Shown: in pieces, positions 1 through 45,125 of the stretch
How the letters are laid out: each line of letters begins with the position of its first letter
Position numbering within the stretch: the first letter of the stretch is position 1
Origin: a virus
Virus record (IMG/VR): IMGVR_UViG_3300034198_006985
Coordinates: 1 to 45,125 of that record
Reading direction: 5' to 3' (one strand)
DNA length: 45,125 nt
Notes under the pieces: model-generated
Databases searched by the model: none
What the model was told of the DNA's origin: nothing
Seen by the model: the letters and a program-made list of their open reading frames with translations, nothing else
Made by a program: the position numbers and the translations under genes

Positions 1-76
1 AAATGCTAATTCAAGTTTTTCAATTTACCCTATTGGAGCATCAGGTTCTGATAATATTGTAGGCGCTTGGGCGTAA
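1..76 (+). CDS. C-terminal end of an upstream virion protein (partial)
   Basis: An open frame enters from the left edge (first full codon at 2) and stops at TAA 74-76, giving about 24 residues ending in DNIVGAWA. It sits ten bases before the next start in the same direction as a run of fibre-like genes, so it is probably the tail end of another structural protein. The fragment is too short to identify. Confidence 0.55.
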   Translation, partial: NANSSFSIYPIGASGSDNIVGAWA

Positions 77-86
77 GGATTGAAAA

Positions 87-512
87 ATGCCAGCACTTCT
101 CAAAACCACTCAAATTCAAGAGCCGTCATCCGCTACCATAAATCTTACATTAGATTCGTCTGGTAATACTTTTGCGACAGGCGGTGGTCTTGGTTACAGC
201 ACTGGTACTGGTGGCTCTGTAACGCAAGCAACATCTAGAACGACTGGCGTTACACTTAACAAGCAAAGTGGCGCAATAACTATGTTTACGGCGGCGGGTT
301 CTGCTACAGCCGCTACATTTACGGTTACAAATAGCACTGTTGCCGCGACAGATACGGTTATATTGAACCAAAAATCAGGAACAAACTTGTATATTTTACT
401 GATCACGGCGGTAGCTGCGGGTTCATTTAACATAACATTTTATACAACTGGCGGTACGGCATCTGACGCTCCTGTGATCAATTTTAATGTTATCAAGGGA
501 ACAACGTCATGA
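87..512 (+). CDS. Small Gly/Ser/Thr-rich virion protein, probably tail or fibre associated
   Basis: The protein has 141 residues, dominated by Thr, Ala, Gly, Ser and Val in alternating beta-strand-like patterns, as in small phage decoration and fibre-associated proteins. I recognise no named domain, and there is no signal peptide or membrane segment. The start is supported by AGGA seven bases before ATG. The stop overlaps the next start (ATGA at 509-512), so the two genes are translationally coupled. Position among fibre-like genes is the main reason to call it structural. Confidence 0.6.
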   Translation: MPALLKTTQIQEPSSATINLTLDSSGNTFATGGGLGYSTGTGGSVTQATSRTTGVTLNKQSGAITMFTAAGSATAATFTVTNSTVAATDTVILNQKSGTNLYILLITAVAAGSFNITFYTTGGTASDAPVINFNVIKGTTS

Positions 513-982
513 GCATAGTTCTTGATGGAACAACGGGTGAAGTTTTCCCAACGTGGACTACGGCAACTCGTCCAGCGTCTCCGACAGTTGGGCAAACTGG
601 TTATAATACCAGTTTAAATTGCCTTGAATCTTACAATGGTTCTTCATGGTCTTTTGGCCAAATTATTTTTATCAACAATACCGTAACCGTAGCATCTAAT
701 GCTGGCACGGTTCCTATCACGTATCGCTTGAATACGTTTACCAACTCATCTGCCGCTACAATGACAATTACGATGGCATTAACAGGTGCCGTTGATGGCC
801 AGATGTCGATCGTCAGAATTTATGACTTTAGTGCCGTTGCCCAAACGATTAGCTGGGTAAATACAGAGAATAGTTATGTACCTGTTCCAACAACCTCAAA
901 CGGCTCTACGACATTGCCGTTGACTGTTGGTTTTATGTATAATGCCGCCACAACTAAATGGCGTTGCTTGTCATCAGCTTAA
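509..982 (+). CDS. Tail-fibre-like structural protein
   Basis: The protein has 157 residues. Its N-terminus carries the pattern TRPASPTVGQTGYNTSLN followed by a Glu-Ser-Tyr-Asn-Gly-Ser-Ser-Trp segment (residues about 20-47). This 'RP..P..G..GYNT....E.Y.G..W' signature is common in phage fibre and collar-type proteins, where it marks a small beta-rich head domain. The rest is Thr/Val/Ser-rich beta sequence ending in KWRCLSSA. ATG overlaps the upstream stop by four bases and follows an AAGGGA ribosome site. The exact place in the virion cannot be told from sequence. Confidence 0.65.
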   Translation: MSIVLDGTTGEVFPTWTTATRPASPTVGQTGYNTSLNCLESYNGSSWSFGQIIFINNTVTVASNAGTVPITYRLNTFTNSSAATMTITMALTGAVDGQMSIVRIYDFSAVAQTISWVNTENSYVPVPTTSNGSTTLPLTVGFMYNAATTKWRCLSSA

Positions 983-994
983 GGGAATTGAACA

Positions 995-1231
995 ATGGAA
1001 TATACAATTTTGGAAACAGGTTGGTATCAAATTCCGTTCAGTGTTGAACAAGGCTCTGTTTTGTTTACTGATGCCTTAGTTTTAACACCGGAGGAATATG
1101 CAGAACTGACTCCTGAAGCCTTTTCAATTATCAAGCGTCAAAGATACGACGCATGGAAATCTGCAATTGATGAGATGTCTCAAGACCCTATCGTTCCAGA
1201 ACAAGTAGTTGTTACTGAAGAGGTTGTGTGA
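995..1231 (+). CDS. Small acidic protein between fibre genes
   Basis: This 78-residue acidic protein contains LTPEEYAELTPEAF and a helical KRQRYDAWKSAIDEM segment (residues about 30-62). The composition and location between two fibre-like genes resemble small fibre-assembly helper proteins, but I cannot name a family. AAGGGA precedes ATG at a good distance. The TGA at 1229-1231 overlaps the next ATG (TGATG), suggesting coupling to the large beta-rich gene that follows. Confidence 0.55.
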   Translation: MEYTILETGWYQIPFSVEQGSVLFTDALVLTPEEYAELTPEAFSIIKRQRYDAWKSAIDEMSQDPIVPEQVVVTEEVV

Positions 1232-2886
1232 TGGCTAATAGATATTGGGTTGGTGGCGGCGGCGATTGGAATAGCACAACAAAATGGTCTGCTTCATCTG
1301 GCGGCGCATCCGGCGCATCTGTTCCCACATCCGCAGATAACGTATTTATTGATGGTAACTCAGGCACGCCGGGAACTATAAATGCAACTGGCGGTGGTGG
1401 ATCAACCACTCTTAGTTGTGCAGATTTTACCCTTTCAGTCACAGGTTGGACCATAAATTATGGCAGTACTTATACTCTCAATGTTTATGGTAATTTTTCA
1501 ATAAATAGTGGCACTACATGGAGTAGTTCTGGAGCATTAAATTTTAGACCTACAACAGTAGGAAAAACAGTAGCAACCAATGGCGTGACAATAGCTTCCG
1601 CTGTTGATGTTCTTCCAGCCGTTACATCTTCAGGAATTATATTATCTGGTGCTTTTACAACATCAAATACTTTTGGGTCATCAACAATCCAAGGAGTAAT
1701 TGATTTAAATAATTATGTTTTGACAGTTAAAGGCATCCCAGCAATGGGAAATAATGCCAAAACAATTGCTTTTGGAACAGGCAACATTACTGTAACAAAT
1801 CCGGGTGCGGCTGGAAGTGGTTTGGTTATCAGCGCAATTAACACAACAATAACAGGAACTCCTGTTGTTAACGTTACTTATACAGGTTCAAATAATTATA
1901 CAGCAGAAATGGGCGCTTTTGCGGAAGCAAGTGCTATTAGTTATAATTTTTCTGGTGCAGCTACATGCGTACTTAACCTTAAAGATTCCACAAAAAATAT
2001 AACTTTTCAAGGATTTGCTGGTTCAATCAATTCTACATCAAGCATCACAGTTTATGGAAATTTTACACTTGGAACAACAATAACATCTGTTACTTTCAAT
2101 GGCAATACAATTACTTTTGCTGCAACAAGCGGAACGCAACAAATTACATCTTCAGGTAAATCTTTTACTAGCGGCAATATAAATTTCAATGGTTCAGGTG
2201 GCACATTTCAATTGCAAGATAATATCACTTTAAATTCTACCACTAATAGTCAAATCACTTTGCAAAATGGCACGTTAGATTTGAATGGGAAAACAGCTAC
2301 AAGTAATGATGGTAACACTGGATTTGTAACAGGTAATGGTACAAAGAATTTAACATTTAACGGTGGAACATTAGTAATAGCTGCAACTTCTGCATCGGCA
2401 TTTAGAAATTTAAATCCAACTGGTTTTACAACAACGGCCGGAACTGGAACCGGAAAAATTAGCATGACAGGTGCAACCGCAAAAACATTTGTTGGTGCTG
2501 GTTCAACGTTTAATTGCACTTTGTCAAATGATGGTGCGGGTGCTTTAACAGTTACCGGAAGCAATACATTTACAACTATAGATAACGGTGTTCAGCCAAC
2601 AACATTTTCTTTTACTGCTGGCACAACTCAAACTGTTACCAATTTCAATGTTGCAGGAACCGCTGGTAATTTAGTTACTATTAATTCTCCAACATTAGCC
2701 TCTCACACGTTATCAAAAGCAACAGGTATTGTTTTTGGAAATTACCTGTCAATTTCAAACTCTACTGCAACTGGTGGAGCAGCTTGGTATGCGGGCGCAA
2801 ACTCAACCAATGGCGGCAACAATACCGGATGGATATTTAGAAACGGTCAGGAAGCATCAAGTTTCTTCTTCTTTCTAACATCATAA
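1231..2886 (+). CDS. Large beta-solenoid-like tail fibre or adhesin
   Basis: The 551-residue protein opens with ANRYWVGGGGDWNSTTKWS and SVPTSADNVFID, an N-terminal signature I associate with large repetitive phage and bacterial surface proteins. It then continues as Ser/Thr/Asn/Gly-rich strands of similar length, the look of a right-handed beta-solenoid. The C-terminus has a Gly/Asn cluster (NSTNGGNNTGWIF). It likely contacts the host surface. I chose ATG 1231, which overlaps the previous stop, over the in-frame GTG at 1228. The reading frame is visibly more AT-rich than its neighbours, which may indicate exchange of host-range sequence. Confidence 0.65.
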   Translation: MANRYWVGGGGDWNSTTKWSASSGGASGASVPTSADNVFIDGNSGTPGTINATGGGGSTTLSCADFTLSVTGWTINYGSTYTLNVYGNFSINSGTTWSSSGALNFRPTTVGKTVATNGVTIASAVDVLPAVTSSGIILSGAFTTSNTFGSSTIQGVIDLNNYVLTVKGIPAMGNNAKTIAFGTGNITVTNPGAAGSGLVISAINTTITGTPVVNVTYTGSNNYTAEMGAFAEASAISYNFSGAATCVLNLKDSTKNITFQGFAGSINSTSSITVYGNFTLGTTITSVTFNGNTITFAATSGTQQITSSGKSFTSGNINFNGSGGTFQLQDNITLNSTTNSQITLQNGTLDLNGKTATSNDGNTGFVTGNGTKNLTFNGGTLVIAATSASAFRNLNPTGFTTTAGTGTGKISMTGATAKTFVGAGSTFNCTLSNDGAGALTVTGSNTFTTIDNGVQPTTFSFTAGTTQTVTNFNVAGTAGNLVTINSPTLASHTLSKATGIVFGNYLSISNSTATGGAAWYAGANSTNGGNNTGWIFRNGQEASSFFFFLTS

Positions 2887-2895
2887 AAGGGGCAT

Positions 2896-3999
2896 ATGAT
2901 GGAGGGTGAAAAGTTAAAGATTGCGGTTTACGCAATTAGTAAGAATGAAGCGCATTTTGTCGATCGCTTTTGTTCATCAGCGCGAGACGCCGATTTAATC
3001 CTTATTGCTGATACAGGGTCGGATGACGGTCTGCCTGATCGCGCACGGGAAAATGGCGCGGTTGTGCATGACATCTGCATTACGCCGTGGCGGTTTGATC
3101 TGGCACGGAATGCCGCTTTGGCGTTAATCCCACGTGACGTTGATGTTTGTATCAGCTTGGACATTGATGAGATTCTTCAGCCGGGATGGCGTGAAGAGAT
3201 TGAACGCGTTTGGCAAAAGAGCAAGACAACCCGTCTCCGTTATATGTTTGATTGGGGTGCAGGCATCCAATTCTATTATGAAAAAATCCATGCTCGTCAT
3301 GGGTATATGTGGCATCACCCGTGCCATGAATATCCAATTGCTGACGGTCGCATCACGGAAGTTTGGGCGCAGACCGATATGCTCCTAGCGGTCCATAAGC
3401 CGGACCCGACCAAATCCCGTGGTCAATACATGGACCTTTTGGAATTATCGGTCAAAGAAGACCCTAACTGCCCCCGCAATGCTTTTTACTATGCACGAGA
3501 ACTTAGTTTCCATCAGCGGTGGCATGAGAGCATTGCCGCCTGTGAGAAATACCTAAAAATGCCGCAAGCTACGTGGGGTAACGAGCGGTGCTATGCTTAT
3601 CGGGTTATGGGCCGTTGCTATAACGAGATTGGCGATGCCGGAAGTGCGGAGCGGTCTTTCCAACTGGCGGCTTCAGAAGCGCCAAATACCCGAGAACCGT
3701 GGTGTGAACTAGCGGGGCTAATGTACCGCCAAGGCCGATGGGAAGAGTGCTATGCCTACGCTACGCGAGCACTCCGTATTGTGGATAGGAACAAGGTTTA
3801 TACATGCGACCCCGATGTTTGGGGGCATCAACCGCATGATTACGCATCTTTGGCGGCTTGGCACCTTGGTTTAAAGGATATTTCATTGCAACAAGCCGAG
3901 TTGGCTGTCCAAAAGACCCCGACAGATCATCGACTTTTGGGCAATTTAGAGTATATTCAGAAGGCTCTGGGATATAAATTGGATGCTGAGGCCGCGTGA
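2896..3999 (+). CDS. Family 2 glycosyltransferase with TPR-like C-terminus
   Basis: The 367-residue protein starts with a GT2-type nucleotide-sugar-binding fold: KIAVYAISKNEAHFVDRF (residues about 7-24), IADTGSDDG, and an acidic LDIDEIL motif near residue 92 in the position of the metal-binding DXD. From about residue 185 it becomes helical with TPR-like repeats (NAFYYARELSFHQRWHESI, CYAYRVMGRCYNEIGDAGSA). Such proteins transfer a sugar to protein or glycan. Its place between fibre genes and the lysis cassette suggests modification of virion protein or host surface glycan, which is inference. AAAGGGG precedes ATG. Confidence 0.75.
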   Translation: MMEGEKLKIAVYAISKNEAHFVDRFCSSARDADLILIADTGSDDGLPDRARENGAVVHDICITPWRFDLARNAALALIPRDVDVCISLDIDEILQPGWREEIERVWQKSKTTRLRYMFDWGAGIQFYYEKIHARHGYMWHHPCHEYPIADGRITEVWAQTDMLLAVHKPDPTKSRGQYMDLLELSVKEDPNCPRNAFYYARELSFHQRWHESIAACEKYLKMPQATWGNERCYAYRVMGRCYNEIGDAGSAERSFQLAASEAPNTREPWCELAGLMYRQGRWEECYAYATRALRIVDRNKVYTCDPDVWGHQPHDYASLAAWHLGLKDISLQQAELAVQKTPTDHRLLGNLEYIQKALGYKLDAEAA

Positions 4000-4244
4000 T
4001 GGACATGCAGACACTAATTAACATTGGCGGGGCTGCTCTTATGGCAATTATCGGATGGTTAGGCCGCCAATTGTGGGACGCTGTTTCAGATTTGCGTAAA
4101 GATATACGTAAAATTGAGGTGGATTTGCCAACTAGCTATGTCCGACGCGACGAAATGAAAGAAGAATTTAGAGAAATTAGGAAAATATTGTCAGAAATAT
4201 TTATGAAAATTGACCAATTAAGGGACCTCAAGGCCGACAAGTAA
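3999..4244 (+). CDS. Small membrane/coiled-coil protein of the lysis cassette
   Basis: The protein has about 81 residues, with one N-terminal membrane segment (INIGGAALMAIIGWLG, residues 6-21) followed by a charged coiled coil rich in Arg, Lys and Glu. It resembles small phage proteins placed before holin genes. Possible roles are holin partner or antiholin; it lacks the features needed to call it a spanin. ATG 3999 overlaps the upstream TGA; an in-frame GTG (3996) and ATG (4005) are alternatives. Confidence 0.6.
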   Translation: MDMQTLINIGGAALMAIIGWLGRQLWDAVSDLRKDIRKIEVDLPTSYVRRDEMKEEFREIRKILSEIFMKIDQLRDLKADK

Positions 4245-4248
4245 CTAA

Positions 4249-4533
4249 ATGGAGCATGTTGTGGAACATTTTGACTTCAGTAAAATCATCAACATGCTGT
4301 TTCCCGTCCTTGTGGCGGCGATTGGATGGCTTTTGAGCCAGATCAGCACCCTGACGATGAAGGTCCAAGACCTTGAGAGCAAAATGCCTATGCTCATTAC
4401 GCCTCAAGGTGTTCCGACTGACAGCCCCCTTTCAGCCGAGGCGCGGTATAAATTGCGTGACGAATTGACGGGCAAGATTAATGAATTGTCGGTACGCGTC
4501 CGTATTTTAGAAAAAGTAACGGAGGGCAAATAA
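4249..4533 (+). CDS. Second small membrane/coiled-coil protein of the lysis cassette
   Basis: The 94-residue protein has a membrane segment (IINMLFPVLVAAIGWLLSQI, residues about 13-32) followed by two coiled-coil stretches separated by a Pro-rich hinge. It shares the one-TM plus coiled-coil layout of the gene before it, so the pair may be diverged duplicates or partners. The start is uncertain. ATG 4249 has little ribosome-site support, whereas GTG 4261 lies six bases after GGAG and would shorten the protein by four residues. The stop overlaps the holin start (TAATG). Confidence 0.55.
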   Translation: MEHVVEHFDFSKIINMLFPVLVAAIGWLLSQISTLTMKVQDLESKMPMLITPQGVPTDSPLSAEARYKLRDELTGKINELSVRVRILEKVTEGK

Positions 4534-5063
4534 TGGATATTCTTAAAACATTTGGCCCTTTAATTGGTTCCGTTGCTCCTACAATTGCTACCGCGCTTGG
4601 TGGTCCAGTGGCGGGAATTGCGGTTAAGGCTTTATCTAATGCCCTTTTTGGCCATCAAGAAGGAACCCAAGACGACATTATGACCGCTTTGGCCAATCCC
4701 ACGAGCGATCAGCTTGCGGCGCTCAAAAAGATTGATGCTGATTTCAAAGTCCAAATGAAAGCCTTGGACATTGATTTGGAGCGGATTGCGGCAGGCGATC
4801 GTGATTCAGCCCGTCAAATGCAAATGACGACAAGGAGTTGGTTGCCAGAGGCTTTGGCTATCCTTGTTACTGTGGGCTTTTTTGGCGTAATTGTTTACAT
4901 CCTCAAGTTTGGTTTGCCGGAGTCGGGCAGAGAGGCATTACTTCTTTTGCTCGGTTCTCTTGGCACGGCTTGGACAGGGGTCATGGCCTTCTATTTTGGG
5001 TCTAGCGCAGGTTCACAAAAGAAGACCGAGGCATTAACGGCGGCTATCGGCAATGGAAAATAA
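4533..5063 (+). CDS. Holin of the gene-transfer-agent 3TM type
   Basis: The 176-residue protein has an N-terminal hydrophobic region (residues about 3-38), a charged helical middle with ERIAAGDRDSARQMQM, then two strong membrane segments (SWLPEALAILVTVGFFGVIV and LLLLLGSLGTAWTGVMAFYF). It ends in GSSAGSQKKTEAL. The order, and the DR-SARQ and YFGSSAGS motifs, match the holin family described for gene-transfer-agent release. It would form inner-membrane lesions that let the endolysin out. It follows two small membrane proteins and overlaps the endolysin gene by 11 bases, forming a compact lysis cassette. Confidence 0.8.
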   Translation: MDILKTFGPLIGSVAPTIATALGGPVAGIAVKALSNALFGHQEGTQDDIMTALANPTSDQLAALKKIDADFKVQMKALDIDLERIAAGDRDSARQMQMTTRSWLPEALAILVTVGFFGVIVYILKFGLPESGREALLLLLGSLGTAWTGVMAFYFGSSAGSQKKTEALTAAIGNGK

Positions 5064-5568
5064 TTTTGAACAGTGTTTGTCTCTCATCCTAAAGCATGAG
5101 GGCGGCTACGTTAACAATCCAAAAGACCCAGGCGGCATGACCAATTTGGGAGTCACCAAGCGGGTTTGGGAAGAATGGGTTGGTCATCCGGTTGATGAAG
5201 CCGCCATGAAAGCCTTGGGGCCGTCTGATGTCGCGCCGCTCTACAAAAAGAACTATTGGGACAAAATTAGAGGAGACGACCTCCCTATCGGGGTTGACTA
5301 CGCTTGTTTTGATCTTGCTGTTAATAGCGGTACTAATCGCGCCGCCAAAATTCTTCAGACTTGTTGCGGAGTTACTGCAGATGGGGCTATCGGCCCTGCC
5401 ACATTAGCTGCGGTTCAGAGCCAAAGTGCGATGAATTTGGCTCAACAAATTTGTGAAAATAGGTTACAATTCCTTCAGGCACTTCCGACTTGGGGTACTT
5501 TTGGGCGTGGCTGGGGCCGTCGCGTAGCCGAAGTAGAAAAAGTCGCAATGGATATGGCGGCAGCATGA
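5053..5568 (+). CDS. Endolysin, GH108 N-acetylmuramidase
   Basis: The 171-residue protein carries the GH108 hallmark EGGYVNNPKDPGGMT (from residue 16, where the first Glu is the expected catalytic acid) followed by NLGVTKRVWEEW. The C-terminal half (KILQTCCGVTADGAIGPATL) fits the small peptidoglycan-binding domain that usually follows. It cuts the glycan strands of host peptidoglycan at lysis. There is no signal peptide, so it should depend on the adjacent holin. The length is normal for the family. The start overlaps the holin, and the stop overlaps the adaptor start (ATGA). Confidence 0.88.
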   Translation: MENNFEQCLSLILKHEGGYVNNPKDPGGMTNLGVTKRVWEEWVGHPVDEAAMKALGPSDVAPLYKKNYWDKIRGDDLPIGVDYACFDLAVNSGTNRAAKILQTCCGVTADGAIGPATLAAVQSQSAMNLAQQICENRLQFLQALPTWGTFGRGWGRRVAEVEKVAMDMAAA

Positions 5569-6278
5569 ACTACTCAGAATATGTAACCCAAATTGCGACA
5601 ATGGCGGTGGTTGATCCGACGGATACTTATTTCCAGACGATCCTACCCCAAATGTTGAACTACGCCGAGTTGCGGATGCAACGCGACATCGACTTCTTAT
5701 CGACCGTCGTTACCAATACTTCTTATTCTTTAAGCACTGGGAATCCTTTCCTAACAATTGCAGATGGGGACTTTGTTGTCCTTCAAAGCATTTCTTTGAG
5801 TAGCACCTCTCCCCATACGCCGCTTTTGCCAGTATCTCGTGAATATCTCCAATATGTTTGGCCTCAGGGCGGAATTAATGGGGTTCCTGTTAATTTTGCT
5901 ATGCAGGGTGGTGATCTGGCAACTGTAGGCAACACATCTATTTTGGTACGGGTAGGGCCATCTCCTGACCAAAATTATACATTGTCTATTACCGGCACAA
6001 AGCGCGAGCCGACTTTGTATCAGCCGGCAACACCAACATCGACGACATTCATCAGCAATTATTTGCCTGATATTCTTATCATGGCGAGCATGATCTACAT
6101 CTCTGCCTATCAAAGAAACTTTGGCCGTCAGAGCGATGATCCGGCTATGTCGGTTTCTTATGAATCCCAATATCAGGCCTTATTAAAGAGCGCAGTGGTC
6201 GAGGAAGCTCGCAAGAAGTTCCAGTCTGGTGCATGGTCATCTATGTCACCTGCTGTTGTGGCAACACCGACGAGGTAA
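5565..6278 (+). CDS. Head-tail adaptor protein, SU10-like
   Basis: From ATG 5565 the protein has 237 residues beginning MNYSEYVTQIATMAVV. It contains LPQMLNYAELRMQRDIDFL, a helical signature I associate with SU10/P22-gp4-type adaptor proteins that sit between portal and nozzle. The C-terminus has DPAMSVSYESQYQALLKSAV, another helical element of this family. The frame stays open upstream to 5490, but those codons overlap the endolysin and read as nonsense, so the ATGA-coupled start is preferred. The nozzle gene follows immediately. Confidence 0.72.
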   Translation: MNYSEYVTQIATMAVVDPTDTYFQTILPQMLNYAELRMQRDIDFLSTVVTNTSYSLSTGNPFLTIADGDFVVLQSISLSSTSPHTPLLPVSREYLQYVWPQGGINGVPVNFAMQGGDLATVGNTSILVRVGPSPDQNYTLSITGTKREPTLYQPATPTSTTFISNYLPDILIMASMIYISAYQRNFGRQSDDPAMSVSYESQYQALLKSAVVEEARKKFQSGAWSSMSPAVVATPTR

Positions 6279-6281
6279 AAT

Positions 6282-8561
6282 ATGCCACATAATTCTCTTA
6301 AACTCATTCCGGGGGTCGATGTTACCAAGACCCCTACATTGAATGAGGCGGCCATTTCTCAAAGCCAACTAATCAGGTTTGTCCCTGATCGGACGCTTGG
6401 CGGCATAGTGCAAAAACTTGGCGGATGGACAAAGTATTTCTCTAGTTCTGTTGGTTCAATTGTGCGGTGCCTTTGGGCATGGCAAGATAATAATACAAAT
6501 TCATATCTTGCTGTTGGGGCTGAAGGAAAACCGGCCGGTGCCGGCGGTGCTTTGCAAGTCGTTACCAACGGGGGGTCTTCAGACATTACCCCACAAACAA
6601 CTACCGTAAACATTGCTGTTAGTTTCAGTACGGTAGCGGGTAGCAATCAAGTTACAGTCACCCATAACTCAAGCAATATTACCGATTATGATGTTGTTAA
6701 TATTTTAACCCAAGTTTCTGTGGGTGGATTGGTGCTTTTTGGACAGTATCAATGCCATAGCTTGAGCGCCAATTCTTATATTATTTACGCAACAGACATT
6801 TTTGGTAATCCAGTTTATGCTAATTCAACCGTTACCAATGGCGGTGCTGTTCCTAAATTTACTATTACATCCAACTCTGGTGTTGTCGCTGTTACCTTGG
6901 CTGATAATGGATATTCAGTAGGGTCAACATTTCCCGTTTTGGTTGCATCATCGCTTTATGGCATCACGCTATATGAAAATTACACCGTTACGGCGATCGT
7001 ATCATCAAGCGTATTTTTAATTGAGGCATCGACACTCGCTTCTACCATTGCGGTTACTGGCGCTTCAGGAACAGGAACAACAGCAACGCTGACTTTTTCA
7101 GGCGGTGGGACAATCGTAAACGGATCATCAATTACCGTCGCGGGTATAAACCCATCTGGATATAATGGCACTTACACTGTTACAGCTTCATCGGTAAATA
7201 GCGTTTCATATGCAAATGCAACGGTTGCGGCATATGTTTCCGGTGGTACAATTTCAGGTGCCGTATCGTTCTTTGAAAACTCAGGCCAAGTAAGACTGCA
7301 ATACAATAAAGGTATTGGACCGTTGCCTGCCGGAACGGGGTACGGAATTGGTCCTTATGGCGCAGGCGGATATGGTACAGGGATTCCTCCGATTGCGGGA
7401 GGCGGTACGCCTCTCAATGCTATTGATTGGACATTGGACAATTGGGGTCAAATTCTGATTGCAAACCCATTGTCAGGCCAGATTTACTATTGGGACCCGA
7501 CAACAAATCAAACGCTTGCATCGGTTATTGTTAACGCTCCGACCGTCAATGAAGGCATGTTTATTGCCATGCCACAAAGGCAAATCATTGCTTGGGGATC
7601 GACTTTTACAGGAATTAAAGACCCGCTTTTAATCCGGTGGTGCGATGTGAACAATTACAATGATTGGTCGGCTCAAATTACCAATCAAGCCGGTTCATAC
7701 CGTTTGCCAAAAGGATCAAGAATTATCCAAGGTATTCAGGGACCTCAACAGGGCCTTATTTGGACCGACCTTAGTCTATGGGCGATGCAATATACGGGTC
7801 AGCCTTTTGTTTATAGCTTCAACGAGATTGGCACAAACTGCGGCTTGATTGGGCGTAAAGCTGGCGGTTCAATGAATGGTGTTGTTTATTGGATGGGCCA
7901 AAGTCAATTTTATCGGTTAGGTGGTGGCGGTGTAGAACCAATCCGTTGCCCTATTTGGGACGTTGTTTTCCAAGATTTGGACAGAGACAATGTTGATAAA
8001 ATTAGAATTGCCACCAATTCACGATTTGGTGAAGTAACATGGTATTTTCCGACCAAAACAGCAGGCGGAGAAATCAATCAATATATCAAGTACAATGTTC
8101 TTCTTGACCAATGGGATTACGGAACATTGTCGCGTACTGCTTGGATCAATGAATCAGTCTTAGGTCCACCGATTGGCGCTGCCCCTGACCAGTATATCTA
8201 TCAGCATGAAACATCGACCGATGCTGATGGCGCACCAATGACATCATACTTCCAAACTGGTTATTTTGTCCTTGATGAAGCTGACGTCAAAATGTTTGTT
8301 GATCAAGTCTGGCCTGATGCCAAATGGGGTTATTATGATGGCATCCAAGCGGCCAACTTGAAATTGACGTTTTATGTCACGGATTATCCAACTCAAACGC
8401 CAAAAACATATGGACCGTTTACTTTGACACAGGCGGTTAATTATGTAACGCCTCGGTTCAGAGGGCGGTTGGTTTCTATGCGTTTTGAAAGCGATGACAT
8501 TGGCTCTTGGTGGCGACTAGGTAATATGCGGTATCGTTACCAGCAAGACGGGAAGTTTTAA
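6282..8561 (+). CDS. Tail nozzle / packaged-DNA stabilization protein, P22 gp10-like
   Basis: The 759-residue protein begins with LKLIPGVDVTKTPTLNEAAI and SQSQLIRFVPDRTLGGIVQK, the N-terminal pattern of P22 gp10-like nozzle proteins. It includes a Gly-Thr-rich insertion (residues about 100-345) and a conserved C-terminal half with NNYNDWSAQ, QGLIWTDLSLWAMQYTG and YWMGQSQFYRLGGGG. This ring protein extends the portal-adaptor channel and holds the DNA in short-tailed phages. It follows the adaptor by four bases. The Thr/Ser-rich insertion is probably a surface-exposed repeat domain. Confidence 0.75.
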   Translation: MPHNSLKLIPGVDVTKTPTLNEAAISQSQLIRFVPDRTLGGIVQKLGGWTKYFSSSVGSIVRCLWAWQDNNTNSYLAVGAEGKPAGAGGALQVVTNGGSSDITPQTTTVNIAVSFSTVAGSNQVTVTHNSSNITDYDVVNILTQVSVGGLVLFGQYQCHSLSANSYIIYATDIFGNPVYANSTVTNGGAVPKFTITSNSGVVAVTLADNGYSVGSTFPVLVASSLYGITLYENYTVTAIVSSSVFLIEASTLASTIAVTGASGTGTTATLTFSGGGTIVNGSSITVAGINPSGYNGTYTVTASSVNSVSYANATVAAYVSGGTISGAVSFFENSGQVRLQYNKGIGPLPAGTGYGIGPYGAGGYGTGIPPIAGGGTPLNAIDWTLDNWGQILIANPLSGQIYYWDPTTNQTLASVIVNAPTVNEGMFIAMPQRQIIAWGSTFTGIKDPLLIRWCDVNNYNDWSAQITNQAGSYRLPKGSRIIQGIQGPQQGLIWTDLSLWAMQYTGQPFVYSFNEIGTNCGLIGRKAGGSMNGVVYWMGQSQFYRLGGGGVEPIRCPIWDVVFQDLDRDNVDKIRIATNSRFGEVTWYFPTKTAGGEINQYIKYNVLLDQWDYGTLSRTAWINESVLGPPIGAAPDQYIYQHETSTDADGAPMTSYFQTGYFVLDEADVKMFVDQVWPDAKWGYYDGIQAANLKLTFYVTDYPTQTPKTYGPFTLTQAVNYVTPRFRGRLVSMRFESDDIGSWWRLGNMRYRYQQDGKF

Positions 8562-8563
8562 CT

Positions 8564-8974
8564 ATGGCGTCATTAGACGACATTTTAACCACCCAGAAGA
8601 ACGGTGTTGTTGCTATTAGCAGCATCGCTCAAACTTTGTCATCGTGGCTTGGGTGGACAAAAGGAACTGTTATTCCTCGTACCGCAGGATCGGTATCTAC
8701 TGCAACTCTTTACACTGTGCCAACTGGTTACTCATTTACTCTAACTGATTTGGAAATTTGCAATACTTCTGGATCGTCTCAAACATTTACGATTTACATT
8801 GTCCCATCGGGCGGGACCGCATCAGCATCTAACGCGTTGTTTTATTCCGCCCCGATAAAAGGCAATACCACTGTGCAATGGACAGGATCGCAGTCTTTAG
8901 ATGTAGGGAGTTCAATACAGGCTTCTGCATCAGCGACGTCGGTTACATTTATGGTTAATGGAGGAAAAGCGTGA
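8564..8974 (+). CDS. Small virion-associated protein, function unknown
   Basis: The 136-residue protein has a short helical N-terminus (MASLDDILTTQKNGVVAISS), then a compact beta domain with LYTVPTGYSFTLTDLEICN and TFTIYIVPSGGTASASNAL. Beta-sandwich proteins like this are common next to phage tail genes. It begins three bases after the nozzle stop, and its stop overlaps a GTG start of the next gene, so it is part of the same late operon. I recognise no family; a fibre-base or decoration role is a guess from position. Confidence 0.6.
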   Translation: MASLDDILTTQKNGVVAISSIAQTLSSWLGWTKGTVIPRTAGSVSTATLYTVPTGYSFTLTDLEICNTSGSSQTFTIYIVPSGGTASASNALFYSAPIKGNTTVQWTGSQSLDVGSSIQASASATSVTFMVNGGKA

Positions 8975-10281
8975 CAATTAGCGTTTACCCTCCATATGGA
9001 TCGTCAAGTAATGATCCAATATGGGTGACTTTTGACAATAACAATGTGGATGCTTTTGGTCGCCTACGGGTATCCAATCCTGTCACTTTGTTTGATGGGC
9101 AAGCGCGATTTGCAGCAGATACAGCATATAGTTATGTGACTGCTACGGGCGGTACAACTAGTTATAATACAAATCAATCATCCGTAAATTTGAATGTTAC
9201 AACAACATCTGGTTCCACAGCAGTTGCTCAAACAACTCGCGTTTTCCCGTATCAACCGGGTAAAAGCCTTTTGATGTTGCAAACATTTACGATGGCATCA
9301 GCGCAAACCAATTTGCGCCAGCGAGTCGGATATTTTAGCGCCTACAACGGTATTTATTTTGCTCAAGGGCAAACAGGAACGGCGTCAACTTTGTCATTTA
9401 CAATCCGCACGTATACAAGCGGTTCTGTTAACGATACGCGTACTGTAACCCAAGCAAATTGGAATGGCGATAAACTTGATGGAACGGGGAAGTCTGGCAT
9501 TACGTTAGACCCGACAAAAACACAAATTTTGTGGTTTGACATTGAGTGGCTTGGCGTAGGTAATGTGCGTTGCGGATTTGTAATCAATGGTGAGTATATT
9601 ACTTGCCATACGTTTCAAAATGCCAATCAATCAACATCAACTAAAGTTTATATGCAAACCGCAATTTTGCCTTTGCGGTATGAAATTGCAACAACCGGAA
9701 CAACATCTAGCGCGGCAACATTACAAATGATCTGTTCTTCCGTGATCTCTGAAGGTGGTTATGAGCAAACATCACAGCCGTTTATCGCCAGAACCGGAGG
9801 AAACGGCGTTACTATTGCTAATCATACGGGTTTAACTTTTACACCAATTATATCTATCCGTGTAAATTCTTCATATTATGGGGCAATTATTATTCCGGCT
9901 GAAATTTTATTCCAACCGACAGCAAGCGGATCAACGGGTTATGAAATTGCTCTTATCAGAAATGCAACATTGACAGGGGCTACATGGGCAGCTGGTCCGA
10001 TTTCAAGCAGTCAAGTTGATGTTGATACGGCAGCTACAGCATGCACGGCTACGGCAGATAATATTGTTCAGACATCATTTTCCAATCAATCCGCACAAGG
10101 CATAACAACTGCCGTTGTCCCAACCGGATATAATTTTGATTTGCAGTTGGGCTATACCGCATCTTTAACAGGGAACGGGTTTGGCTCAAGTGATACATAT
10201 ACTTTGGCTGCTCGTGGGTTGAACAATAGCCCGACAGGATCGGGAACTGGCGCAATTTCATTCTATAATCTGACGGTGTAA
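8971..10281 (+). CDS. Fibre-like virion protein with a DAFGRLRVS N-terminal motif
   Basis: The 436-residue protein contains VDAFGRLRVSNPVTLFDGQ near residues 27-45, a short signature seen in the N-termini of some phage fibre or receptor-binding proteins. Ser/Thr/Gly-rich beta sequence follows, ending in GTGAISFYNLTV. The start is GTG 8971, overlapping the previous stop (GTGA) and preceded by GGAGG. It probably forms an adhesive or structural part near the tail. Exact function and trimerisation cannot be read from sequence. Confidence 0.62.
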   Translation: MTISVYPPYGSSSNDPIWVTFDNNNVDAFGRLRVSNPVTLFDGQARFAADTAYSYVTATGGTTSYNTNQSSVNLNVTTTSGSTAVAQTTRVFPYQPGKSLLMLQTFTMASAQTNLRQRVGYFSAYNGIYFAQGQTGTASTLSFTIRTYTSGSVNDTRTVTQANWNGDKLDGTGKSGITLDPTKTQILWFDIEWLGVGNVRCGFVINGEYITCHTFQNANQSTSTKVYMQTAILPLRYEIATTGTTSSAATLQMICSSVISEGGYEQTSQPFIARTGGNGVTIANHTGLTFTPIISIRVNSSYYGAIIIPAEILFQPTASGSTGYEIALIRNATLTGATWAAGPISSSQVDVDTAATACTATADNIVQTSFSNQSAQGITTAVVPTGYNFDLQLGYTASLTGNGFGSSDTYTLAARGLNNSPTGSGTGAISFYNLTV

Positions 10282-10283
10282 TC

Positions 10284-10889
10284 ATGCCTCTTAAACATGG
10301 CTCATCCCAAAAAACCATCAGTTCTAACATTAGTGAATTGGTCGGCTCAGGTCGCCCTCAAAAGCAGGCTATTGCGATTGCCTTGAGCGAGGCGCGACGG
10401 TCGAAGAAGGCGGGTGGCGGCCCCATGTCTCCTTTTGATAACGAGTTGCAAACCGCAACATCGACAAAAGTTCACGTAGGTCCTATTCATAGCCCCGTGG
10501 CAGGCAGAACAGATCACCTCCCGATGCACGTTCCATCGGGTTCATACGTCATTCCGGCCGATATTATTTCCGCTATGGGCGAGGGTAATACGATGGCTGG
10601 GTTTAAGGTCGCCAATACGATTTTTAGTCCGATCCCTTTCATGGGAGGGGACCCCGGTGAAGATTCAGAATTGGGACTCGGTAGGGCATCAGGCGGTCAA
10701 GCAGAATCAGGAGCGCCTGTTCCCATAGTAGCGGCTGGAGGCGAATATGTCTTATCTCCTAAACAAGTTGCGTCAGTTGGTGAAGGCGACATGGACCAAG
10801 GTCACCGGATTTTGGACCACTTTGTCAAACGCTATCGCGCAAAAACTATCAATGTTTTAAAGAACTTAGCACCACCAAAGAAGGATTAA
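10284..10889 (+). CDS. Virion-region protein with x-Gly-Gly motifs, function unknown
   Basis: The 201-residue protein starts LKHGSSQKTISSNISELV and GRPQKQAIAIALSEARRSKK, a basic helical N-terminus often seen in small phage proteins. Then come AGGGP, GRASGGQ and AAGGEYVLSP, ending in helical DMDQGHRILDHFVKRYRAK. The Gly-Gly elements belong to a set shared by many proteins in the virion blocks of this window. The function is unknown; a role inside the virion is inferred from position between fibre and ejection genes. Confidence 0.6.
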   Translation: MPLKHGSSQKTISSNISELVGSGRPQKQAIAIALSEARRSKKAGGGPMSPFDNELQTATSTKVHVGPIHSPVAGRTDHLPMHVPSGSYVIPADIISAMGEGNTMAGFKVANTIFSPIPFMGGDPGEDSELGLGRASGGQAESGAPVPIVAAGGEYVLSPKQVASVGEGDMDQGHRILDHFVKRYRAKTINVLKNLAPPKKD

Positions 10890-10895
10890 AGGGGC

Positions 10896-11387
10896 ATGTC
10901 TGAAGAGTTAGTGATCCGCGTCGGGGGGCCAGACGACGTTCACGACATCATGGATTTGGCATTATCAGCTTGTGATGAAAATGGGTTTGTACAACCAGCG
11001 GCGCAAAAACTCCTTCAGGAGATTTGGCCCGCTTTAAATCATGACCACGGACTTGTTGGAATTATCGGAGAAAAAGGTCAAAAACCAGAGGGTGCGGTCC
11101 TACTCAGGATTGGAACGATGTGGTATTCTGACCAGAATGTAGTTGAAGAAAAGGCGATTTTTATTCACCCAGATTTCCGTTCCGCAAAAGGGGGCCGTGC
11201 GCGTCGTCTGGTTGAGTTCTCTAAACAAGTTTCTGACGATCTGGGTTTGCCTCTCGTAATTGGGGTTTTATCCAATCATCGCACAGAAGCAAAAGTACGG
11301 CTCTATGAGCGTCAATTTGGTAGGCCCTCAGGCGCGTTTTGGTTGTATAATGCCAAAACAGGCGGCTGGAAGGCGGCGGCGGAGTAA
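10896..11387 (+). CDS. GNAT-family acetyltransferase-like protein
   Basis: The 163-residue protein has the GNAT layout: an N-terminal RVGGPDDVHDIMDLALSAC helix, central strands, then AIFIHPDFRSAKGGRARRLV (residues about 89-108), which fits the acetyl-CoA pyrophosphate-binding loop (R-x-x-G-x-G/A) and following helix, and a C-terminal AKVRLYERQFGRPSG. GNAT proteins transfer an acetyl group from acetyl-CoA to amines. The substrate is unknown. Its place just before the ejection protein suggests a virion-linked or early host-modifying role. GGGG precedes ATG. Confidence 0.7.
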   Translation: MSEELVIRVGGPDDVHDIMDLALSACDENGFVQPAAQKLLQEIWPALNHDHGLVGIIGEKGQKPEGAVLLRIGTMWYSDQNVVEEKAIFIHPDFRSAKGGRARRLVEFSKQVSDDLGLPLVIGVLSNHRTEAKVRLYERQFGRPSGAFWLYNAKTGGWKAAAE

Positions 11388-11392
11388 AAGAT

Positions 11393-14300
11393 ATGGGCGG
11401 CAAGACCGGAACCACAACAAGTTCAGTTCAAATTCCTCCCGAGGTATTGGAAAAATATAATGAAGTTTATGGGATGGCAAAGACCGCTGCTGGTACGCCA
11501 TTTAAACCATATCAAGGGGAATTTGTTGCCCCTCTTACCGCCCAACAACAACTTGGTATGGCGCAAACGGCAGCCGCAGGTGCGCCAACTGCGGGATTAT
11601 TTAATGAAGCGACTGGCGCAACGCGGTCAGCTTTGCAACAAGCACAACAAGCAACCTATCTTGCCGATCCTTATTATCAAAAAGCAACAAGCCAATTAAG
11701 TGGGGCTTATGATGCTTTAGGCCCCTATATTAAAGCGGCTCTTGGTACGGGTCAGGCGGCAGGGCAAACGGGCACACAGAAGGCGGCTGAAGCGGAACAG
11801 CTTTACCGTCAGGCTATGCAGACGGCGAGCCCCTATTATCAAGCGGCTACTGCTGGAACGGAAGCGGCCCTTTCTTCAGCGCAACCTTATCTCTCTTATG
11901 CAGGTCAGGGGACGACGGCTGGACTTCAGGCGGCGCAACCTTATCAAACGGCGGCTACTGAACAAGTTTCTAGAGGTTTGGGAGCAGGGCAATCTTATCA
12001 AGATTTGGCTACTCGACTTGGCCTTCAGGGCGCACAGGCTGTATCTCCTGAGCAGTTGAATATCGGGGCTTATATGAGCCCTTATACTCAGGCCGTTGCT
12101 GACCCTACCTATCGGGCCTTGATGCAGCAACAGCAACAAGAAATGTCAGGTCAGCTTGGCAACATTATTTCCCAAGGCGCTTTTGGTGGCGATCGTGCGG
12201 GTATTGTTGCGGCTAATCTTGCTCGTCAACAACAATTGGGTATGTCTCAGGCGTTGGCCCCTATTTATCAGCAAGGCTATGGTCAGGCTCTTGCCGCTGC
12301 TCAACAACAGCAACAGTTGGGCTTGGGAGCAGAACAAGCTAACCGTGCCGCGATTCAACAGGCCGCACAGCAAATGGCGGCTTTGGGCCAACAGGGTTAC
12401 GGCCAACAAATGGGTGCCGCTCAACAGTTAGCGGCTCTCGGTCAGCAAGGTTTTGGTCAGCAACTGAGCGCGGCTCAACAGATGGCAGCCTTGGGGCAAC
12501 AGGATTATTCTCAACGACTTGGTGCGGCTCAACAATTGGCAGGTTTAGGTCAGGCGCTTTACGGTCAGCAAACAGGCACGGGTCAAGCATTTGCAGGACT
12601 TGGTCAGCAACAATATGGACAAGGCATTGGCCTTGCTCAATTGGAGCAGGGTTTGGGTCAGCTTGGCTTCCAGTCAGGTGCTCAAACAGCGCAACAAATG
12701 GCTGGTCTTGGCACGGGGCTACAAGCGGCTCGTCTTGCAGGTATTCAGTCTCAATATACCGGTGCAGGCCAAATGGGCAATTTAGGTGCCGCTCAACAAG
12801 CGGCTGCCTTGCAAGCTGCTCAGGCTAATATCGGCGCGGGCACATTGGCTCAACAGACGAAACAGGCTCAAGATACGGCGCAATATCAACAATTCTTGCA
12901 AGAGCGTGGTTATCCGTTCCAGACGGCACAGTTCTTGGCAAACATTGCTATGGGCACGGGTGCTTTGTCTGGTTCAACAACTCAGACAACTCAACCAATT
13001 CCGTTTTTCTCTGACCGTCGCTTGAAGGATGATGTCAAAGAGATTGGTAAAACCCATGACGGTATGCCGATCTACTCCTTTAAATATAAAGGCGATGACG
13101 CTACGCAGATCGGTCTTATGGCTCAGGATGTTGAGAAGAAACATCCAAATGCTGTTGGTGTGGCCGGCGGGTATAAAACAGTTGATTACGCCAAAGCTAC
13201 TGAAGATGCGGCTCGCCCTGAACGCGCTTCTGGCGGTTTAGTCCCATCAGCTATGGGCGGTTCAGTATATGAGCCCGGCTCTTATGGCCGTGGTGGTTAT
13301 TACACCGGCGGCATGACTGTTGATCCCAATGATTTGTCTGCAATCTTGGCATCCCAACAGCAAGCATTTGGTCCGTTTTCATCCGCAGGGCTTTACGGCC
13401 AAGGTGCGGGAACACAAAGCGGCATTGGCGGTGGCAAAAGTTATGTTCCACCCGCATCGTTGCCAACACCTAAATTGATGGTTGCAAATGCACCGCGAGA
13501 ATTGCCTGACAGCGTTTTTAGTCAATTAGCAACTGTCGCAGATAAGGCTAGTGATTTAACGCAAAAGTTCACGGGCAAAAGTTTGTATCAGCGGGCGGGT
13601 GAAAAAGTAGGTTTATATAAAGACCCTTACAGTGAAAAGACAAAAGCAGAAAAAGATGAAGAATCGCTCAAAGGCGTAGTCCCACCTGCTCGTCCATCGC
13701 CATATGCTCAGGGCGGTACGATTATTAATCCGTATCAATTAGACCCATCGACATCTGGCGTTCCAGAAGATGTTTTGGAAAAGGGTGAGCAAAAAACACA
13801 TGAGTTAATTAAACCAGATACGCCTACAGGTAAAATGAAAGGCGTTGGTGATGATCTTATGGATGCCGCAAGGTTTGCCAAAACTGCCTATGACATTGGC
13901 TCAAAAGTGTTGCCATTTTTCTTAGCTTCTGGCGGCGTTGTCCCACGTCATGGGTATGCGTTGGATGGCGCTGTTGAAGACTATGCGCTTCCAGAATCCT
14001 ATGGGACAGATAAATATGATCCCGCGCAAGACCCATTTTATAATGGTGGCGTAAAACCTACTGTTGAGGAAAAGGCACCACCATTGCCTGCTCCTAAAAT
14101 TATAAAAGATTCCGCTCCTGTATCGGGTGTAAAACCTGCGGAAGTAACGATCCCAGATCAAGAAGACTCTCTGTCTCGCCTACATTCCCGAGTGCGTAAC
14201 ATTGAAAGCGGTGGTCATCAGTTTGATAAACAAGGACGCCCACTTTTGTCGTCTGCCGGCGCTGTAGGTATTATGCAAGTATTACCATCGACAGGGCCAG

Positions 14301-16006
14301 AAGCGGCTAAGTTGGCGGGATTGGATTGGGACGAAACCAAATTTTTTAATGACGCTGAGTACAATGATAAGCTAGGTCGCGCTTATCTTGGCTCAATGTA
14401 TAATAAATTTGGGTCGCCACAATTAGCGGCGGCTGCTTACAATGCGGGTCCAGGCCGTGTGCAAGAAGCGCAGAAGAGAGCCGCTCAAGAGGGCGGCGAT
14501 ATTATAAATTATTTGCCTACTGAAACACAAAACTACGTTAAAAAATTGTTTGGTGGTGAAGGTGGCATAAAGCCTATTCAACTTGCACAAGCTGATACTG
14601 GAGAAAAATCTGGACTTGGCGGTTTGTTTGCTGACTTGAAGGCTCCTGAAACTTTTGAAGGCCGCCCACGCGAGTGGAATGAATATTTAGGTAGCCGTGA
14701 TTTTATCATTCCGCTTCTAAGCGGATTAAGCGGGATGGCTAAATCAAAGAGTCCATTCCTTGGCTCTGCTCTTTTAGAAGGTTTGGGGGCGGGCGCTGAA
14801 TCCTTCTCCAATCTTCAGAAAAATCAGGCTGATATTGCATCGACAGTGGCTGGAACTCGTGAACAGACTGCGGCAACATCTCGTGCCAATATTTTTGAGC
14901 GCGATGGCCGTCTCTTTGTTCTTGTCAAAGACCCCAAAACTGGCAATTGGCGTCCTGTACGCGGCTTTGAATACTTCCAACTTCCTGTCACACAACGGCC
15001 TTCTGTTGATCCTTCCACGCTCGCTCGTTTGGAAGCAGAGGCTCGTCAAGAACAACAAGGTGGCGTTGGAATTGGCGCAACAACAGGTGAAGCAGTGCAG
15101 CCTGTGGGGGCGGCTACGGCGGGCGATCAAAAAGGCGATGTCTTTGGAACGGCAAAGAAAGCTGTTTTGTCGGCTCCTAAACCAACGCCTGACTCCTTGT
15201 CGGATGCTGAAAAGGCTCAAATGGATCAATGGTCCAATAGCGTATTCAGCCAACCCGGCGGTGGTAAAGACGAGCCAGATTTCTATCTGCCATTACAGCA
15301 ATCGTCAAAAATGGTTGGCGATCTTCAGAACCAAATGGCTGTTTTGGCGACGTCTCTTTCTTCCTTGCCAAGAGATAGTTCATTCATCAAGTCAGGTCCG
15401 GCGGCACAATTTATGGTCAATGCTGCCAATACGATCAATCAATATGCGTCAGGCCTTGGGTATCGTGGCTCATTGATTAGTGATCCTGCTGATTTGGCAA
15501 ATGCTGAAGCAGTGAATAAGGCAATTGCTAATCTTAGTGGCATAGCAACATCAGAGGCAGGCCAACGGGCTGTTTCTGCCTTAGGTGAAATGGCAGGTCG
15601 TTTCCCGACAATCTTGAACTCTACATCTGGTCAGGGCAAACTTCTTGCGGATGTCATGGTTCAAATGCGTCGTGAAGTTGACCGCAATAACTATGCTCAA
15701 TCAATTCTTAATTATCAAATGCAGAAGAACCCAGATATGGCCGTCAACACTGGCCGTCCGGTTACAACGATGTTTGATAATAAGTATACGCAACAATTCT
15801 ATGCTCCAGAACGTGAAGCATTAGAAAAGATGTTTAACGATCAGATGAAAATTGGCGGCAAACCAGTTCTTGGTGCCAATAATCGTCCAATGAGTGTCAT
15901 GGAGTATATGTATAAGCATGGCGCTGATCTCAGCGATAAGCAGAAACGTCAGATTGCAGAAATTTATAAAGCACCTGAAATCTTAAGGTACTTTGGGGTT
16001 CAATGA
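11393..16006 (+). CDS. Giant ejection-type internal virion protein with lytic transglycosylase domain
   Basis: The 1537-residue protein has, in order: a short N-terminus; a Gln/Ala/Gly-rich region including six 18-residue repeats (residues about 324-431); an S74-like segment with SDRRLKDDVKEIG and QIGLMAQDVEKKHPNAVG (about 537-595); Gly-Gly linkers (ASGGLVPSAMGG, YAQGGTI, ASGGVVPRHG); a Slt-type transglycosylase domain with NIESGG (Glu near 938), SSAGAVGIMQVLPST and AAAYNAGPGRV (near 1012); and a long helical C-terminus. The Slt domain cleaves peptidoglycan. A large internal protein with this domain matches T7 gp16-like proteins that open the cell wall during DNA entry. An S74-like segment inside the chain rather than at a C-terminus is unusual. 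Confidence 0.78.
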   Translation: MGGKTGTTTSSVQIPPEVLEKYNEVYGMAKTAAGTPFKPYQGEFVAPLTAQQQLGMAQTAAAGAPTAGLFNEATGATRSALQQAQQATYLADPYYQKATSQLSGAYDALGPYIKAALGTGQAAGQTGTQKAAEAEQLYRQAMQTASPYYQAATAGTEAALSSAQPYLSYAGQGTTAGLQAAQPYQTAATEQVSRGLGAGQSYQDLATRLGLQGAQAVSPEQLNIGAYMSPYTQAVADPTYRALMQQQQQEMSGQLGNIISQGAFGGDRAGIVAANLARQQQLGMSQALAPIYQQGYGQALAAAQQQQQLGLGAEQANRAAIQQAAQQMAALGQQGYGQQMGAAQQLAALGQQGFGQQLSAAQQMAALGQQDYSQRLGAAQQLAGLGQALYGQQTGTGQAFAGLGQQQYGQGIGLAQLEQGLGQLGFQSGAQTAQQMAGLGTGLQAARLAGIQSQYTGAGQMGNLGAAQQAAALQAAQANIGAGTLAQQTKQAQDTAQYQQFLQERGYPFQTAQFLANIAMGTGALSGSTTQTTQPIPFFSDRRLKDDVKEIGKTHDGMPIYSFKYKGDDATQIGLMAQDVEKKHPNAVGVAGGYKTVDYAKATEDAARPERASGGLVPSAMGGSVYEPGSYGRGGYYTGGMTVDPNDLSAILASQQQAFGPFSSAGLYGQGAGTQSGIGGGKSYVPPASLPTPKLMVANAPRELPDSVFSQLATVADKASDLTQKFTGKSLYQRAGEKVGLYKDPYSEKTKAEKDEESLKGVVPPARPSPYAQGGTIINPYQLDPSTSGVPEDVLEKGEQKTHELIKPDTPTGKMKGVGDDLMDAARFAKTAYDIGSKVLPFFLASGGVVPRHGYALDGAVEDYALPESYGTDKYDPAQDPFYNGGVKPTVEEKAPPLPAPKIIKDSAPVSGVKPAEVTIPDQEDSLSRLHSRVRNIESGGHQFDKQGRPLLSSAGAVGIMQVLPSTGPEAAKLAGLDWDETKFFNDAEYNDKLGRAYLGSMYNKFGSPQLAAAAYNAGPGRVQEAQKRAAQEGGDIINYLPTETQNYVKKLFGGEGGIKPIQLAQADTGEKSGLGGLFADLKAPETFEGRPREWNEYLGSRDFIIPLLSGLSGMAKSKSPFLGSALLEGLGAGAESFSNLQKNQADIASTVAGTREQTAATSRANIFERDGRLFVLVKDPKTGNWRPVRGFEYFQLPVTQRPSVDPSTLARLEAEARQEQQGGVGIGATTGEAVQPVGAATAGDQKGDVFGTAKKAVLSAPKPTPDSLSDAEKAQMDQWSNSVFSQPGGGKDEPDFYLPLQQSSKMVGDLQNQMAVLATSLSSLPRDSSFIKSGPAAQFMVNAANTINQYASGLGYRGSLISDPADLANAEAVNKAIANLSGIATSEAGQRAVSALGEMAGRFPTILNSTSGQGKLLADVMVQMRREVDRNNYAQSILNYQMQKNPDMAVNTGRPVTTMFDNKYTQQFYAPEREALEKMFNDQMKIGGKPVLGANNRPMSVMEYMYKHGADLSDKQKRQIAEIYKAPEILRYFGVQ
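12362..12685 (+). repeat. Six 54-bp coding repeats (18-residue AAQQxAALGQQGYGQQxG)
   Basis: Six consecutive 18-residue units of the form AAQQMAALGQQGYGQQMG follow each other in the ejection protein. The first four are close copies and the last two degenerate. Period and Gln/Ala/Gly content suggest a helical or flexible linear region. The repeats are coding and in frame, so they are not a CRISPR array. Confidence 0.85.
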
Positions 16007-17805
16007 TGGAAGAAAATCAAGACATTAGCGTCGATTCAATGATGCCATCCCCTGAAGATGCTTCATTGTCTGAAAACGCTATACAACTTGTTAAAAACAT
16101 TGTTCCATCAGGCATTGAGGCTGCCAAGTCATTTGCTTACCCTTTTATGCACCCACAGGAAACTGTTGAGGGATTGGGTCAAGTTGGCAAAGGTTTGGTT
16201 TCTAAAATTCAAACTACACCTGCTATTTCTGGCTCGGGTCAACAAGTTGCAACCAGTAAAACATTGGTTCAAAAAACACCAGAACAGAAACAACAAGATG
16301 AAGCTGCGTTAGAAGCACTTAAGCAGTTTTATGTTGATCGTTATGGTGGGTTGGAAAATATTAAACGCACAGTAGTCCAAGACCCTGTTGGCGCAGTTAT
16401 GGATTTAGGGACTGTTGCCTCATTGGGCGGCGGTACATTGGCGCGAGCACCGGGAATCGTTGGTAAAACGGGTGAAGTTCTTAGAACAGTCGGCAAAGCC
16501 GCTGATCCCTTAACTGCTACCGGCGCAACATTAAAAACAGCGATTCCGGCTGCGACTGCTATTCCTTTTTGGTGGAAGAGTGGCGCATCTTTGCAAGGAT
16601 TAATGGATGCTTCAAAGGCAGGTGCAGAATTAAACCCATCATTTGTGAAGCATTTGAGCGGGATGGCAAAGCCTGAGGATGCTCTCCAAGCAATTGATGA
16701 TGCCGCTAAAACATTGCGAGATGAGCGCAGTGCCAATTACCAAAAAAGCATGATGAGATACCAACAGTCTCCAAATGCTTTGTATGCAAGCCCAATTGGT
16801 ATGAAAACCAATTACAATGATATTATGAGATCGTGGGTTGATCAATTTAATCAGAATACAAGAGCGGGCAAGCCCGTAAACTTGGAAACACAAGATGCTC
16901 TAAACCGAGCAAAAGATGTCATTAATGAATGGCGCAATCAACCTAATTCACCAATGGCGCATACAATTTTTGACCTTGATGGTCTAAAGCGCAGAATGGA
17001 TGAATTGAGAAGTGCTTATCCTAAAAACAGCCCTCAATATGCGTCTCTTTCAGGAGTGCGTTCTTCTGTTTACGATACAATCAATTTGATTGATCCTAAA
17101 TACGCAGAAATAATGGAAGATTACTCAAAAGCATCAAATGAATTGAGTGATATTAGAAAAGAATTGCAGGGTGGAGCAAGCGCAACTTCAGTTGCTCGTA
17201 TGCGTAAATTGCTTAATTCTAGAGACAATGCTTCTAAATCTGCATTGATTGAAAGATTGGCAGAAAAAAATCCTGACATTCCATATATGATTGCAGGTCA
17301 AGAACTTCATCCAATTCTTCCCAATAACGTCAGAAGTTATATTGCTAATGCTGCAAGTGCTGCTGGTGCTGCAACATTACATCCGGGTTTCATTGCAAGT
17401 TTCTTGGCGTCATCTCCTCGTGTTGCTGGCGCAGTTCAATATGCGGCTGGCGTTCCAGGCGGCGTTGTATCCAAAGTAGCTGAAGCAGTTCCGGCAGGCG
17501 TAAAGCAAGGGGCATTTCAGGCTGGACGATATATGCGTGAAGAAGAACGTCCTCCTGTTTCTGAGCCTGAAAGAACAGAAGAAGGGCCAGCAAGCGATGA
17601 CATTAGCGTTGAACCCTTCCATAATGCGGAACGGGTTCATAGAGCATCAGGTGGACGTATTGGTGACGCAATGATGAAAGCGGATGCGCTCATCAGCGCG
17701 GCTGAAAAAGCCAAAAGGAACTTGGGCAAGCAAACAGAAGATATGTTAGAATTGCCTGACGAGCATATTGCTAAGGCACTTGCGGTCGCTAAAGCGCACA
17801 TTTGA
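16003..17805 (+). CDS. Internal or ejection-associated virion protein, function unknown
   Basis: The 600-residue, mostly helical protein includes a hydrophobic stretch (AVMDLGTVASLGGGTLARAP and following), a long charged helical middle, Ala-rich AANAASAAGAATLHPGFIAS, and a C-terminal tag RASGGRIGDAMMKADALISA followed by a helix ending ALAVAKAHI. The C-terminal x-Gly-Gly plus amphipathic helix recurs in other virion-block proteins here. It overlaps the stop of the ejection protein (ATGATG at 16003-16008; the second ATG has better spacing from GGGG), suggesting the two act together. Confidence 0.6.
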   Translation: MMEENQDISVDSMMPSPEDASLSENAIQLVKNIVPSGIEAAKSFAYPFMHPQETVEGLGQVGKGLVSKIQTTPAISGSGQQVATSKTLVQKTPEQKQQDEAALEALKQFYVDRYGGLENIKRTVVQDPVGAVMDLGTVASLGGGTLARAPGIVGKTGEVLRTVGKAADPLTATGATLKTAIPAATAIPFWWKSGASLQGLMDASKAGAELNPSFVKHLSGMAKPEDALQAIDDAAKTLRDERSANYQKSMMRYQQSPNALYASPIGMKTNYNDIMRSWVDQFNQNTRAGKPVNLETQDALNRAKDVINEWRNQPNSPMAHTIFDLDGLKRRMDELRSAYPKNSPQYASLSGVRSSVYDTINLIDPKYAEIMEDYSKASNELSDIRKELQGGASATSVARMRKLLNSRDNASKSALIERLAEKNPDIPYMIAGQELHPILPNNVRSYIANAASAAGAATLHPGFIASFLASSPRVAGAVQYAAGVPGGVVSKVAEAVPAGVKQGAFQAGRYMREEERPPVSEPERTEEGPASDDISVEPFHNAERVHRASGGRIGDAMMKADALISAAEKAKRNLGKQTEDMLELPDEHIAKALAVAKAHI

Positions 17806-17815
17806 GGGTTGAGAA

Positions 17816-18958
17816 ATGGTTTCTTCCTACACCACAAACAAAAACTTAGAAAAGCCTGGCAATGGCGATTATGTCGATACGTGGAACGTGCCGCTCAATG
17901 GCGACATGAACATCATCGACGCGGCTTTTGGTGGTGTAACGAGCATTAATGCTACGGGCGGCTCGGCAACTCTCTCGACGGGTCAATATCAAAATCTAAT
18001 CATTTACATCAGCGGCGCGATAGCTGCCGATACAACTTTTACGATCCCATCTGGCGTCGGAGGATCATGGCTGATCCGTAATACGACGACTGATTCTGTG
18101 GGAGGTCCGTGGTCTGTTATCATTGCATCAGGCGGCGGCGGTACAAGCGTTGCTTGCGTTAGAAACAAAGCTGTCAATATTTTTTCTGATGGAACAAATA
18201 TCAGAGAAGTTTCAGAAAATTTGACCACGATCGGCACGGTAACAAGCGTTGACGTTTCCGGTGGCACGACTGGCTTAACCACAAGCGGCGGGCCAATTAC
18301 CACATCGGGCACAATTACGCTCGCAGGGACACTAAACGTCGCTCATGGTGGAACGGGCGTAACAACATCGACGGGAACGGGTTCTGTCGTTCTTTCCAAT
18401 AGCCCGACTTTGGTTACTCCTACGCTTGGCGTAGCTACTGCCACAAGCATCAACAAGGTGGCGATTACAGCACCAGCTACGAGCGCAACGCTCAGAATTG
18501 CTGACGGGAAGACATTTGCATCGGATAATAGCTTGACCCTTGCGGGCACGGATGGGACGACTATGACGTTCCCATCAACGTCTGATGCTGTGACAGCGGC
18601 CACAAATACCCAGACTCTTACCAATAAGAGAGTTATTCCTAGAATAAATTCTGTCAGTTCTGGCGCTTCATTGACCCCAAACGGGGATACAACGGATCAG
18701 TATGAGGTCACGGCATTGGCGACCAATGCGACCATCAATGCTCCCTCTGGAACGCCAACTGATGGTCAAAAACTGATTATCAGGATTAAGGATAACGGCA
18801 CCGCTCGTACTTTGACATGGACAACAACATCAGGAGCCTATCGGTTTGTTGGTATCCCAACGATTACCTCTACGGTTGTCAGTTCTGTGCTGTATGTTGG
18901 TTGTATTTATAATTCCCAAGACAGCTATTGGGACGTTGTAGCATCCGCTCAACAATAA
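17816..18958 (+). CDS. Tail fibre protein
   Basis: The 380-residue protein opens with YTTNKNLEKPGNGDYVDTWN and PLNGDMNIIDAAFGG, a phage fibre N-terminus. Repetitive beta sequence follows, including LNVAHGGTGVTTSTGTGSVV, SNSPTLVTPTLGVATATS and NTQTLTNKRVIPRI, motifs typical of long phage fibres. The C-terminal domain (TDQYEVTALATNATINAPSG and following) is a common terminal fold of such fibres. It likely binds host receptors. GAGGG precedes ATG. It is the last gene of the rightward late block, and its stop lies four bases from the stop of the converging minus-strand operon, with no visible terminator. Confidence 0.8.
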   Translation: MVSSYTTNKNLEKPGNGDYVDTWNVPLNGDMNIIDAAFGGVTSINATGGSATLSTGQYQNLIIYISGAIAADTTFTIPSGVGGSWLIRNTTTDSVGGPWSVIIASGGGGTSVACVRNKAVNIFSDGTNIREVSENLTTIGTVTSVDVSGGTTGLTTSGGPITTSGTITLAGTLNVAHGGTGVTTSTGTGSVVLSNSPTLVTPTLGVATATSINKVAITAPATSATLRIADGKTFASDNSLTLAGTDGTTMTFPSTSDAVTAATNTQTLTNKRVIPRINSVSSGASLTPNGDTTDQYEVTALATNATINAPSGTPTDGQKLIIRIKDNGTARTLTWTTTSGAYRFVGIPTITSTVVSSVLYVGCIYNSQDSYWDVVASAQQ

Positions 18959-18962
18959 GATT

Positions 18963-19175
18963 TTACCGGCCCCAATCCTCAAGGCGGGATACTCTTTCCG
19001 GTTTAGGTTTCTTTTTGGCGGGTTCTGGTCTTGGGACATAGCAAAGGGCCGCATGCTCCTTGCAATACGGCCCCTGCTTTTTTGCCTTGCCACAAAAAAA
19101 GAAATTCTGTGGGTCGCCGTCGTTAATGACAAAGCGACACGACCGGAATGTCAGTTCTAGGAACTTTACAGCCAG
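18963..19175 (-). CDS. Stand-alone GcrA C-terminal-like domain, non-canonical CTG start
   Basis: Reading the minus strand from CTG 19175-19173 gives about 70 residues with FRSCRFVINDGDPQNFFFCG and KKQGPYCKEHAALCY, followed by a Lys/Pro-rich tail ending LEDWGR. This matches the C-terminal part of GcrA (C-R-W-P-I-G-D-P ... F-x-F-C-G ... G-x-P-Y-C-x-x-H), including its Cys/His pattern. The N-terminal GcrA helix-turn-helix is absent. In Caulobacter the C-terminal region contacts sigma-70. There is no ATG, GTG or TTG in the frame, but AAGGAGG ends five bases before the CTG. The frame is continuous with the upstream gene except for its TAA, so readthrough is the alternative. Confidence 0.65.
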   Translation of the reverse strand: MAVKFLELTFRSCRFVINDGDPQNFFFCGKAKKQGPYCKEHAALCYVPRPEPAKKKPKPERVSRLEDWGR

Positions 19176-19180
19176 TCGTG

Positions 19181-19187
19181 CCTCCTT
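19181..19187 (-). promoter_or_regulatory. Ribosome binding site supporting the CTG start
   Basis: The minus strand reads AAGGAGG directly after the TAA at 19190-19188. It is followed by five bases (CACGA) and then CTG. A near-perfect Shine-Dalgarno at normal spacing is the main evidence that the GcrA-like frame is initiated separately rather than by readthrough. Confidence 0.6.
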
Positions 19188-19571
19188 TTACGACGCAGAT
19201 GTGTCGTCAGGATTATCTTTTTTCTTCAAAAAAGAAAGCCCCGCTGGAGATTGTTCATTAGCCAATTGGATTTGGGCCTTCATCTCCACAGCAATATCGC
19301 TGAGGTTCTGGGTCTTTGCCATCTGGCCGGCATAAGCCGCAACGGCCGCAATGTTGGAATAAGTCGCATCCGCAGCCGGCGCTTCAGGCATACGAGCCAG
19401 TCGATCGGCAAGGGCTACGATGGCTACGTCGTAAGGCGATACATCCCGATTGAGAAGGATGGATGAGATGATCGCGCTGCGGCGGTAAATTTCATCTTCT
19501 TGGGCGGAGCGGCCCCCGAGCAAGTTTACCGTTTTGGATGCTTGGCTCAGAATTTCCGTATACGTCGTCAT
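19188..19571 (-). CDS. Hypothetical helical protein in the recombination operon
   Basis: The 127-residue protein is mainly helical (YTEILSQASKTVNLLGG, RRSAIISSILLNRDVSPYDV, AIVALADRLARM) with a charged C-terminus ending DNPDDTSAS. No family is recognised and there is no membrane segment. GGAGA precedes ATG at good distance. Its first 80 bases overlap the end of the gene before it, and the GcrA-like frame follows directly after its stop, in the same frame. Confidence 0.6.
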   Translation of the reverse strand: MTTYTEILSQASKTVNLLGGRSAQEDEIYRRSAIISSILLNRDVSPYDVAIVALADRLARMPEAPAADATYSNIAAVAAYAGQMAKTQNLSDIAVEMKAQIQLANEQSPAGLSFLKKKDNPDDTSAS

Positions 19572-19824
19572 TTATATCTCCATGTTCTCTATAAGTTTGA
19601 ATTTTCCCTATGTGGGAACTGTTTAACACTATGTCTTCTCTGTCTACCCAAACCCAGATGCCTGAGTCATTTTGCCGTCGATAGAGAAGGCGACCGACAA
19701 CAAATTCCTGTTCATTTAGAATATTGCAAAACTCATCAATGCTGCTTGATTCATGCTCAATCGTGATCTGATGTACAGAATTTCCGTTAGCTGACGGCAT
19801 GTTCATCGTAATGAGAAACTTCAT
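19492..19824 (-). CDS. Hypothetical small beta-rich protein
   Basis: From ATG 19824 the protein has 110 residues starting MKFLITMNMPSANGNSVHQI. It has a beta-rich N-terminal part with FVVGRLLYRRQNDSGIWVWV and a polar C-terminus. AGGAGGG sits four bases before this ATG, which also overlaps the stop of the HNH gene (ATGA); both facts favour it over the ATG 42 bases upstream. The last 80 bases overlap the next gene in another frame. Function unknown. Confidence 0.58.
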   Translation of the reverse strand: MKFLITMNMPSANGNSVHQITIEHESSSIDEFCNILNEQEFVVGRLLYRRQNDSGIWVWVDREDIVLNSSHIGKIQTYREHGDINDDVYGNSEPSIQNGKLARGPLRPRR

Positions 19825-20168
19825 TTTTCCCTCCTGACTACTGAGCCATCCATTTTTTTCTTCCACATAGAATTTTTCCCGCCGGGTAATGGGTTTCTCG
19901 TTTTCTTAGCGCCAATGTGCCGTTGGTGGATACGTTTGACTTTAGCGATCAGCGGAGCATCAACACGAGCAGTATGGTCCCTATGGCACTTACGGTGAGC
20001 CACGAGCCAATTACTATCGTCGTCTCGTCCTCCGGCTTCCAAGGGTATTTCATGTGAAACATCCCAATCCTGACCTGCAACAACCTTGAGGCTGCACATA
20101 TGACATATACCATTGTGACGGGCAAAGATGTCTGCCCTCATTTTGGCTGTAATTCTGACTCGTTTCAT
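19821..20168 (-). CDS. HNH endonuclease
   Basis: The 115-residue protein has the HNH layout: a basic N-terminus (MKRVRITAKMRADIFARHNG), CHMCS (first Cys pair), DVSHEIPLEAGGRDDDSN and the final HRKCHRDHT. The His of DVSH, the Asn of DDSN and the His of the KCHRDH segment form the metal-dependent nuclease core. HNH enzymes nick or cut DNA. In phages they act in packaging, recombination or as free-standing homing endonucleases. Its place within the ERF/YqaJ operon suggests recombination or repair, but homing cannot be excluded. It overlaps both neighbours by four bases. Confidence 0.82.
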   Translation of the reverse strand: MKRVRITAKMRADIFARHNGICHMCSLKVVAGQDWDVSHEIPLEAGGRDDDSNWLVAHRKCHRDHTARVDAPLIAKVKRIHQRHIGAKKTRNPLPGGKNSMWKKKMDGSVVRREK

Positions 20169-20446
20169 TGGATTGATTTAGTGTTCCAGTAACCAATGCC
20201 GTTTGCATCCGCATATTCAATGTTATTGACCAATTGATTTTTAACCATCTCGGCAACTTCAAGAGCGGGTGCTTTTTCATTGGAACAAGTCAAAAGTATT
20301 TCTGTCATTGCCATTGCTAGCGTCGTGATAGCGGGGATGGGAAGTAATGGACCGAGAGACAACAGGACAGCCTGTTTCCGTGCTATGATTTCATCAAAAT
20401 CCTCATGCTCTTCAGGGTTCAGTTTATTCTCTTGTTCTTCAGCCAT
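20165..20446 (-). CDS. Hypothetical protein in the recombination operon
   Basis: The 93-residue protein has an acidic N-terminus (AEEQENKLNPEEHEDFDEII), a hydrophobic middle (VLLSLGPLLPIPAITTLAMA) and a polar C-terminus. The middle could be a weak membrane segment or a buried helix. GAGGG lies just before ATG, and its stop overlaps the HNH start. No family is recognised. Confidence 0.55.
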   Translation of the reverse strand: MAEEQENKLNPEEHEDFDEIIARKQAVLLSLGPLLPIPAITTLAMAMTEILLTCSNEKAPALEVAEMVKNQLVNNIEYADANGIGYWNTKSIQ

Positions 20447-20452
20447 TTTCCC

Positions 20453-20773
20453 TCACAATTTCATTTCAGCGCGTTTGGTCGCCTCATGGCTCTGCCACTC
20501 AGAGAACCTCATGCGGATATATTCAAGCTGAACTTTAAGCCGTGCAGCCTTTTCACGGGCTTCTACCATTTCTTTGATGTAGGCATGCCAATCCTCAGAA
20601 GCCTTGATTATCATCTCAGCTTTGCTGACTGGCATATCCCCCAAACTAGCCATCCTTTTGGCAAGGACGGCACTCTTGGTTTCTTCCAGTATGTTTGCCG
20701 CAGAATCGGCATCAACCCACTTCTTGGCTATGATGCGGAATTGCTCTGATAGGGGCAGGTTTTGGTCGATCAA
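20453..20773 (-). CDS. Hypothetical coiled-coil protein in the recombination operon
   Basis: The 106-residue protein is strongly helical, with a charged coiled-coil C-terminus (EMVEAREKAARLKVQLEYIR, then FSEWQSHEATKRAEMKL). The start appears to be TTG 20773, overlapping the TGA of the SSB-like gene (TTGA). It lacks a clear ribosome site and would depend on coupling; an internal ATG near residue 41 is a less likely alternative. The fixed position after an SSB-like gene suggests a DNA-transaction role, which is inference. Confidence 0.55.
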   Translation of the reverse strand: MIDQNLPLSEQFRIIAKKWVDADSAANILEETKSAVLAKRMASLGDMPVSKAEMIIKASEDWHAYIKEMVEAREKAARLKVQLEYIRMRFSEWQSHEATKRAEMKL

Positions 20774-21018
20774 AACGGTATATCCGCGTCTTCAGTTGGT
20801 TCTGGTTGAACTTTGCTTGGCGCATCATTCCTTGATTCCTTTGGACGAACGGAAAGAGAAATCCATTTCTCGCCGTCATCTTTTGTCTTGGTCCAACCAT
20901 TGATCCAAAATTCTTGACCGCTGACCATAATTGATCCCGATAGAGTCGGGTCTGTTTCAGACCGTTTACGGTTATTTTTGAACAAGCTGCCAGAATTATC
21001 ACGTTTCTCGTATGCCAT
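20770..21018 (-). CDS. Small SSB-like protein with an acidic DIPF tip
   Basis: From ATG 21018 the protein has 82 residues: AYEKRDNSGSLFKNNRKRSE, then SGSIMVSGQEFWINGWTK and EKWISLSVRPKE, a small beta-barrel-like domain seen in phages. A disordered linker follows and ends in DADIPF. The acidic tail finishing in I-P-F matches the C-terminal peptide of bacterial single-stranded DNA-binding proteins that recruits repair enzymes. With ERF and YqaJ genes alongside, a role in coating single-stranded DNA or recruiting host repair factors is likely. GAGG precedes the chosen ATG; an earlier ATG at 21033 overlaps the YqaJ gene. Confidence 0.68.
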   Translation of the reverse strand: MAYEKRDNSGSLFKNNRKRSETDPTLSGSIMVSGQEFWINGWTKTKDDGEKWISLSVRPKESRNDAPSKVQPEPTEDADIPF

Positions 21019-21019
21019 A

Positions 21020-21637
21020 TTACACCTCTGCATATTGGGTTTGAAGTTTTGATATTTTGATATTCAATTCATCAAGGAATTGGATAACCTCGTTTTCAAG
21101 CTGCGTCATCAGAACTTGGTCGGATACGACACGTATAATCTTCATCCTCATATGTTCAGGCAAACGAGGATCGTAAGACACGTAATCGCACCATTTCCGC
21201 TCTGTGCATGCCATTTGCCACATCATCTGGGTAACATATTTTTCCGGTATTCTACTCGTTAATAGGAAATCCAGATGTGTAGCTGTATTGGGGCATTTGA
21301 TCTCAACAAGACCATCGTCCCCTACAAGCCCATCAGGTGATGCGCCTGCATTATCAATAAGAGCATGGGGGACAAAACCCACCTCATTCACAAGGACCCC
21401 TTTTGCAGCTTCATAAGCCGCTCTTGCGTGAGGCTCCTGTTCTGTCCCCCATACCATTGCAGCATTCTGGTAGAACTCCCCTTTAGTTCCAGTCAGACGC
21501 TCACAAATCAATTCAGCCATGTAATTATCGCGGCTGGTTGAATAGCCAGATTTAGTTTTGGCTACCACATCTGCAACACGCGAGGCGGTAACTTTGCCAA
21601 GGCGAGCCGTAAACCATTCTTCTGTGCGTTGTTCCAT
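21020..21637 (-). CDS. YqaJ-family recombination exonuclease
   Basis: The 205-residue protein has the YqaJ/lambda-exonuclease motifs: EEWFTARLGKVTASRV (residues about 6-21), GTEQEPHARAAYE, GASPDGLVG and LVEIKCPN, where the Asp and the E-x-K form the PD-(D/E)XK metal site. WQMACTERKWCDYVSYD completes the core. These enzymes resect double-stranded ends 5'-3' to give single strands for an annealing protein, here the ERF gene two positions upstream in the operon. ATG 21637 overlaps the upstream TGA (TGATG) and is preferred over the in-frame GTG 21640. The length is normal for phage members. Confidence 0.88.
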   Translation of the reverse strand: MEQRTEEWFTARLGKVTASRVADVVAKTKSGYSTSRDNYMAELICERLTGTKGEFYQNAAMVWGTEQEPHARAAYEAAKGVLVNEVGFVPHALIDNAGASPDGLVGDDGLVEIKCPNTATHLDFLLTSRIPEKYVTQMMWQMACTERKWCDYVSYDPRLPEHMRMKIIRVVSDQVLMTQLENEVIQFLDELNIKISKLQTQYAEV

Positions 21638-21930
21638 CACAACTCAACCTTTGTCCATGCAACAATATCCCCACCGTTTCCGGTCATGTCCCAACTCAAT
21701 TCAGATGGTTTATCAATTTGGGTCATGCCGTCGCTCATTAGCACAGCAATGTTGTCTTTATAGTTTCTAAGCACTTTTGGAATTGTGTTGGTTATATGCG
21801 GTTGCCAATGCTGATCGCCTAAAGCCGATAGTCTGGCGTAATTGACCAACCAAAGAAACATGCTTCTCAACCGCTTTAATTCTCTCTCGCGTTTTTCTGA
21901 CTTTGATAAAGATTTCTTTTTTTTAGACAT
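21637..21930 (-). CDS. Hypothetical basic protein between ERF and YqaJ genes
   Basis: The 97-residue protein has a very basic N-terminus (MSKKKKSLSKSEKRERELKR), a helical LRSMFLWLVNYARLSAL segment and a polar C-terminus. The basic N-terminus would suit nucleic-acid contact. The start overlaps the ERF stop (TAATG) and the stop overlaps the YqaJ start, so it is tightly coupled to both. No family is recognised; a recombination accessory role is inferred from position. Confidence 0.6.
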   Translation of the reverse strand: MSKKKKSLSKSEKRERELKRLRSMFLWLVNYARLSALGDQHWQPHITNTIPKVLRNYKDNIAVLMSDGMTQIDKPSELSWDMTGNGGDIVAWTKVEL

Positions 21931-22529
21931 TACGCAGACTTCCCATCTTTCTCGGCCGCAATCTTTTTCAATTCACTCCGGTAATCTTCAGAAATTGAAT
22001 TACGCTCGTCAGGTGTCAGGGTTTTCCACCAATTGTTCAAACCGATTGTGCCCTGATTGGCCGCCTCATTGGCAGATGATTTCAATTTATTGCTGATTTC
22101 AGGTTGCGCCTTTTTTACTGGTTGCACGGCTACAGGTGTGCGGTCCACAGCGCCATTACCGTCATCATCGTCGGCGGCAATTCCAAGCATGGACATCAAT
22201 CCGTAACGACGGCCATAGGTGATTCCTGAACCAATCCCATGAGCATCCCATTTGTTTACGGGCATGCGGAGCGTCTCGGCAATGAACTCGCCTGATTTGT
22301 GGATGATCATTGTCTCGACCTCAACGGACCCATCCAAAGTGCGCGGCAATTGCACGATCGCCAGATCATTGACGGCAAGCGGTTCCTTGATTGCGGCACG
22401 GACGGCGGCGAGGTCTGCGTATCTTGATTTAAAGGCAGGGTTCAGCCCTGTCTTAGTAGCATCATCAATCTGCCCCTGAGCCTTGGCTAAAGCCGTTGCC
22501 AATTCAATAATGCTATCGCTCTGTCTCAT
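21930..22529 (-). CDS. erf: ERF-family single-strand annealing protein
   Basis: From ATG 22529 the protein has 199 residues. It contains FKSRYADLAAVRAAIKEPL (residues about 30-48) and HGIGSGITYGRRYGLMSMLG followed by IAADDDDGN (about 100-128), the defining motifs of the ERF superfamily (P22 Erf). The C-terminal third is linker-like then helical (LTPDERNSISEDYRSELKK). ERF proteins anneal complementary single strands during phage recombination and genome circularisation. GGAGA precedes this ATG; the frame extends further upstream without support. It is the first gene of the minus-strand operon, just downstream of the divergent control region. Confidence 0.88.
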   Translation of the reverse strand: MRQSDSIIELATALAKAQGQIDDATKTGLNPAFKSRYADLAAVRAAIKEPLAVNDLAIVQLPRTLDGSVEVETMIIHKSGEFIAETLRMPVNKWDAHGIGSGITYGRRYGLMSMLGIAADDDDGNGAVDRTPVAVQPVKKAQPEISNKLKSSANEAANQGTIGLNNWWKTLTPDERNSISEDYRSELKKIAAEKDGKSA

Positions 22530-22561
22530 GTGTATCTCCAATATCAATTTGTGGTGTGATT

Positions 22562-22591
22562 ACCCTAGAGCCTGTTGTTTAGCTTTGTCAA
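22562..22591 (-). promoter_or_regulatory. Candidate promoter for the recombination operon
   Basis: The minus strand has TTGACA (22591-22586), an 18-base spacer and a weak -10 TAGGGT (22567-22562), 33 bases before the ERF start. The -35 is perfect and lies in the left arm of the inverted repeat at 22584-22607, shared back-to-back with the opposing promoter. Confidence 0.5.
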
Positions 22592-22607
22592 TACCAGACT
22601 TGACAAA
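22584..22607. promoter_or_regulatory. Inverted repeat joining two divergent -35 boxes, candidate operator
   Basis: TTTGTCAA (22584-22591) and TTGACAAA (22600-22607) are perfect inverted repeats separated by eight bases. Each arm contains a consensus -35 element pointing outward. A dimeric regulator bound here would control both the recombination operon and the early genes. The 64-residue Cro-like product encoded just to the right is the obvious candidate, by position only. Confidence 0.6.
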
Positions 22608-22626
22608 AATATCCACAGGGTACAAA
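22600..22626 (+). promoter_or_regulatory. Candidate early promoter with operator-like or DnaA-box-like element
   Basis: TTGACA (22600-22605) is followed after 15 bases by TACAAA (22621-22626). Between them TATCCACAGGGTA (22610-22622) resembles the TGCCCACAGGGCA operator at 28899-28911 (10 of 13 bases). The same bases include ATATCCACA, one mismatch from a DnaA box, so the site is ambiguous. Spacer and -10 are not ideal. Confidence 0.45.
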
Positions 22627-22633
22627 AGAAGGC

Positions 22634-22828
22634 ATGAAACAAAGAAATCCTATTTTAATTGAAGTGTTTGCCTCTTTTGGGTCAGCCACAAAATTAGCTG
22701 CCCATTTAGGGATTTCCCGATCGGCGGTGGGTCAGTGGCAGATTGTACCATTGAGGTATCTGCGCGAGATCAGCCGAGTGACAAATATCCCCAAAGCCAA
22801 ATTGAGGCCGGACCTATATGACGAGTAA
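22634..22828 (+). CDS. Cro/YdaS-like helix-turn-helix regulator
   Basis: The 64-residue protein reads as a single helix-turn-helix: VFASFGSATKLAAHLGISRS and AVGQWQIVPLRYLREISRVT, ending in AKLRPDLYDE. The pattern (LAxxLGISxxAVxQW...VP...I...T......LRPDLY) is that of phage Cro/YdaS-type regulators. It is the first rightward gene beside a divergent promoter pair carrying inverted repeats, the classical place for Cro. It probably represses early promoters. No CI-type repressor is present in the window. Confidence 0.78.
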   Translation: MKQRNPILIEVFASFGSATKLAAHLGISRSAVGQWQIVPLRYLREISRVTNIPKAKLRPDLYDE

Positions 22829-23159
22829 GCGCATACCCAAAATCACTAATAAGCTGATCCTCAAATTCTGGCGTTCCAGAATGAATACTGCCGATATAGC
22901 TAAAAGGCTTGGCATGACCGAGGCTGAAATTGTGCAAATTTTGGAAAAGGCAAAAAATGAAGAACGTAATAAAAATAGAATTAGAGAGGCCACCGTCCGT
23001 CAATCGACTTTGGAGAGCGTCCAAGGGTGGGCAGGTGTATCGGTCGCCAGAGTACGCTTCTTGGAAGAAAAAAGCGGCTTGGGAGATAGCCGCCCAGGCA
23101 AAAAGCAAAAAGATAAAGGGGCCCTTCAAATTGGAAATGAGAGTTCAACGTCCCGATAA
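22818..23159 (+). CDS. Small helix-turn-helix protein overlapping RusA
   Basis: The frame gives 113 residues. The first 45 look genuine: KRIPKITNKLILKFWRSRMN, then TADIAKRLGMTEAEIVQILE, a helix-turn-helix. From about residue 47 the frame overlaps the RusA gene and reads as basic, low-information sequence (SGLGDSRPGKKQKDKG). The gene may be real with a long out-of-frame overlap, or a shorter ancestor that lost its stop codon. The start overlaps the Cro-like gene's end by 11 bases. It probably binds DNA; the target is unknown. Confidence 0.5.
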   Translation: MTSKRIPKITNKLILKFWRSRMNTADIAKRLGMTEAEIVQILEKAKNEERNKNRIREATVRQSTLESVQGWAGVSVARVRFLEEKSGLGDSRPGKKQKDKGALQIGNESSTSR

Positions 23160-23337
23160 CAGAAAGCGGGATTTAGATAATTTATTTAAGGCTGTCCTTG
23201 ATGCGCTACAGGCGGCTGGCACGATTGAGAATGATTCTGATTGTCATTGGATCGTGGCAGGGTGGGAAGGCGAGGGTAATCTTTGCACCGTAGAATTATC
23301 AAAAATAGGAAAATACAAAGATGACGACAATGACTAA
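22957..23337 (+). CDS. rusA: RusA-family Holliday junction resolvase
   Basis: From ATG 22957 the protein has 126 residues: IELERPPSVNRLWRASKGG, VYRSPEYASWKKKAAWEI, and RPDNRKRDLDNLFKAVLDAL with TIENDSDCHW. The D-x-D-N core and following Asp residues are the acidic metal-binding site of RusA resolvases. The enzyme cuts four-way junctions produced by recombination or replication, matching the ERF/YqaJ system transcribed the other way. The frame extends upstream to 22930, but ATG 22957, preceded by GGAAAAGG, matches the family start better. Confidence 0.86.
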   Translation: MKNVIKIELERPPSVNRLWRASKGGQVYRSPEYASWKKKAAWEIAAQAKSKKIKGPFKLEMRVQRPDNRKRDLDNLFKAVLDALQAAGTIENDSDCHWIVAGWEGEGNLCTVELSKIGKYKDDDND

Positions 23338-23563
23338 GATTCCATTGAATCAGCAAATAAGCGCAATGGAACTAGAGATTGTTAATACACGAGGGCATTT
23401 AGAAAATATCCGCAAGCTAGCAAGCCAGAAAAAATACGACCACACAATGGTGCAATTAGTCGAGGAGCATTTACCGCGCCTTGAGGCAGTATTGAAATCT
23501 TTGGAATTTTTGGAAAAAAATCAGGAGAAAATTAAGGAATTATTTGCAAATAAATCTAAGTGA
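23321..23563 (+). CDS. Small coiled-coil protein, function unknown
   Basis: The 80-residue protein is almost wholly helical and charged (NTRGHLENIRKLASQKK, HLPRLEAVLKSLEFLEKNQE). It overlaps the RusA end by 17 bases in another frame, so translation is probably coupled. ATG 23321 follows AGGA at about ten bases; ATG 23330 is an alternative. No family is recognised. Confidence 0.55.
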   Translation: MTTMTKIPLNQQISAMELEIVNTRGHLENIRKLASQKKYDHTMVQLVEEHLPRLEAVLKSLEFLEKNQEKIKELFANKSK

Positions 23564-23610
23564 TTGATTTTATTACATAATATTTTTTTATATTTTTTTC
23601 ATTTTCCCTC

Positions 23611-23638
23611 TTTACATGCCCCGTGGGCATGATATGTT
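23611..23638 (+). promoter_or_regulatory. Early promoter with a TGCCC-N3-GGGCA operator in its spacer
   Basis: TTTACA (23611-23616), a 16-base spacer and TATGTT (23633-23638) form a good sigma-70 promoter 38 bases before the next start. The spacer contains the perfect palindrome CATGCCCCGTGGGCATG (23615-23631). Almost the same palindrome sits in the same place within the promoter at 28890-28917, so this is very likely a phage operator. The 45 bases upstream are very AT-rich. Confidence 0.7.
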
Positions 23639-23675
23639 GCTTATACCAAATAGCAAATAGCAAATGGAGATAAAC

Positions 23676-23945
23676 ATGAACCTCGCAGATCGTTACTTTG
23701 AAGTTAAGCAACAGATTGAAGCTCTTGAGCGCGTCCTCAACGACGTAAAGTCTCAGATCAAAGCTGAAGGCCGTGAATCAATTGAGGGCGACAATGCCAT
23801 CATCATGCTCACCCTCTCAGAGCGTTCTTCATTGGATACCAAATTGGTCAAGGCTCTTTTGACCGACGAGCAGATTGACGCTTGCACCCGCACGACGCTC
23901 GTAGAAACGATCCGCGTCAAAGCAAAAACAGAAGCCTTGGTGTGA
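23676..23945 (+). CDS. Small early protein, function unknown
   Basis: The 89-residue protein starts MNLADRYFEVKQQIEALERV and continues as a helical N-terminal half, then beta-like AIIMLTLSERSSLDTKLVKA and LLTDEQIDACTRTTLVETIR. I recall similar short early phage proteins but no assigned function. GGAGATAAAC precedes ATG 23676, which is preferred over the in-frame ATG at 23664. It is the first gene after the operator-bearing promoter, so it is probably expressed early and controlled with it. Confidence 0.65.
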   Translation: MNLADRYFEVKQQIEALERVLNDVKSQIKAEGRESIEGDNAIIMLTLSERSSLDTKLVKALLTDEQIDACTRTTLVETIRVKAKTEALV

Positions 23946-23955
23946 GGAGGGAAAT

Positions 23956-24249
23956 ATGTATTACCTACTTGATATTTCAGAGAAAAACTTTGGTCGTATC
24001 GTTGCAAAGTCGGAGGCTTTGATGACGGTCAACTTCCACCGGAACTTCATGGTCAAAACGCTTCAAGCCGACGAACATGATTTGATGATTGTGGATGTTG
24101 GGTATGATGCAATGTTTGCAAGTTTCGGCGTACAGCCTTGGGTCGCCTCATGGGATGGACCAGAAGATACTGATCCTTGGTCGGCGGGTGATACTGAGGA
24201 AGAGGCTTTGGACAATTTTATTTACATAATGGAGCGTAACCATGTCTGA
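23956..24249 (+). CDS. Small acidic early protein, function unknown
   Basis: The 97-residue acidic protein has an N-terminal MYYLLDISEKNFGRIVAKSE, a central ADEHDLMIVDVGYDAMFASF and an Asp/Glu-rich C-terminal half (GPEDTDPWSAGDTEEEALDN). The acidity would suit a DNA-mimic or inhibitor role, but that is only a possibility. GAGGAGGG precedes ATG at ideal spacing. Its stop overlaps the next gene by eight bases. No family is recognised. Confidence 0.62.
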   Translation: MYYLLDISEKNFGRIVAKSEALMTVNFHRNFMVKTLQADEHDLMIVDVGYDAMFASFGVQPWVASWDGPEDTDPWSAGDTEEEALDNFIYIMERNHV

Positions 24250-24529
24250 TTTACCAAAAGAAATTGCCGATATGTGCGGTGTGGTCACCCAACCAGAAAA
24301 ACCTCGCATGAAAGATCAATTGGAAAATGACCTGAATTTGAAGGTTGAGCAGGACAAAGACGGTATTTTCCGCGTGTCTTACCGAGATGAAAATGTGGGT
24401 TGGATTGAGCCCATGCCAAAGAATGCCTATCACCCTGAAAAATATAGGGCTTTAAGCGTTCATGGTCGCCTCGGTTATTTCTGGACGTTAGACATGGCGA
24501 CAACCTTCCTGATGGAGAATTATTACTAA
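24242..24529 (+). CDS. Small early protein, function unknown
   Basis: The 95-residue protein contains DNLNLKVEQDKDGIFRVSY-like mixed sequence (as read: NDLNLKVEQDKDGIFRVSYR) and a C-terminal GRLGYFWTLDMATTFLMENY. No motif identifies it. The start overlaps the previous gene by eight bases and the stop overlaps the next start (TAATG), placing it firmly within the early operon. Confidence 0.6.
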   Translation: MSDLPKEIADMCGVVTQPEKPRMKDQLENDLNLKVEQDKDGIFRVSYRDENVGWIEPMPKNAYHPEKYRALSVHGRLGYFWTLDMATTFLMENYY

Positions 24530-24738
24530 TGTATTTGGGAAAAGACGAAGGCCGAAAGCTGATGGGTGAACTGCTCACAAAGTATGTGACCCTGAATGTT
24601 GGCAAGACCTACAAACAGGTTGCTGAGGAACTCGGTGTCCATGAGCGCACGATCTACAAATGGTTGTCTGGCGAGGCTCGGATACCCTACGGCATGGCTA
24701 AACTGTTAGAATTGTTGGTCATTCAGAAAAGCGTTTAA
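24529..24738 (+). CDS. Small helix-turn-helix DNA-binding protein
   Basis: The 69-residue protein has a clear helix-turn-helix: GKTYKQVAEELGVHERTIYK followed by WLSGEARIPYGMAKLLELL (residues about 25-63). This is the layout of small phage regulators of the Cro/XRE type. It lies just upstream of the cytosine methyltransferase gene and could regulate it, as control proteins of restriction-modification loci do, or take part in the early/late switch. The ATG overlaps the previous stop. Confidence 0.68.
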   Translation: MYLGKDEGRKLMGELLTKYVTLNVGKTYKQVAEELGVHERTIYKWLSGEARIPYGMAKLLELLVIQKSV

Positions 24739-24739
24739 C

Positions 24740-25552
24740 ATGAATGTCCTTGATCTTTTTTCTGGCATTGGTGGGTTTAGTTTGGGGCTTGAAAGGGCGG
24801 GGATGAAAACCGTTGCTTTTTGTGAGATTGATAAAAAGGCTCGTCAAGTTTTGAAAAAGCATTGGCCTGATGTGCCAATTTTTGATGACGTTAAAACTCT
24901 GACCAAGGAAAAGTTGGATGAGCAAACCATTACAGTTGATGTTATTTGCGGAGGATTCCCTTGCCAAGACATATCCCTCGCAGGGCAAGGAGCAGGACTT
25001 GCAGGTGAACGAAGCGGACTCTGGTTCCAATTCCATCGCCTCATTGAAGAAATTAGACCGTCGTGGGTCATCATTGAAAACGTCTCAGCCCTTCGGTCTA
25101 GAGGATTGGATCAAGTTCTCCGGTCGCTCTCTCAGATCGGGTATGATGCGGAGTGGCACTGTATTACCGCTTCCGCCGTTGGTGCGCCTCACCAAAGGGA
25201 CCGCATCTGGATTGTGGCCTACTCCAACCGCGACGGAGAATGGGCCGGGGATGGATCGGAACAACCCAAGGGGAATACAGCAGGGCAACGCATTAGCGAC
25301 AGCAGTAGCTTGGGAATCAAAGGGATGGTGGCCAACGCCCTGCGCCAGAGATTGGAAGGACAATGGAAAATCTCCGGCGGAATTAGCGAGGAACAGCAAA
25401 ACATTAGCGACTCATGCTGGTGGGCAATTGAACCCGCAATGGGTAGAGTGGCTTATGGGATTCCCGGTAGGGTGGACAGACTTAAACAATTAGGAAATGC
25501 TGTTGTGCCTCAAATACCGGAATTGATTGGCAAGGCTATAATGGCATGTTAG
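24740..25552 (+). CDS. C5 cytosine-specific DNA methyltransferase
   Basis: The 270-residue protein carries the ordered C5-MTase motifs: I DLFSGIGGF (residues 4-12), IV GGFPCQDIS with catalytic Cys near 75, VI ENV near 113, VIII QRDR near 152, and X LGNAVVPQ near 252. It methylates cytosine in a short DNA site, probably protecting phage DNA from host restriction. The segment between VIII and X (about 165-235) is shorter and more degenerate than a usual target-recognition domain. That segment also encodes another protein in the +1 frame. No partner restriction enzyme is seen. Confidence 0.88.
   Translation: MNVLDLFSGIGGFSLGLERAGMKTVAFCEIDKKARQVLKKHWPDVPIFDDVKTLTKEKLDEQTITVDVICGGFPCQDISLAGQGAGLAGERSGLWFQFHRLIEEIRPSWVIIENVSALRSRGLDQVLRSLSQIGYDAEWHCITASAVGAPHQRDRIWIVAYSNRDGEWAGDGSEQPKGNTAGQRISDSSSLGIKGMVANALRQRLEGQWKISGGISEEQQNISDSCWWAIEPAMGRVAYGIPGRVDRLKQLGNAVVPQIPELIGKAIMAC
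24918..25493 (+). CDS. Gene nested out of frame inside the cytosine methyltransferase
   Basis: A 191-residue frame lies wholly inside the methyltransferase gene in another phase. It contains LFAEDSLAKTYPS (residues about 9-21), a DRRGSSLKTSQ segment, SGMMRSGTVLPLPPLVRLT, two W-P-T-P motifs (LWPTPTATE and WWPTPCARDW) and LNPQWVEWLMGFPVGWTDL near the C-terminus. These motifs recur in a phage/prophage protein type I recall beside C5 methyltransferases, so the frame is not a chance shadow. The function is not known to me; a methylation-linked role follows only from context. ATG lies after GTTGGATG with a weak ribosome site. Confidence 0.68.
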   Translation: MSKPLQLMLFAEDSLAKTYPSQGKEQDLQVNEADSGSNSIASLKKLDRRGSSLKTSQPFGLEDWIKFSGRSLRSGMMRSGTVLPLPPLVRLTKGTASGLWPTPTATENGPGMDRNNPRGIQQGNALATAVAWESKGWWPTPCARDWKDNGKSPAELARNSKTLATHAGGQLNPQWVEWLMGFPVGWTDLNN

Positions 25553-25564
25553 ATTAAAAAATGA

Positions 25565-25594
25565 GGCCCAAAGGGACGCCAATCCCTCTGGGCC
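25565..25594 (+). other. Intergenic hairpin 1 after the methyltransferase gene
   Basis: GGCCCAAAGGGA (25565-25576) pairs with TCCCTCTGGGCC (25583-25594) over 12 positions with one A-C mismatch and a six-base loop. No T tract follows, so it is not a simple intrinsic terminator. It may protect or process the transcript between the methylase and initiator genes. Confidence 0.6.
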
Positions 25595-25600
25595 AATAAA

Positions 25601-25650
25601 CGGAACAATCGCGGTGTTCCGGTAAGAACGAGTGAATTATACGTCTCGTT
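25601..25650 (+). other. Intergenic hairpins 2 and 3 upstream of the replication initiator
   Basis: CGGAACA (25601-25607) pairs perfectly with TGTTCCG (25615-25621), and AACGAG (25627-25632) with CTCGTT (25645-25650). With the stronger hairpin just before, three stem-loops fill most of the 135-base gap ahead of the initiator gene. A structured leader or attenuator is possible; I see no match to a known riboswitch. Confidence 0.45.
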
Positions 25651-25687
25651 TCTCATCGGATCAACCTATTTCAGGAAGGTTCATCTG

Positions 25688-26110
25688 ATGGCCCCTTGGT
25701 TCAGATTATACTGTGAAGTTATTGACGACCCTAAGGTTCAGGAACTCTCTCCTGAAACGTTTCAGGGTTGGATTAACGTGCTTTGCTTGGCTGGAAAGAA
25801 CAAGGGAGTCCTCCCTTCCATGAAGCACATGATGTTCTCTCTCCGCCGGTCGGAAGCCGAGGTCAAAAAGTTGTTGGCAGAGTTAATCTCTTGTGGGCTT
25901 TTGGACAAAAAAGGTGATATAATTCAACCACATAACTGGCAAAATCGGCAATTTATTAGTGACAGTTCTACGGAAAGAGTGAAACGTTTCAGGCAACGTT
26001 TCCGTAACGTTTCAGGTAGCGTTTCTGAAACGTTGAATGAAACGGACCAGATACAGATACAGAAACAGATACAGACTGTCTTAAAGAATCCGTTCCAAGA
26101 AGAAGTCTAG
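25688..26110 (+). CDS. Replication initiator-like protein containing an iteron array
   Basis: The 140-residue protein has a winged-helix-like N-terminal domain (WFRLYCEVIDDPKVQELSPE, FQGWINVLCLAGKNKGVLPS, EVKKLLAELISCGLLDKKGD) and the motif STERVKRFRQRFRN. This layout is typical of phage replication proteins of the DnaD/DnaT-like type. The C-terminal third is low-complexity (SGSVSETLNET and QIQIQKQIQT), where the DNA forms evenly spaced repeats. Helicase and primase genes follow, completing a replication module. It is short for the family and has no second domain, so a role in loading the downstream helicase is inference. AGGAAGG precedes ATG. Confidence 0.68.
   Translation: MAPWFRLYCEVIDDPKVQELSPETFQGWINVLCLAGKNKGVLPSMKHMMFSLRRSEAEVKKLLAELISCGLLDKKGDIIQPHNWQNRQFISDSSTERVKRFRQRFRNVSGSVSETLNETDQIQIQKQIQTVLKNPFQEEV
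25751..25766. repeat. 16-bp palindrome matching the iteron core
   Basis: CCTGAAACGTTTCAGG is a perfect 16-base palindrome inside the initiator gene. It carries the ACGTTTCAGG core of the array at 25981-26045, which lies about 230 bases downstream. Confidence 0.7.
25981..26077. repeat. Iteron-like array and 6-bp tandem repeats, candidate replication origin
   Basis: ACGTTTC occurs at 25984, 25996 and 26007 and GCGTTTC at 26019, spaced 12, 11 and 12 bases. Inverted copies follow at 26025-26034 and 26035-26045. Immediately after lie five CAGATA-like hexamers (26048-26077). Direct repeats inside the initiator gene, followed by a low-complexity tract, recall the lambda origin inside gene O. The repeats are also coding, so protein-level low complexity is the competing explanation. 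Confidence 0.6.
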
Positions 26111-26170
26111 GTTATCTAGTAAGGCTCTAGGTTAGGTATACGCGCGAGGGCGGCAAGGAGAAACTTGACA

Positions 26171-27658
26171 ATGGATTTACGCAAATATCAAACCGACGCG
26201 ATCAGCCAACTTAGGCGTTCTCTTGGCACGGGCAAGAAGCGGCCTGTGGTCATGGCTCCGACGGGAGCGGGTAAGACGATCATCGCGGCCTCAATCATCC
26301 GCATGGCTCGTGAGAAGGGCAGCAAGGTGATCTTCTGCGTCCCAATGCTGTCGCTGATTGACCAGACGGTCAAAAGGTTTCAGGCGCACGGCATCTGGGA
26401 CATCGGGGTCATGCAAGGTTTCCATGAGATGACCGACTGGACCCAGCCCGTTCAGGTTTGCTCAATTCAGACCCTTATGCGGCGGAAATTGCCAGAAGCC
26501 GATTTGGTTATCATCGACGAATGCCATGTGATGTTCAAATTTTTGGCAGAGTGGGCCAATTACGATGATTGGAAGTCGGTGCCGTTTGTCGGGCTGTCGG
26601 CTACGCCTTGGCAAAAGGGCATGGGTAAAATCTGGGACTACCTGATCATCGCTACGACGACCCAACAACTGATCGACATGGGCCACCTGAGCGATTTTAA
26701 AGTTTTTGCGCCGGCACACCCAGACCTGAGCGGGGTCAAGACTGTTGCGGGGGATTACGATCTCAAGGGGTTGGGCGCTGCAATGGATCAGGGCGCGTTG
26801 GTGGCGGATATTGTTTCAACTTGGTTGGAGCAAGCTGAGAATCGACCAACGGTTTGTTTTGCGGTTAATCGGGTTCACGCCAAACACATCCAAGCCAAGT
26901 TTGAGGCAGCTAAGGTTCCCACGGCCTACATGGACGCTTACACGAGATTGGACGAGCGGAACGATATTGTCAGGGACTTTGAGAGCGGCAAGGTCAAGGT
27001 CATCTGCAACGTCGGGGTTTTGACCACAGGTTTTGACGCTGATGTGCGGTGTATCATTCTGGCACGGCCTACCAAGTCGGAAATTCTTTACGTCCAGATG
27101 ATCGGTCGTGGTCTACGCACAGCCAATGGCAAGGACCACTGCCTGGTGCTTGACCACAGCGACACAACCTTGCGTTTAGGGTTTGTTACGGACATTCATC
27201 ACACGGAACTTGACGACGGGTCCAAGCGTTCTACTCGCAAGGAGAAAACAACTTTGCTCCCCAAGGAATGCTCAAAGTGCGCTTTCCTCAAACCGCCGAG
27301 AATGCGTCAGTGCCCAAACTGTGGGTTTGTGGCTGAGGCCGTCGATCGGGTGGAAAACATTTCTGGTGAACTTTACGAGTTGACCCGTGAGAAGCACGCA
27401 AAGCCTAAAGATTGGACGATTGAGCAGAAACAGGAGTTCTACTCGGAATTGCTGCTTTACGCCCATCTGAGGGGCTACAAGCGGGGTTGGGCCTATCACG
27501 CCTACAAGCATCGGATGGCTGTGGGCCCCGCCAATGTGCTCTTGGAACGGATGGCAAAACATCTCAGCGAGAAGACTGAGGCTTGGATCAGGCACTACCA
27601 CATCGCCAAGGCTAAGGGACGGGAGCGGTCAAATGTCGTTTATGCAAATTCCCGCTAG
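26171..27658 (+). CDS. Superfamily 2 DEAD/DEAH-type helicase with zinc finger
   Basis: The protein has about 495 residues. Helicase motifs in order: DLRKYQTDAI (Q-like), APTGAGKT (Walker A, about 28-35), DECH (Walker B, about 116-119), LSATPW (motif III, about 141-146), NVGVLTTGFD (motif V) and QMIGRGLR (motif VI, near 308). CSKC and CPNC near 367 and 380 form a zinc ribbon, followed by a helical C-terminus. It likely unwinds DNA at the phage origin or forks, being placed between initiator and primase. ATG 26171 was chosen; TTG 26165 lies only four bases after AAGGAG, so the start is not certain. Confidence 0.86.
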   Translation: MDLRKYQTDAISQLRRSLGTGKKRPVVMAPTGAGKTIIAASIIRMAREKGSKVIFCVPMLSLIDQTVKRFQAHGIWDIGVMQGFHEMTDWTQPVQVCSIQTLMRRKLPEADLVIIDECHVMFKFLAEWANYDDWKSVPFVGLSATPWQKGMGKIWDYLIIATTTQQLIDMGHLSDFKVFAPAHPDLSGVKTVAGDYDLKGLGAAMDQGALVADIVSTWLEQAENRPTVCFAVNRVHAKHIQAKFEAAKVPTAYMDAYTRLDERNDIVRDFESGKVKVICNVGVLTTGFDADVRCIILARPTKSEILYVQMIGRGLRTANGKDHCLVLDHSDTTLRLGFVTDIHHTELDDGSKRSTRKEKTTLLPKECSKCAFLKPPRMRQCPNCGFVAEAVDRVENISGELYELTREKHAKPKDWTIEQKQEFYSELLLYAHLRGYKRGWAYHAYKHRMAVGPANVLLERMAKHLSEKTEAWIRHYHIAKAKGRERSNVVYANSR

Positions 27659-28613
27659 GGACCTCGCTCGGGGGCGGTGGCGGATTATCCTGACCTCCTT
27701 GGGGATGAACGCTAACTTTTTGGGCAAGAACCGATCGGGTTGCCCCCTTTGTGGCGGCAAGGACAGGTTTAGGTTTGACGACAAAGACGGACACGGAAGT
27801 TATTTTTGCAACCAGTGCGGCTCAGGAGACGGATTCATGCTCGCTCAAAAATTTACGGGCCGTCCGTTTGCCGTTATCGCTGACATGGTAAGAAACCTTT
27901 TTCAAGAACCGATCCCAGAAGGAAAAACCAAATTGACCCGCAGGGAGGACAGGCAACATACGTATGATCGCATTTGGAACGCCGCACAGCGACCTTCAGA
28001 GGGTGGGCCGCTACACGCCTACCAGACAAATAGATTTGGCCGCCCTTGGCCTTCTAATGCAATCCGTGAGGCCATCCAGTTCAAGCATTTGGAGAGCAAT
28101 TCTGTCTGTGCGGCTCAAATTGCGCGGATCACGGATGCCACGGGACAGTTGGTCAATCTGCACGTGACTTACCTTACAAAGGACGGCAAGAAGGCCGATG
28201 TGACCCCGCAGAAGAGGGTTTTGTCGGGCAAGTTGCCTGAAGGGTCAGCGATCAGGATTTGGCCTGCTGCTCGTATCATGGGTATTGCTGAGGGAATTGA
28301 GACGGCCATTGCGGCGGCGGTTCTATTCAGGATGCCAGTTTGGGCGGCGATCAACGGTTCTTTACTGGCAAAATGGAACCCGCCTGAGCAAGCGGAGATA
28401 ATTCATATTTTTGGTGACAATGACGAGAATTTTACGGGTCAGGCCAAGGCGTATGAGTTGGCGCACAAAATTAAATTATTAGGGAAACACGAGGTTCATG
28501 TTAAAATCCCACCCCATGCAGGGTGGGACTGGAACGATGTGATGTTGGACAAATTAAAGGCTCACCAAGAGTCGGAAATCCAATCGTCACAAGCTGTTAC
28601 GATGGAATCATGA
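27633..28613 (+). CDS. Primase with CHC2-like zinc finger and Toprim domain
   Basis: From ATG 27633 the protein has 326 residues. The N-terminal zinc-binding domain shows CPLCGGKDRFRFDDK and FCNQCGSGDGF (Cys residues near 37, 40, 60 and 63), the pattern of P4/T7-type phage primases. A linker leads to a Toprim domain with MGIAEGIETAIAAAVLF (about 216-232, with catalytic Glu) and HIFGDNDEN (about 259-267, acidic pair). It makes RNA primers for replication. GGGAG precedes the ATG, which overlaps the helicase end by 26 bases; the frame extends further upstream only as helicase-overlapping shadow. It has no helicase domain of its own. Confidence 0.86.
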   Translation: MSFMQIPARDLARGRWRIILTSLGMNANFLGKNRSGCPLCGGKDRFRFDDKDGHGSYFCNQCGSGDGFMLAQKFTGRPFAVIADMVRNLFQEPIPEGKTKLTRREDRQHTYDRIWNAAQRPSEGGPLHAYQTNRFGRPWPSNAIREAIQFKHLESNSVCAAQIARITDATGQLVNLHVTYLTKDGKKADVTPQKRVLSGKLPEGSAIRIWPAARIMGIAEGIETAIAAAVLFRMPVWAAINGSLLAKWNPPEQAEIIHIFGDNDENFTGQAKAYELAHKIKLLGKHEVHVKIPPHAGWDWNDVMLDKLKAHQESEIQSSQAVTMES

Positions 28614-28861
28614 TCCAAAGCCTTAAAAATGGCATCTACGGCGGGTCCATCTTTAGCGTTGATGGAGAGGACCGTTTCTCCTTCTTCATCAAGAAGGTCG
28701 GCAACGATCTTGCCGAAACCGTCGATCTCAGCCCCGCCGACATAGCCACTGGAACGGTCGTCGGATTCTACGTGAAAATCGACAACGACGTACCCCGTGG
28801 CGAAATACTCTTTTCCATTGAGGGTGATGGCGATGTCTTTAAAGGTATATTCAATGTCCAT
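28562..28861 (-). CDS. Small acidic minus-strand protein under an operator-bearing promoter
   Basis: The 99-residue acidic protein reads MDIEYTFKDIAITLNGKEYF at the N-terminus, has a central GGAEIDGFGKIVADLLDEEG and ends VTACDDWISDSW. AGGAG lies six bases before ATG, and a strong promoter containing the TGCCC operator lies just upstream, so I favour it as real. It overlaps the primase end by 52 bases and is opposite another plausible frame. No family is recognised. The charge and early-type promoter would suit a host-takeover protein, but that is speculation. Confidence 0.6.
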   Translation of the reverse strand: MDIEYTFKDIAITLNGKEYFATGYVVVDFHVESDDRSSGYVGGAEIDGFGKIVADLLDEEGETVLSINAKDGPAVDAIFKALDHDSIVTACDDWISDSW

Positions 28862-28882
28862 GACAGTCTCCTATTTGCTTGA
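28610..28882 (+). CDS. Alternative plus-strand reading frame opposite the minus-strand gene
   Basis: This 90-residue frame starts at ATG 28610, overlapping the primase stop (ATGA), and includes YGGSIFSVDGEDRFSFFIKK and VDLSPADIATGTVVGFYVKI. Translational coupling to the primase favours it. Against it: no ribosome site, and exact codon-on-codon opposition to the minus-strand gene, which makes a coding frame appear protein-like on the other strand. I think it less likely than the minus gene. Confidence 0.25.
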   Translation: MIQSLKNGIYGGSIFSVDGEDRFSFFIKKVGNDLAETVDLSPADIATGTVVGFYVKIDNDVPRGEILFSIEGDGDVFKGIFNVHDSLLFA

Positions 28883-28889
28883 TGTGATA

Positions 28890-28917
28890 ATCATATAGTG
28901 CCCACAGGGCATGTCAA
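28890..28917 (-). promoter_or_regulatory. Strong minus-strand promoter with a TGCCC-N3-GGGCA operator
   Basis: On the minus strand TTGACA (28917-28912), a 16-base spacer and TATGAT (28895-28890) form a near-consensus sigma-70 promoter about 30 bases before the minus-strand gene. The spacer holds TGCCCTGTGGGCA (28911-28899), one base different from the 23617-23629 operator and in the same place between -35 and -10. Confidence 0.75.
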
Positions 28918-28935
28918 GTGTAAACTATACAAATC

Positions 28936-28963
28936 TTGACAAATATTTTTGGGTGCATAGGAT
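28936..28963 (+). promoter_or_regulatory. Plus-strand promoter, divergent from the previous one
   Basis: TTGACA (28936-28941), 16 bases and TAGGAT (28958-28963) form a promoter firing rightward. Its -35 is only 18 bases from the opposing -35, so the operator at 28899-28911 could affect both. The predicted transcript start is at or next to ATG 28971, implying a leaderless first gene or a further promoter. Confidence 0.55.
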
Positions 28964-28970
28964 CAGGTGC

Positions 28971-29117
28971 ATGAAAGCATGGTTAGTGATATGGTTGCCT
29001 TACATCTACATGGGTGTGATGATGTCTTTGGCGACATTGGTTTTGATAGCAAGTTTTGTTGGGGATTACTTACGTTTTCTCCGTGGCAAAAACGATAAAA
29101 TACATTATAATTCATAG
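28971..29117 (+). CDS. Single-membrane-segment microprotein
   Basis: From ATG 28971 there are 48 residues: KAWLVIWLPYIYMGVMMSLA then TLVLIASFVGDYLRFLRG, essentially one or two hydrophobic segments followed by a basic tail (GKNDKIHYNS). An inner-membrane location is expected. The frame extends 20 codons upstream, but those lie over the promoter, so ATG 28971 after CAGGTGC is preferred. A role in superinfection control or lysis is possible but unsupported. Confidence 0.5.
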   Translation: MKAWLVIWLPYIYMGVMMSLATLVLIASFVGDYLRFLRGKNDKIHYNS

Positions 29118-29129
29118 GCTTAGATAAGA

Positions 29130-29618
29130 ATGGCACGTGGTAAAAAGCAAGCAGGCGAGGAGCAGCAACCCCGTACTGTGGGACGGCCTACTCTCTATGA
29201 TCCATCATACTGCGATCGGGTCTTAGCTATGGGTAAGCAAGGTATGAGCCTTGTTGAGATGGCTTCTGAACTGAATGTCAGTAGGGCTAATCTCTACGAT
29301 TGGGCAGAGCAGAATCCTGAATTTTCTGCATGTCTTATACGCGCACGCGAGGAGAGCCAGGCATGGTGGGAGAGAACAGGGCGGCTGGGGGTGTTCAAGG
29401 GTGACAACGAGATCGACTCTAATTTGTGGTTCAGGAATGTAACCAAGCGGTTCCGCCAAGATTGGGGTGAGCAGAGACAGATAGAGGTAGACTCAGGAGA
29501 AATGATTGAGGCCAAGCCGATACCGATTGAGGCGGATAGGCTATCTCCTGAAAAGCGGGAACTTCTGAAGGAACTTTTATTAGAATTGAGAAGTATTGGG
29601 GAGGCTGAGAATGGCTAA
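29130..29618 (+). CDS. terS: Terminase small subunit
   Basis: The 162-residue protein begins with a basic stretch then RPTLYDPSYCDRVLAMGKQG, MSLVEMASELNVSRANLYDW (a helix-turn-helix, residues about 40-59) and the C-terminal LWFRNVTKRFRQDWGEQRQI, a pattern typical of phage small terminases. It recognises phage DNA and brings it to the large subunit, encoded about 2.5 kb downstream with small genes between. The C-terminal helix may contact the large subunit. The separation from terL is larger than usual. Confidence 0.82.
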   Translation: MARGKKQAGEEQQPRTVGRPTLYDPSYCDRVLAMGKQGMSLVEMASELNVSRANLYDWAEQNPEFSACLIRAREESQAWWERTGRLGVFKGDNEIDSNLWFRNVTKRFRQDWGEQRQIEVDSGEMIEAKPIPIEADRLSPEKRELLKELLLELRSIGEAENG

Positions 29619-29787
29619 TGACAAACCCAAAAGACCCCTCACAAAAAAAGAGTGGGCAATTAAGGAACGTCTACGGGTAGAGCGGGTTAGAGATTTCTAC
29701 CGCCCCCGCAAATCAGTTACCTTGCCTCGTTTCTCATGGGACGGGGATAAGGATGACAGGGTTCAGGAGCAAAAGAATAATGGCTGA
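29611..29787 (+). CDS. Small basic protein, function unknown
   Basis: From ATG 29611 there are 58 residues, strongly basic (KPKRPLTKKEWAIKERLRVE, RVRDFYRPRKSV) with a polar C-terminus. GGGAGG lies six bases before ATG, and the start overlaps the small terminase stop. The charge suggests nucleic-acid binding; no family is recognised. Confidence 0.55.
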   Translation: MANDKPKRPLTKKEWAIKERLRVERVRDFYRPRKSVTLPRFSWDGDKDDRVQEQKNNG

Positions 29788-29965
29788 AGGTAGACATGCC
29801 GACCCAGAAACCTTAAACTACATAATAGACCTAAGGAAGAAACTGGCAGAAGCCGAGCGCCAGAGGGATAATGCCCTCAGTTATTTAAAAGCCCTGAATG
29901 ATGAGCGGAGAGAATTGATTAAAAAGCTGAAGGAAAACGGTCTGGAGGAAGATCGGGACTGTTAG
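29780..29965 (+). CDS. Small coiled-coil protein, function unknown
   Basis: From ATG 29780 there are 61 residues forming one charged coiled coil (LNYIIDLRKKLAEAERQRDN, ALNDERRELIKKLKENGLEE). It overlaps the previous gene by eight bases, with AGGAG upstream. No family is recognised. Confidence 0.52.
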   Translation: MAEGRHADPETLNYIIDLRKKLAEAERQRDNALSYLKALNDERRELIKKLKENGLEEDRDC

Positions 29966-30002
29966 ATCAGGGCGGGTTGAGGTATTGGGCGCAAGCCTAA
30001 CC

Positions 30003-30031
30003 TTGACAAAGATACCGAGGTAAGGGATATT
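30003..30031 (+). promoter_or_regulatory. Candidate promoter for the nuclease and small-gene operon
   Basis: TTGACA (30003-30008), a 17-base spacer and GATATT (30026-30031) lie 29 bases before the next start, in the only real gap (29966-30059) between the terminase subunits. The -35 is perfect and the -10 moderate. No TGCCC operator is present here. Confidence 0.5.
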
Positions 30032-30059
30032 CAAATAGTGAATTGATATAGGAATATAG

Positions 30060-30545
30060 ATGTCTGAGCAGCACAATAAGTTCTTGGAACGGTTAAGGTC
30101 ATCAAGCGATGCCGTCTTTGCTGTTGCTTTATGGTTCTTCCATAGGGGCTATTCAGTCCATATCCCTAAAGTAGACTATGCCTCTGACGCTTCCCAATTT
30201 GAGGACTATGTGGATGATGGCGATCTTTATGTCACCAAGGTCCACGGCAACCGTCAAAGGATAGAAGTAAAGGGCAAGAAGGGCCTAAACTTCACAGGGT
30301 CTCATGACTGGCCCAAGGGCTTCAATGGCATGTTCATGAGCAATGTGGCGGCTTACGAGAGGGCCGATCCAAAGCCTGACGCGTATTTTATTGTCTCGGC
30401 TGACCTGAGGTATGCGGCGATTCTCCATGCCAAGACAAAGCCGTTCTGGACGATCAGAAGCGTTCTTTGTAGCAATACGGGGAATTACGAGGATATTTAC
30501 TCTGCGCCAGTAGAAAAGGCGGTTTTTATCAAATTAGGGGATTGA
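30060..30545 (+). CDS. PD-(D/E)XK nuclease-like protein
   Basis: The 161-residue protein has DDGDLYVTKVHGNRQRIEVKG (given as DGDLYV then RIEVKGKKG, residues about 53-76), the spacing of the Asp and the E-x-K of PD-(D/E)XK nucleases, followed by a conserved-looking GSHDWPKGFNGMFMSNVAAY. Such folds occur in junction resolvases, repair and restriction-like enzymes. A DNA-cutting role in recombination or packaging is plausible given the location between terminase genes. Exact family uncertain. Confidence 0.58.
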   Translation: MSEQHNKFLERLRSSSDAVFAVALWFFHRGYSVHIPKVDYASDASQFEDYVDDGDLYVTKVHGNRQRIEVKGKKGLNFTGSHDWPKGFNGMFMSNVAAYERADPKPDAYFIVSADLRYAAILHAKTKPFWTIRSVLCSNTGNYEDIYSAPVEKAVFIKLGD

Positions 30546-30546
30546 G

Positions 30547-30792
30547 ATGGATATATTAGGACGGTTGCGTGTTGCTGCGGAATTTAAAAACCGTAGGGAA
30601 AAACTTGATAGCCCAAACATTATTCATGAAGCCGCCGACGAGATTGAGCGGTTGCGGGAAGCGTTGCAAAAAATTGCAGACATTGAGCATGAGGATGTTC
30701 CTGCGCCAAGAATACCTAATGAAGGTGTAACATGGACTGTTCTGGCGATGGCCGTTGGTCTTGCTGAAAAGGCACTGAAGGAGGGAGAGTGA
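30547..30792 (+). CDS. Small phage protein with EAADEIERLREAL motif
   Basis: The 81-residue protein has IIHEAADEIERLREALQKIA, a helical motif common in small accessory phage proteins, and a C-terminal VLAMAVGLAEKALKEGE helix. Function is not known. It starts one base after the nuclease stop and overlaps the next gene (TGATG). Confidence 0.6.
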   Translation: MDILGRLRVAAEFKNRREKLDSPNIIHEAADEIERLREALQKIADIEHEDVPAPRIPNEGVTWTVLAMAVGLAEKALKEGE

Positions 30793-31106
30793 TGGACAAT
30801 CTGCATTATGTGACGCCTGAAGAGGCAAAAAAGAAAGTCTGCCCGTCATCAATGGGCGGTTTATTGATGGTTCAAAATACTGTTATGGCATCAGAACACG
30901 GATGCCTTGGTCCTGATTGTATGGCTTGGCGGTGGGAAATAAAACCAAGCATGTTGATCAACTGGGCGGCAACTAATTTCCAGCCAGAACCGCAACCCAA
31001 CTGGATCAGGATTGGTGATCATCCATATAAAGATATAATCGACAGAGAATCTGGTCAGTTTATTGAGGGAACTGGCAAAGGCTATTGTGGCATGGTGCGA
31101 TCATGA
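30792..31106 (+). CDS. Cysteine-rich small protein, function unknown
   Basis: The 104-residue protein contains KKKVCPSSMGGLLMVQ and HGCLGPDCMAWRWE, a Cys arrangement (C-x-G-x-x-C-M-A-W-R) recurrent in small phage proteins and possibly metal-binding. ATG 30792 overlaps the upstream stop and is preferred over the in-frame GTG 30789. No function can be assigned. Confidence 0.6.
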   Translation: MDNLHYVTPEEAKKKVCPSSMGGLLMVQNTVMASEHGCLGPDCMAWRWEIKPSMLINWAATNFQPEPQPNWIRIGDHPYKDIIDRESGQFIEGTGKGYCGMVRS

Positions 31107-31348
31107 CTGAATGGGAACCAATAGCGTCTGCTCCTTGGGGGGAATTTGTAATTATTTCTTGGGTGAATAACAAAGGTAATCGGTGCGTTAGCCAATCAAT
31201 ATTGGAATTAAAAAGTATCCATACAGGAAATGACTTTATTGATGAATTAGCTGGTGGTCCTCGCGCATTTTGGAGAGAAACAATTGATGGTGATGTTTTA
31301 GACGTAAAGCCAACCCATTGGATGCCATTACCGGAGCCGCCGAAATGA
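31103..31348 (+). CDS. DUF551-like small protein
   Basis: From ATG 31103 there are 81 residues: EWEPIASAPWGEFVIISWVN at the N-terminus and PTHWMPLPEPP near the C-terminus, the two conserved ends of DUF551 proteins, frequent in phages and of unknown function. The start overlaps the previous stop (ATGA), and the stop overlaps the following signal-peptide gene. Confidence 0.72.
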   Translation: MTEWEPIASAPWGEFVIISWVNNKGNRCVSQSILELKSIHTGNDFIDELAGGPRAFWRETIDGDVLDVKPTHWMPLPEPPK

Positions 31349-31668
31349 AGCGCACAGTCATCGCCGCCATGTTGGTCGCTACACCCGCCGCCGCAAAGGA
31401 CTCAGTCCTATCCTGCTTCTCCCAAGACAACAAAGATCACATCGCCATTGTCGGGGATGGTGGGGATGCCCGCATACAATGGAACGGGGGCAAGTTCTTC
31501 ACAGGCACCGCCGCCATAGAAGACGACCGCTATCTGATCGTAAAGCAGTTTGGTAACAAAGGCACCTTCCGCCTCGTATATGATACGACAAGTGGGTTAG
31601 CCTACGGAGGCACTATATTCTACGACGGCAAGAAATCGGAAACCTATTGGAACTGTGTCTGGCAATAA
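31345..31668 (+). CDS. Secreted small protein with a signal peptide
   Basis: From ATG 31345 there are 107 residues. MKRTVIAAMLVATPAAA has the charged start, hydrophobic core and A-x-A end of a Sec signal peptide. The mature part (KDSVLSCFSQDNKDHIAIVG and following) is beta-rich with two Cys that could form a disulfide in the periplasm. There is no lipobox. A phage gene for an exported protein next to packaging genes could act in superinfection exclusion or surface change; this is inference. Confidence 0.58.
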   Translation: MKRTVIAAMLVATPAAAKDSVLSCFSQDNKDHIAIVGDGGDARIQWNGGKFFTGTAAIEDDRYLIVKQFGNKGTFRLVYDTTSGLAYGGTIFYDGKKSETYWNCVWQ

Positions 31669-31670
31669 CA

Positions 31671-31889
31671 ATGATGTTACAATTAAATCCCCCAATTCCG
31701 GTCTGGACACCAAAGGGTAGGGCTTTGGCGCAAATTCTGATAGACTACGGGGCAGAACACCATCTGCTTTGGGTGTGCTTTCAGGATGATGGGCAGTGCT
31801 GGACATGGGAAAATCCGCAGATCAGGGCCGAGACAAATCTAACCTTCCAACGGAACGTCACCGTTCCAGAAGGGTGGCAAAAGTCGTGA
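31671..31889 (+). CDS. Small phage protein, function unknown
   Basis: The protein has about 72 residues: LQLNPPIPVWTPKGRALAQI and LIDYGAEHHLLWVCFQDDGQ, then CWTWENPQIRAETNLTF. This P-x-x-T-P-K-G ... L-I-D-Y-G-x-E-H-H-L-L-W pattern recurs in small accessory phage proteins I recall but whose role is unknown. Two adjacent ATG codons (31671, 31674) are both possible starts. Confidence 0.62.
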   Translation: MMLQLNPPIPVWTPKGRALAQILIDYGAEHHLLWVCFQDDGQCWTWENPQIRAETNLTFQRNVTVPEGWQKS

Positions 31890-32158
31890 AAGATCAGAAA
31901 GTAGGGGGCGGTTGGCATTGGTCCTTTGGATGGCTGCGTCGTCCAGAGTGCGATAACCATTACGGCTATTGCTACGAGGAGCCATCGGGCGACCTGATTT
32001 ACACCAACCGTAAGGACCACCAGCACATAGCTTATTTGGACAAGTGGAAGGATGGGGAGACGGGCGAGTTCTTCTGCTCGTTTAACCAGATGAGAACAGG
32101 CCAAAATTTGATTTTGCATGGCCGCAGAAAGATACCGTCCCAAAAGATAAAGCCATGA
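31886..32158 (+). CDS. Hypothetical small protein before the large terminase
   Basis: A GTG start at 31886 (overlapping the previous stop, GTGA) gives 90 residues, with GGGWHWSFGWLRRPECDNHY, several Trp, Tyr and Cys residues and a basic C-terminus (RRKIPSQKIKP). An earlier ATG at 31796 would add 30 residues of low-information sequence that overlap the previous gene, so the later GTG is favoured. The stop overlaps the large terminase start. Function unknown. Confidence 0.52.
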   Translation: MKDQKVGGGWHWSFGWLRRPECDNHYGYCYEEPSGDLIYTNRKDHQHIAYLDKWKDGETGEFFCSFNQMRTGQNLILHGRRKIPSQKIKP

Positions 32159-33816
32159 GGAATTTCTTTTTCACGGGCCCAAATGGAGAAAAGATCGCAA
32201 TCAACCCGACCATCAATCGGGCTGAGAAGGGCGAGTGCGAGGAGGATTTGTACACCTTTTTGCGGTACGGATGGCGGTTCATAGATCCAAGCCCGTTTGT
32301 TGAAGGGGCACCAATACAGGCAGTAGCCGAGCATCTTCAGGCTGTGGTTGATGGGGACATCAGAAGGCTGATCATCAACATCCCACCCCGTATGGGCAAG
32401 TCATCCATAACCTCGGTGGCCTTTCCCGCATGGACATGGATACAGAGAAATGCGAGCCCGACATCGGGGCCTGGCGTTCAGTTCCTCCATGCGTCCTATG
32501 CCCAAAGCCTCGCTCTGAGAGATAGCGTGAGATGCCGACGCTTGATTGAGAGCCCGTTCTATCAGGGTTTCTGGGGCGATGATTTCAAGCTGACGGGCGA
32601 CCAGAACACCAAGACGAGGTTTGATAATAATAAGGGCGGATCACGCCTATCGACCTCGGTCGGTTCAGCCCTGACGGGTGAAGGCGGCAATATCATTGTG
32701 GTTGATGATCCCAATGCGGCTCAGGAAGCCTTTAGCGAGGCGACAATCAATAGCACGATTGAGTGGTGGGACAGTGCTCTGTCCACCCGTCTGAATGATC
32801 CGAGATCAGGTGCCTTTGTGGTGATTCAGCAAAGACTGTCAGAAGAAGACCTGACGGGGCATATCCTGAGTAAGGACACGGGGGAATGGACCCATCTGTG
32901 CTTGCCGATGAAATTTGAAAAGGACCGATCGTTCAAGACTGTCATCGGTTGGGAAGACTGGCGTGAGGAAGAAGGTGAACTTCTCTGGCCGGAACGGTTT
33001 GGCGAGCGGGAAGTGACAATCCTTGAAAAGCAGCTTGGCCCATTTGCGGCGGCTGGTCAGCTTCAACAAAGACCTGAACCAAAGGGCGGTGGTATTATCA
33101 AGCGCGATTGGTGGCAGTTATGGGATCAGGAAAACTTTCCTCCCATTGAATATATCGTGGCAAGCCTTGATACGGCGTTTACGACTAAGACAGAAAACGA
33201 CTTCTCGGCCATGACGGTGTGGGGCATTTTCTCTGGCGGGGATAACAAAGCGGTTGCGACGCGGGTCGCCTCAAAGAGCGGTTCTTATACCATTACAGAA
33301 GTGACCAGAACCTACAGCGAGGAGCATCCCAAAGCGATCCTCATGTATGCGTGGCAAGACCGATTGGAGTTCCATGATCTTGTGAAGAAGATTGCGGAGA
33401 CGATGAAGAACTTGAAGGTCGATAAGCTGCTTGTTGAAAACAAGGCATCGGGTCCGAGCATCATTCAGGAATTGAAACGGATTTATAACCATCTGCCTTT
33501 TGCTGTGGAGCCAATCGACATTGCCAGAACAAGCGCCCATGCAGGGGTAGACAAGGTAAGCCGTGCCCATGCAGTGGTGCCTTTGTTTGCCGGCGGATTG
33601 GTTTACGCTCCCGATCGCTCGTGGTCGGATATGGTGATTACGCAATGCACCACATTCCCTCGTGGCAAGCATGACGATTTGGTCGATACAGTTACAATGG
33701 CTCTCCAATATATGAGAAGGTCAGGCCTGATTATCCGGGGCGAGGAATGGACTGCCGACATAGAAAAGGGAATGGAATTTACAGGTTCCGCTCCACCTCC
33801 CCTTTACGCAGTGTAA
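32155..33816 (+). CDS. terL: Terminase large subunit
   Basis: The 553-residue protein has an N-terminal ATPase with NIPPRMGKSS (Walker A, about 75-84) and NIIVVDDP (Walker B, about 179-186). The RNase-H-like nuclease domain has SLDTAF (near 337), VENKASG (near 425) and HDDLVDT (near 505) supplying the acidic metal ligands. It powers DNA translocation into the prohead and cuts concatemers. The ATG overlaps the previous stop (ATGA). The TAA lies inside a small hairpin. The length is normal. Confidence 0.92.
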   Translation: MRNFFFTGPNGEKIAINPTINRAEKGECEEDLYTFLRYGWRFIDPSPFVEGAPIQAVAEHLQAVVDGDIRRLIINIPPRMGKSSITSVAFPAWTWIQRNASPTSGPGVQFLHASYAQSLALRDSVRCRRLIESPFYQGFWGDDFKLTGDQNTKTRFDNNKGGSRLSTSVGSALTGEGGNIIVVDDPNAAQEAFSEATINSTIEWWDSALSTRLNDPRSGAFVVIQQRLSEEDLTGHILSKDTGEWTHLCLPMKFEKDRSFKTVIGWEDWREEEGELLWPERFGEREVTILEKQLGPFAAAGQLQQRPEPKGGGIIKRDWWQLWDQENFPPIEYIVASLDTAFTTKTENDFSAMTVWGIFSGGDNKAVATRVASKSGSYTITEVTRTYSEEHPKAILMYAWQDRLEFHDLVKKIAETMKNLKVDKLLVENKASGPSIIQELKRIYNHLPFAVEPIDIARTSAHAGVDKVSRAHAVVPLFAGGLVYAPDRSWSDMVITQCTTFPRGKHDDLVDTVTMALQYMRRSGLIIRGEEWTADIEKGMEFTGSAPPPLYAV

Positions 33817-33819
33817 AGG
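33801..33819 (+). other. Small hairpin at the large terminase stop
   Basis: CCTTTAC (33801-33807) pairs perfectly with GTAAAGG (33813-33819) around a five-base loop, with the TAA at 33814-33816 inside it. No T tract follows, so it is weak as a terminator. It may stabilise the transcript end. Confidence 0.4.
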
Positions 33820-33855
33820 TTGGGCTATACATTCCTTTACAAATAGGGGATGGAT

Positions 33856-34485
33856 ATGAAACACGATAACTGGCGTAATTATACGATAGATGATCTTGAT
33901 CTGGTATTCATGCACCCAGACAACAAAGACTATGAAAAAACCTACAAAGTAAAGTTGTATAATTATATGTTTTTTAACTGCATGACAGTTGGTGAGATGG
34001 TCGATCAAGGACCTGCGGTTTGGTTAAGAGAAAGATCGGTCGGGCGTAAAACTGTTAACACGTTCATAGAAATTATAAATAATTTCATTGGCGAGAAGAT
34101 TTTTAAATCAGCGCAATTGAATCCTGAGCAGAAGAATAATAGTGAACCAACGCCTGCAATGCTTAGAAGGCTAGAGGAGAGCAAGAAGAAGCGTGCGGCT
34201 GTTTATAAAATGAGATTTGAAAATGATTTATCTTGGAAGGAAATTGGCAAGTTTTTTGGGGTATCGGCATCAGTAGTTAAAAATTGGGATAAACGTCATA
34301 GGAAAGAAAACAATCTACCAGCCAAGCATGTGGACAATCTTAATCTTCAATTGGTTGAAGCCCGTAAGGAACTAAATCAACTTCATGAAGATATGTATCT
34401 TCTTGTGCATTATCTCAAAAACCAAGGGCATCATGAAATAGCGCAAATAATACATACTCGCCTGATTAACGGTCGTGGGTCATAG
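33856..34485 (+). CDS. RNA polymerase alpha-CTD-like domain fused to a helix-turn-helix
   Basis: From ATG 33856 (six bases after AGGGG; the earlier ATG 33850 directly abuts the G tract) there are 209 residues. Residues about 35-80 (FFNCMTVGEMVDQGPAVWL, then RERSVGRKTVNTFIEIINNF) align by eye with the alpha C-terminal domain of bacterial RNA polymerase, whose core reads I-G-D-L ... L-x-x-x-x-N-x-G-R-K-S-L-N-E-I. Further on, DLSWKEIGKFFGVSASVVKN is a helix-turn-helix, followed by a helical C-terminus. Such a protein could recruit or retarget host RNA polymerase on phage DNA. This is inference. Confidence 0.6.
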   Translation: MKHDNWRNYTIDDLDLVFMHPDNKDYEKTYKVKLYNYMFFNCMTVGEMVDQGPAVWLRERSVGRKTVNTFIEIINNFIGEKIFKSAQLNPEQKNNSEPTPAMLRRLEESKKKRAAVYKMRFENDLSWKEIGKFFGVSASVVKNWDKRHRKENNLPAKHVDNLNLQLVEARKELNQLHEDMYLLVHYLKNQGHHEIAQIIHTRLINGRGS

Positions 34486-34499
34486 TAAACAGGTATCAA

Positions 34500-35261
34500 A
34501 TGACAGCCCCAAATATAATCCACTTTATCTATCCGGTTTGGCACAACACCAGACCGCTATCTTTTATGAACTACATTGCCGTTAAGCGGGCAAAAGAGAT
34601 TCATAAGCCTGATGTAATCAAGTTTTGGATAAACAAAGAACCAATGCCGTCGCCCTATTGGGCAGCCATTGAGGGATTGGTTGAGATCAATACCATTCCA
34701 ATGGATGGAGAATTTCAGGGGGTAAAGATTGAATACCCTCAGCTTCAATCCGATGTAACGCGCCTTGAGATACTGCACCGCGAGGGCGGCATTTACATGG
34801 ACACGGATATGTTTTTGTTAAAGGACCTGTCCGGTTACATGGATGATGACTTTTCCATGTGCCTTGAGCCATCAGATGATTCAGCTTGTAATGCGTTGCT
34901 GATTTCCAAAGCGGGGTCTGACTTTACAGGCTTGTGGCTAGATCAAATGGCGGAGGCTTTGCAGAACAAGGTCTGGGCTTATGGCGGCGTAATTATGCCT
35001 TTTAGACTGTATCAAGAGCGGCCTGATCTTGTGATGATGCACTCAAGTGATCACTTTTGCCCCTTTGGATTGGACAAGGATTGGCTGTTTTCCACTGATC
35101 CCAACATAATCAATGAGGCGGAAGAGTTGATACAGAAGTCAACTGCGGTTCATGGGTTTGAGACATTCTTTAGGAATACCCGACCAGAAGTAAGCGGCGC
35201 GTGGTGCCGAGAAAACGACTCTTTATTTAGTCGTATTGTTCATGGAGCATATGATGGCTAA
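34500..35261 (+). CDS. DXD-motif glycosyltransferase
   Basis: The 253-residue protein begins TAPNIIHFIYPVWHNTR and contains SDVTRLEILHREGGIYMDTD (residues about 83-102), the DXD metal-binding region of the glycosyltransferase sugar-binding family related to capsule and mannosyl transferases. It transfers a sugar to an unknown acceptor. A methyltransferase lies shortly downstream, which suggests a small glycan-modifying group next to the terminase and portal genes. Confidence 0.8.
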   Translation: MTAPNIIHFIYPVWHNTRPLSFMNYIAVKRAKEIHKPDVIKFWINKEPMPSPYWAAIEGLVEINTIPMDGEFQGVKIEYPQLQSDVTRLEILHREGGIYMDTDMFLLKDLSGYMDDDFSMCLEPSDDSACNALLISKAGSDFTGLWLDQMAEALQNKVWAYGGVIMPFRLYQERPDLVMMHSSDHFCPFGLDKDWLFSTDPNIINEAEELIQKSTAVHGFETFFRNTRPEVSGAWCRENDSLFSRIVHGAYDG

Positions 35262-35535
35262 AGGCGTAGTGATGACCCGTTGGATACAACGTGGCGGTAG
35301 TGTTTGGCGTGACTTCAAAGGTTGGTCTGTTACCTTTGACAGCCGCGACTTTTTTGACCCGATCAGGATTGTAAATAAAGAGAATACGTCTGAAGCAATC
35401 AGCCTGTCGCTAGAAGACGCTGACCAGTTGGTTGATTTTATTAAAGAAGCTAAAAAAGCCTACGCCAAACATCTGCGATATGAGGTGCATCCTTTCTATC
35501 CGTTTGGCGAGGAAACAGAGGAAAGTGAATCATGA
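35254..35535 (+). CDS. Small protein between glycosyltransferase and methyltransferase
   Basis: From ATG 35254 there are 93 residues: TRWIQRGGSVWRDFKGWSVT, then a helical SLEDADQLVDFIKEAKKAYA, and an acidic end (GEETEESES). GGAG lies before the ATG pair at 35251/35254. The gene overlaps both neighbours by a few bases. Function unknown; its position suggests a link to sugar modification. Confidence 0.52.
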   Translation: MAKGVVMTRWIQRGGSVWRDFKGWSVTFDSRDFFDPIRIVNKENTSEAISLSLEDADQLVDFIKEAKKAYAKHLRYEVHPFYPFGEETEESES

Positions 35536-36125
35536 AAATTAGATATGTTGGCGATTTAAGCCGATCTGATGCCTCATGTTTGCACTCTTTTGGGATCGGG
35601 GCAGATAGCATCTTGGAGTTTGGATCAGGGGCAAGCACTCAGATATTTGCCCAATGCAATCCAAGATATTTGGTATCGGTAGAAACCAATACTTATTGGG
35701 TTGAGGCCACCAAACAAAACCTTGATGCGCTCAATCTGAGCAAATACGTCCAATTTGCCGATTTTGATAATTTCCCCTCCTTTCCATACAAAGTCATTTT
35801 TGTGGATGGGATATGGGAGAAGCGGGCAGAGTTTGCCATGAAGGCATGGCCGATGCTTGCCGAGGACGGCGTAATGATCTTCCATGATACACGGCGGTCA
35901 TTTGACGTTGAGAATGTCTGCCTGATCCTCAAGAACCACTGGTCAGAAATAACCAATATCAGCGTGAATTATACGCCAGTGACGGAAAAGAAACCGTCCA
36001 ATTGCACAGTGATCCGTAAAGGCCCCAAACTGGCATATGAGAATTGGAACGAGGTTGAGGGCAAAGAGCCGTGGATGTGGGGGCAAGGTAAACCTTCACA
36101 AGTCTCTCTTTGGCCGACTGTTTAA
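35532..36125 (+). CDS. Class I SAM-dependent methyltransferase-like protein
   Basis: The 197-residue protein has SILEFGSGASTQIFAQC (residues about 26-42), the Gly-rich SAM-binding motif I, then YLVSVETNTYWVEATKQNLD with the acidic residue at the end of strand 2, YKVIFVDGIWEKRAEFAM, and DGVMIFHDTRRSF. This order fits a Rossmann-fold methyltransferase of the kind found with surface-glycan genes. The substrate is unknown. The start overlaps the previous stop (ATGA). Confidence 0.72.
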   Translation: MKIRYVGDLSRSDASCLHSFGIGADSILEFGSGASTQIFAQCNPRYLVSVETNTYWVEATKQNLDALNLSKYVQFADFDNFPSFPYKVIFVDGIWEKRAEFAMKAWPMLAEDGVMIFHDTRRSFDVENVCLILKNHWSEITNISVNYTPVTEKKPSNCTVIRKGPKLAYENWNEVEGKEPWMWGQGKPSQVSLWPTV

Positions 36126-36172
36126 TTGGCTTTTTGTTTATGTTACACATAGGGTGACTGAAAGAGGTTCTC

Positions 36173-36376
36173 ATGCCGCCCGTATTAGCCAATGCTGTCG
36201 TTGATGTTATCAAGCCTGCCACCCCTGTAACGCTTGGGGTTTTCAAGGTAGAAGTGTGGGGTAGAGAGCCTCACGACTACACGCGCATCTATGAAATTTC
36301 AGCAAAAAACGATACAATGGCAGCGCAACAGGGGATTGACCGCTTCGTCCGAGAGATGGAGCGGCTTGCTCAATAA
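36173..36376 (+). CDS. Small hypothetical protein before the portal gene
   Basis: The 67-residue protein has a beta-like N-terminal half (TLGVFKVEVWGREPHDYTRI) and a helical C-terminus (AAQQGIDRFVREMERLAQ). AGAGG precedes ATG. The portal gene starts ten bases after its stop, so it heads or joins the portal transcript. No family is recognised. Confidence 0.55.
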   Translation: MPPVLANAVVDVIKPATPVTLGVFKVEVWGREPHDYTRIYEISAKNDTMAAQQGIDRFVREMERLAQ

Positions 36377-36386
36377 GGAATAACTC

Positions 36387-38858
36387 ATGCCAACGCCCGG
36401 TCTTGTCCCAGCCAATTTGCGCCTCGCACAAGAGGAAGAACCGACTTTGGAGCAAGGCGGGGAAGACATTGTCATCCAGATTGATGATGGTGAAGATCAA
36501 AATGAAACCGACGAGAAGGGCAATATCCTCAGGATTGAGCATCCCGACGGCTCGGTAAGCATTTCTCTGGATGGGAAACCCGTTCAAAGCGGCCAATCGG
36601 AAGCAGAAAAGGCCCGTGATTGGTTCCGTAACCTCGTTGACGAGATTGATTCAGGCGAGTTGACCCGCATCAGCGGTGATTTGTTGCGTGGTATTGAGGA
36701 CGATATTCAGTCCCGTCAGGAATGGATTGACGATCGGGCACAAGGTATCAAGCTGCTCGGCCTGAAGATTGAGATTCCTGGCACTCAAGGAGCACCAGAC
36801 GGCGCACCGATTGAAGGCATGTCCAAGGTCCGTCATCCCTTGTTGTTGGAAGCGGTTCTTAGGTTCCAAGCCAATGCAAGATCAGAACTTTTACCGACCG
36901 ACGGGCCTGTAAAAACCCGCATTGACTCGGTTACGACAACGCCGGCACAGCAAGCATTGGCCGATGCTTTGGAAAAAGACCTGAATCATTACCTGACGGT
37001 GACGGCATCCGAGTATTATCCTGACACTGACCGCATGTTGTTCATGCTTGGCTTTGGCGGAACGGCGTTCAAGAAGGTTTATTACTGCCCATTGCGTAAT
37101 CGGCCTGTCAGTGAGTCAATTGATGCTGACGATTTGATTGTAAACAACTCGGCAACAGACCTGAAAAACGCAAAACGTGTCACTCACCGCGTTAGAATGC
37201 GCCCTTCCACGGTAAAAAGGCTTCAAATTCTCGGTGTTTACCGTGATGTTGAACTTTCCACGCCAAATCCGGTCGATTTGGATGCCGTTCAGCGTGAAAA
37301 AAACGCCCAACAAGGCATTTCTGCCGACCAATTCCACCCAGATGACCGTGATCGTGAGATTTATGAGTGCTATTGCGAGTTGGACATCGGCGGATTTGAG
37401 CACAAATGGAAGGGTAAGGAGACGGGGCTTGAGATTCCTTACCGTGTAACGATTGATGTGTCGTCAAAAGAGATTTTGTCGATCGTCAGGAACTATGACG
37501 AGGACACGGAAGAACTTCCTGAGGCCCGTCAGAACTTTGTAAAGTACACTTTTGTTCCGGGTATGGGCTTTTTGGACATCGGATTGCTTCATATCCTTGG
37601 AAACACGACGAATGCGGTCACAGCGGCATGGCGCGAGATGCTGGACGCAGGGATGTTTGCCAACTTCCCCGGCTTTCTTATGGCAGACACGGGAGCGCGT
37701 CAAAACACCAACATCTTCCGCGTTCCTCCCGGCGGGGGTGCTTTGGTAAAGACGGGTGGCTTGCCTATCAGTCAGGCAATTATGCCCCTTCCGTATAAAG
37801 AGCCGGGGGCTTCTTTGATGAGCCTCGTACAAAACATCGCTGAAACAGGCCAACGTGTCGGTGGCACGGCTGAAATTCAGGTCGGTGAAGGCCGTCAGGA
37901 TGCTCCAGTTGGTACGACTTTGGCGCTTATTGAACAGGCGACCAAGGTTTTGAATGCAGTGCATAAACGGATGCACGCTGCTCAGGCAGAAGAATTTCAA
38001 TTGTTGGCACGGTGCTTCAGAGAGCATCCTGATAGCTTCTGGCAGAGACAGCGGAAACCATCTTATCCGTGGAGCGAGGAACTGTTCACGACAGCATTGG
38101 CCGACGTGGATATTGTCCCTCAGGCTGACCCCAATACGGCAAGTCATACCCAGAGAATCATGCGGGTAGCGGCTTTGAAACAATTGCAGTCGGCTAATCC
38201 AACTCAATATGACGGCATGGCAATCGACCGTGAAGCATTGTTGGCCTTGGGATGGTCTTACCCAGAACAATTCTTTGTGCCGCCAGATCAGCAATTGCAG
38301 AACACAATGAACTCGCCAGAAGCTATGGTCGAGATGGGCAAGTTTAAGAATGACCAGACACGGGCAGAGGCAGCCATGATCTCGGCTCAAGCTCGTGCGG
38401 CAGAGGTACAGAAGAACATGGGCCAAGGCCCTGATCTTGGAAAGGGAATGGTTGAGCAGGCTCGTGCGCGGGCCGATTTGATGAACGCCCAAACCAAAAT
38501 GCAAGAGACAGCAATCAAGGCTCAGAGCGAGGCTGCCAAGTTGCAGATTGAACGTGATCGGGCATCGGCTGAAAACCTGAATACCCACGTCAATAGCATG
38601 GCAACACGGGACAAGATGCTGACGGAAGCACAGAAGTTGCAGATGGAAAAGGATCGGTTACAGGCCGATGCTATTCTGGCGGCTAAAGAACTTCATGCCA
38701 AGGCTGCTGACCGTGCCATGAAAGAACGCATCCAATTGGTTGATTTGGCTCAGAACTTGGCTGTTCATCCAATGAGTGCTGAACTGGTTGCTCCTTTGGT
38801 CGGCCCTGCCTTGCGGGAAGTCCATGAGCAAGAAGTTGAAGATAAGGACAACATCTAA
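36387..38858 (+). CDS. Portal protein
   Basis: The 823-residue protein has a disordered N-terminus, a core with RHPLLLEAVLRFQANARSEL (about 150-169), MLFMLGFGGTAFKKVYY, GMGFLDIGLLHILGNTTNAV and PGASLMSLVQNIAETGQRVG, and a long charged coiled coil from about residue 640 (KNDQTRAEAAMISAQARAAE onward). The core fits large portal proteins of short-tailed phages; the extended C-terminal helix would form the barrel. It is the dodecameric gate for DNA, working with the large terminase upstream. AAGGA precedes ATG. Confidence 0.82.
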   Translation: MPTPGLVPANLRLAQEEEPTLEQGGEDIVIQIDDGEDQNETDEKGNILRIEHPDGSVSISLDGKPVQSGQSEAEKARDWFRNLVDEIDSGELTRISGDLLRGIEDDIQSRQEWIDDRAQGIKLLGLKIEIPGTQGAPDGAPIEGMSKVRHPLLLEAVLRFQANARSELLPTDGPVKTRIDSVTTTPAQQALADALEKDLNHYLTVTASEYYPDTDRMLFMLGFGGTAFKKVYYCPLRNRPVSESIDADDLIVNNSATDLKNAKRVTHRVRMRPSTVKRLQILGVYRDVELSTPNPVDLDAVQREKNAQQGISADQFHPDDRDREIYECYCELDIGGFEHKWKGKETGLEIPYRVTIDVSSKEILSIVRNYDEDTEELPEARQNFVKYTFVPGMGFLDIGLLHILGNTTNAVTAAWREMLDAGMFANFPGFLMADTGARQNTNIFRVPPGGGALVKTGGLPISQAIMPLPYKEPGASLMSLVQNIAETGQRVGGTAEIQVGEGRQDAPVGTTLALIEQATKVLNAVHKRMHAAQAEEFQLLARCFREHPDSFWQRQRKPSYPWSEELFTTALADVDIVPQADPNTASHTQRIMRVAALKQLQSANPTQYDGMAIDREALLALGWSYPEQFFVPPDQQLQNTMNSPEAMVEMGKFKNDQTRAEAAMISAQARAAEVQKNMGQGPDLGKGMVEQARARADLMNAQTKMQETAIKAQSEAAKLQIERDRASAENLNTHVNSMATRDKMLTEAQKLQMEKDRLQADAILAAKELHAKAADRAMKERIQLVDLAQNLAVHPMSAELVAPLVGPALREVHEQEVEDKDNI

Positions 38859-40207
38859 TGTCTTTTGAAGCCCGCAATGCTTTGATGCTTGCCAAGAAGT
38901 TCCTTGATAAAGCGGCTGAGTACAAGAAGGTTGCTCAAAAGGCAGAAGGCGGTGAGGTAAATGACTTGCCTCAAACGCCTCAGAGACGGCAATTTTCAAT
39001 AGCATCTCAAGCTGAACCAATGTCTGACATCCCAACTGAGATGCCAAAATCAGACGTATCAAACCCATCAACAATGTCATTGGCTACAGCTTTTGACAAT
39101 GCTATTTCACATCATCTTAGTTTGTCTCGTGGCGACAGAATTTTAAATTCTAAAGAAGCTATTAAAAGACTAGCTCCTCATGTTGGAATGAGAAAAGACA
39201 ATACACTCGTGCCTTTGTTAGGGAAAAATGAAAAATTATTAAAAACTGAAACAGGCTATAAAGGTGAAGAGCCAGTAACATGGCACGACGGTCGTGGCAT
39301 TGAAGCGGCGGGTCTTGCGCTTTCTCCGTCATTTGAAGTAAAAAACTTTAATACTTGCCCAAATTCTGCATCATGCAAAGATGAGTGTCTTGGAAAAACA
39401 AGTGGCAACTATTTTAAAGTTGGCGGTGGGCGTGATCTTTCAGAATTTAAAGGTCCACGCCTTAATTCATTAAACAAAACTTTAGCAATGATAAACGAGC
39501 CAGAAGCATTTGCTACTAGGCTTTATGATGAAATAGCTGCAAAAAAACGTGAAGCCGAAATGAACGGTAACATTCTCGGCGTAAGACTTAATGTTTTGTC
39601 TGATATAAATCCGCGTGTTAATCAGGCAATTATTAAAGCATTCCCAGATGTAGCTTTTTATGACTACACAAAAATGGCTTATAAGCCTGTTGCCGACAAC
39701 CATCATTACACATATTCTTCAACGGGCGTTTCTCAACCTGACGTTACAAATTACAATTCAAATTGGAAACGTATGAGAAAAATGCTTGAAAATGGTGAAA
39801 ATGTCGCAATGGCATTCACAGATATTGAGCATTTGCCAAAGAATGTTTTTGATGAAGAAACAGGTAAAAGATACCGAGTTGTCAACGGTGATACGCACGA
39901 TTTTAGACCACTAGACCGCGTTCCTGATGGTGAAGATGGTGTGATTGTTGGCCTTAAAAATAAAAAAGGATTTGGTTCAAAATCAGATGCTCATAAAGAG
40001 TCTGGAGGATTTTTTGTTAAATATGACCCCGGCAGAATAATGACTCCAAAGGGGACTTATGAAAGAGAGCCTTCAACTAAAATTGGCCCATCTGGTAAGC
40101 CTAAATTGGGAACAACAAAAATTACCAATGACGAGGTAAAAATCATGCCTCAAATAAAACATCAAATCCCGATGACAAATGATGGCACAAAAGAAGGGGA
40201 AATATAA
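38858..40207 (+). CDS. GP88-family protein with virion-type Gly-Gly tag
   Basis: The 449-residue protein has an N-terminal helix followed by QKAEGGEVND (about 27-36), then the GP88-type domain: KNFNTCPNSASCKDECLG (Cys residues about 167-177), a long helix, GVRLNVLSDINPRV, PDVAFYDYTKMAYKP, HHYTYSSTGVS, RYRVVNGDTHDFRPLD and DGVIVGLKNKKG. This family occurs in phages and its biochemical function is unknown to me. Location between the portal and the expected capsid genes, with a Gly-Gly tag, suggests it may be carried in the virion. The domain is visibly more AT-rich than the portal gene, hinting at separate acquisition. The start overlaps the portal stop. Confidence 0.68.
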   Translation: MSFEARNALMLAKKFLDKAAEYKKVAQKAEGGEVNDLPQTPQRRQFSIASQAEPMSDIPTEMPKSDVSNPSTMSLATAFDNAISHHLSLSRGDRILNSKEAIKRLAPHVGMRKDNTLVPLLGKNEKLLKTETGYKGEEPVTWHDGRGIEAAGLALSPSFEVKNFNTCPNSASCKDECLGKTSGNYFKVGGGRDLSEFKGPRLNSLNKTLAMINEPEAFATRLYDEIAAKKREAEMNGNILGVRLNVLSDINPRVNQAIIKAFPDVAFYDYTKMAYKPVADNHHYTYSSTGVSQPDVTNYNSNWKRMRKMLENGENVAMAFTDIEHLPKNVFDEETGKRYRVVNGDTHDFRPLDRVPDGEDGVIVGLKNKKGFGSKSDAHKESGGFFVKYDPGRIMTPKGTYEREPSTKIGPSGKPKLGTTKITNDEVKIMPQIKHQIPMTNDGTKEGEI

Positions 40208-40521
40208 TGAAATCTAATAGGCCAAAGTTAAAAGCAAATTATTTTTATTCTCAGTTTCATAATGAGGATAAACCTCATCACCACAGTTTGGATCATCAAA
40301 CAAATGAATGGTGGGATATGTATGAAGATGTCCCCCATTCTAAGGAAGAAATTTCTTTTGCCCGTGGCGGAGACGTAATGCACACCCGCAAGGTTCCAAA
40401 ACCCCATGTTCCTGTGGTTGGGGAAAAGGAACATAAGTCCCATCACCCTGCTATGATGATACCCGGCATCCATGTTGTTGGAGCAATCCACGGCATCCCT
40501 ACTTTCACGGGGAAGAAGTGA
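40207..40521 (+). CDS. Small His-rich protein with Gly-Gly tag
   Basis: The 104-residue protein is rich in His (FHNEDKPHHHSLDHQTNEWW, EKEHKSHHPAMMIPG) and contains FARGGDVMHTRKV, the x-Gly-Gly tag of the virion block. The His clusters could bind metal. Both ends overlap neighbouring genes (TAATG, TGATG), so it is co-translated with the GP88-like and polyvalent proteins. Function unknown. Confidence 0.55.
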   Translation: MKSNRPKLKANYFYSQFHNEDKPHHHSLDHQTNEWWDMYEDVPHSKEEISFARGGDVMHTRKVPKPHVPVVGEKEHKSHHPAMMIPGIHVVGAIHGIPTFTGKK

Positions 40522-43277
40522 TGGAAGAAGATGATCATTCCCGTCAAAAGGCAGAAGGTGGCGGCATCACCGTTTCCCCTCAAATTGACATGGATGTTGA
40601 CCATAAAAATGGGAAACTGATTGCTAAGGCAATTGACGATTGGAATAACCCAATAGGCCACGCCACATTCAATATTGGTGATAATAATGAATTAGACCCA
40701 CAACATGTTGAGGTAAATGAAAAGCACCGCAAAAGTGGTGTTGCTAAAAAAATTTACGACCATGTAGCATCGCATGGATATAAAATTATCAGAAGTAGTG
40801 ATCAGACAGATTCTGGCGATGCTTTTTGGAATAAACATCAAGGCATTAATAGTAAATTTTGGCGCACTCAAAAGGACAATGGAGGCGGCATCACCGCCTA
40901 CCACGGTTCTCCCCATGAGTTTGACCAGTTTGACACGTCCAAGATCGGCACGGGCGAAGGCGCGCAGTCTTACGGGCATGGGCTGTATTTTGCTGAAGCG
41001 GAGCCTGTAGCAAAGGGATACCGCGACCGTCTTGGTGAAGAACGTGAAACAAATGGGGAAACAATAGCCGACCAATTTGTTATTCAACCATATTTTTATA
41101 AAGATATGAGCGGCGATGAAGTTGATGAAAATATGAATAAAGCGGCTGATTATGCTGAACATACAATTTTAGACAAAGGAAAAATGAAATACGTTTTTGA
41201 AGATGGCTCTATGCTTATCCATGATGATGATGAGGTAAGAGCGGTTCAAAAACATCCCGGTCACATGTATGAGGTTAGCATCAACGCACATCCAGATCAT
41301 TTTCTGGATTGGGATAAGCCGTTGAGTGAGCAAGGTGGGGCAAAAAGATTTTTAAGTTTGCCTGACTTTGCGCGTCCCTTAGATGATGCTGAAGCAGAAA
41401 ATATTACGGGCCAAAGGCTTTATCAACGCCTTGAAAATAAACTAGGTCAAGAAAAAGCATCTGCGGTACTCCATTCATCAGGTCTAAAAGGCATCAAATA
41501 CCTTGATGCCTCTAGCCGCAAAGAAGGCGAAGGCTCCCGCAACTACGTTGTCTTTGACCATAACGATGTAAACATCAAACGCCGCTATGAGCAAGGTGGC
41601 CGTGTTGGATACGATGACGGCGGTGATGTGCGTTTAGGTGATACTCCGAGAGAAGCGATGGCAGAAGCGGCTCGGCCATCTGCTATGGAATCATCAGGCC
41701 CCGCTGAAACTGCAAGCGTCAGTTCTTCTTTCCCCGGCGGTGGGAATGATGGCTATTCTGTGAGAGGCGGTGATACACCGGGCTTTGGCACAGGTATGGG
41801 CTTTGCATCACCGTCAATTGGTGGCGGTGGTGGATATGGTTCTTATGGTGGATTTGCCGCTCCAGAAACAATTGCTCAAAGGAAAACGGAAGAATCTGGC
41901 GCAACGCCAGAAACGCAAAACTTTTATGCCAAGGCCATAGATCAGGCGATCAATATTCCCACGGTAGGAACAACATCATTTGATCAAAAGAGCCTTTTGC
42001 CAAGTGGTTTCCCACCCGTATCGCCACCTAAAACATTTTGGGGTGGAGAACCGCAAGTTCCGGGGGCATCTCAAGAATATTTTAACAAGCTGACTAATCA
42101 GGTTGGAACGCAACCGGGCGGATTGCCGACTGATGTTTATACAGGTGTTCCGTCGTTTACTCGTTTTACTGGAACGGAAATGCCTTCAGCGGCTGAGGTT
42201 GGGTCGCCATTATTCAAGCCAGAAACAACAGAACAAGCATTTGCTCGGATGGATCAACCATCAGATGCGCCATATCTTAACCGTTCATTTGCCCAAGCTA
42301 ATTTGCCATTTACGCCAAAACTCTCACAAGACACGCTGACCCAGATCGCAATGGCCGCTCCGCCAAAAGCTGGCGTTCCAGAAGTCCAAATGGCGTCAAT
42401 ATTTACTCAGCCTCAACGGCCTATAACACCTACGCCAATGCCTGATGTTACGGCTTTCACTCAGCCGCAAAGGCCAATTACGCCAACTCCGATGCCAGAT
42501 GTGACTGCATTTACGCAACCACAGCGGCCAATTACTCCTACTCCGCCATCAGCGACGCAAGTACAGGTTGCTTCAGCCCCACCTGTGCCAAGACCTCCGG
42601 CAGATATTCCGTCAACGGAACAAGACGCATTAGTGTTGTCGGGACGTAAATTATTTCAACCACCGGCAGCGGTGCCGATGCCTCCAATCCCCGATCGGGA
42701 CCTTGGGGCAGGCAATTTCTTAGATAAGATTTTGAAGCCGTTTGGGATGGATACCAACTCGTGGTTGGACAATAAATCCCAATCCTATGTCAATCAGGGC
42801 ATCAATCCGAGCGAGGCTTATACCAAGGCGTCCTATGATTTGCGCGATTTGCAGATGGGCCTGAAAGGTCGTGGCGGCCAAGGCGCTAAAATCATCAAGA
42901 AACTTATGCCTGATGGAACGTATCAGGATACATGGGTGGATTATGCTTCTGGTGGGAAGGTCGGTTCTTACCCATTGAAAAATAAGCATGAAGGCAAGAC
43001 TGAGGAGATGTCGCCTCAGGAGTATCTTGAACAGTCACCTCGCATGAAGATGGACCCCAAAGATTCTAAAAAAGTCGATAAGTTTAAAAAGAAAATTAAG
43101 AAGGGCAAAAAGATCGGAGCGCCCAAATTATTACCTAACCACATGGCTGACGGAAGGCATCGGGCAACTGCGGCTATGGAGTTGGGAATTAAGAAAATTC
43201 CCGTTTTGAATTACCGGAAACGGGATGGTGGGGCTATCGTAGATCGTGCGCTTATGCTAATTTCTAAGAAGGCTTGA
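40521..43277 (+). CDS. Polyvalent protein: GNAT-like, ADP-ribosyltransferase and ParB-like domains
   Basis: The 918-residue protein has QKAEGGGITV near the N-terminus, then a GNAT-like segment (HVEVNEKHRKSGVAKKIYDH, about 54-73). Next comes an ADP-ribosyltransferase domain of the polyvalent-protein type: ITAYHGSPHEFDQFDTSKI, GAQSYGHGLYFAE (about 121-158) and NYVVFDHNDVNI (near 345). A long Pro/Gly-rich linker with three 18-residue repeats follows, and a C-terminal ADGRHRATAAMELGIKKIPV (about 874-893) resembles ParB/Srx-like proteins. It ends RDGGAIVDRALMLISKKA. Multi-domain proteins like this are thought to be delivered with phage DNA and modify host targets. Confidence 0.72.
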   Translation: MEEDDHSRQKAEGGGITVSPQIDMDVDHKNGKLIAKAIDDWNNPIGHATFNIGDNNELDPQHVEVNEKHRKSGVAKKIYDHVASHGYKIIRSSDQTDSGDAFWNKHQGINSKFWRTQKDNGGGITAYHGSPHEFDQFDTSKIGTGEGAQSYGHGLYFAEAEPVAKGYRDRLGEERETNGETIADQFVIQPYFYKDMSGDEVDENMNKAADYAEHTILDKGKMKYVFEDGSMLIHDDDEVRAVQKHPGHMYEVSINAHPDHFLDWDKPLSEQGGAKRFLSLPDFARPLDDAEAENITGQRLYQRLENKLGQEKASAVLHSSGLKGIKYLDASSRKEGEGSRNYVVFDHNDVNIKRRYEQGGRVGYDDGGDVRLGDTPREAMAEAARPSAMESSGPAETASVSSSFPGGGNDGYSVRGGDTPGFGTGMGFASPSIGGGGGYGSYGGFAAPETIAQRKTEESGATPETQNFYAKAIDQAINIPTVGTTSFDQKSLLPSGFPPVSPPKTFWGGEPQVPGASQEYFNKLTNQVGTQPGGLPTDVYTGVPSFTRFTGTEMPSAAEVGSPLFKPETTEQAFARMDQPSDAPYLNRSFAQANLPFTPKLSQDTLTQIAMAAPPKAGVPEVQMASIFTQPQRPITPTPMPDVTAFTQPQRPITPTPMPDVTAFTQPQRPITPTPPSATQVQVASAPPVPRPPADIPSTEQDALVLSGRKLFQPPAAVPMPPIPDRDLGAGNFLDKILKPFGMDTNSWLDNKSQSYVNQGINPSEAYTKASYDLRDLQMGLKGRGGQGAKIIKKLMPDGTYQDTWVDYASGGKVGSYPLKNKHEGKTEEMSPQEYLEQSPRMKMDPKDSKKVDKFKKKIKKGKKIGAPKLLPNHMADGRHRATAAMELGIKKIPVLNYRKRDGGAIVDRALMLISKKA
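42402..42563 (+). repeat. Three 54-bp coding repeats in the polyvalent protein linker
   Basis: Three in-frame copies of an 18-residue unit (FTQPQRPITPTPMPDVTA) begin at 42402, 42456 and 42510; the third diverges in its last residues. Synonymous differences among copies show the duplication is not very recent. They form a Pro-rich spacer and are not a CRISPR array. Confidence 0.85.
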
Positions 43278-43331
43278 GGCTGCCCAAGCCCCTTTAGGCA
43301 GCCATCGGGGACGCCCGATAACCTAGCTAGG
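43278..43331 (+). other. Three consecutive palindromes before the Lys-Gly-Gly-rich gene
   Basis: GGCTGCC (43278-43284) pairs with GGCAGCC (43297-43303); ATCGGG (43304-43309) pairs with CCCGAT (43314-43319) around a GACG loop; CCTAGCTAGG (43322-43331) is a perfect palindrome whose right end joins the AGGAG ribosome site. No T tract is present. Together they occupy almost the whole 61-base gap and could time translation, process the transcript or terminate part of it. Confidence 0.6.
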
Positions 43332-43338
43332 AGTGAAT

Positions 43339-45125
43339 ATGTCCGAGATCGCCAAAAAGGCCAGAGAGGCCATGAAGGCAAAGGCTAAGGCCCGTGCCGA
43401 TCGTCCTATTGAAAAAGTCGATTCGTCTGATTGGACCCCTCCCCCGCTTTTGAACGCGGATGTGAAGACGGGTATGCGTCCGGTGTCGCGTCGTGCTTAT
43501 CGCAAGGGTGGCAAGGTTTCTGGCGTTGCGGCTAAGGTTAGAGCGGATCGCAAGCCCCGTAAGGCAGGCGGCTCGACGGAACAGCCTATCGTGGATCGGT
43601 ACGTCAACCGTGATCTCAAGAAGGCCAATGAATACCGTGATGGCAAGAAGCATATCGGTGGGTTCAAGCATGGCGGTCGTCCCCATAAGCAAGTTGGCGG
43701 CGGCGCACCAATGGACATGGGCTCAATGGATGATTTGACGCCGTATCAGCGTCAGATGGTTTCAAAAGGCCTTGATCCATTCCAAGATGAACGCCCCTCA
43801 ACGATGGTCATTAAGAAGACTACAGTTGTCGCTCCCCGTGGTGGCGCACCTGCAAAGGGTGACAAGGTTCCCCTTCCCCCTCGCCGTCCAGACGATTTGA
43901 TGAAAAAGGGCGGTCGCGCCAAAAGGGCTGATGGCGGTCCTATGATTGACCCTCGCCTTGGTATCGTTGACCCACGCGCTCTCAAGTTTGCTCAAAATGT
44001 CGTGACACCGGGCCTTAAAAAGGGCGGTAAGGTCAGTCACATGGAATGGGAACATTCCAAGAAGGATTTAGCTGAAGACCGCAAACTTGCTAAAAAGCAT
44101 GGCATGAGCCTTGAGGCTTGGGAAAAGTCATCATTGGACGCCAAGCACGATAAGCAACAGTCCATGAAGGGCTTGAAGCACGGTGGACGCACCAAGAAGC
44201 AAGACGGCGGTGGCGTATTTACCGGCCCTAGCTATCCCGGCAAGATTCCCGGCGTTGTTCCGGGTGGCCGTATCGCCAAGAAAAAAGGCGGTAGCACCAA
44301 GTCAAAGAAGGGTGGCCACGTAAACATCAGCATCAATGTTGGTGGCAAGAAAATGCCACAAGATCAGCAAGATCAAATGATGCAAGGCCAGATGATGCCT
44401 CCGCCCCCACCCCCTCCGGCAATGATGCCTCAGGGTGGACCTCCTATGCCTCCTCCCGGCTTGATGCCTCCTCCGGGCATGCCTCCAATGGGCATGTATA
44501 AAGGTGGTCGCATACGCAAAGAGGTTGGCGGTGCTTCAACTACCGCACCCGCAACAACCGCACCCGTTGCTTCTGGAACGGCGGCACCTGCGGCATCCAC
44601 AATGCCTTCATGGGTTTCTCAATTAGGCCCAGCCGCATTGCCAATGTTCCAAGCGGCTAATCTACCGACATCCTTTATGCCTCGACCTACAACGCCTGCG
44701 CCTACAGCGCCGGCTCCGACAGCGGCTCCCGCCCCTGCGGCAACGACCACAGCGGCAGCTGCCCCTGCAACCAATCAGGGCATTACTCTGGATTCAAGGC
44801 AGCAAAAGAAACTAGCTAAGTTCCAACAAGACGCTCAAAAATTCATGCAAAAGGTTCAATCGGGTCAAAAAGAGCCCAATCAAAAAGAACTTTCCAGATT
44901 GATGAAGTCTTATTCTAAGACTGGCTTGCCTTTGACGATCCCTGGTCAGTCGCAAGCTGCCGCATCAAGCGACAAGCCGACTTGGGCAATGAAGAAGGGC
45001 GGCCGTATTAAAAAGGCATTTGGCGGCGCATTTGGCGGTGCAATGGGCGCGCCTACATCAAATGCCATGATGACACCAATGGGTGGTCGTTCTATTCCAA
45101 TGCAAGCAATGGATGTTGGTCGCGG
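43339..45125 (+). CDS. Lys-Gly-Gly-rich virion-block protein (3' end outside window)
   Basis: The frame is open from ATG 43339 (AGGAG upstream) to the right edge, at least 595 residues. It is highly basic with about fifteen K/H-G-G-R/K elements (YRKGGKVSG, FKHGGRPHKQ, KKGGRAKRADGG, LKKGGKVSHM, KHGGRTKKQDGGG, YKGGRIRKEVGG, KKGGRIKKAFGG), a Pro/Met-rich stretch (MMPPPPPPPAMMPQGG), and an Ala/Thr/Pro-rich linker. There is no catalytic motif. The basic repeats would suit binding DNA or other virion proteins. It lies where scaffold or capsid genes would be expected next. Function unknown. Confidence 0.65.
   Translation, partial: MSEIAKKAREAMKAKAKARADRPIEKVDSSDWTPPPLLNADVKTGMRPVSRRAYRKGGKVSGVAAKVRADRKPRKAGGSTEQPIVDRYVNRDLKKANEYRDGKKHIGGFKHGGRPHKQVGGGAPMDMGSMDDLTPYQRQMVSKGLDPFQDERPSTMVIKKTTVVAPRGGAPAKGDKVPLPPRRPDDLMKKGGRAKRADGGPMIDPRLGIVDPRALKFAQNVVTPGLKKGGKVSHMEWEHSKKDLAEDRKLAKKHGMSLEAWEKSSLDAKHDKQQSMKGLKHGGRTKKQDGGGVFTGPSYPGKIPGVVPGGRIAKKKGGSTKSKKGGHVNISINVGGKKMPQDQQDQMMQGQMMPPPPPPPAMMPQGGPPMPPPGLMPPPGMPPMGMYKGGRIRKEVGGASTTAPATTAPVASGTAAPAASTMPSWVSQLGPAALPMFQAANLPTSFMPRPTTPAPTAPAPTAAPAPAATTTAAAAPATNQGITLDSRQQKKLAKFQQDAQKFMQKVQSGQKEPNQKELSRLMKSYSKTGLPLTIPGQSQAAASSDKPTWAMKKGGRIKKAFGGAFGGAMGAPTSNAMMTPMGGRSIPMQAMDVGR

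Follow-up and report, generated by a model that had tools for sequence, protein, structure and literature searches.

Background

Lee et al. (1995) are said to have found the small polypeptide of the C5-methyltransferase M.EcoHK31I in an alternative frame inside the gene for the large one, and M.EaeI is reportedly similar. M.EcoHK31I consists of two polypeptides, of which the large one contains motifs I-VIII and X and the smaller one alone contains motif IX; its target-recognition region (TRD) has been placed in the large subunit, by prediction and not as the result of an assay (PMC3404938). M.AquI (CYCGRG) is another naturally split C5-methyltransferase, with motifs I-VIII in its large part (PMC3404938) and half of the TRD together with motifs IX and X in its small part. 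C5-methyltransferases split between motif VIII and the TRD, whether artificially or naturally, assemble and complement well (PMC5944983). M.HhaI is a single chain, and so, as described, is M.BatI, an orphan prophage methyltransferase (GCDGC) that is 20-30% smaller than usual and has a very short TRD and a motif I of the form CxGxxG; the toxicity of M.BatI is independent of its catalytic cysteine (PMC8936443).

Here we compare these systems with a locus in a viral genome, IMG/VR virus record IMGVR_UViG_3300034198_006985, of which positions 1 to 45,125 were analysed; we refer to this whole stretch of 45,125 nucleotides as the window. We consider it highly probable that the C5-methyltransferase of this locus consists of two polypeptides, like M.EcoHK31I, and is written in overlapping frames, with the small subunit (beta) started inside the gene for the large one (alpha).

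Results and discussion

Two overlapping reading frames

A preliminary description, made from the letters of the window, had noted a 191-codon frame lying wholly within a C5-methyltransferase gene in another phase, and we verified both open reading frames. Alpha occupies positions 24740-25552 and encodes 270 residues; beta occupies positions 24918-25493, lies in the +1 frame relative to alpha and encodes 191 residues. Both are on the plus strand, as are all the features given below. Alpha matches PF00145 over residues 1-174 only (E=2e-51) and PHROG_363 over its full length (1.6e-89). It contains the motifs of a PF00145 DNA (cytosine-5) methyltransferase: motif I (DLFSGIGG, SAM binding; 24752-24775), motif IV (GFPCQ, which includes the PCQ with the catalytic Cys75; 24953-24967), motif VI (ENV; 25076-25084), motif VIII (QRDRIWIVA, a QRxR; 25193-25219) and motif X (LGNAVVPQ, with its GN; 25490-25513). 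Motif I falls on invariant columns of alignment A2, in which G72, P74 and C75 of motif IV are also invariant; E113 and N114 of motif VI and G252 and N253 of motif X are invariant as well. Comparing the alpha profile with M.HhaI, we observed a match to residues 12-179, which hold motifs I-VIII, and a weak one to residues 299-318, which hold motif X, while residues 180-298, the small domain, are skipped. Alpha therefore aligns to the large domain of M.HhaI, and the TRD and motif IX that a single-chain enzyme of this type carries between motifs VIII and X are absent from it.

Beta matches PHROG_1008 (E=1.2e-27), a family labelled 'DNA methyltransferase', a name that does not reveal the second frame of a split enzyme; no Pfam family was detectable for it in a Pfam search and no PDB relative in a PDB search with the beta profile. 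It contains FAEDSLAKT, two WPTP motifs and LNPQWVEWLMGFPVGWTDL, all of which the preliminary description had read correctly, as it had motifs I, IV, VI, VIII and X of alpha. The putative TRD (25215-25427) starts at the first W-P-T-P (25215-25226), extends through the second (25329-25340), and varies in both length and sequence among relatives. It is followed by LNPQWVEWLMGFPVGWTDL (25428-25484), nearly invariant in alignment A1. The most conserved stretch of beta, the near-invariant LNPQWVEWLMGFP, lies at its end.

Selection along the overlap

Substitution rates were determined by alpha codon position in 33 disjoint, and hence independent, pairs of relatives. In a +1 overlap, position 1 of the alpha codon is the wobble position of beta, and the alpha wobble position is position 2 of beta. 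Rates at alpha positions 1, 2 and 3 were.097,.052 and.339 upstream of the overlap,.103,.062 and.226 over motifs IV-VIII,.240,.110 and.130 over TRD-IX, and.106,.065 and.334 downstream of the overlap. In a sliding window the fastest position changes from alpha wobble to beta wobble at motif VIII, and then back. The beta-wobble pattern in TRD-IX was found in 31 of 32 informative pairs (sign test, p=1.5e-8), and 167 overlapping pairs, analysed earlier, had shown the same pattern. Constraint on the 5' part of the overlap comes chiefly from alpha, with slowed third positions and a dip around the beta start; over motifs IV-VIII the N-terminal part of beta varies in length and its constraint is less clear.

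Given that the fastest position in TRD-IX is the wobble position of beta, this segment is selected as beta protein, which shows that coding selection acts on the nested frame. The comparison of site variation in each frame, which the preliminary description had itself proposed, thus bears out its suggestion that one stretch of DNA encodes two proteins. It also accounts for what had been described as a weak target-recognition segment in the methyltransferase: the weak appearance of alpha between motifs VIII and X reflects selection of that DNA in the other frame.

A candidate small subunit carrying motif IX

Support for the identity of beta comes from L165. It is one of four loci (L146, L165, L166 and L214; L165 and L166 are Candidatus Megaera plasmids) in which motif IX lies in the alpha frame next to motif X while the WPTP-like region is still in +1, so that beta there would be the TRD alone. 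In L165, where the conserved terminal motif of beta lies just ahead of motif X in one frame, the segment rlkderlnpdwvewlmgypiswtdggsrmqrlqslgnavvplipefl aligns without gaps to residues 268-314 of M.HhaI, the IX-X region (phmmer; a weak second domain). The spacing between the two motifs is 16 residues alike in M.HhaI, the Megaera enzyme and three single-chain controls, and the assignment of the L165 segment to M.HhaI rests on this equal spacing together with motif identity. From the ungapped alignment and the spacing, we conclude that beta supplies motif IX. In the overlapping pairs the distance from MGFP of beta to GN of alpha is exactly 26 nt in 104 of the 108 viral relatives in our collected set and in 86 of 97 motif pairs from bacterial and annotated loci; in the window these are positions 25467-25492, the tail of beta after MGFP and at the same time the segment of alpha ahead of GN. 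Each half of the IX-X linker is thus superimposed on the other.

Since the nested motif is the motif IX that alpha lacks, the nested protein and alpha are halves of one enzyme, the nested one being the small domain that was missing. The conserved motif singled out in the preliminary description, LNPxWVEWLMGFP, is motif IX of a C5-methyltransferase; that the nested product acts with the methyltransferase, which had been offered as a possibility, is very probably right. The variable region of beta lies between motifs VIII and IX and is therefore the target-recognition region by position. We stress that the label TRD rests on position, variability and selection, and not on a matched domain. Very probably, beta is the half that chooses the target sequence. 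An AlphaFold model of beta alone is of low confidence (pLDDT 57.8, pTM 0.21), which would fit a chain that needs a partner and is not positive evidence for one.

Positions 25230-25427 of the window resemble L184 (Paenibacillus macquariensis): the two alphas differ greatly, and the nested frames within them share a nearly identical TRD stretch, NGPGMDxNNPRGIQQGNALATA...WPTP, which suggests that target-recognition modules may be exchanged through the nested frame.

In the mechanism that we propose, alpha would be the large catalytic domain, with SAM binding, the catalytic cysteine and motifs I-VIII and X, and beta would be the small domain, which reads DNA through its target-recognition region and motif IX. 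Either one alone would be an incomplete enzyme; as a heterodimeric C5-methyltransferase the two would rebuild the colinear order I-VIII, TRD, IX, X of M.HhaI, with two overlapping genes here in place of one chain and the last motif of beta standing for its motif IX. The resemblance to M.EcoHK31I is close in that alpha carries motifs I-VIII and X while motif IX is in the smaller polypeptide, and in that, in the window and its relatives as reportedly in M.EcoHK31I, the small polypeptide is in another frame inside the large gene. However, the TRD of M.EcoHK31I (YGGCCR) is predicted to be in the large subunit, whereas here selection from motif VIII to motif IX follows the frame of the small one; moreover, ours is a phage locus in which no restriction partner was recognised, and the likeness is one of motif layout. 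The locus shares with M.AquI a large part with motifs I-VIII, but motif X, which M.AquI has in its small subunit with motif IX, is in alpha here, and the small gene is nested out of frame.

The adjoining genes encode an HTH protein, a replication initiator and a helicase, and a primase, terminase and portal lie farther on; among the neighbouring genes searched in the window no restriction endonuclease partner was recognised, which makes an orphan protective methyltransferase likely. The gene content thus points to an orphan phage methyltransferase that most likely protects against host restriction; it would do so by shielding the phage DNA.

An improbable alternative, though the one that survives best, is that beta is translated and has a separate job (for example, inhibition of a host restriction enzyme, toxicity or regulation), with alpha alone a complete, unusually short methyltransferase. 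The literature describes short orphan C5-methyltransferases, their TRD very short, that are active as single proteins, M.BatI being an example (PMC8936443). Against this, alpha is without motif IX and its segment from VIII to X evolves as the shadow of beta, while beta ends in motif IX at a fixed IX-X offset. The M.BatI clone, moreover, held the whole gene, so a nested frame could have been expressed there too. A CxGxxG motif I is also present in the alpha of phage C72C1 (L169), an alpha/beta pair. With its short length, very short TRD, CxGxxG motif I and toxicity independent of catalysis, M.BatI resembles an alpha and may have a beta nested in it that has escaped notice.

Probable internal initiation of the nested frame

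A Shine-Dalgarno-like AAGGA (24905-24909) lies 8 nt upstream of the ATG at 24918. Among 85 non-redundant loci, 26 have a beta-frame start codon just ahead of motif IV whose Shine-Dalgarno match is 5 nt or longer, against 9.2 expected from synonymous shuffles (shuffle maximum 17), and none has such a start in either of the other two frames; many of the 85 have no strong Shine-Dalgarno match. This enrichment makes it likely that beta begins by internal initiation inside alpha: in the window, a ribosome would start at ATG 24918, behind the Shine-Dalgarno of beta itself, and would read the mRNA of alpha in +1.

Rather less probable still is that ribosomes, having passed motif VIII in the alpha frame, slip into that of beta and so produce a fused chain of motifs I-VIII, TRD and IX with no internal start. 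The selected frame does switch exactly at motif VIII, the place at which a +1 shift would connect these parts. However, the product of a single shift would be without motif X, a motif that the alpha frame conserves; beta is already open, and the third positions of alpha are slowed, ahead of the point where the shift would occur; beta-frame start codons backed by a Shine-Dalgarno are more frequent than expected upstream of motif IV; and M.EcoHK31I has been reported as two polypeptides (PMC3404938).

Conservation of the nested frame

Shuffling the synonymous codons of alpha and comparing the length of the +1 frame, we obtained an equally long frame in 0.55% of shuffles for the window (p=0.0055). 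Among relatives, p was at most 0.001 in 66 of 113 loci and at most 0.05 in 111 of 113, values that are not independent because these loci are related. Scanning IMG/VR with beta returned 337 relatives, and all 80 of the loci kept hold beta in the +1 frame of an alpha relative, the overlap in other genomes for which the preliminary description had proposed to look. So that the presence of beta would not decide which loci were chosen, a second scan was queried with alpha alone. Wherever alpha was full-length in the loci that it gave, the +1 frame was long (about 120-300 codons) and matched beta, and the +2 frame was short (usually 20-90 codons, maximum 128). In single-chain controls from Pseudomonas, motif IX is in frame 0 and the +1 frames are broken, reaching at most 44 and 62 codons. 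Thus a non-coding by-product of composition and of the conserved codons of alpha can be set aside as extremely improbable, since, although the shuffle p for the window taken singly is modest and the beta profile gives weak shadow matches, with stops, in unrelated C5-methyltransferases, the substitution phase tracks beta in TRD-IX, which already contradicts it, and the frame is kept in full-length viral relatives and not in single-chain controls.

Looking for stand-alone beta genes, we found no intact one among the relatives; apparent cases, for example that of Vibrio phage 1.236.O, were rejected because their other frame holds an alpha that had not been annotated. All the intact relatives found overlap a methyltransferase frame; the nested frame is not an independent gene known from elsewhere.

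Distribution, variants and annotation

A scan of GTDB with the single pattern WVEWLMG gave 350 relatives, of which 80 loci were kept. Motif IV is in frame 0 and motif IX in +1 in 74 of these 80 bacterial and archaeal loci, and motif X is back in frame 0 wherever it was recognised. By their record titles, the relatives belong to Pseudomonadota, Bacillota, Actinomycetota, Bacteroidota, Verrucomicrobiota, Acidobacteriota and other groups, and many are metagenome bins. In Pseudomonas, the genus of L190, the beta profile matches 21 of 199 sampled genomes, about 15 of them with an open frame. Eight further phage records, from phages of Escherichia, Salmonella, Edwardsiella, Pseudomonas, Stenotrophomonas, Xanthomonas, Lactobacillus and Microcystis, were inspected and all eight have the same two frames; none has both annotated. 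In the phage records L275, L276, L277 and L281 the nested frame alone is annotated, as a methyltransferase or a hypothetical protein, and the catalytic alpha is missed. Both are annotated in Paenibacillus phage Shelly, where SHELLY_56 ('g55 internal gene') overlaps the methyltransferase SHELLY_55 in +1. PHROG_1008 matches all 74 beta proteins of set A3. Hundreds of phage and bacterial genomes share the arrangement, usually with only one of the two proteins annotated.

Other arrangements were also seen. Three Pseudomonas loci (L269-L271) form another alpha/beta class, with the motif IX SGSERLKMMGFASDW and a 41-nt IX-X register instead of the 26-nt one, possibly of independent origin. L180 and L184, considered as single-chain forms, were rejected as such, one indel that shifts both frames being the better explanation. 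In Mycobacterium phage Ochi17 (L162, 2501-3260) alpha corresponds to two annotated genes in different frames, with an apparent frameshift, and the same two-piece alpha match is found in the records of Llama, Seabastian and OfUltron. The nested frame in Paenibacillus polymyxa plasmid pAP1 (L167, 2379-3869) has two tandem motif IX regions, GQLNPTWVECLMGFP and GQLNPAWVECLMGFP.

Conclusions

Judging provisionally from the open-access literature, this kind of split is known, while its breadth, the annotation of one half only and the selection of the TRD in beta seem to have gone unappreciated. On balance, we lean towards a broader reading: that a large C5-methyltransferase lineage, spread over phages, prophages and many bacterial phyla, has its specificity domain encoded by a nested +1 frame in a fixed 26-nt IX-X register; that many proteins named 'DNA cytosine methyltransferase' would be half-enzymes and others the nested half, with short 'single chains' such as M.BatI being alpha/beta pairs; that few conserved same-strand gene-in-gene overlaps in prokaryotes would be as widespread; and that specificity would be exchanged through the nested frame. 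Cloning or annotation by the long frame alone, or codon optimisation, would yield half an enzyme, wrongly judged inactive, and PHROG and GenBank names mix the two halves. The location of the TRD in this enzyme class becomes testable. The family also offers a clear natural test of overlapping-gene evolution, in which the most strongly selected frame switches at motif VIII and returns at motif X, in an arrangement that recurs across bacterial phyla.

Follow-up and report, generated by a model that had tools for sequence, protein, structure and literature searches.

Positions 25751-26077 of the IMG/VR virus record IMGVR_UViG_3300034198_006985, analysed here over its full stretch of 45,125 bp (the window), are very probably a phage replication origin located inside the gene of its own initiator and composed of iterons and a sequence-specific unwinding module. 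The design of an origin within an initiator gene is already known. Comparisons between related loci support the presence of two DNA-level modules in this gene, whose order and spacing are conserved. The initial annotation had proposed a candidate origin in an initiator gene at this place, a proposal now supported by a predicted winged-helix initiator, by the replication block to which it belongs and by the precedents of phages 80alpha, TP901-1 and SPP1.

The initiator gene (25688-26110, + strand) encodes a protein of 140 aa that matches two PHROG families, phrog_3926 (replication initiation protein, E 1.1e-13, over residues 2-120, corresponding to the N-terminal domain) and phrog_186 (DnaD-like, E 1.1e-8). 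In Pfam, PF09681 (Phage_rep_org_N) reached 16.7 bits on this product, under its curated cut-off of 23.3, and none of the lambda O-type families was matched at E up to 0.01. The product consists of a winged-helix domain (residues 1 to ~97) and a short basic, low-complexity tail whose coding sequence holds both repeat arrays, the C-terminal domain being absent. The AlphaFold model is a winged helix (pLDDT 82 overall, >90 for residues 11-80), and the top group of its PDB fold matches includes the RepA_N plasmid initiators 4pql (Z 8.1), 5kbj (8.0) and 4pt7 (7.9). Since unrelated winged helices tie with these matches at Z of about 8 (MntR 8.1, LexA 7.7), the fold by itself is no proof of an initiator. 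Among the predicted viral structures of BFVD, those matching at E ~1e-4 were a replisome organiser, DUF1376 and Lin1244-like proteins. The initiator gene is followed by genes for an SF2 (DEAD/ResIII) DNA helicase (26165-27658, + strand; phrog_16, E 3.6e-93) and then for a Zn-ribbon/Toprim DNA primase (27534-28613, + strand; PF08273 and PF13362; phrog_510, E 4.3e-61). On the basis of its sequence, the product is a predicted initiator-type winged-helix protein sitting in a replication block. Directly upstream of the initiator lies a C5-cytosine DNA methyltransferase gene (24740-25552; the Pfam match covers the N-terminal half of the model only), and two exact TCTAGGTTA copies, 20 bp apart (26106-26134), span the initiator stop codon and the gap before the helicase gene. 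Further downstream, a glycosyltransferase with a DXD motif (Gly_transf_sug, 34500-35261) is encoded between the terminase and portal genes.

The first module is an iteron-like array of AACGTTTC units (25980-26045), recovered by repeat search and by the lag analysis of 73 loci described below. Direct ACGTTTC/GCGTTTC units start at 25984, 25996, 26007 and 26019 (spacing of 12, 11 and 12 bp), inverted GAAACG copies lie at 26027 and 26039-26045, and an outlying copy of the array unit forms a 16-bp perfect palindrome, CCTGAAACGTTTCAGG, at 25751-25766, as seen by direct sequence check. The direct units, the inverted copies, the palindrome and the five CAGATA-like hexamers right after the array had all been described in the initial annotation, and each was found at its place. 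The units occupy all three codon phases. Between 25975 and 26047 the number of matching 7-mer pairs is 35, whereas codon shuffles gave 2.0 on average and 20 at most, and none of 2,000 shuffled genes reached the observed repeat score, under a null that fixes the amino acids and draws synonymous codons from the phage's own usage, thus preserving amino acids and not dinucleotides across codons. No other repeat cluster in the window is as dense as that in 25688-26110: the best 75-nt segment of the whole 45 kb scores 36 and corresponds to the array, while the runner-up elsewhere scores 16, and 11 of the 36 occurrences of AACGTT/CGTTTC/GAAACG in the window fall in the 80-bp array stretch, with three more at the palindrome. 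The second densest cluster, of the CCTCCTCCxGGCATGCC type (44400-44520 and 44990-45125), probably encodes a Pro/Gly/Met-rich protein. The initial annotation had also placed the copies on one face of the helix. The near-helical periodicity holds roughly, but the period is ~11.4-11.5 bp and not 10.5; therefore, the copies drift round the helix, the repeat that fits best being one of 23 bp.

The second module, proposed to serve in unwinding and loading, is the CAGA array (26048-26077, + strand), formed by the hexamers CAGATA, CAGATA, CAGAAA, CAGATA and CAGACT, which start at 26048, 26054, 26060, 26066 and 26072 and encode QIQIQKQIQT. Nowhere else in the window is CAGA clustered so densely. In the window alone, the number of CAGA is not significant (5 against 2.66 in the codon-shuffle null, p ~0.10), and the significance of the array therefore comes from the relatives. 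Its GC content is 0.38, compared with 0.45 in the rest of the gene, and versions built on 5-mers, such as CAGAG, reach 60% GC. As the array is just mildly AT-rich, plain melting of a low-stability sequence does not explain it.

Relatives were fetched by aligning the N-terminal domain, trimmed before the arrays and as protein only, which yielded 80 loci; nearly all of their linkers present AACGTT-type units first and CAGA repeats second. Exact 5-mer self-matches, counted over the unit regions of 73 distinct loci and compared with codon shuffles, peaked at lags of 11 bp (135 observed, 10 expected), 12 bp (167 and 60), 23 bp (212 and 14) and 34 bp (84 and 8), so that the lags of 11, 23 and 34 bp stand at 11-15 times the synonymous-shuffle null; as the relatives are phylogenetically non-independent, these are not counts of events. 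Of these lags, 12 is a multiple of three and 11, 23 and 34 are not, showing that the DNA spacing is kept and not an amino-acid repeat; the refuting condition set in the initial annotation, namely relatives with the amino-acid repeat but without the spacing, was thus checked with an outcome that favours its proposal. The 8-mers of each locus's own array also recur in the domain-coding part of the 73 relatives (81, against 26.1 +/- 6.1 and a maximum of 50 in codon shuffles), and the palindrome at 25751 therefore has counterparts elsewhere. A single-protein search of genome contigs retrieved no relatives, blasting the array as DNA against phages produced just short matches around the CAGATA repeats, and a search for phrog_3926 across the class of a Pseudomonas genome matched in two genomes only.

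In 69 distinct linkers of these relatives, CAGA occurs 6.39 times per linker against 1.89 in the codon-shuffle null, about 3.3-fold, and 68 of the 69 exceed their own null. The spacing is 6 (228 cases) or 5 (76 cases). All three codon phases are used (317, 81 and 43 cases, phase 1 thus accounting for 317/441), and the encoded peptides vary accordingly, from DTDT to QIQI or QSRAEQSRA. The array is inverted in three loci (L182, where it encodes SVSVSVSE, L198 and L147), so its strand polarity is not fixed. In L147 and L214, it lies past the initiator stop codon: the ORF ends just after the domain, and the units together with the CAGA or inverted TCTG repeats are apparently non-coding (L147:2501-3100, L214:2501-2950). 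An indel error in the metagenome contigs could be the cause of the out-of-frame arrays of L147 and L214, but not of the inverted arrays of L182 or L198, which are in frame and need no such error. The array is thus kept while the peptide changes frame, changes strand or leaves the ORF, and in these comparisons the CAGATA hexamers prove to be a second, conserved module.

Complete short initiators, of 105-166 aa compared with the 140 aa of the window, were found in L147, L178/L179, L187, L198 and L214, and a homologue of the window's SF2 helicase adjoins every one of them. Beside long initiators (at least 180 aa), no window-type helicase homologue was found within the stretches examined, some of which are short. 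In the named relatives with long initiators the initiator gene is followed by DnaB or by a helicase loader, and among named phages more widely the neighbours are DnaB, a helicase loader or a DnaC-like loader. This gene content suggests that a C-terminal domain and the block of SF2 helicase and primase are alternative routes to completing initiation. The short-initiator/SF2-helicase variant would also be an experiment of nature, with an array no longer tied to coding.

Similar arrangements are present in other initiator families. Scanning viral contigs for CAGATACAGATACAGA gave 107 ORFs of at least 100 aa, of which 79 belong to one linked set of initiator-like proteins. The proteins with this string differ in their Pfam N-terminal domains, namely DUF1376 (once together with a DnaT domain), Lin1244-like (below cut-off) and DUF6291. 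Their units differ as well (e.g., CGAACGCAA, CAACG..CGTTG or GTGACGTCAC), and in the 99 nt upstream of the string in 77 of them the lags of 10-11 and 22 bp exceed the null (at lag 11, 220 observed and 21 expected). Since the set was found via the CAGATA string, these upstream units are its sole independent observation. The DUF1376 initiators of L054, L017 and L032 carry the same linker arrays, with a DnaT domain in one of them, which suggests that DUF1376, a family of unknown function in Pfam, may be the N-terminal domain of phage initiators.

In a Firmicutes-type set of PF09681 initiators (75 distinct linkers, the named relatives having nearly always a Firmicutes host, chiefly Staphylococcus, Streptococcus, Listeria or Bacillus), TAGATA/AAGATA hexamers come after units of the kind TAACGTTAC or GTGACGTCAC. 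Over the null, TAGA is enriched 2.28-fold in this set, CAGA 1.26-fold and TAA 1.36-fold, compared with 3.25-fold for CAGA and 0.80-fold for TAGA in the window-type set. Base composition is ruled out as the driver of this difference, because the C fraction, compared at the same GC of 0.40-0.45, amounts to 0.94 for the window's set and to 0.26 for the Firmicutes-type one, and there is no GC trend within either. Host phylum as the sole driver is not clean, as some Firmicutes loci carry CAGATA, namely a Lactiplantibacillus PF09681 initiator, a Brevibacillus initiator and a Sporomusa locus. The layout is not universal, since the linker of Bacillus phage 031MP002, a PF09681 relative, has no obvious array. 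Two other leads on CAGATA were discarded: in a DnaA-trio reading just every second triplet would fit, and a paper on BstA aba, which surfaced in a text search for CAGATA, is unrelated.

Several known systems resemble this organization. The O protein of lambda binds iterons within gene O and opens the neighbouring A+T-rich region (PMC5043065), in agreement with the precedent invoked in the initial annotation. As proposed for the window, the lambda origin has initiator-binding iterons in the initiator gene and then an opening module (PMC5043065, PMC7466680). In contrast, the lambda iterons are of ~19 bp and its second module is a plain 40-bp A+T-rich tract, whereas the window presents 11.5/23-bp AACGTTTC units and a CAGA array, and the gene after the initiator is an SF2 helicase in the window but a P-type loader in lambda. 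In 80alpha, the deletion of ORF20 cannot be complemented in trans, from which its authors infer an origin inside the gene (PMC5499656). The annotated rep_origin of this phage contains iteron-like AAACCGTTAAYGG-type repeats and then short A/T-rich ACTAATAAT repeats. In ORF20 (L433:2440-3210), the iteron-like repeats give way to four 15-bp repeats of the ACTAATAAT type, so that its second module is ACTAATAAT-like and not CAGA. The ORF20 protein bears no visible resemblance in sequence to that of the window. The replisome organiser of Staphylococcus phage phi11 has a linker with TAACGTTAC-type units. The replisome organisers of Lactococcus phages TP901-1 (ORF13) and Tuc2009 (Rep2009) bind direct repeats located within the genes that encode them, and these repeats constitute the origin (PMC8965321, a review), although the TP901-1 repeat, TTTTCCAGATGTGG, differs from that of the window and the annotation is DnaD-like. 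Likewise, gp38 of Bacillus phage SPP1 binds direct repeats in gene 38 (oriL) beside an AT-rich unwinding element, and loading and priming have been reconstituted for this phage (PMC6316719). A further origin, oriR, and a DnaB-type helicase with a loader set SPP1 apart from the window, and the likeness is one of description and not of sequence comparison. Finally, in ori2 of Vibrio cholerae, RctB recognises ATCA repeats as single strand in the unwinding element beside the initiator sites (PMC10797057); this initiator and its motif are unrelated to those of the window and provide a mere analogy for the action of the CAGA array. In the literature searched, which covers few subscription papers and is therefore weak evidence of absence, no description of a conserved CAGA/TAGA module was found.

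From these observations, a mechanism can be proposed in which several initiator copies would bind the AACGTTTC units spaced by ~11.5 bp, each 23-bp iteron comprising two of them, and the palindrome farther upstream, at 25751, would be an outlying initiator site. The nucleoprotein complex formed on the units would strain the adjoining CAGA array, which would open, and the opened CAGA strand would be held single by sequence-specific contacts to CAGA. The helicase and primase would enter at the opened array. In this step, the SF2 helicase and primase would probably replace, in strand separation and priming, the C-terminal domain and the DnaB/loader of longer relatives. By default, the reader of CAGA would be the initiator itself, through single-strand recognition like that of RctB and plasmid Rep proteins (PMC10797057). 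We give a rather low probability to the more general idea that a CAGA/TAGA array with 5-8-nt spacing is shared by phage intragenic origins and read by the primase or helicase instead of the initiator, its first base reflecting host primase specificity; such reading by a conserved replication component would account for an array that persists with unrelated initiators and iterons, whatever its frame or strand. Cumulative GC skew, a check put forward in the initial annotation, speaks neither for nor against the origin: the minimum is at the contig end in the window, and at 42.7 kb in PP9W and 2.8 kb in Silvergun, where gene strand switches, and the skew is uninformative because it tracks the strand of the genes, both in the window and in these two complete relatives. 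A run of probable minus-strand ORFs (~19100-22550) accounts for a local skew dip ending near 22.6 kb.

Within the origin reading, the CAGA/TAGA arrays could alternatively be primase start sites and not an initiator-bound unwinding element, which we consider doubtful. The template preferences of DnaG are CTG in gammaproteobacteria and CTA/TTA in Firmicutes (PMC5204125), which correspond to CAG and to TAG/TAA, respectively, on the top strand. The contrast between CAGA in the window-type set and TAGA in the Firmicutes-type set, not due to base composition, and the sharing of the array by unrelated initiators fit this idea. Nevertheless, short-initiator phages with their own primase, the window included, retain CAGA; the Lactiplantibacillus, Brevibacillus and Sporomusa loci have CAGATA; the AAGA units have no matching trinucleotide; and a single CTG would suffice, an array not being required.

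Other explanations do not treat the arrays as an origin. The protein could repress its own operon by way of the arrays, which would then be an operator or a partition-like site, with replication starting elsewhere. Winged-helix proteins are commonly autoregulatory, the palindromic AACGTT units are operator-like and the fold matches include repressors, but an array at the 3' end of the gene, ~300 bp from its start, is badly placed to be an operator, no explanation is offered for the CAGA module, the PHROG families are replication initiators with helicase and primase as neighbours, and the precedents of 80alpha, TP901-1 and SPP1 point to replication; this explanation is therefore improbable. Still less credible is that the low-complexity tail is conserved for protein reasons and that the DNA repeats are its by-product. 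Acidic linkers are common and most relatives show the DT/ET reading (phase 1, 317/441), yet the codon-shuffle nulls, the use of three phases, the diversity of QI, SR, SV and DT peptides, the lags of 11, 23 and 34 bp, the inverted arrays and the arrays beyond the stop codon all stand against it, and for most loci the codon-level tests already refute it. Repeats near phage control genes can also serve packaging or recombination. That the array is a packaging (pac) or recombination hot-spot sequence and not an origin has, beyond this general precedent, nothing in our analysis pointing to it; the genes of the small and large terminase subunits (29130-29618 and 32155-33816) are away from the array, which accompanies initiator genes in genomes of many different architectures, making this explanation equally far-fetched.

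The reading of the region as an origin with two modules has several implications. Units with a period of ~11.5 bp and then CAGA/TAGA repeats in an initiator linker would provide marks for locating origins in many uncultured phages. The odd tails of phage initiators, among them DTDTDT and QIQIQ, would be explained as DNA signals and not as protein features, and the layout hints at what DUF1376 and comparable unnamed families may do.
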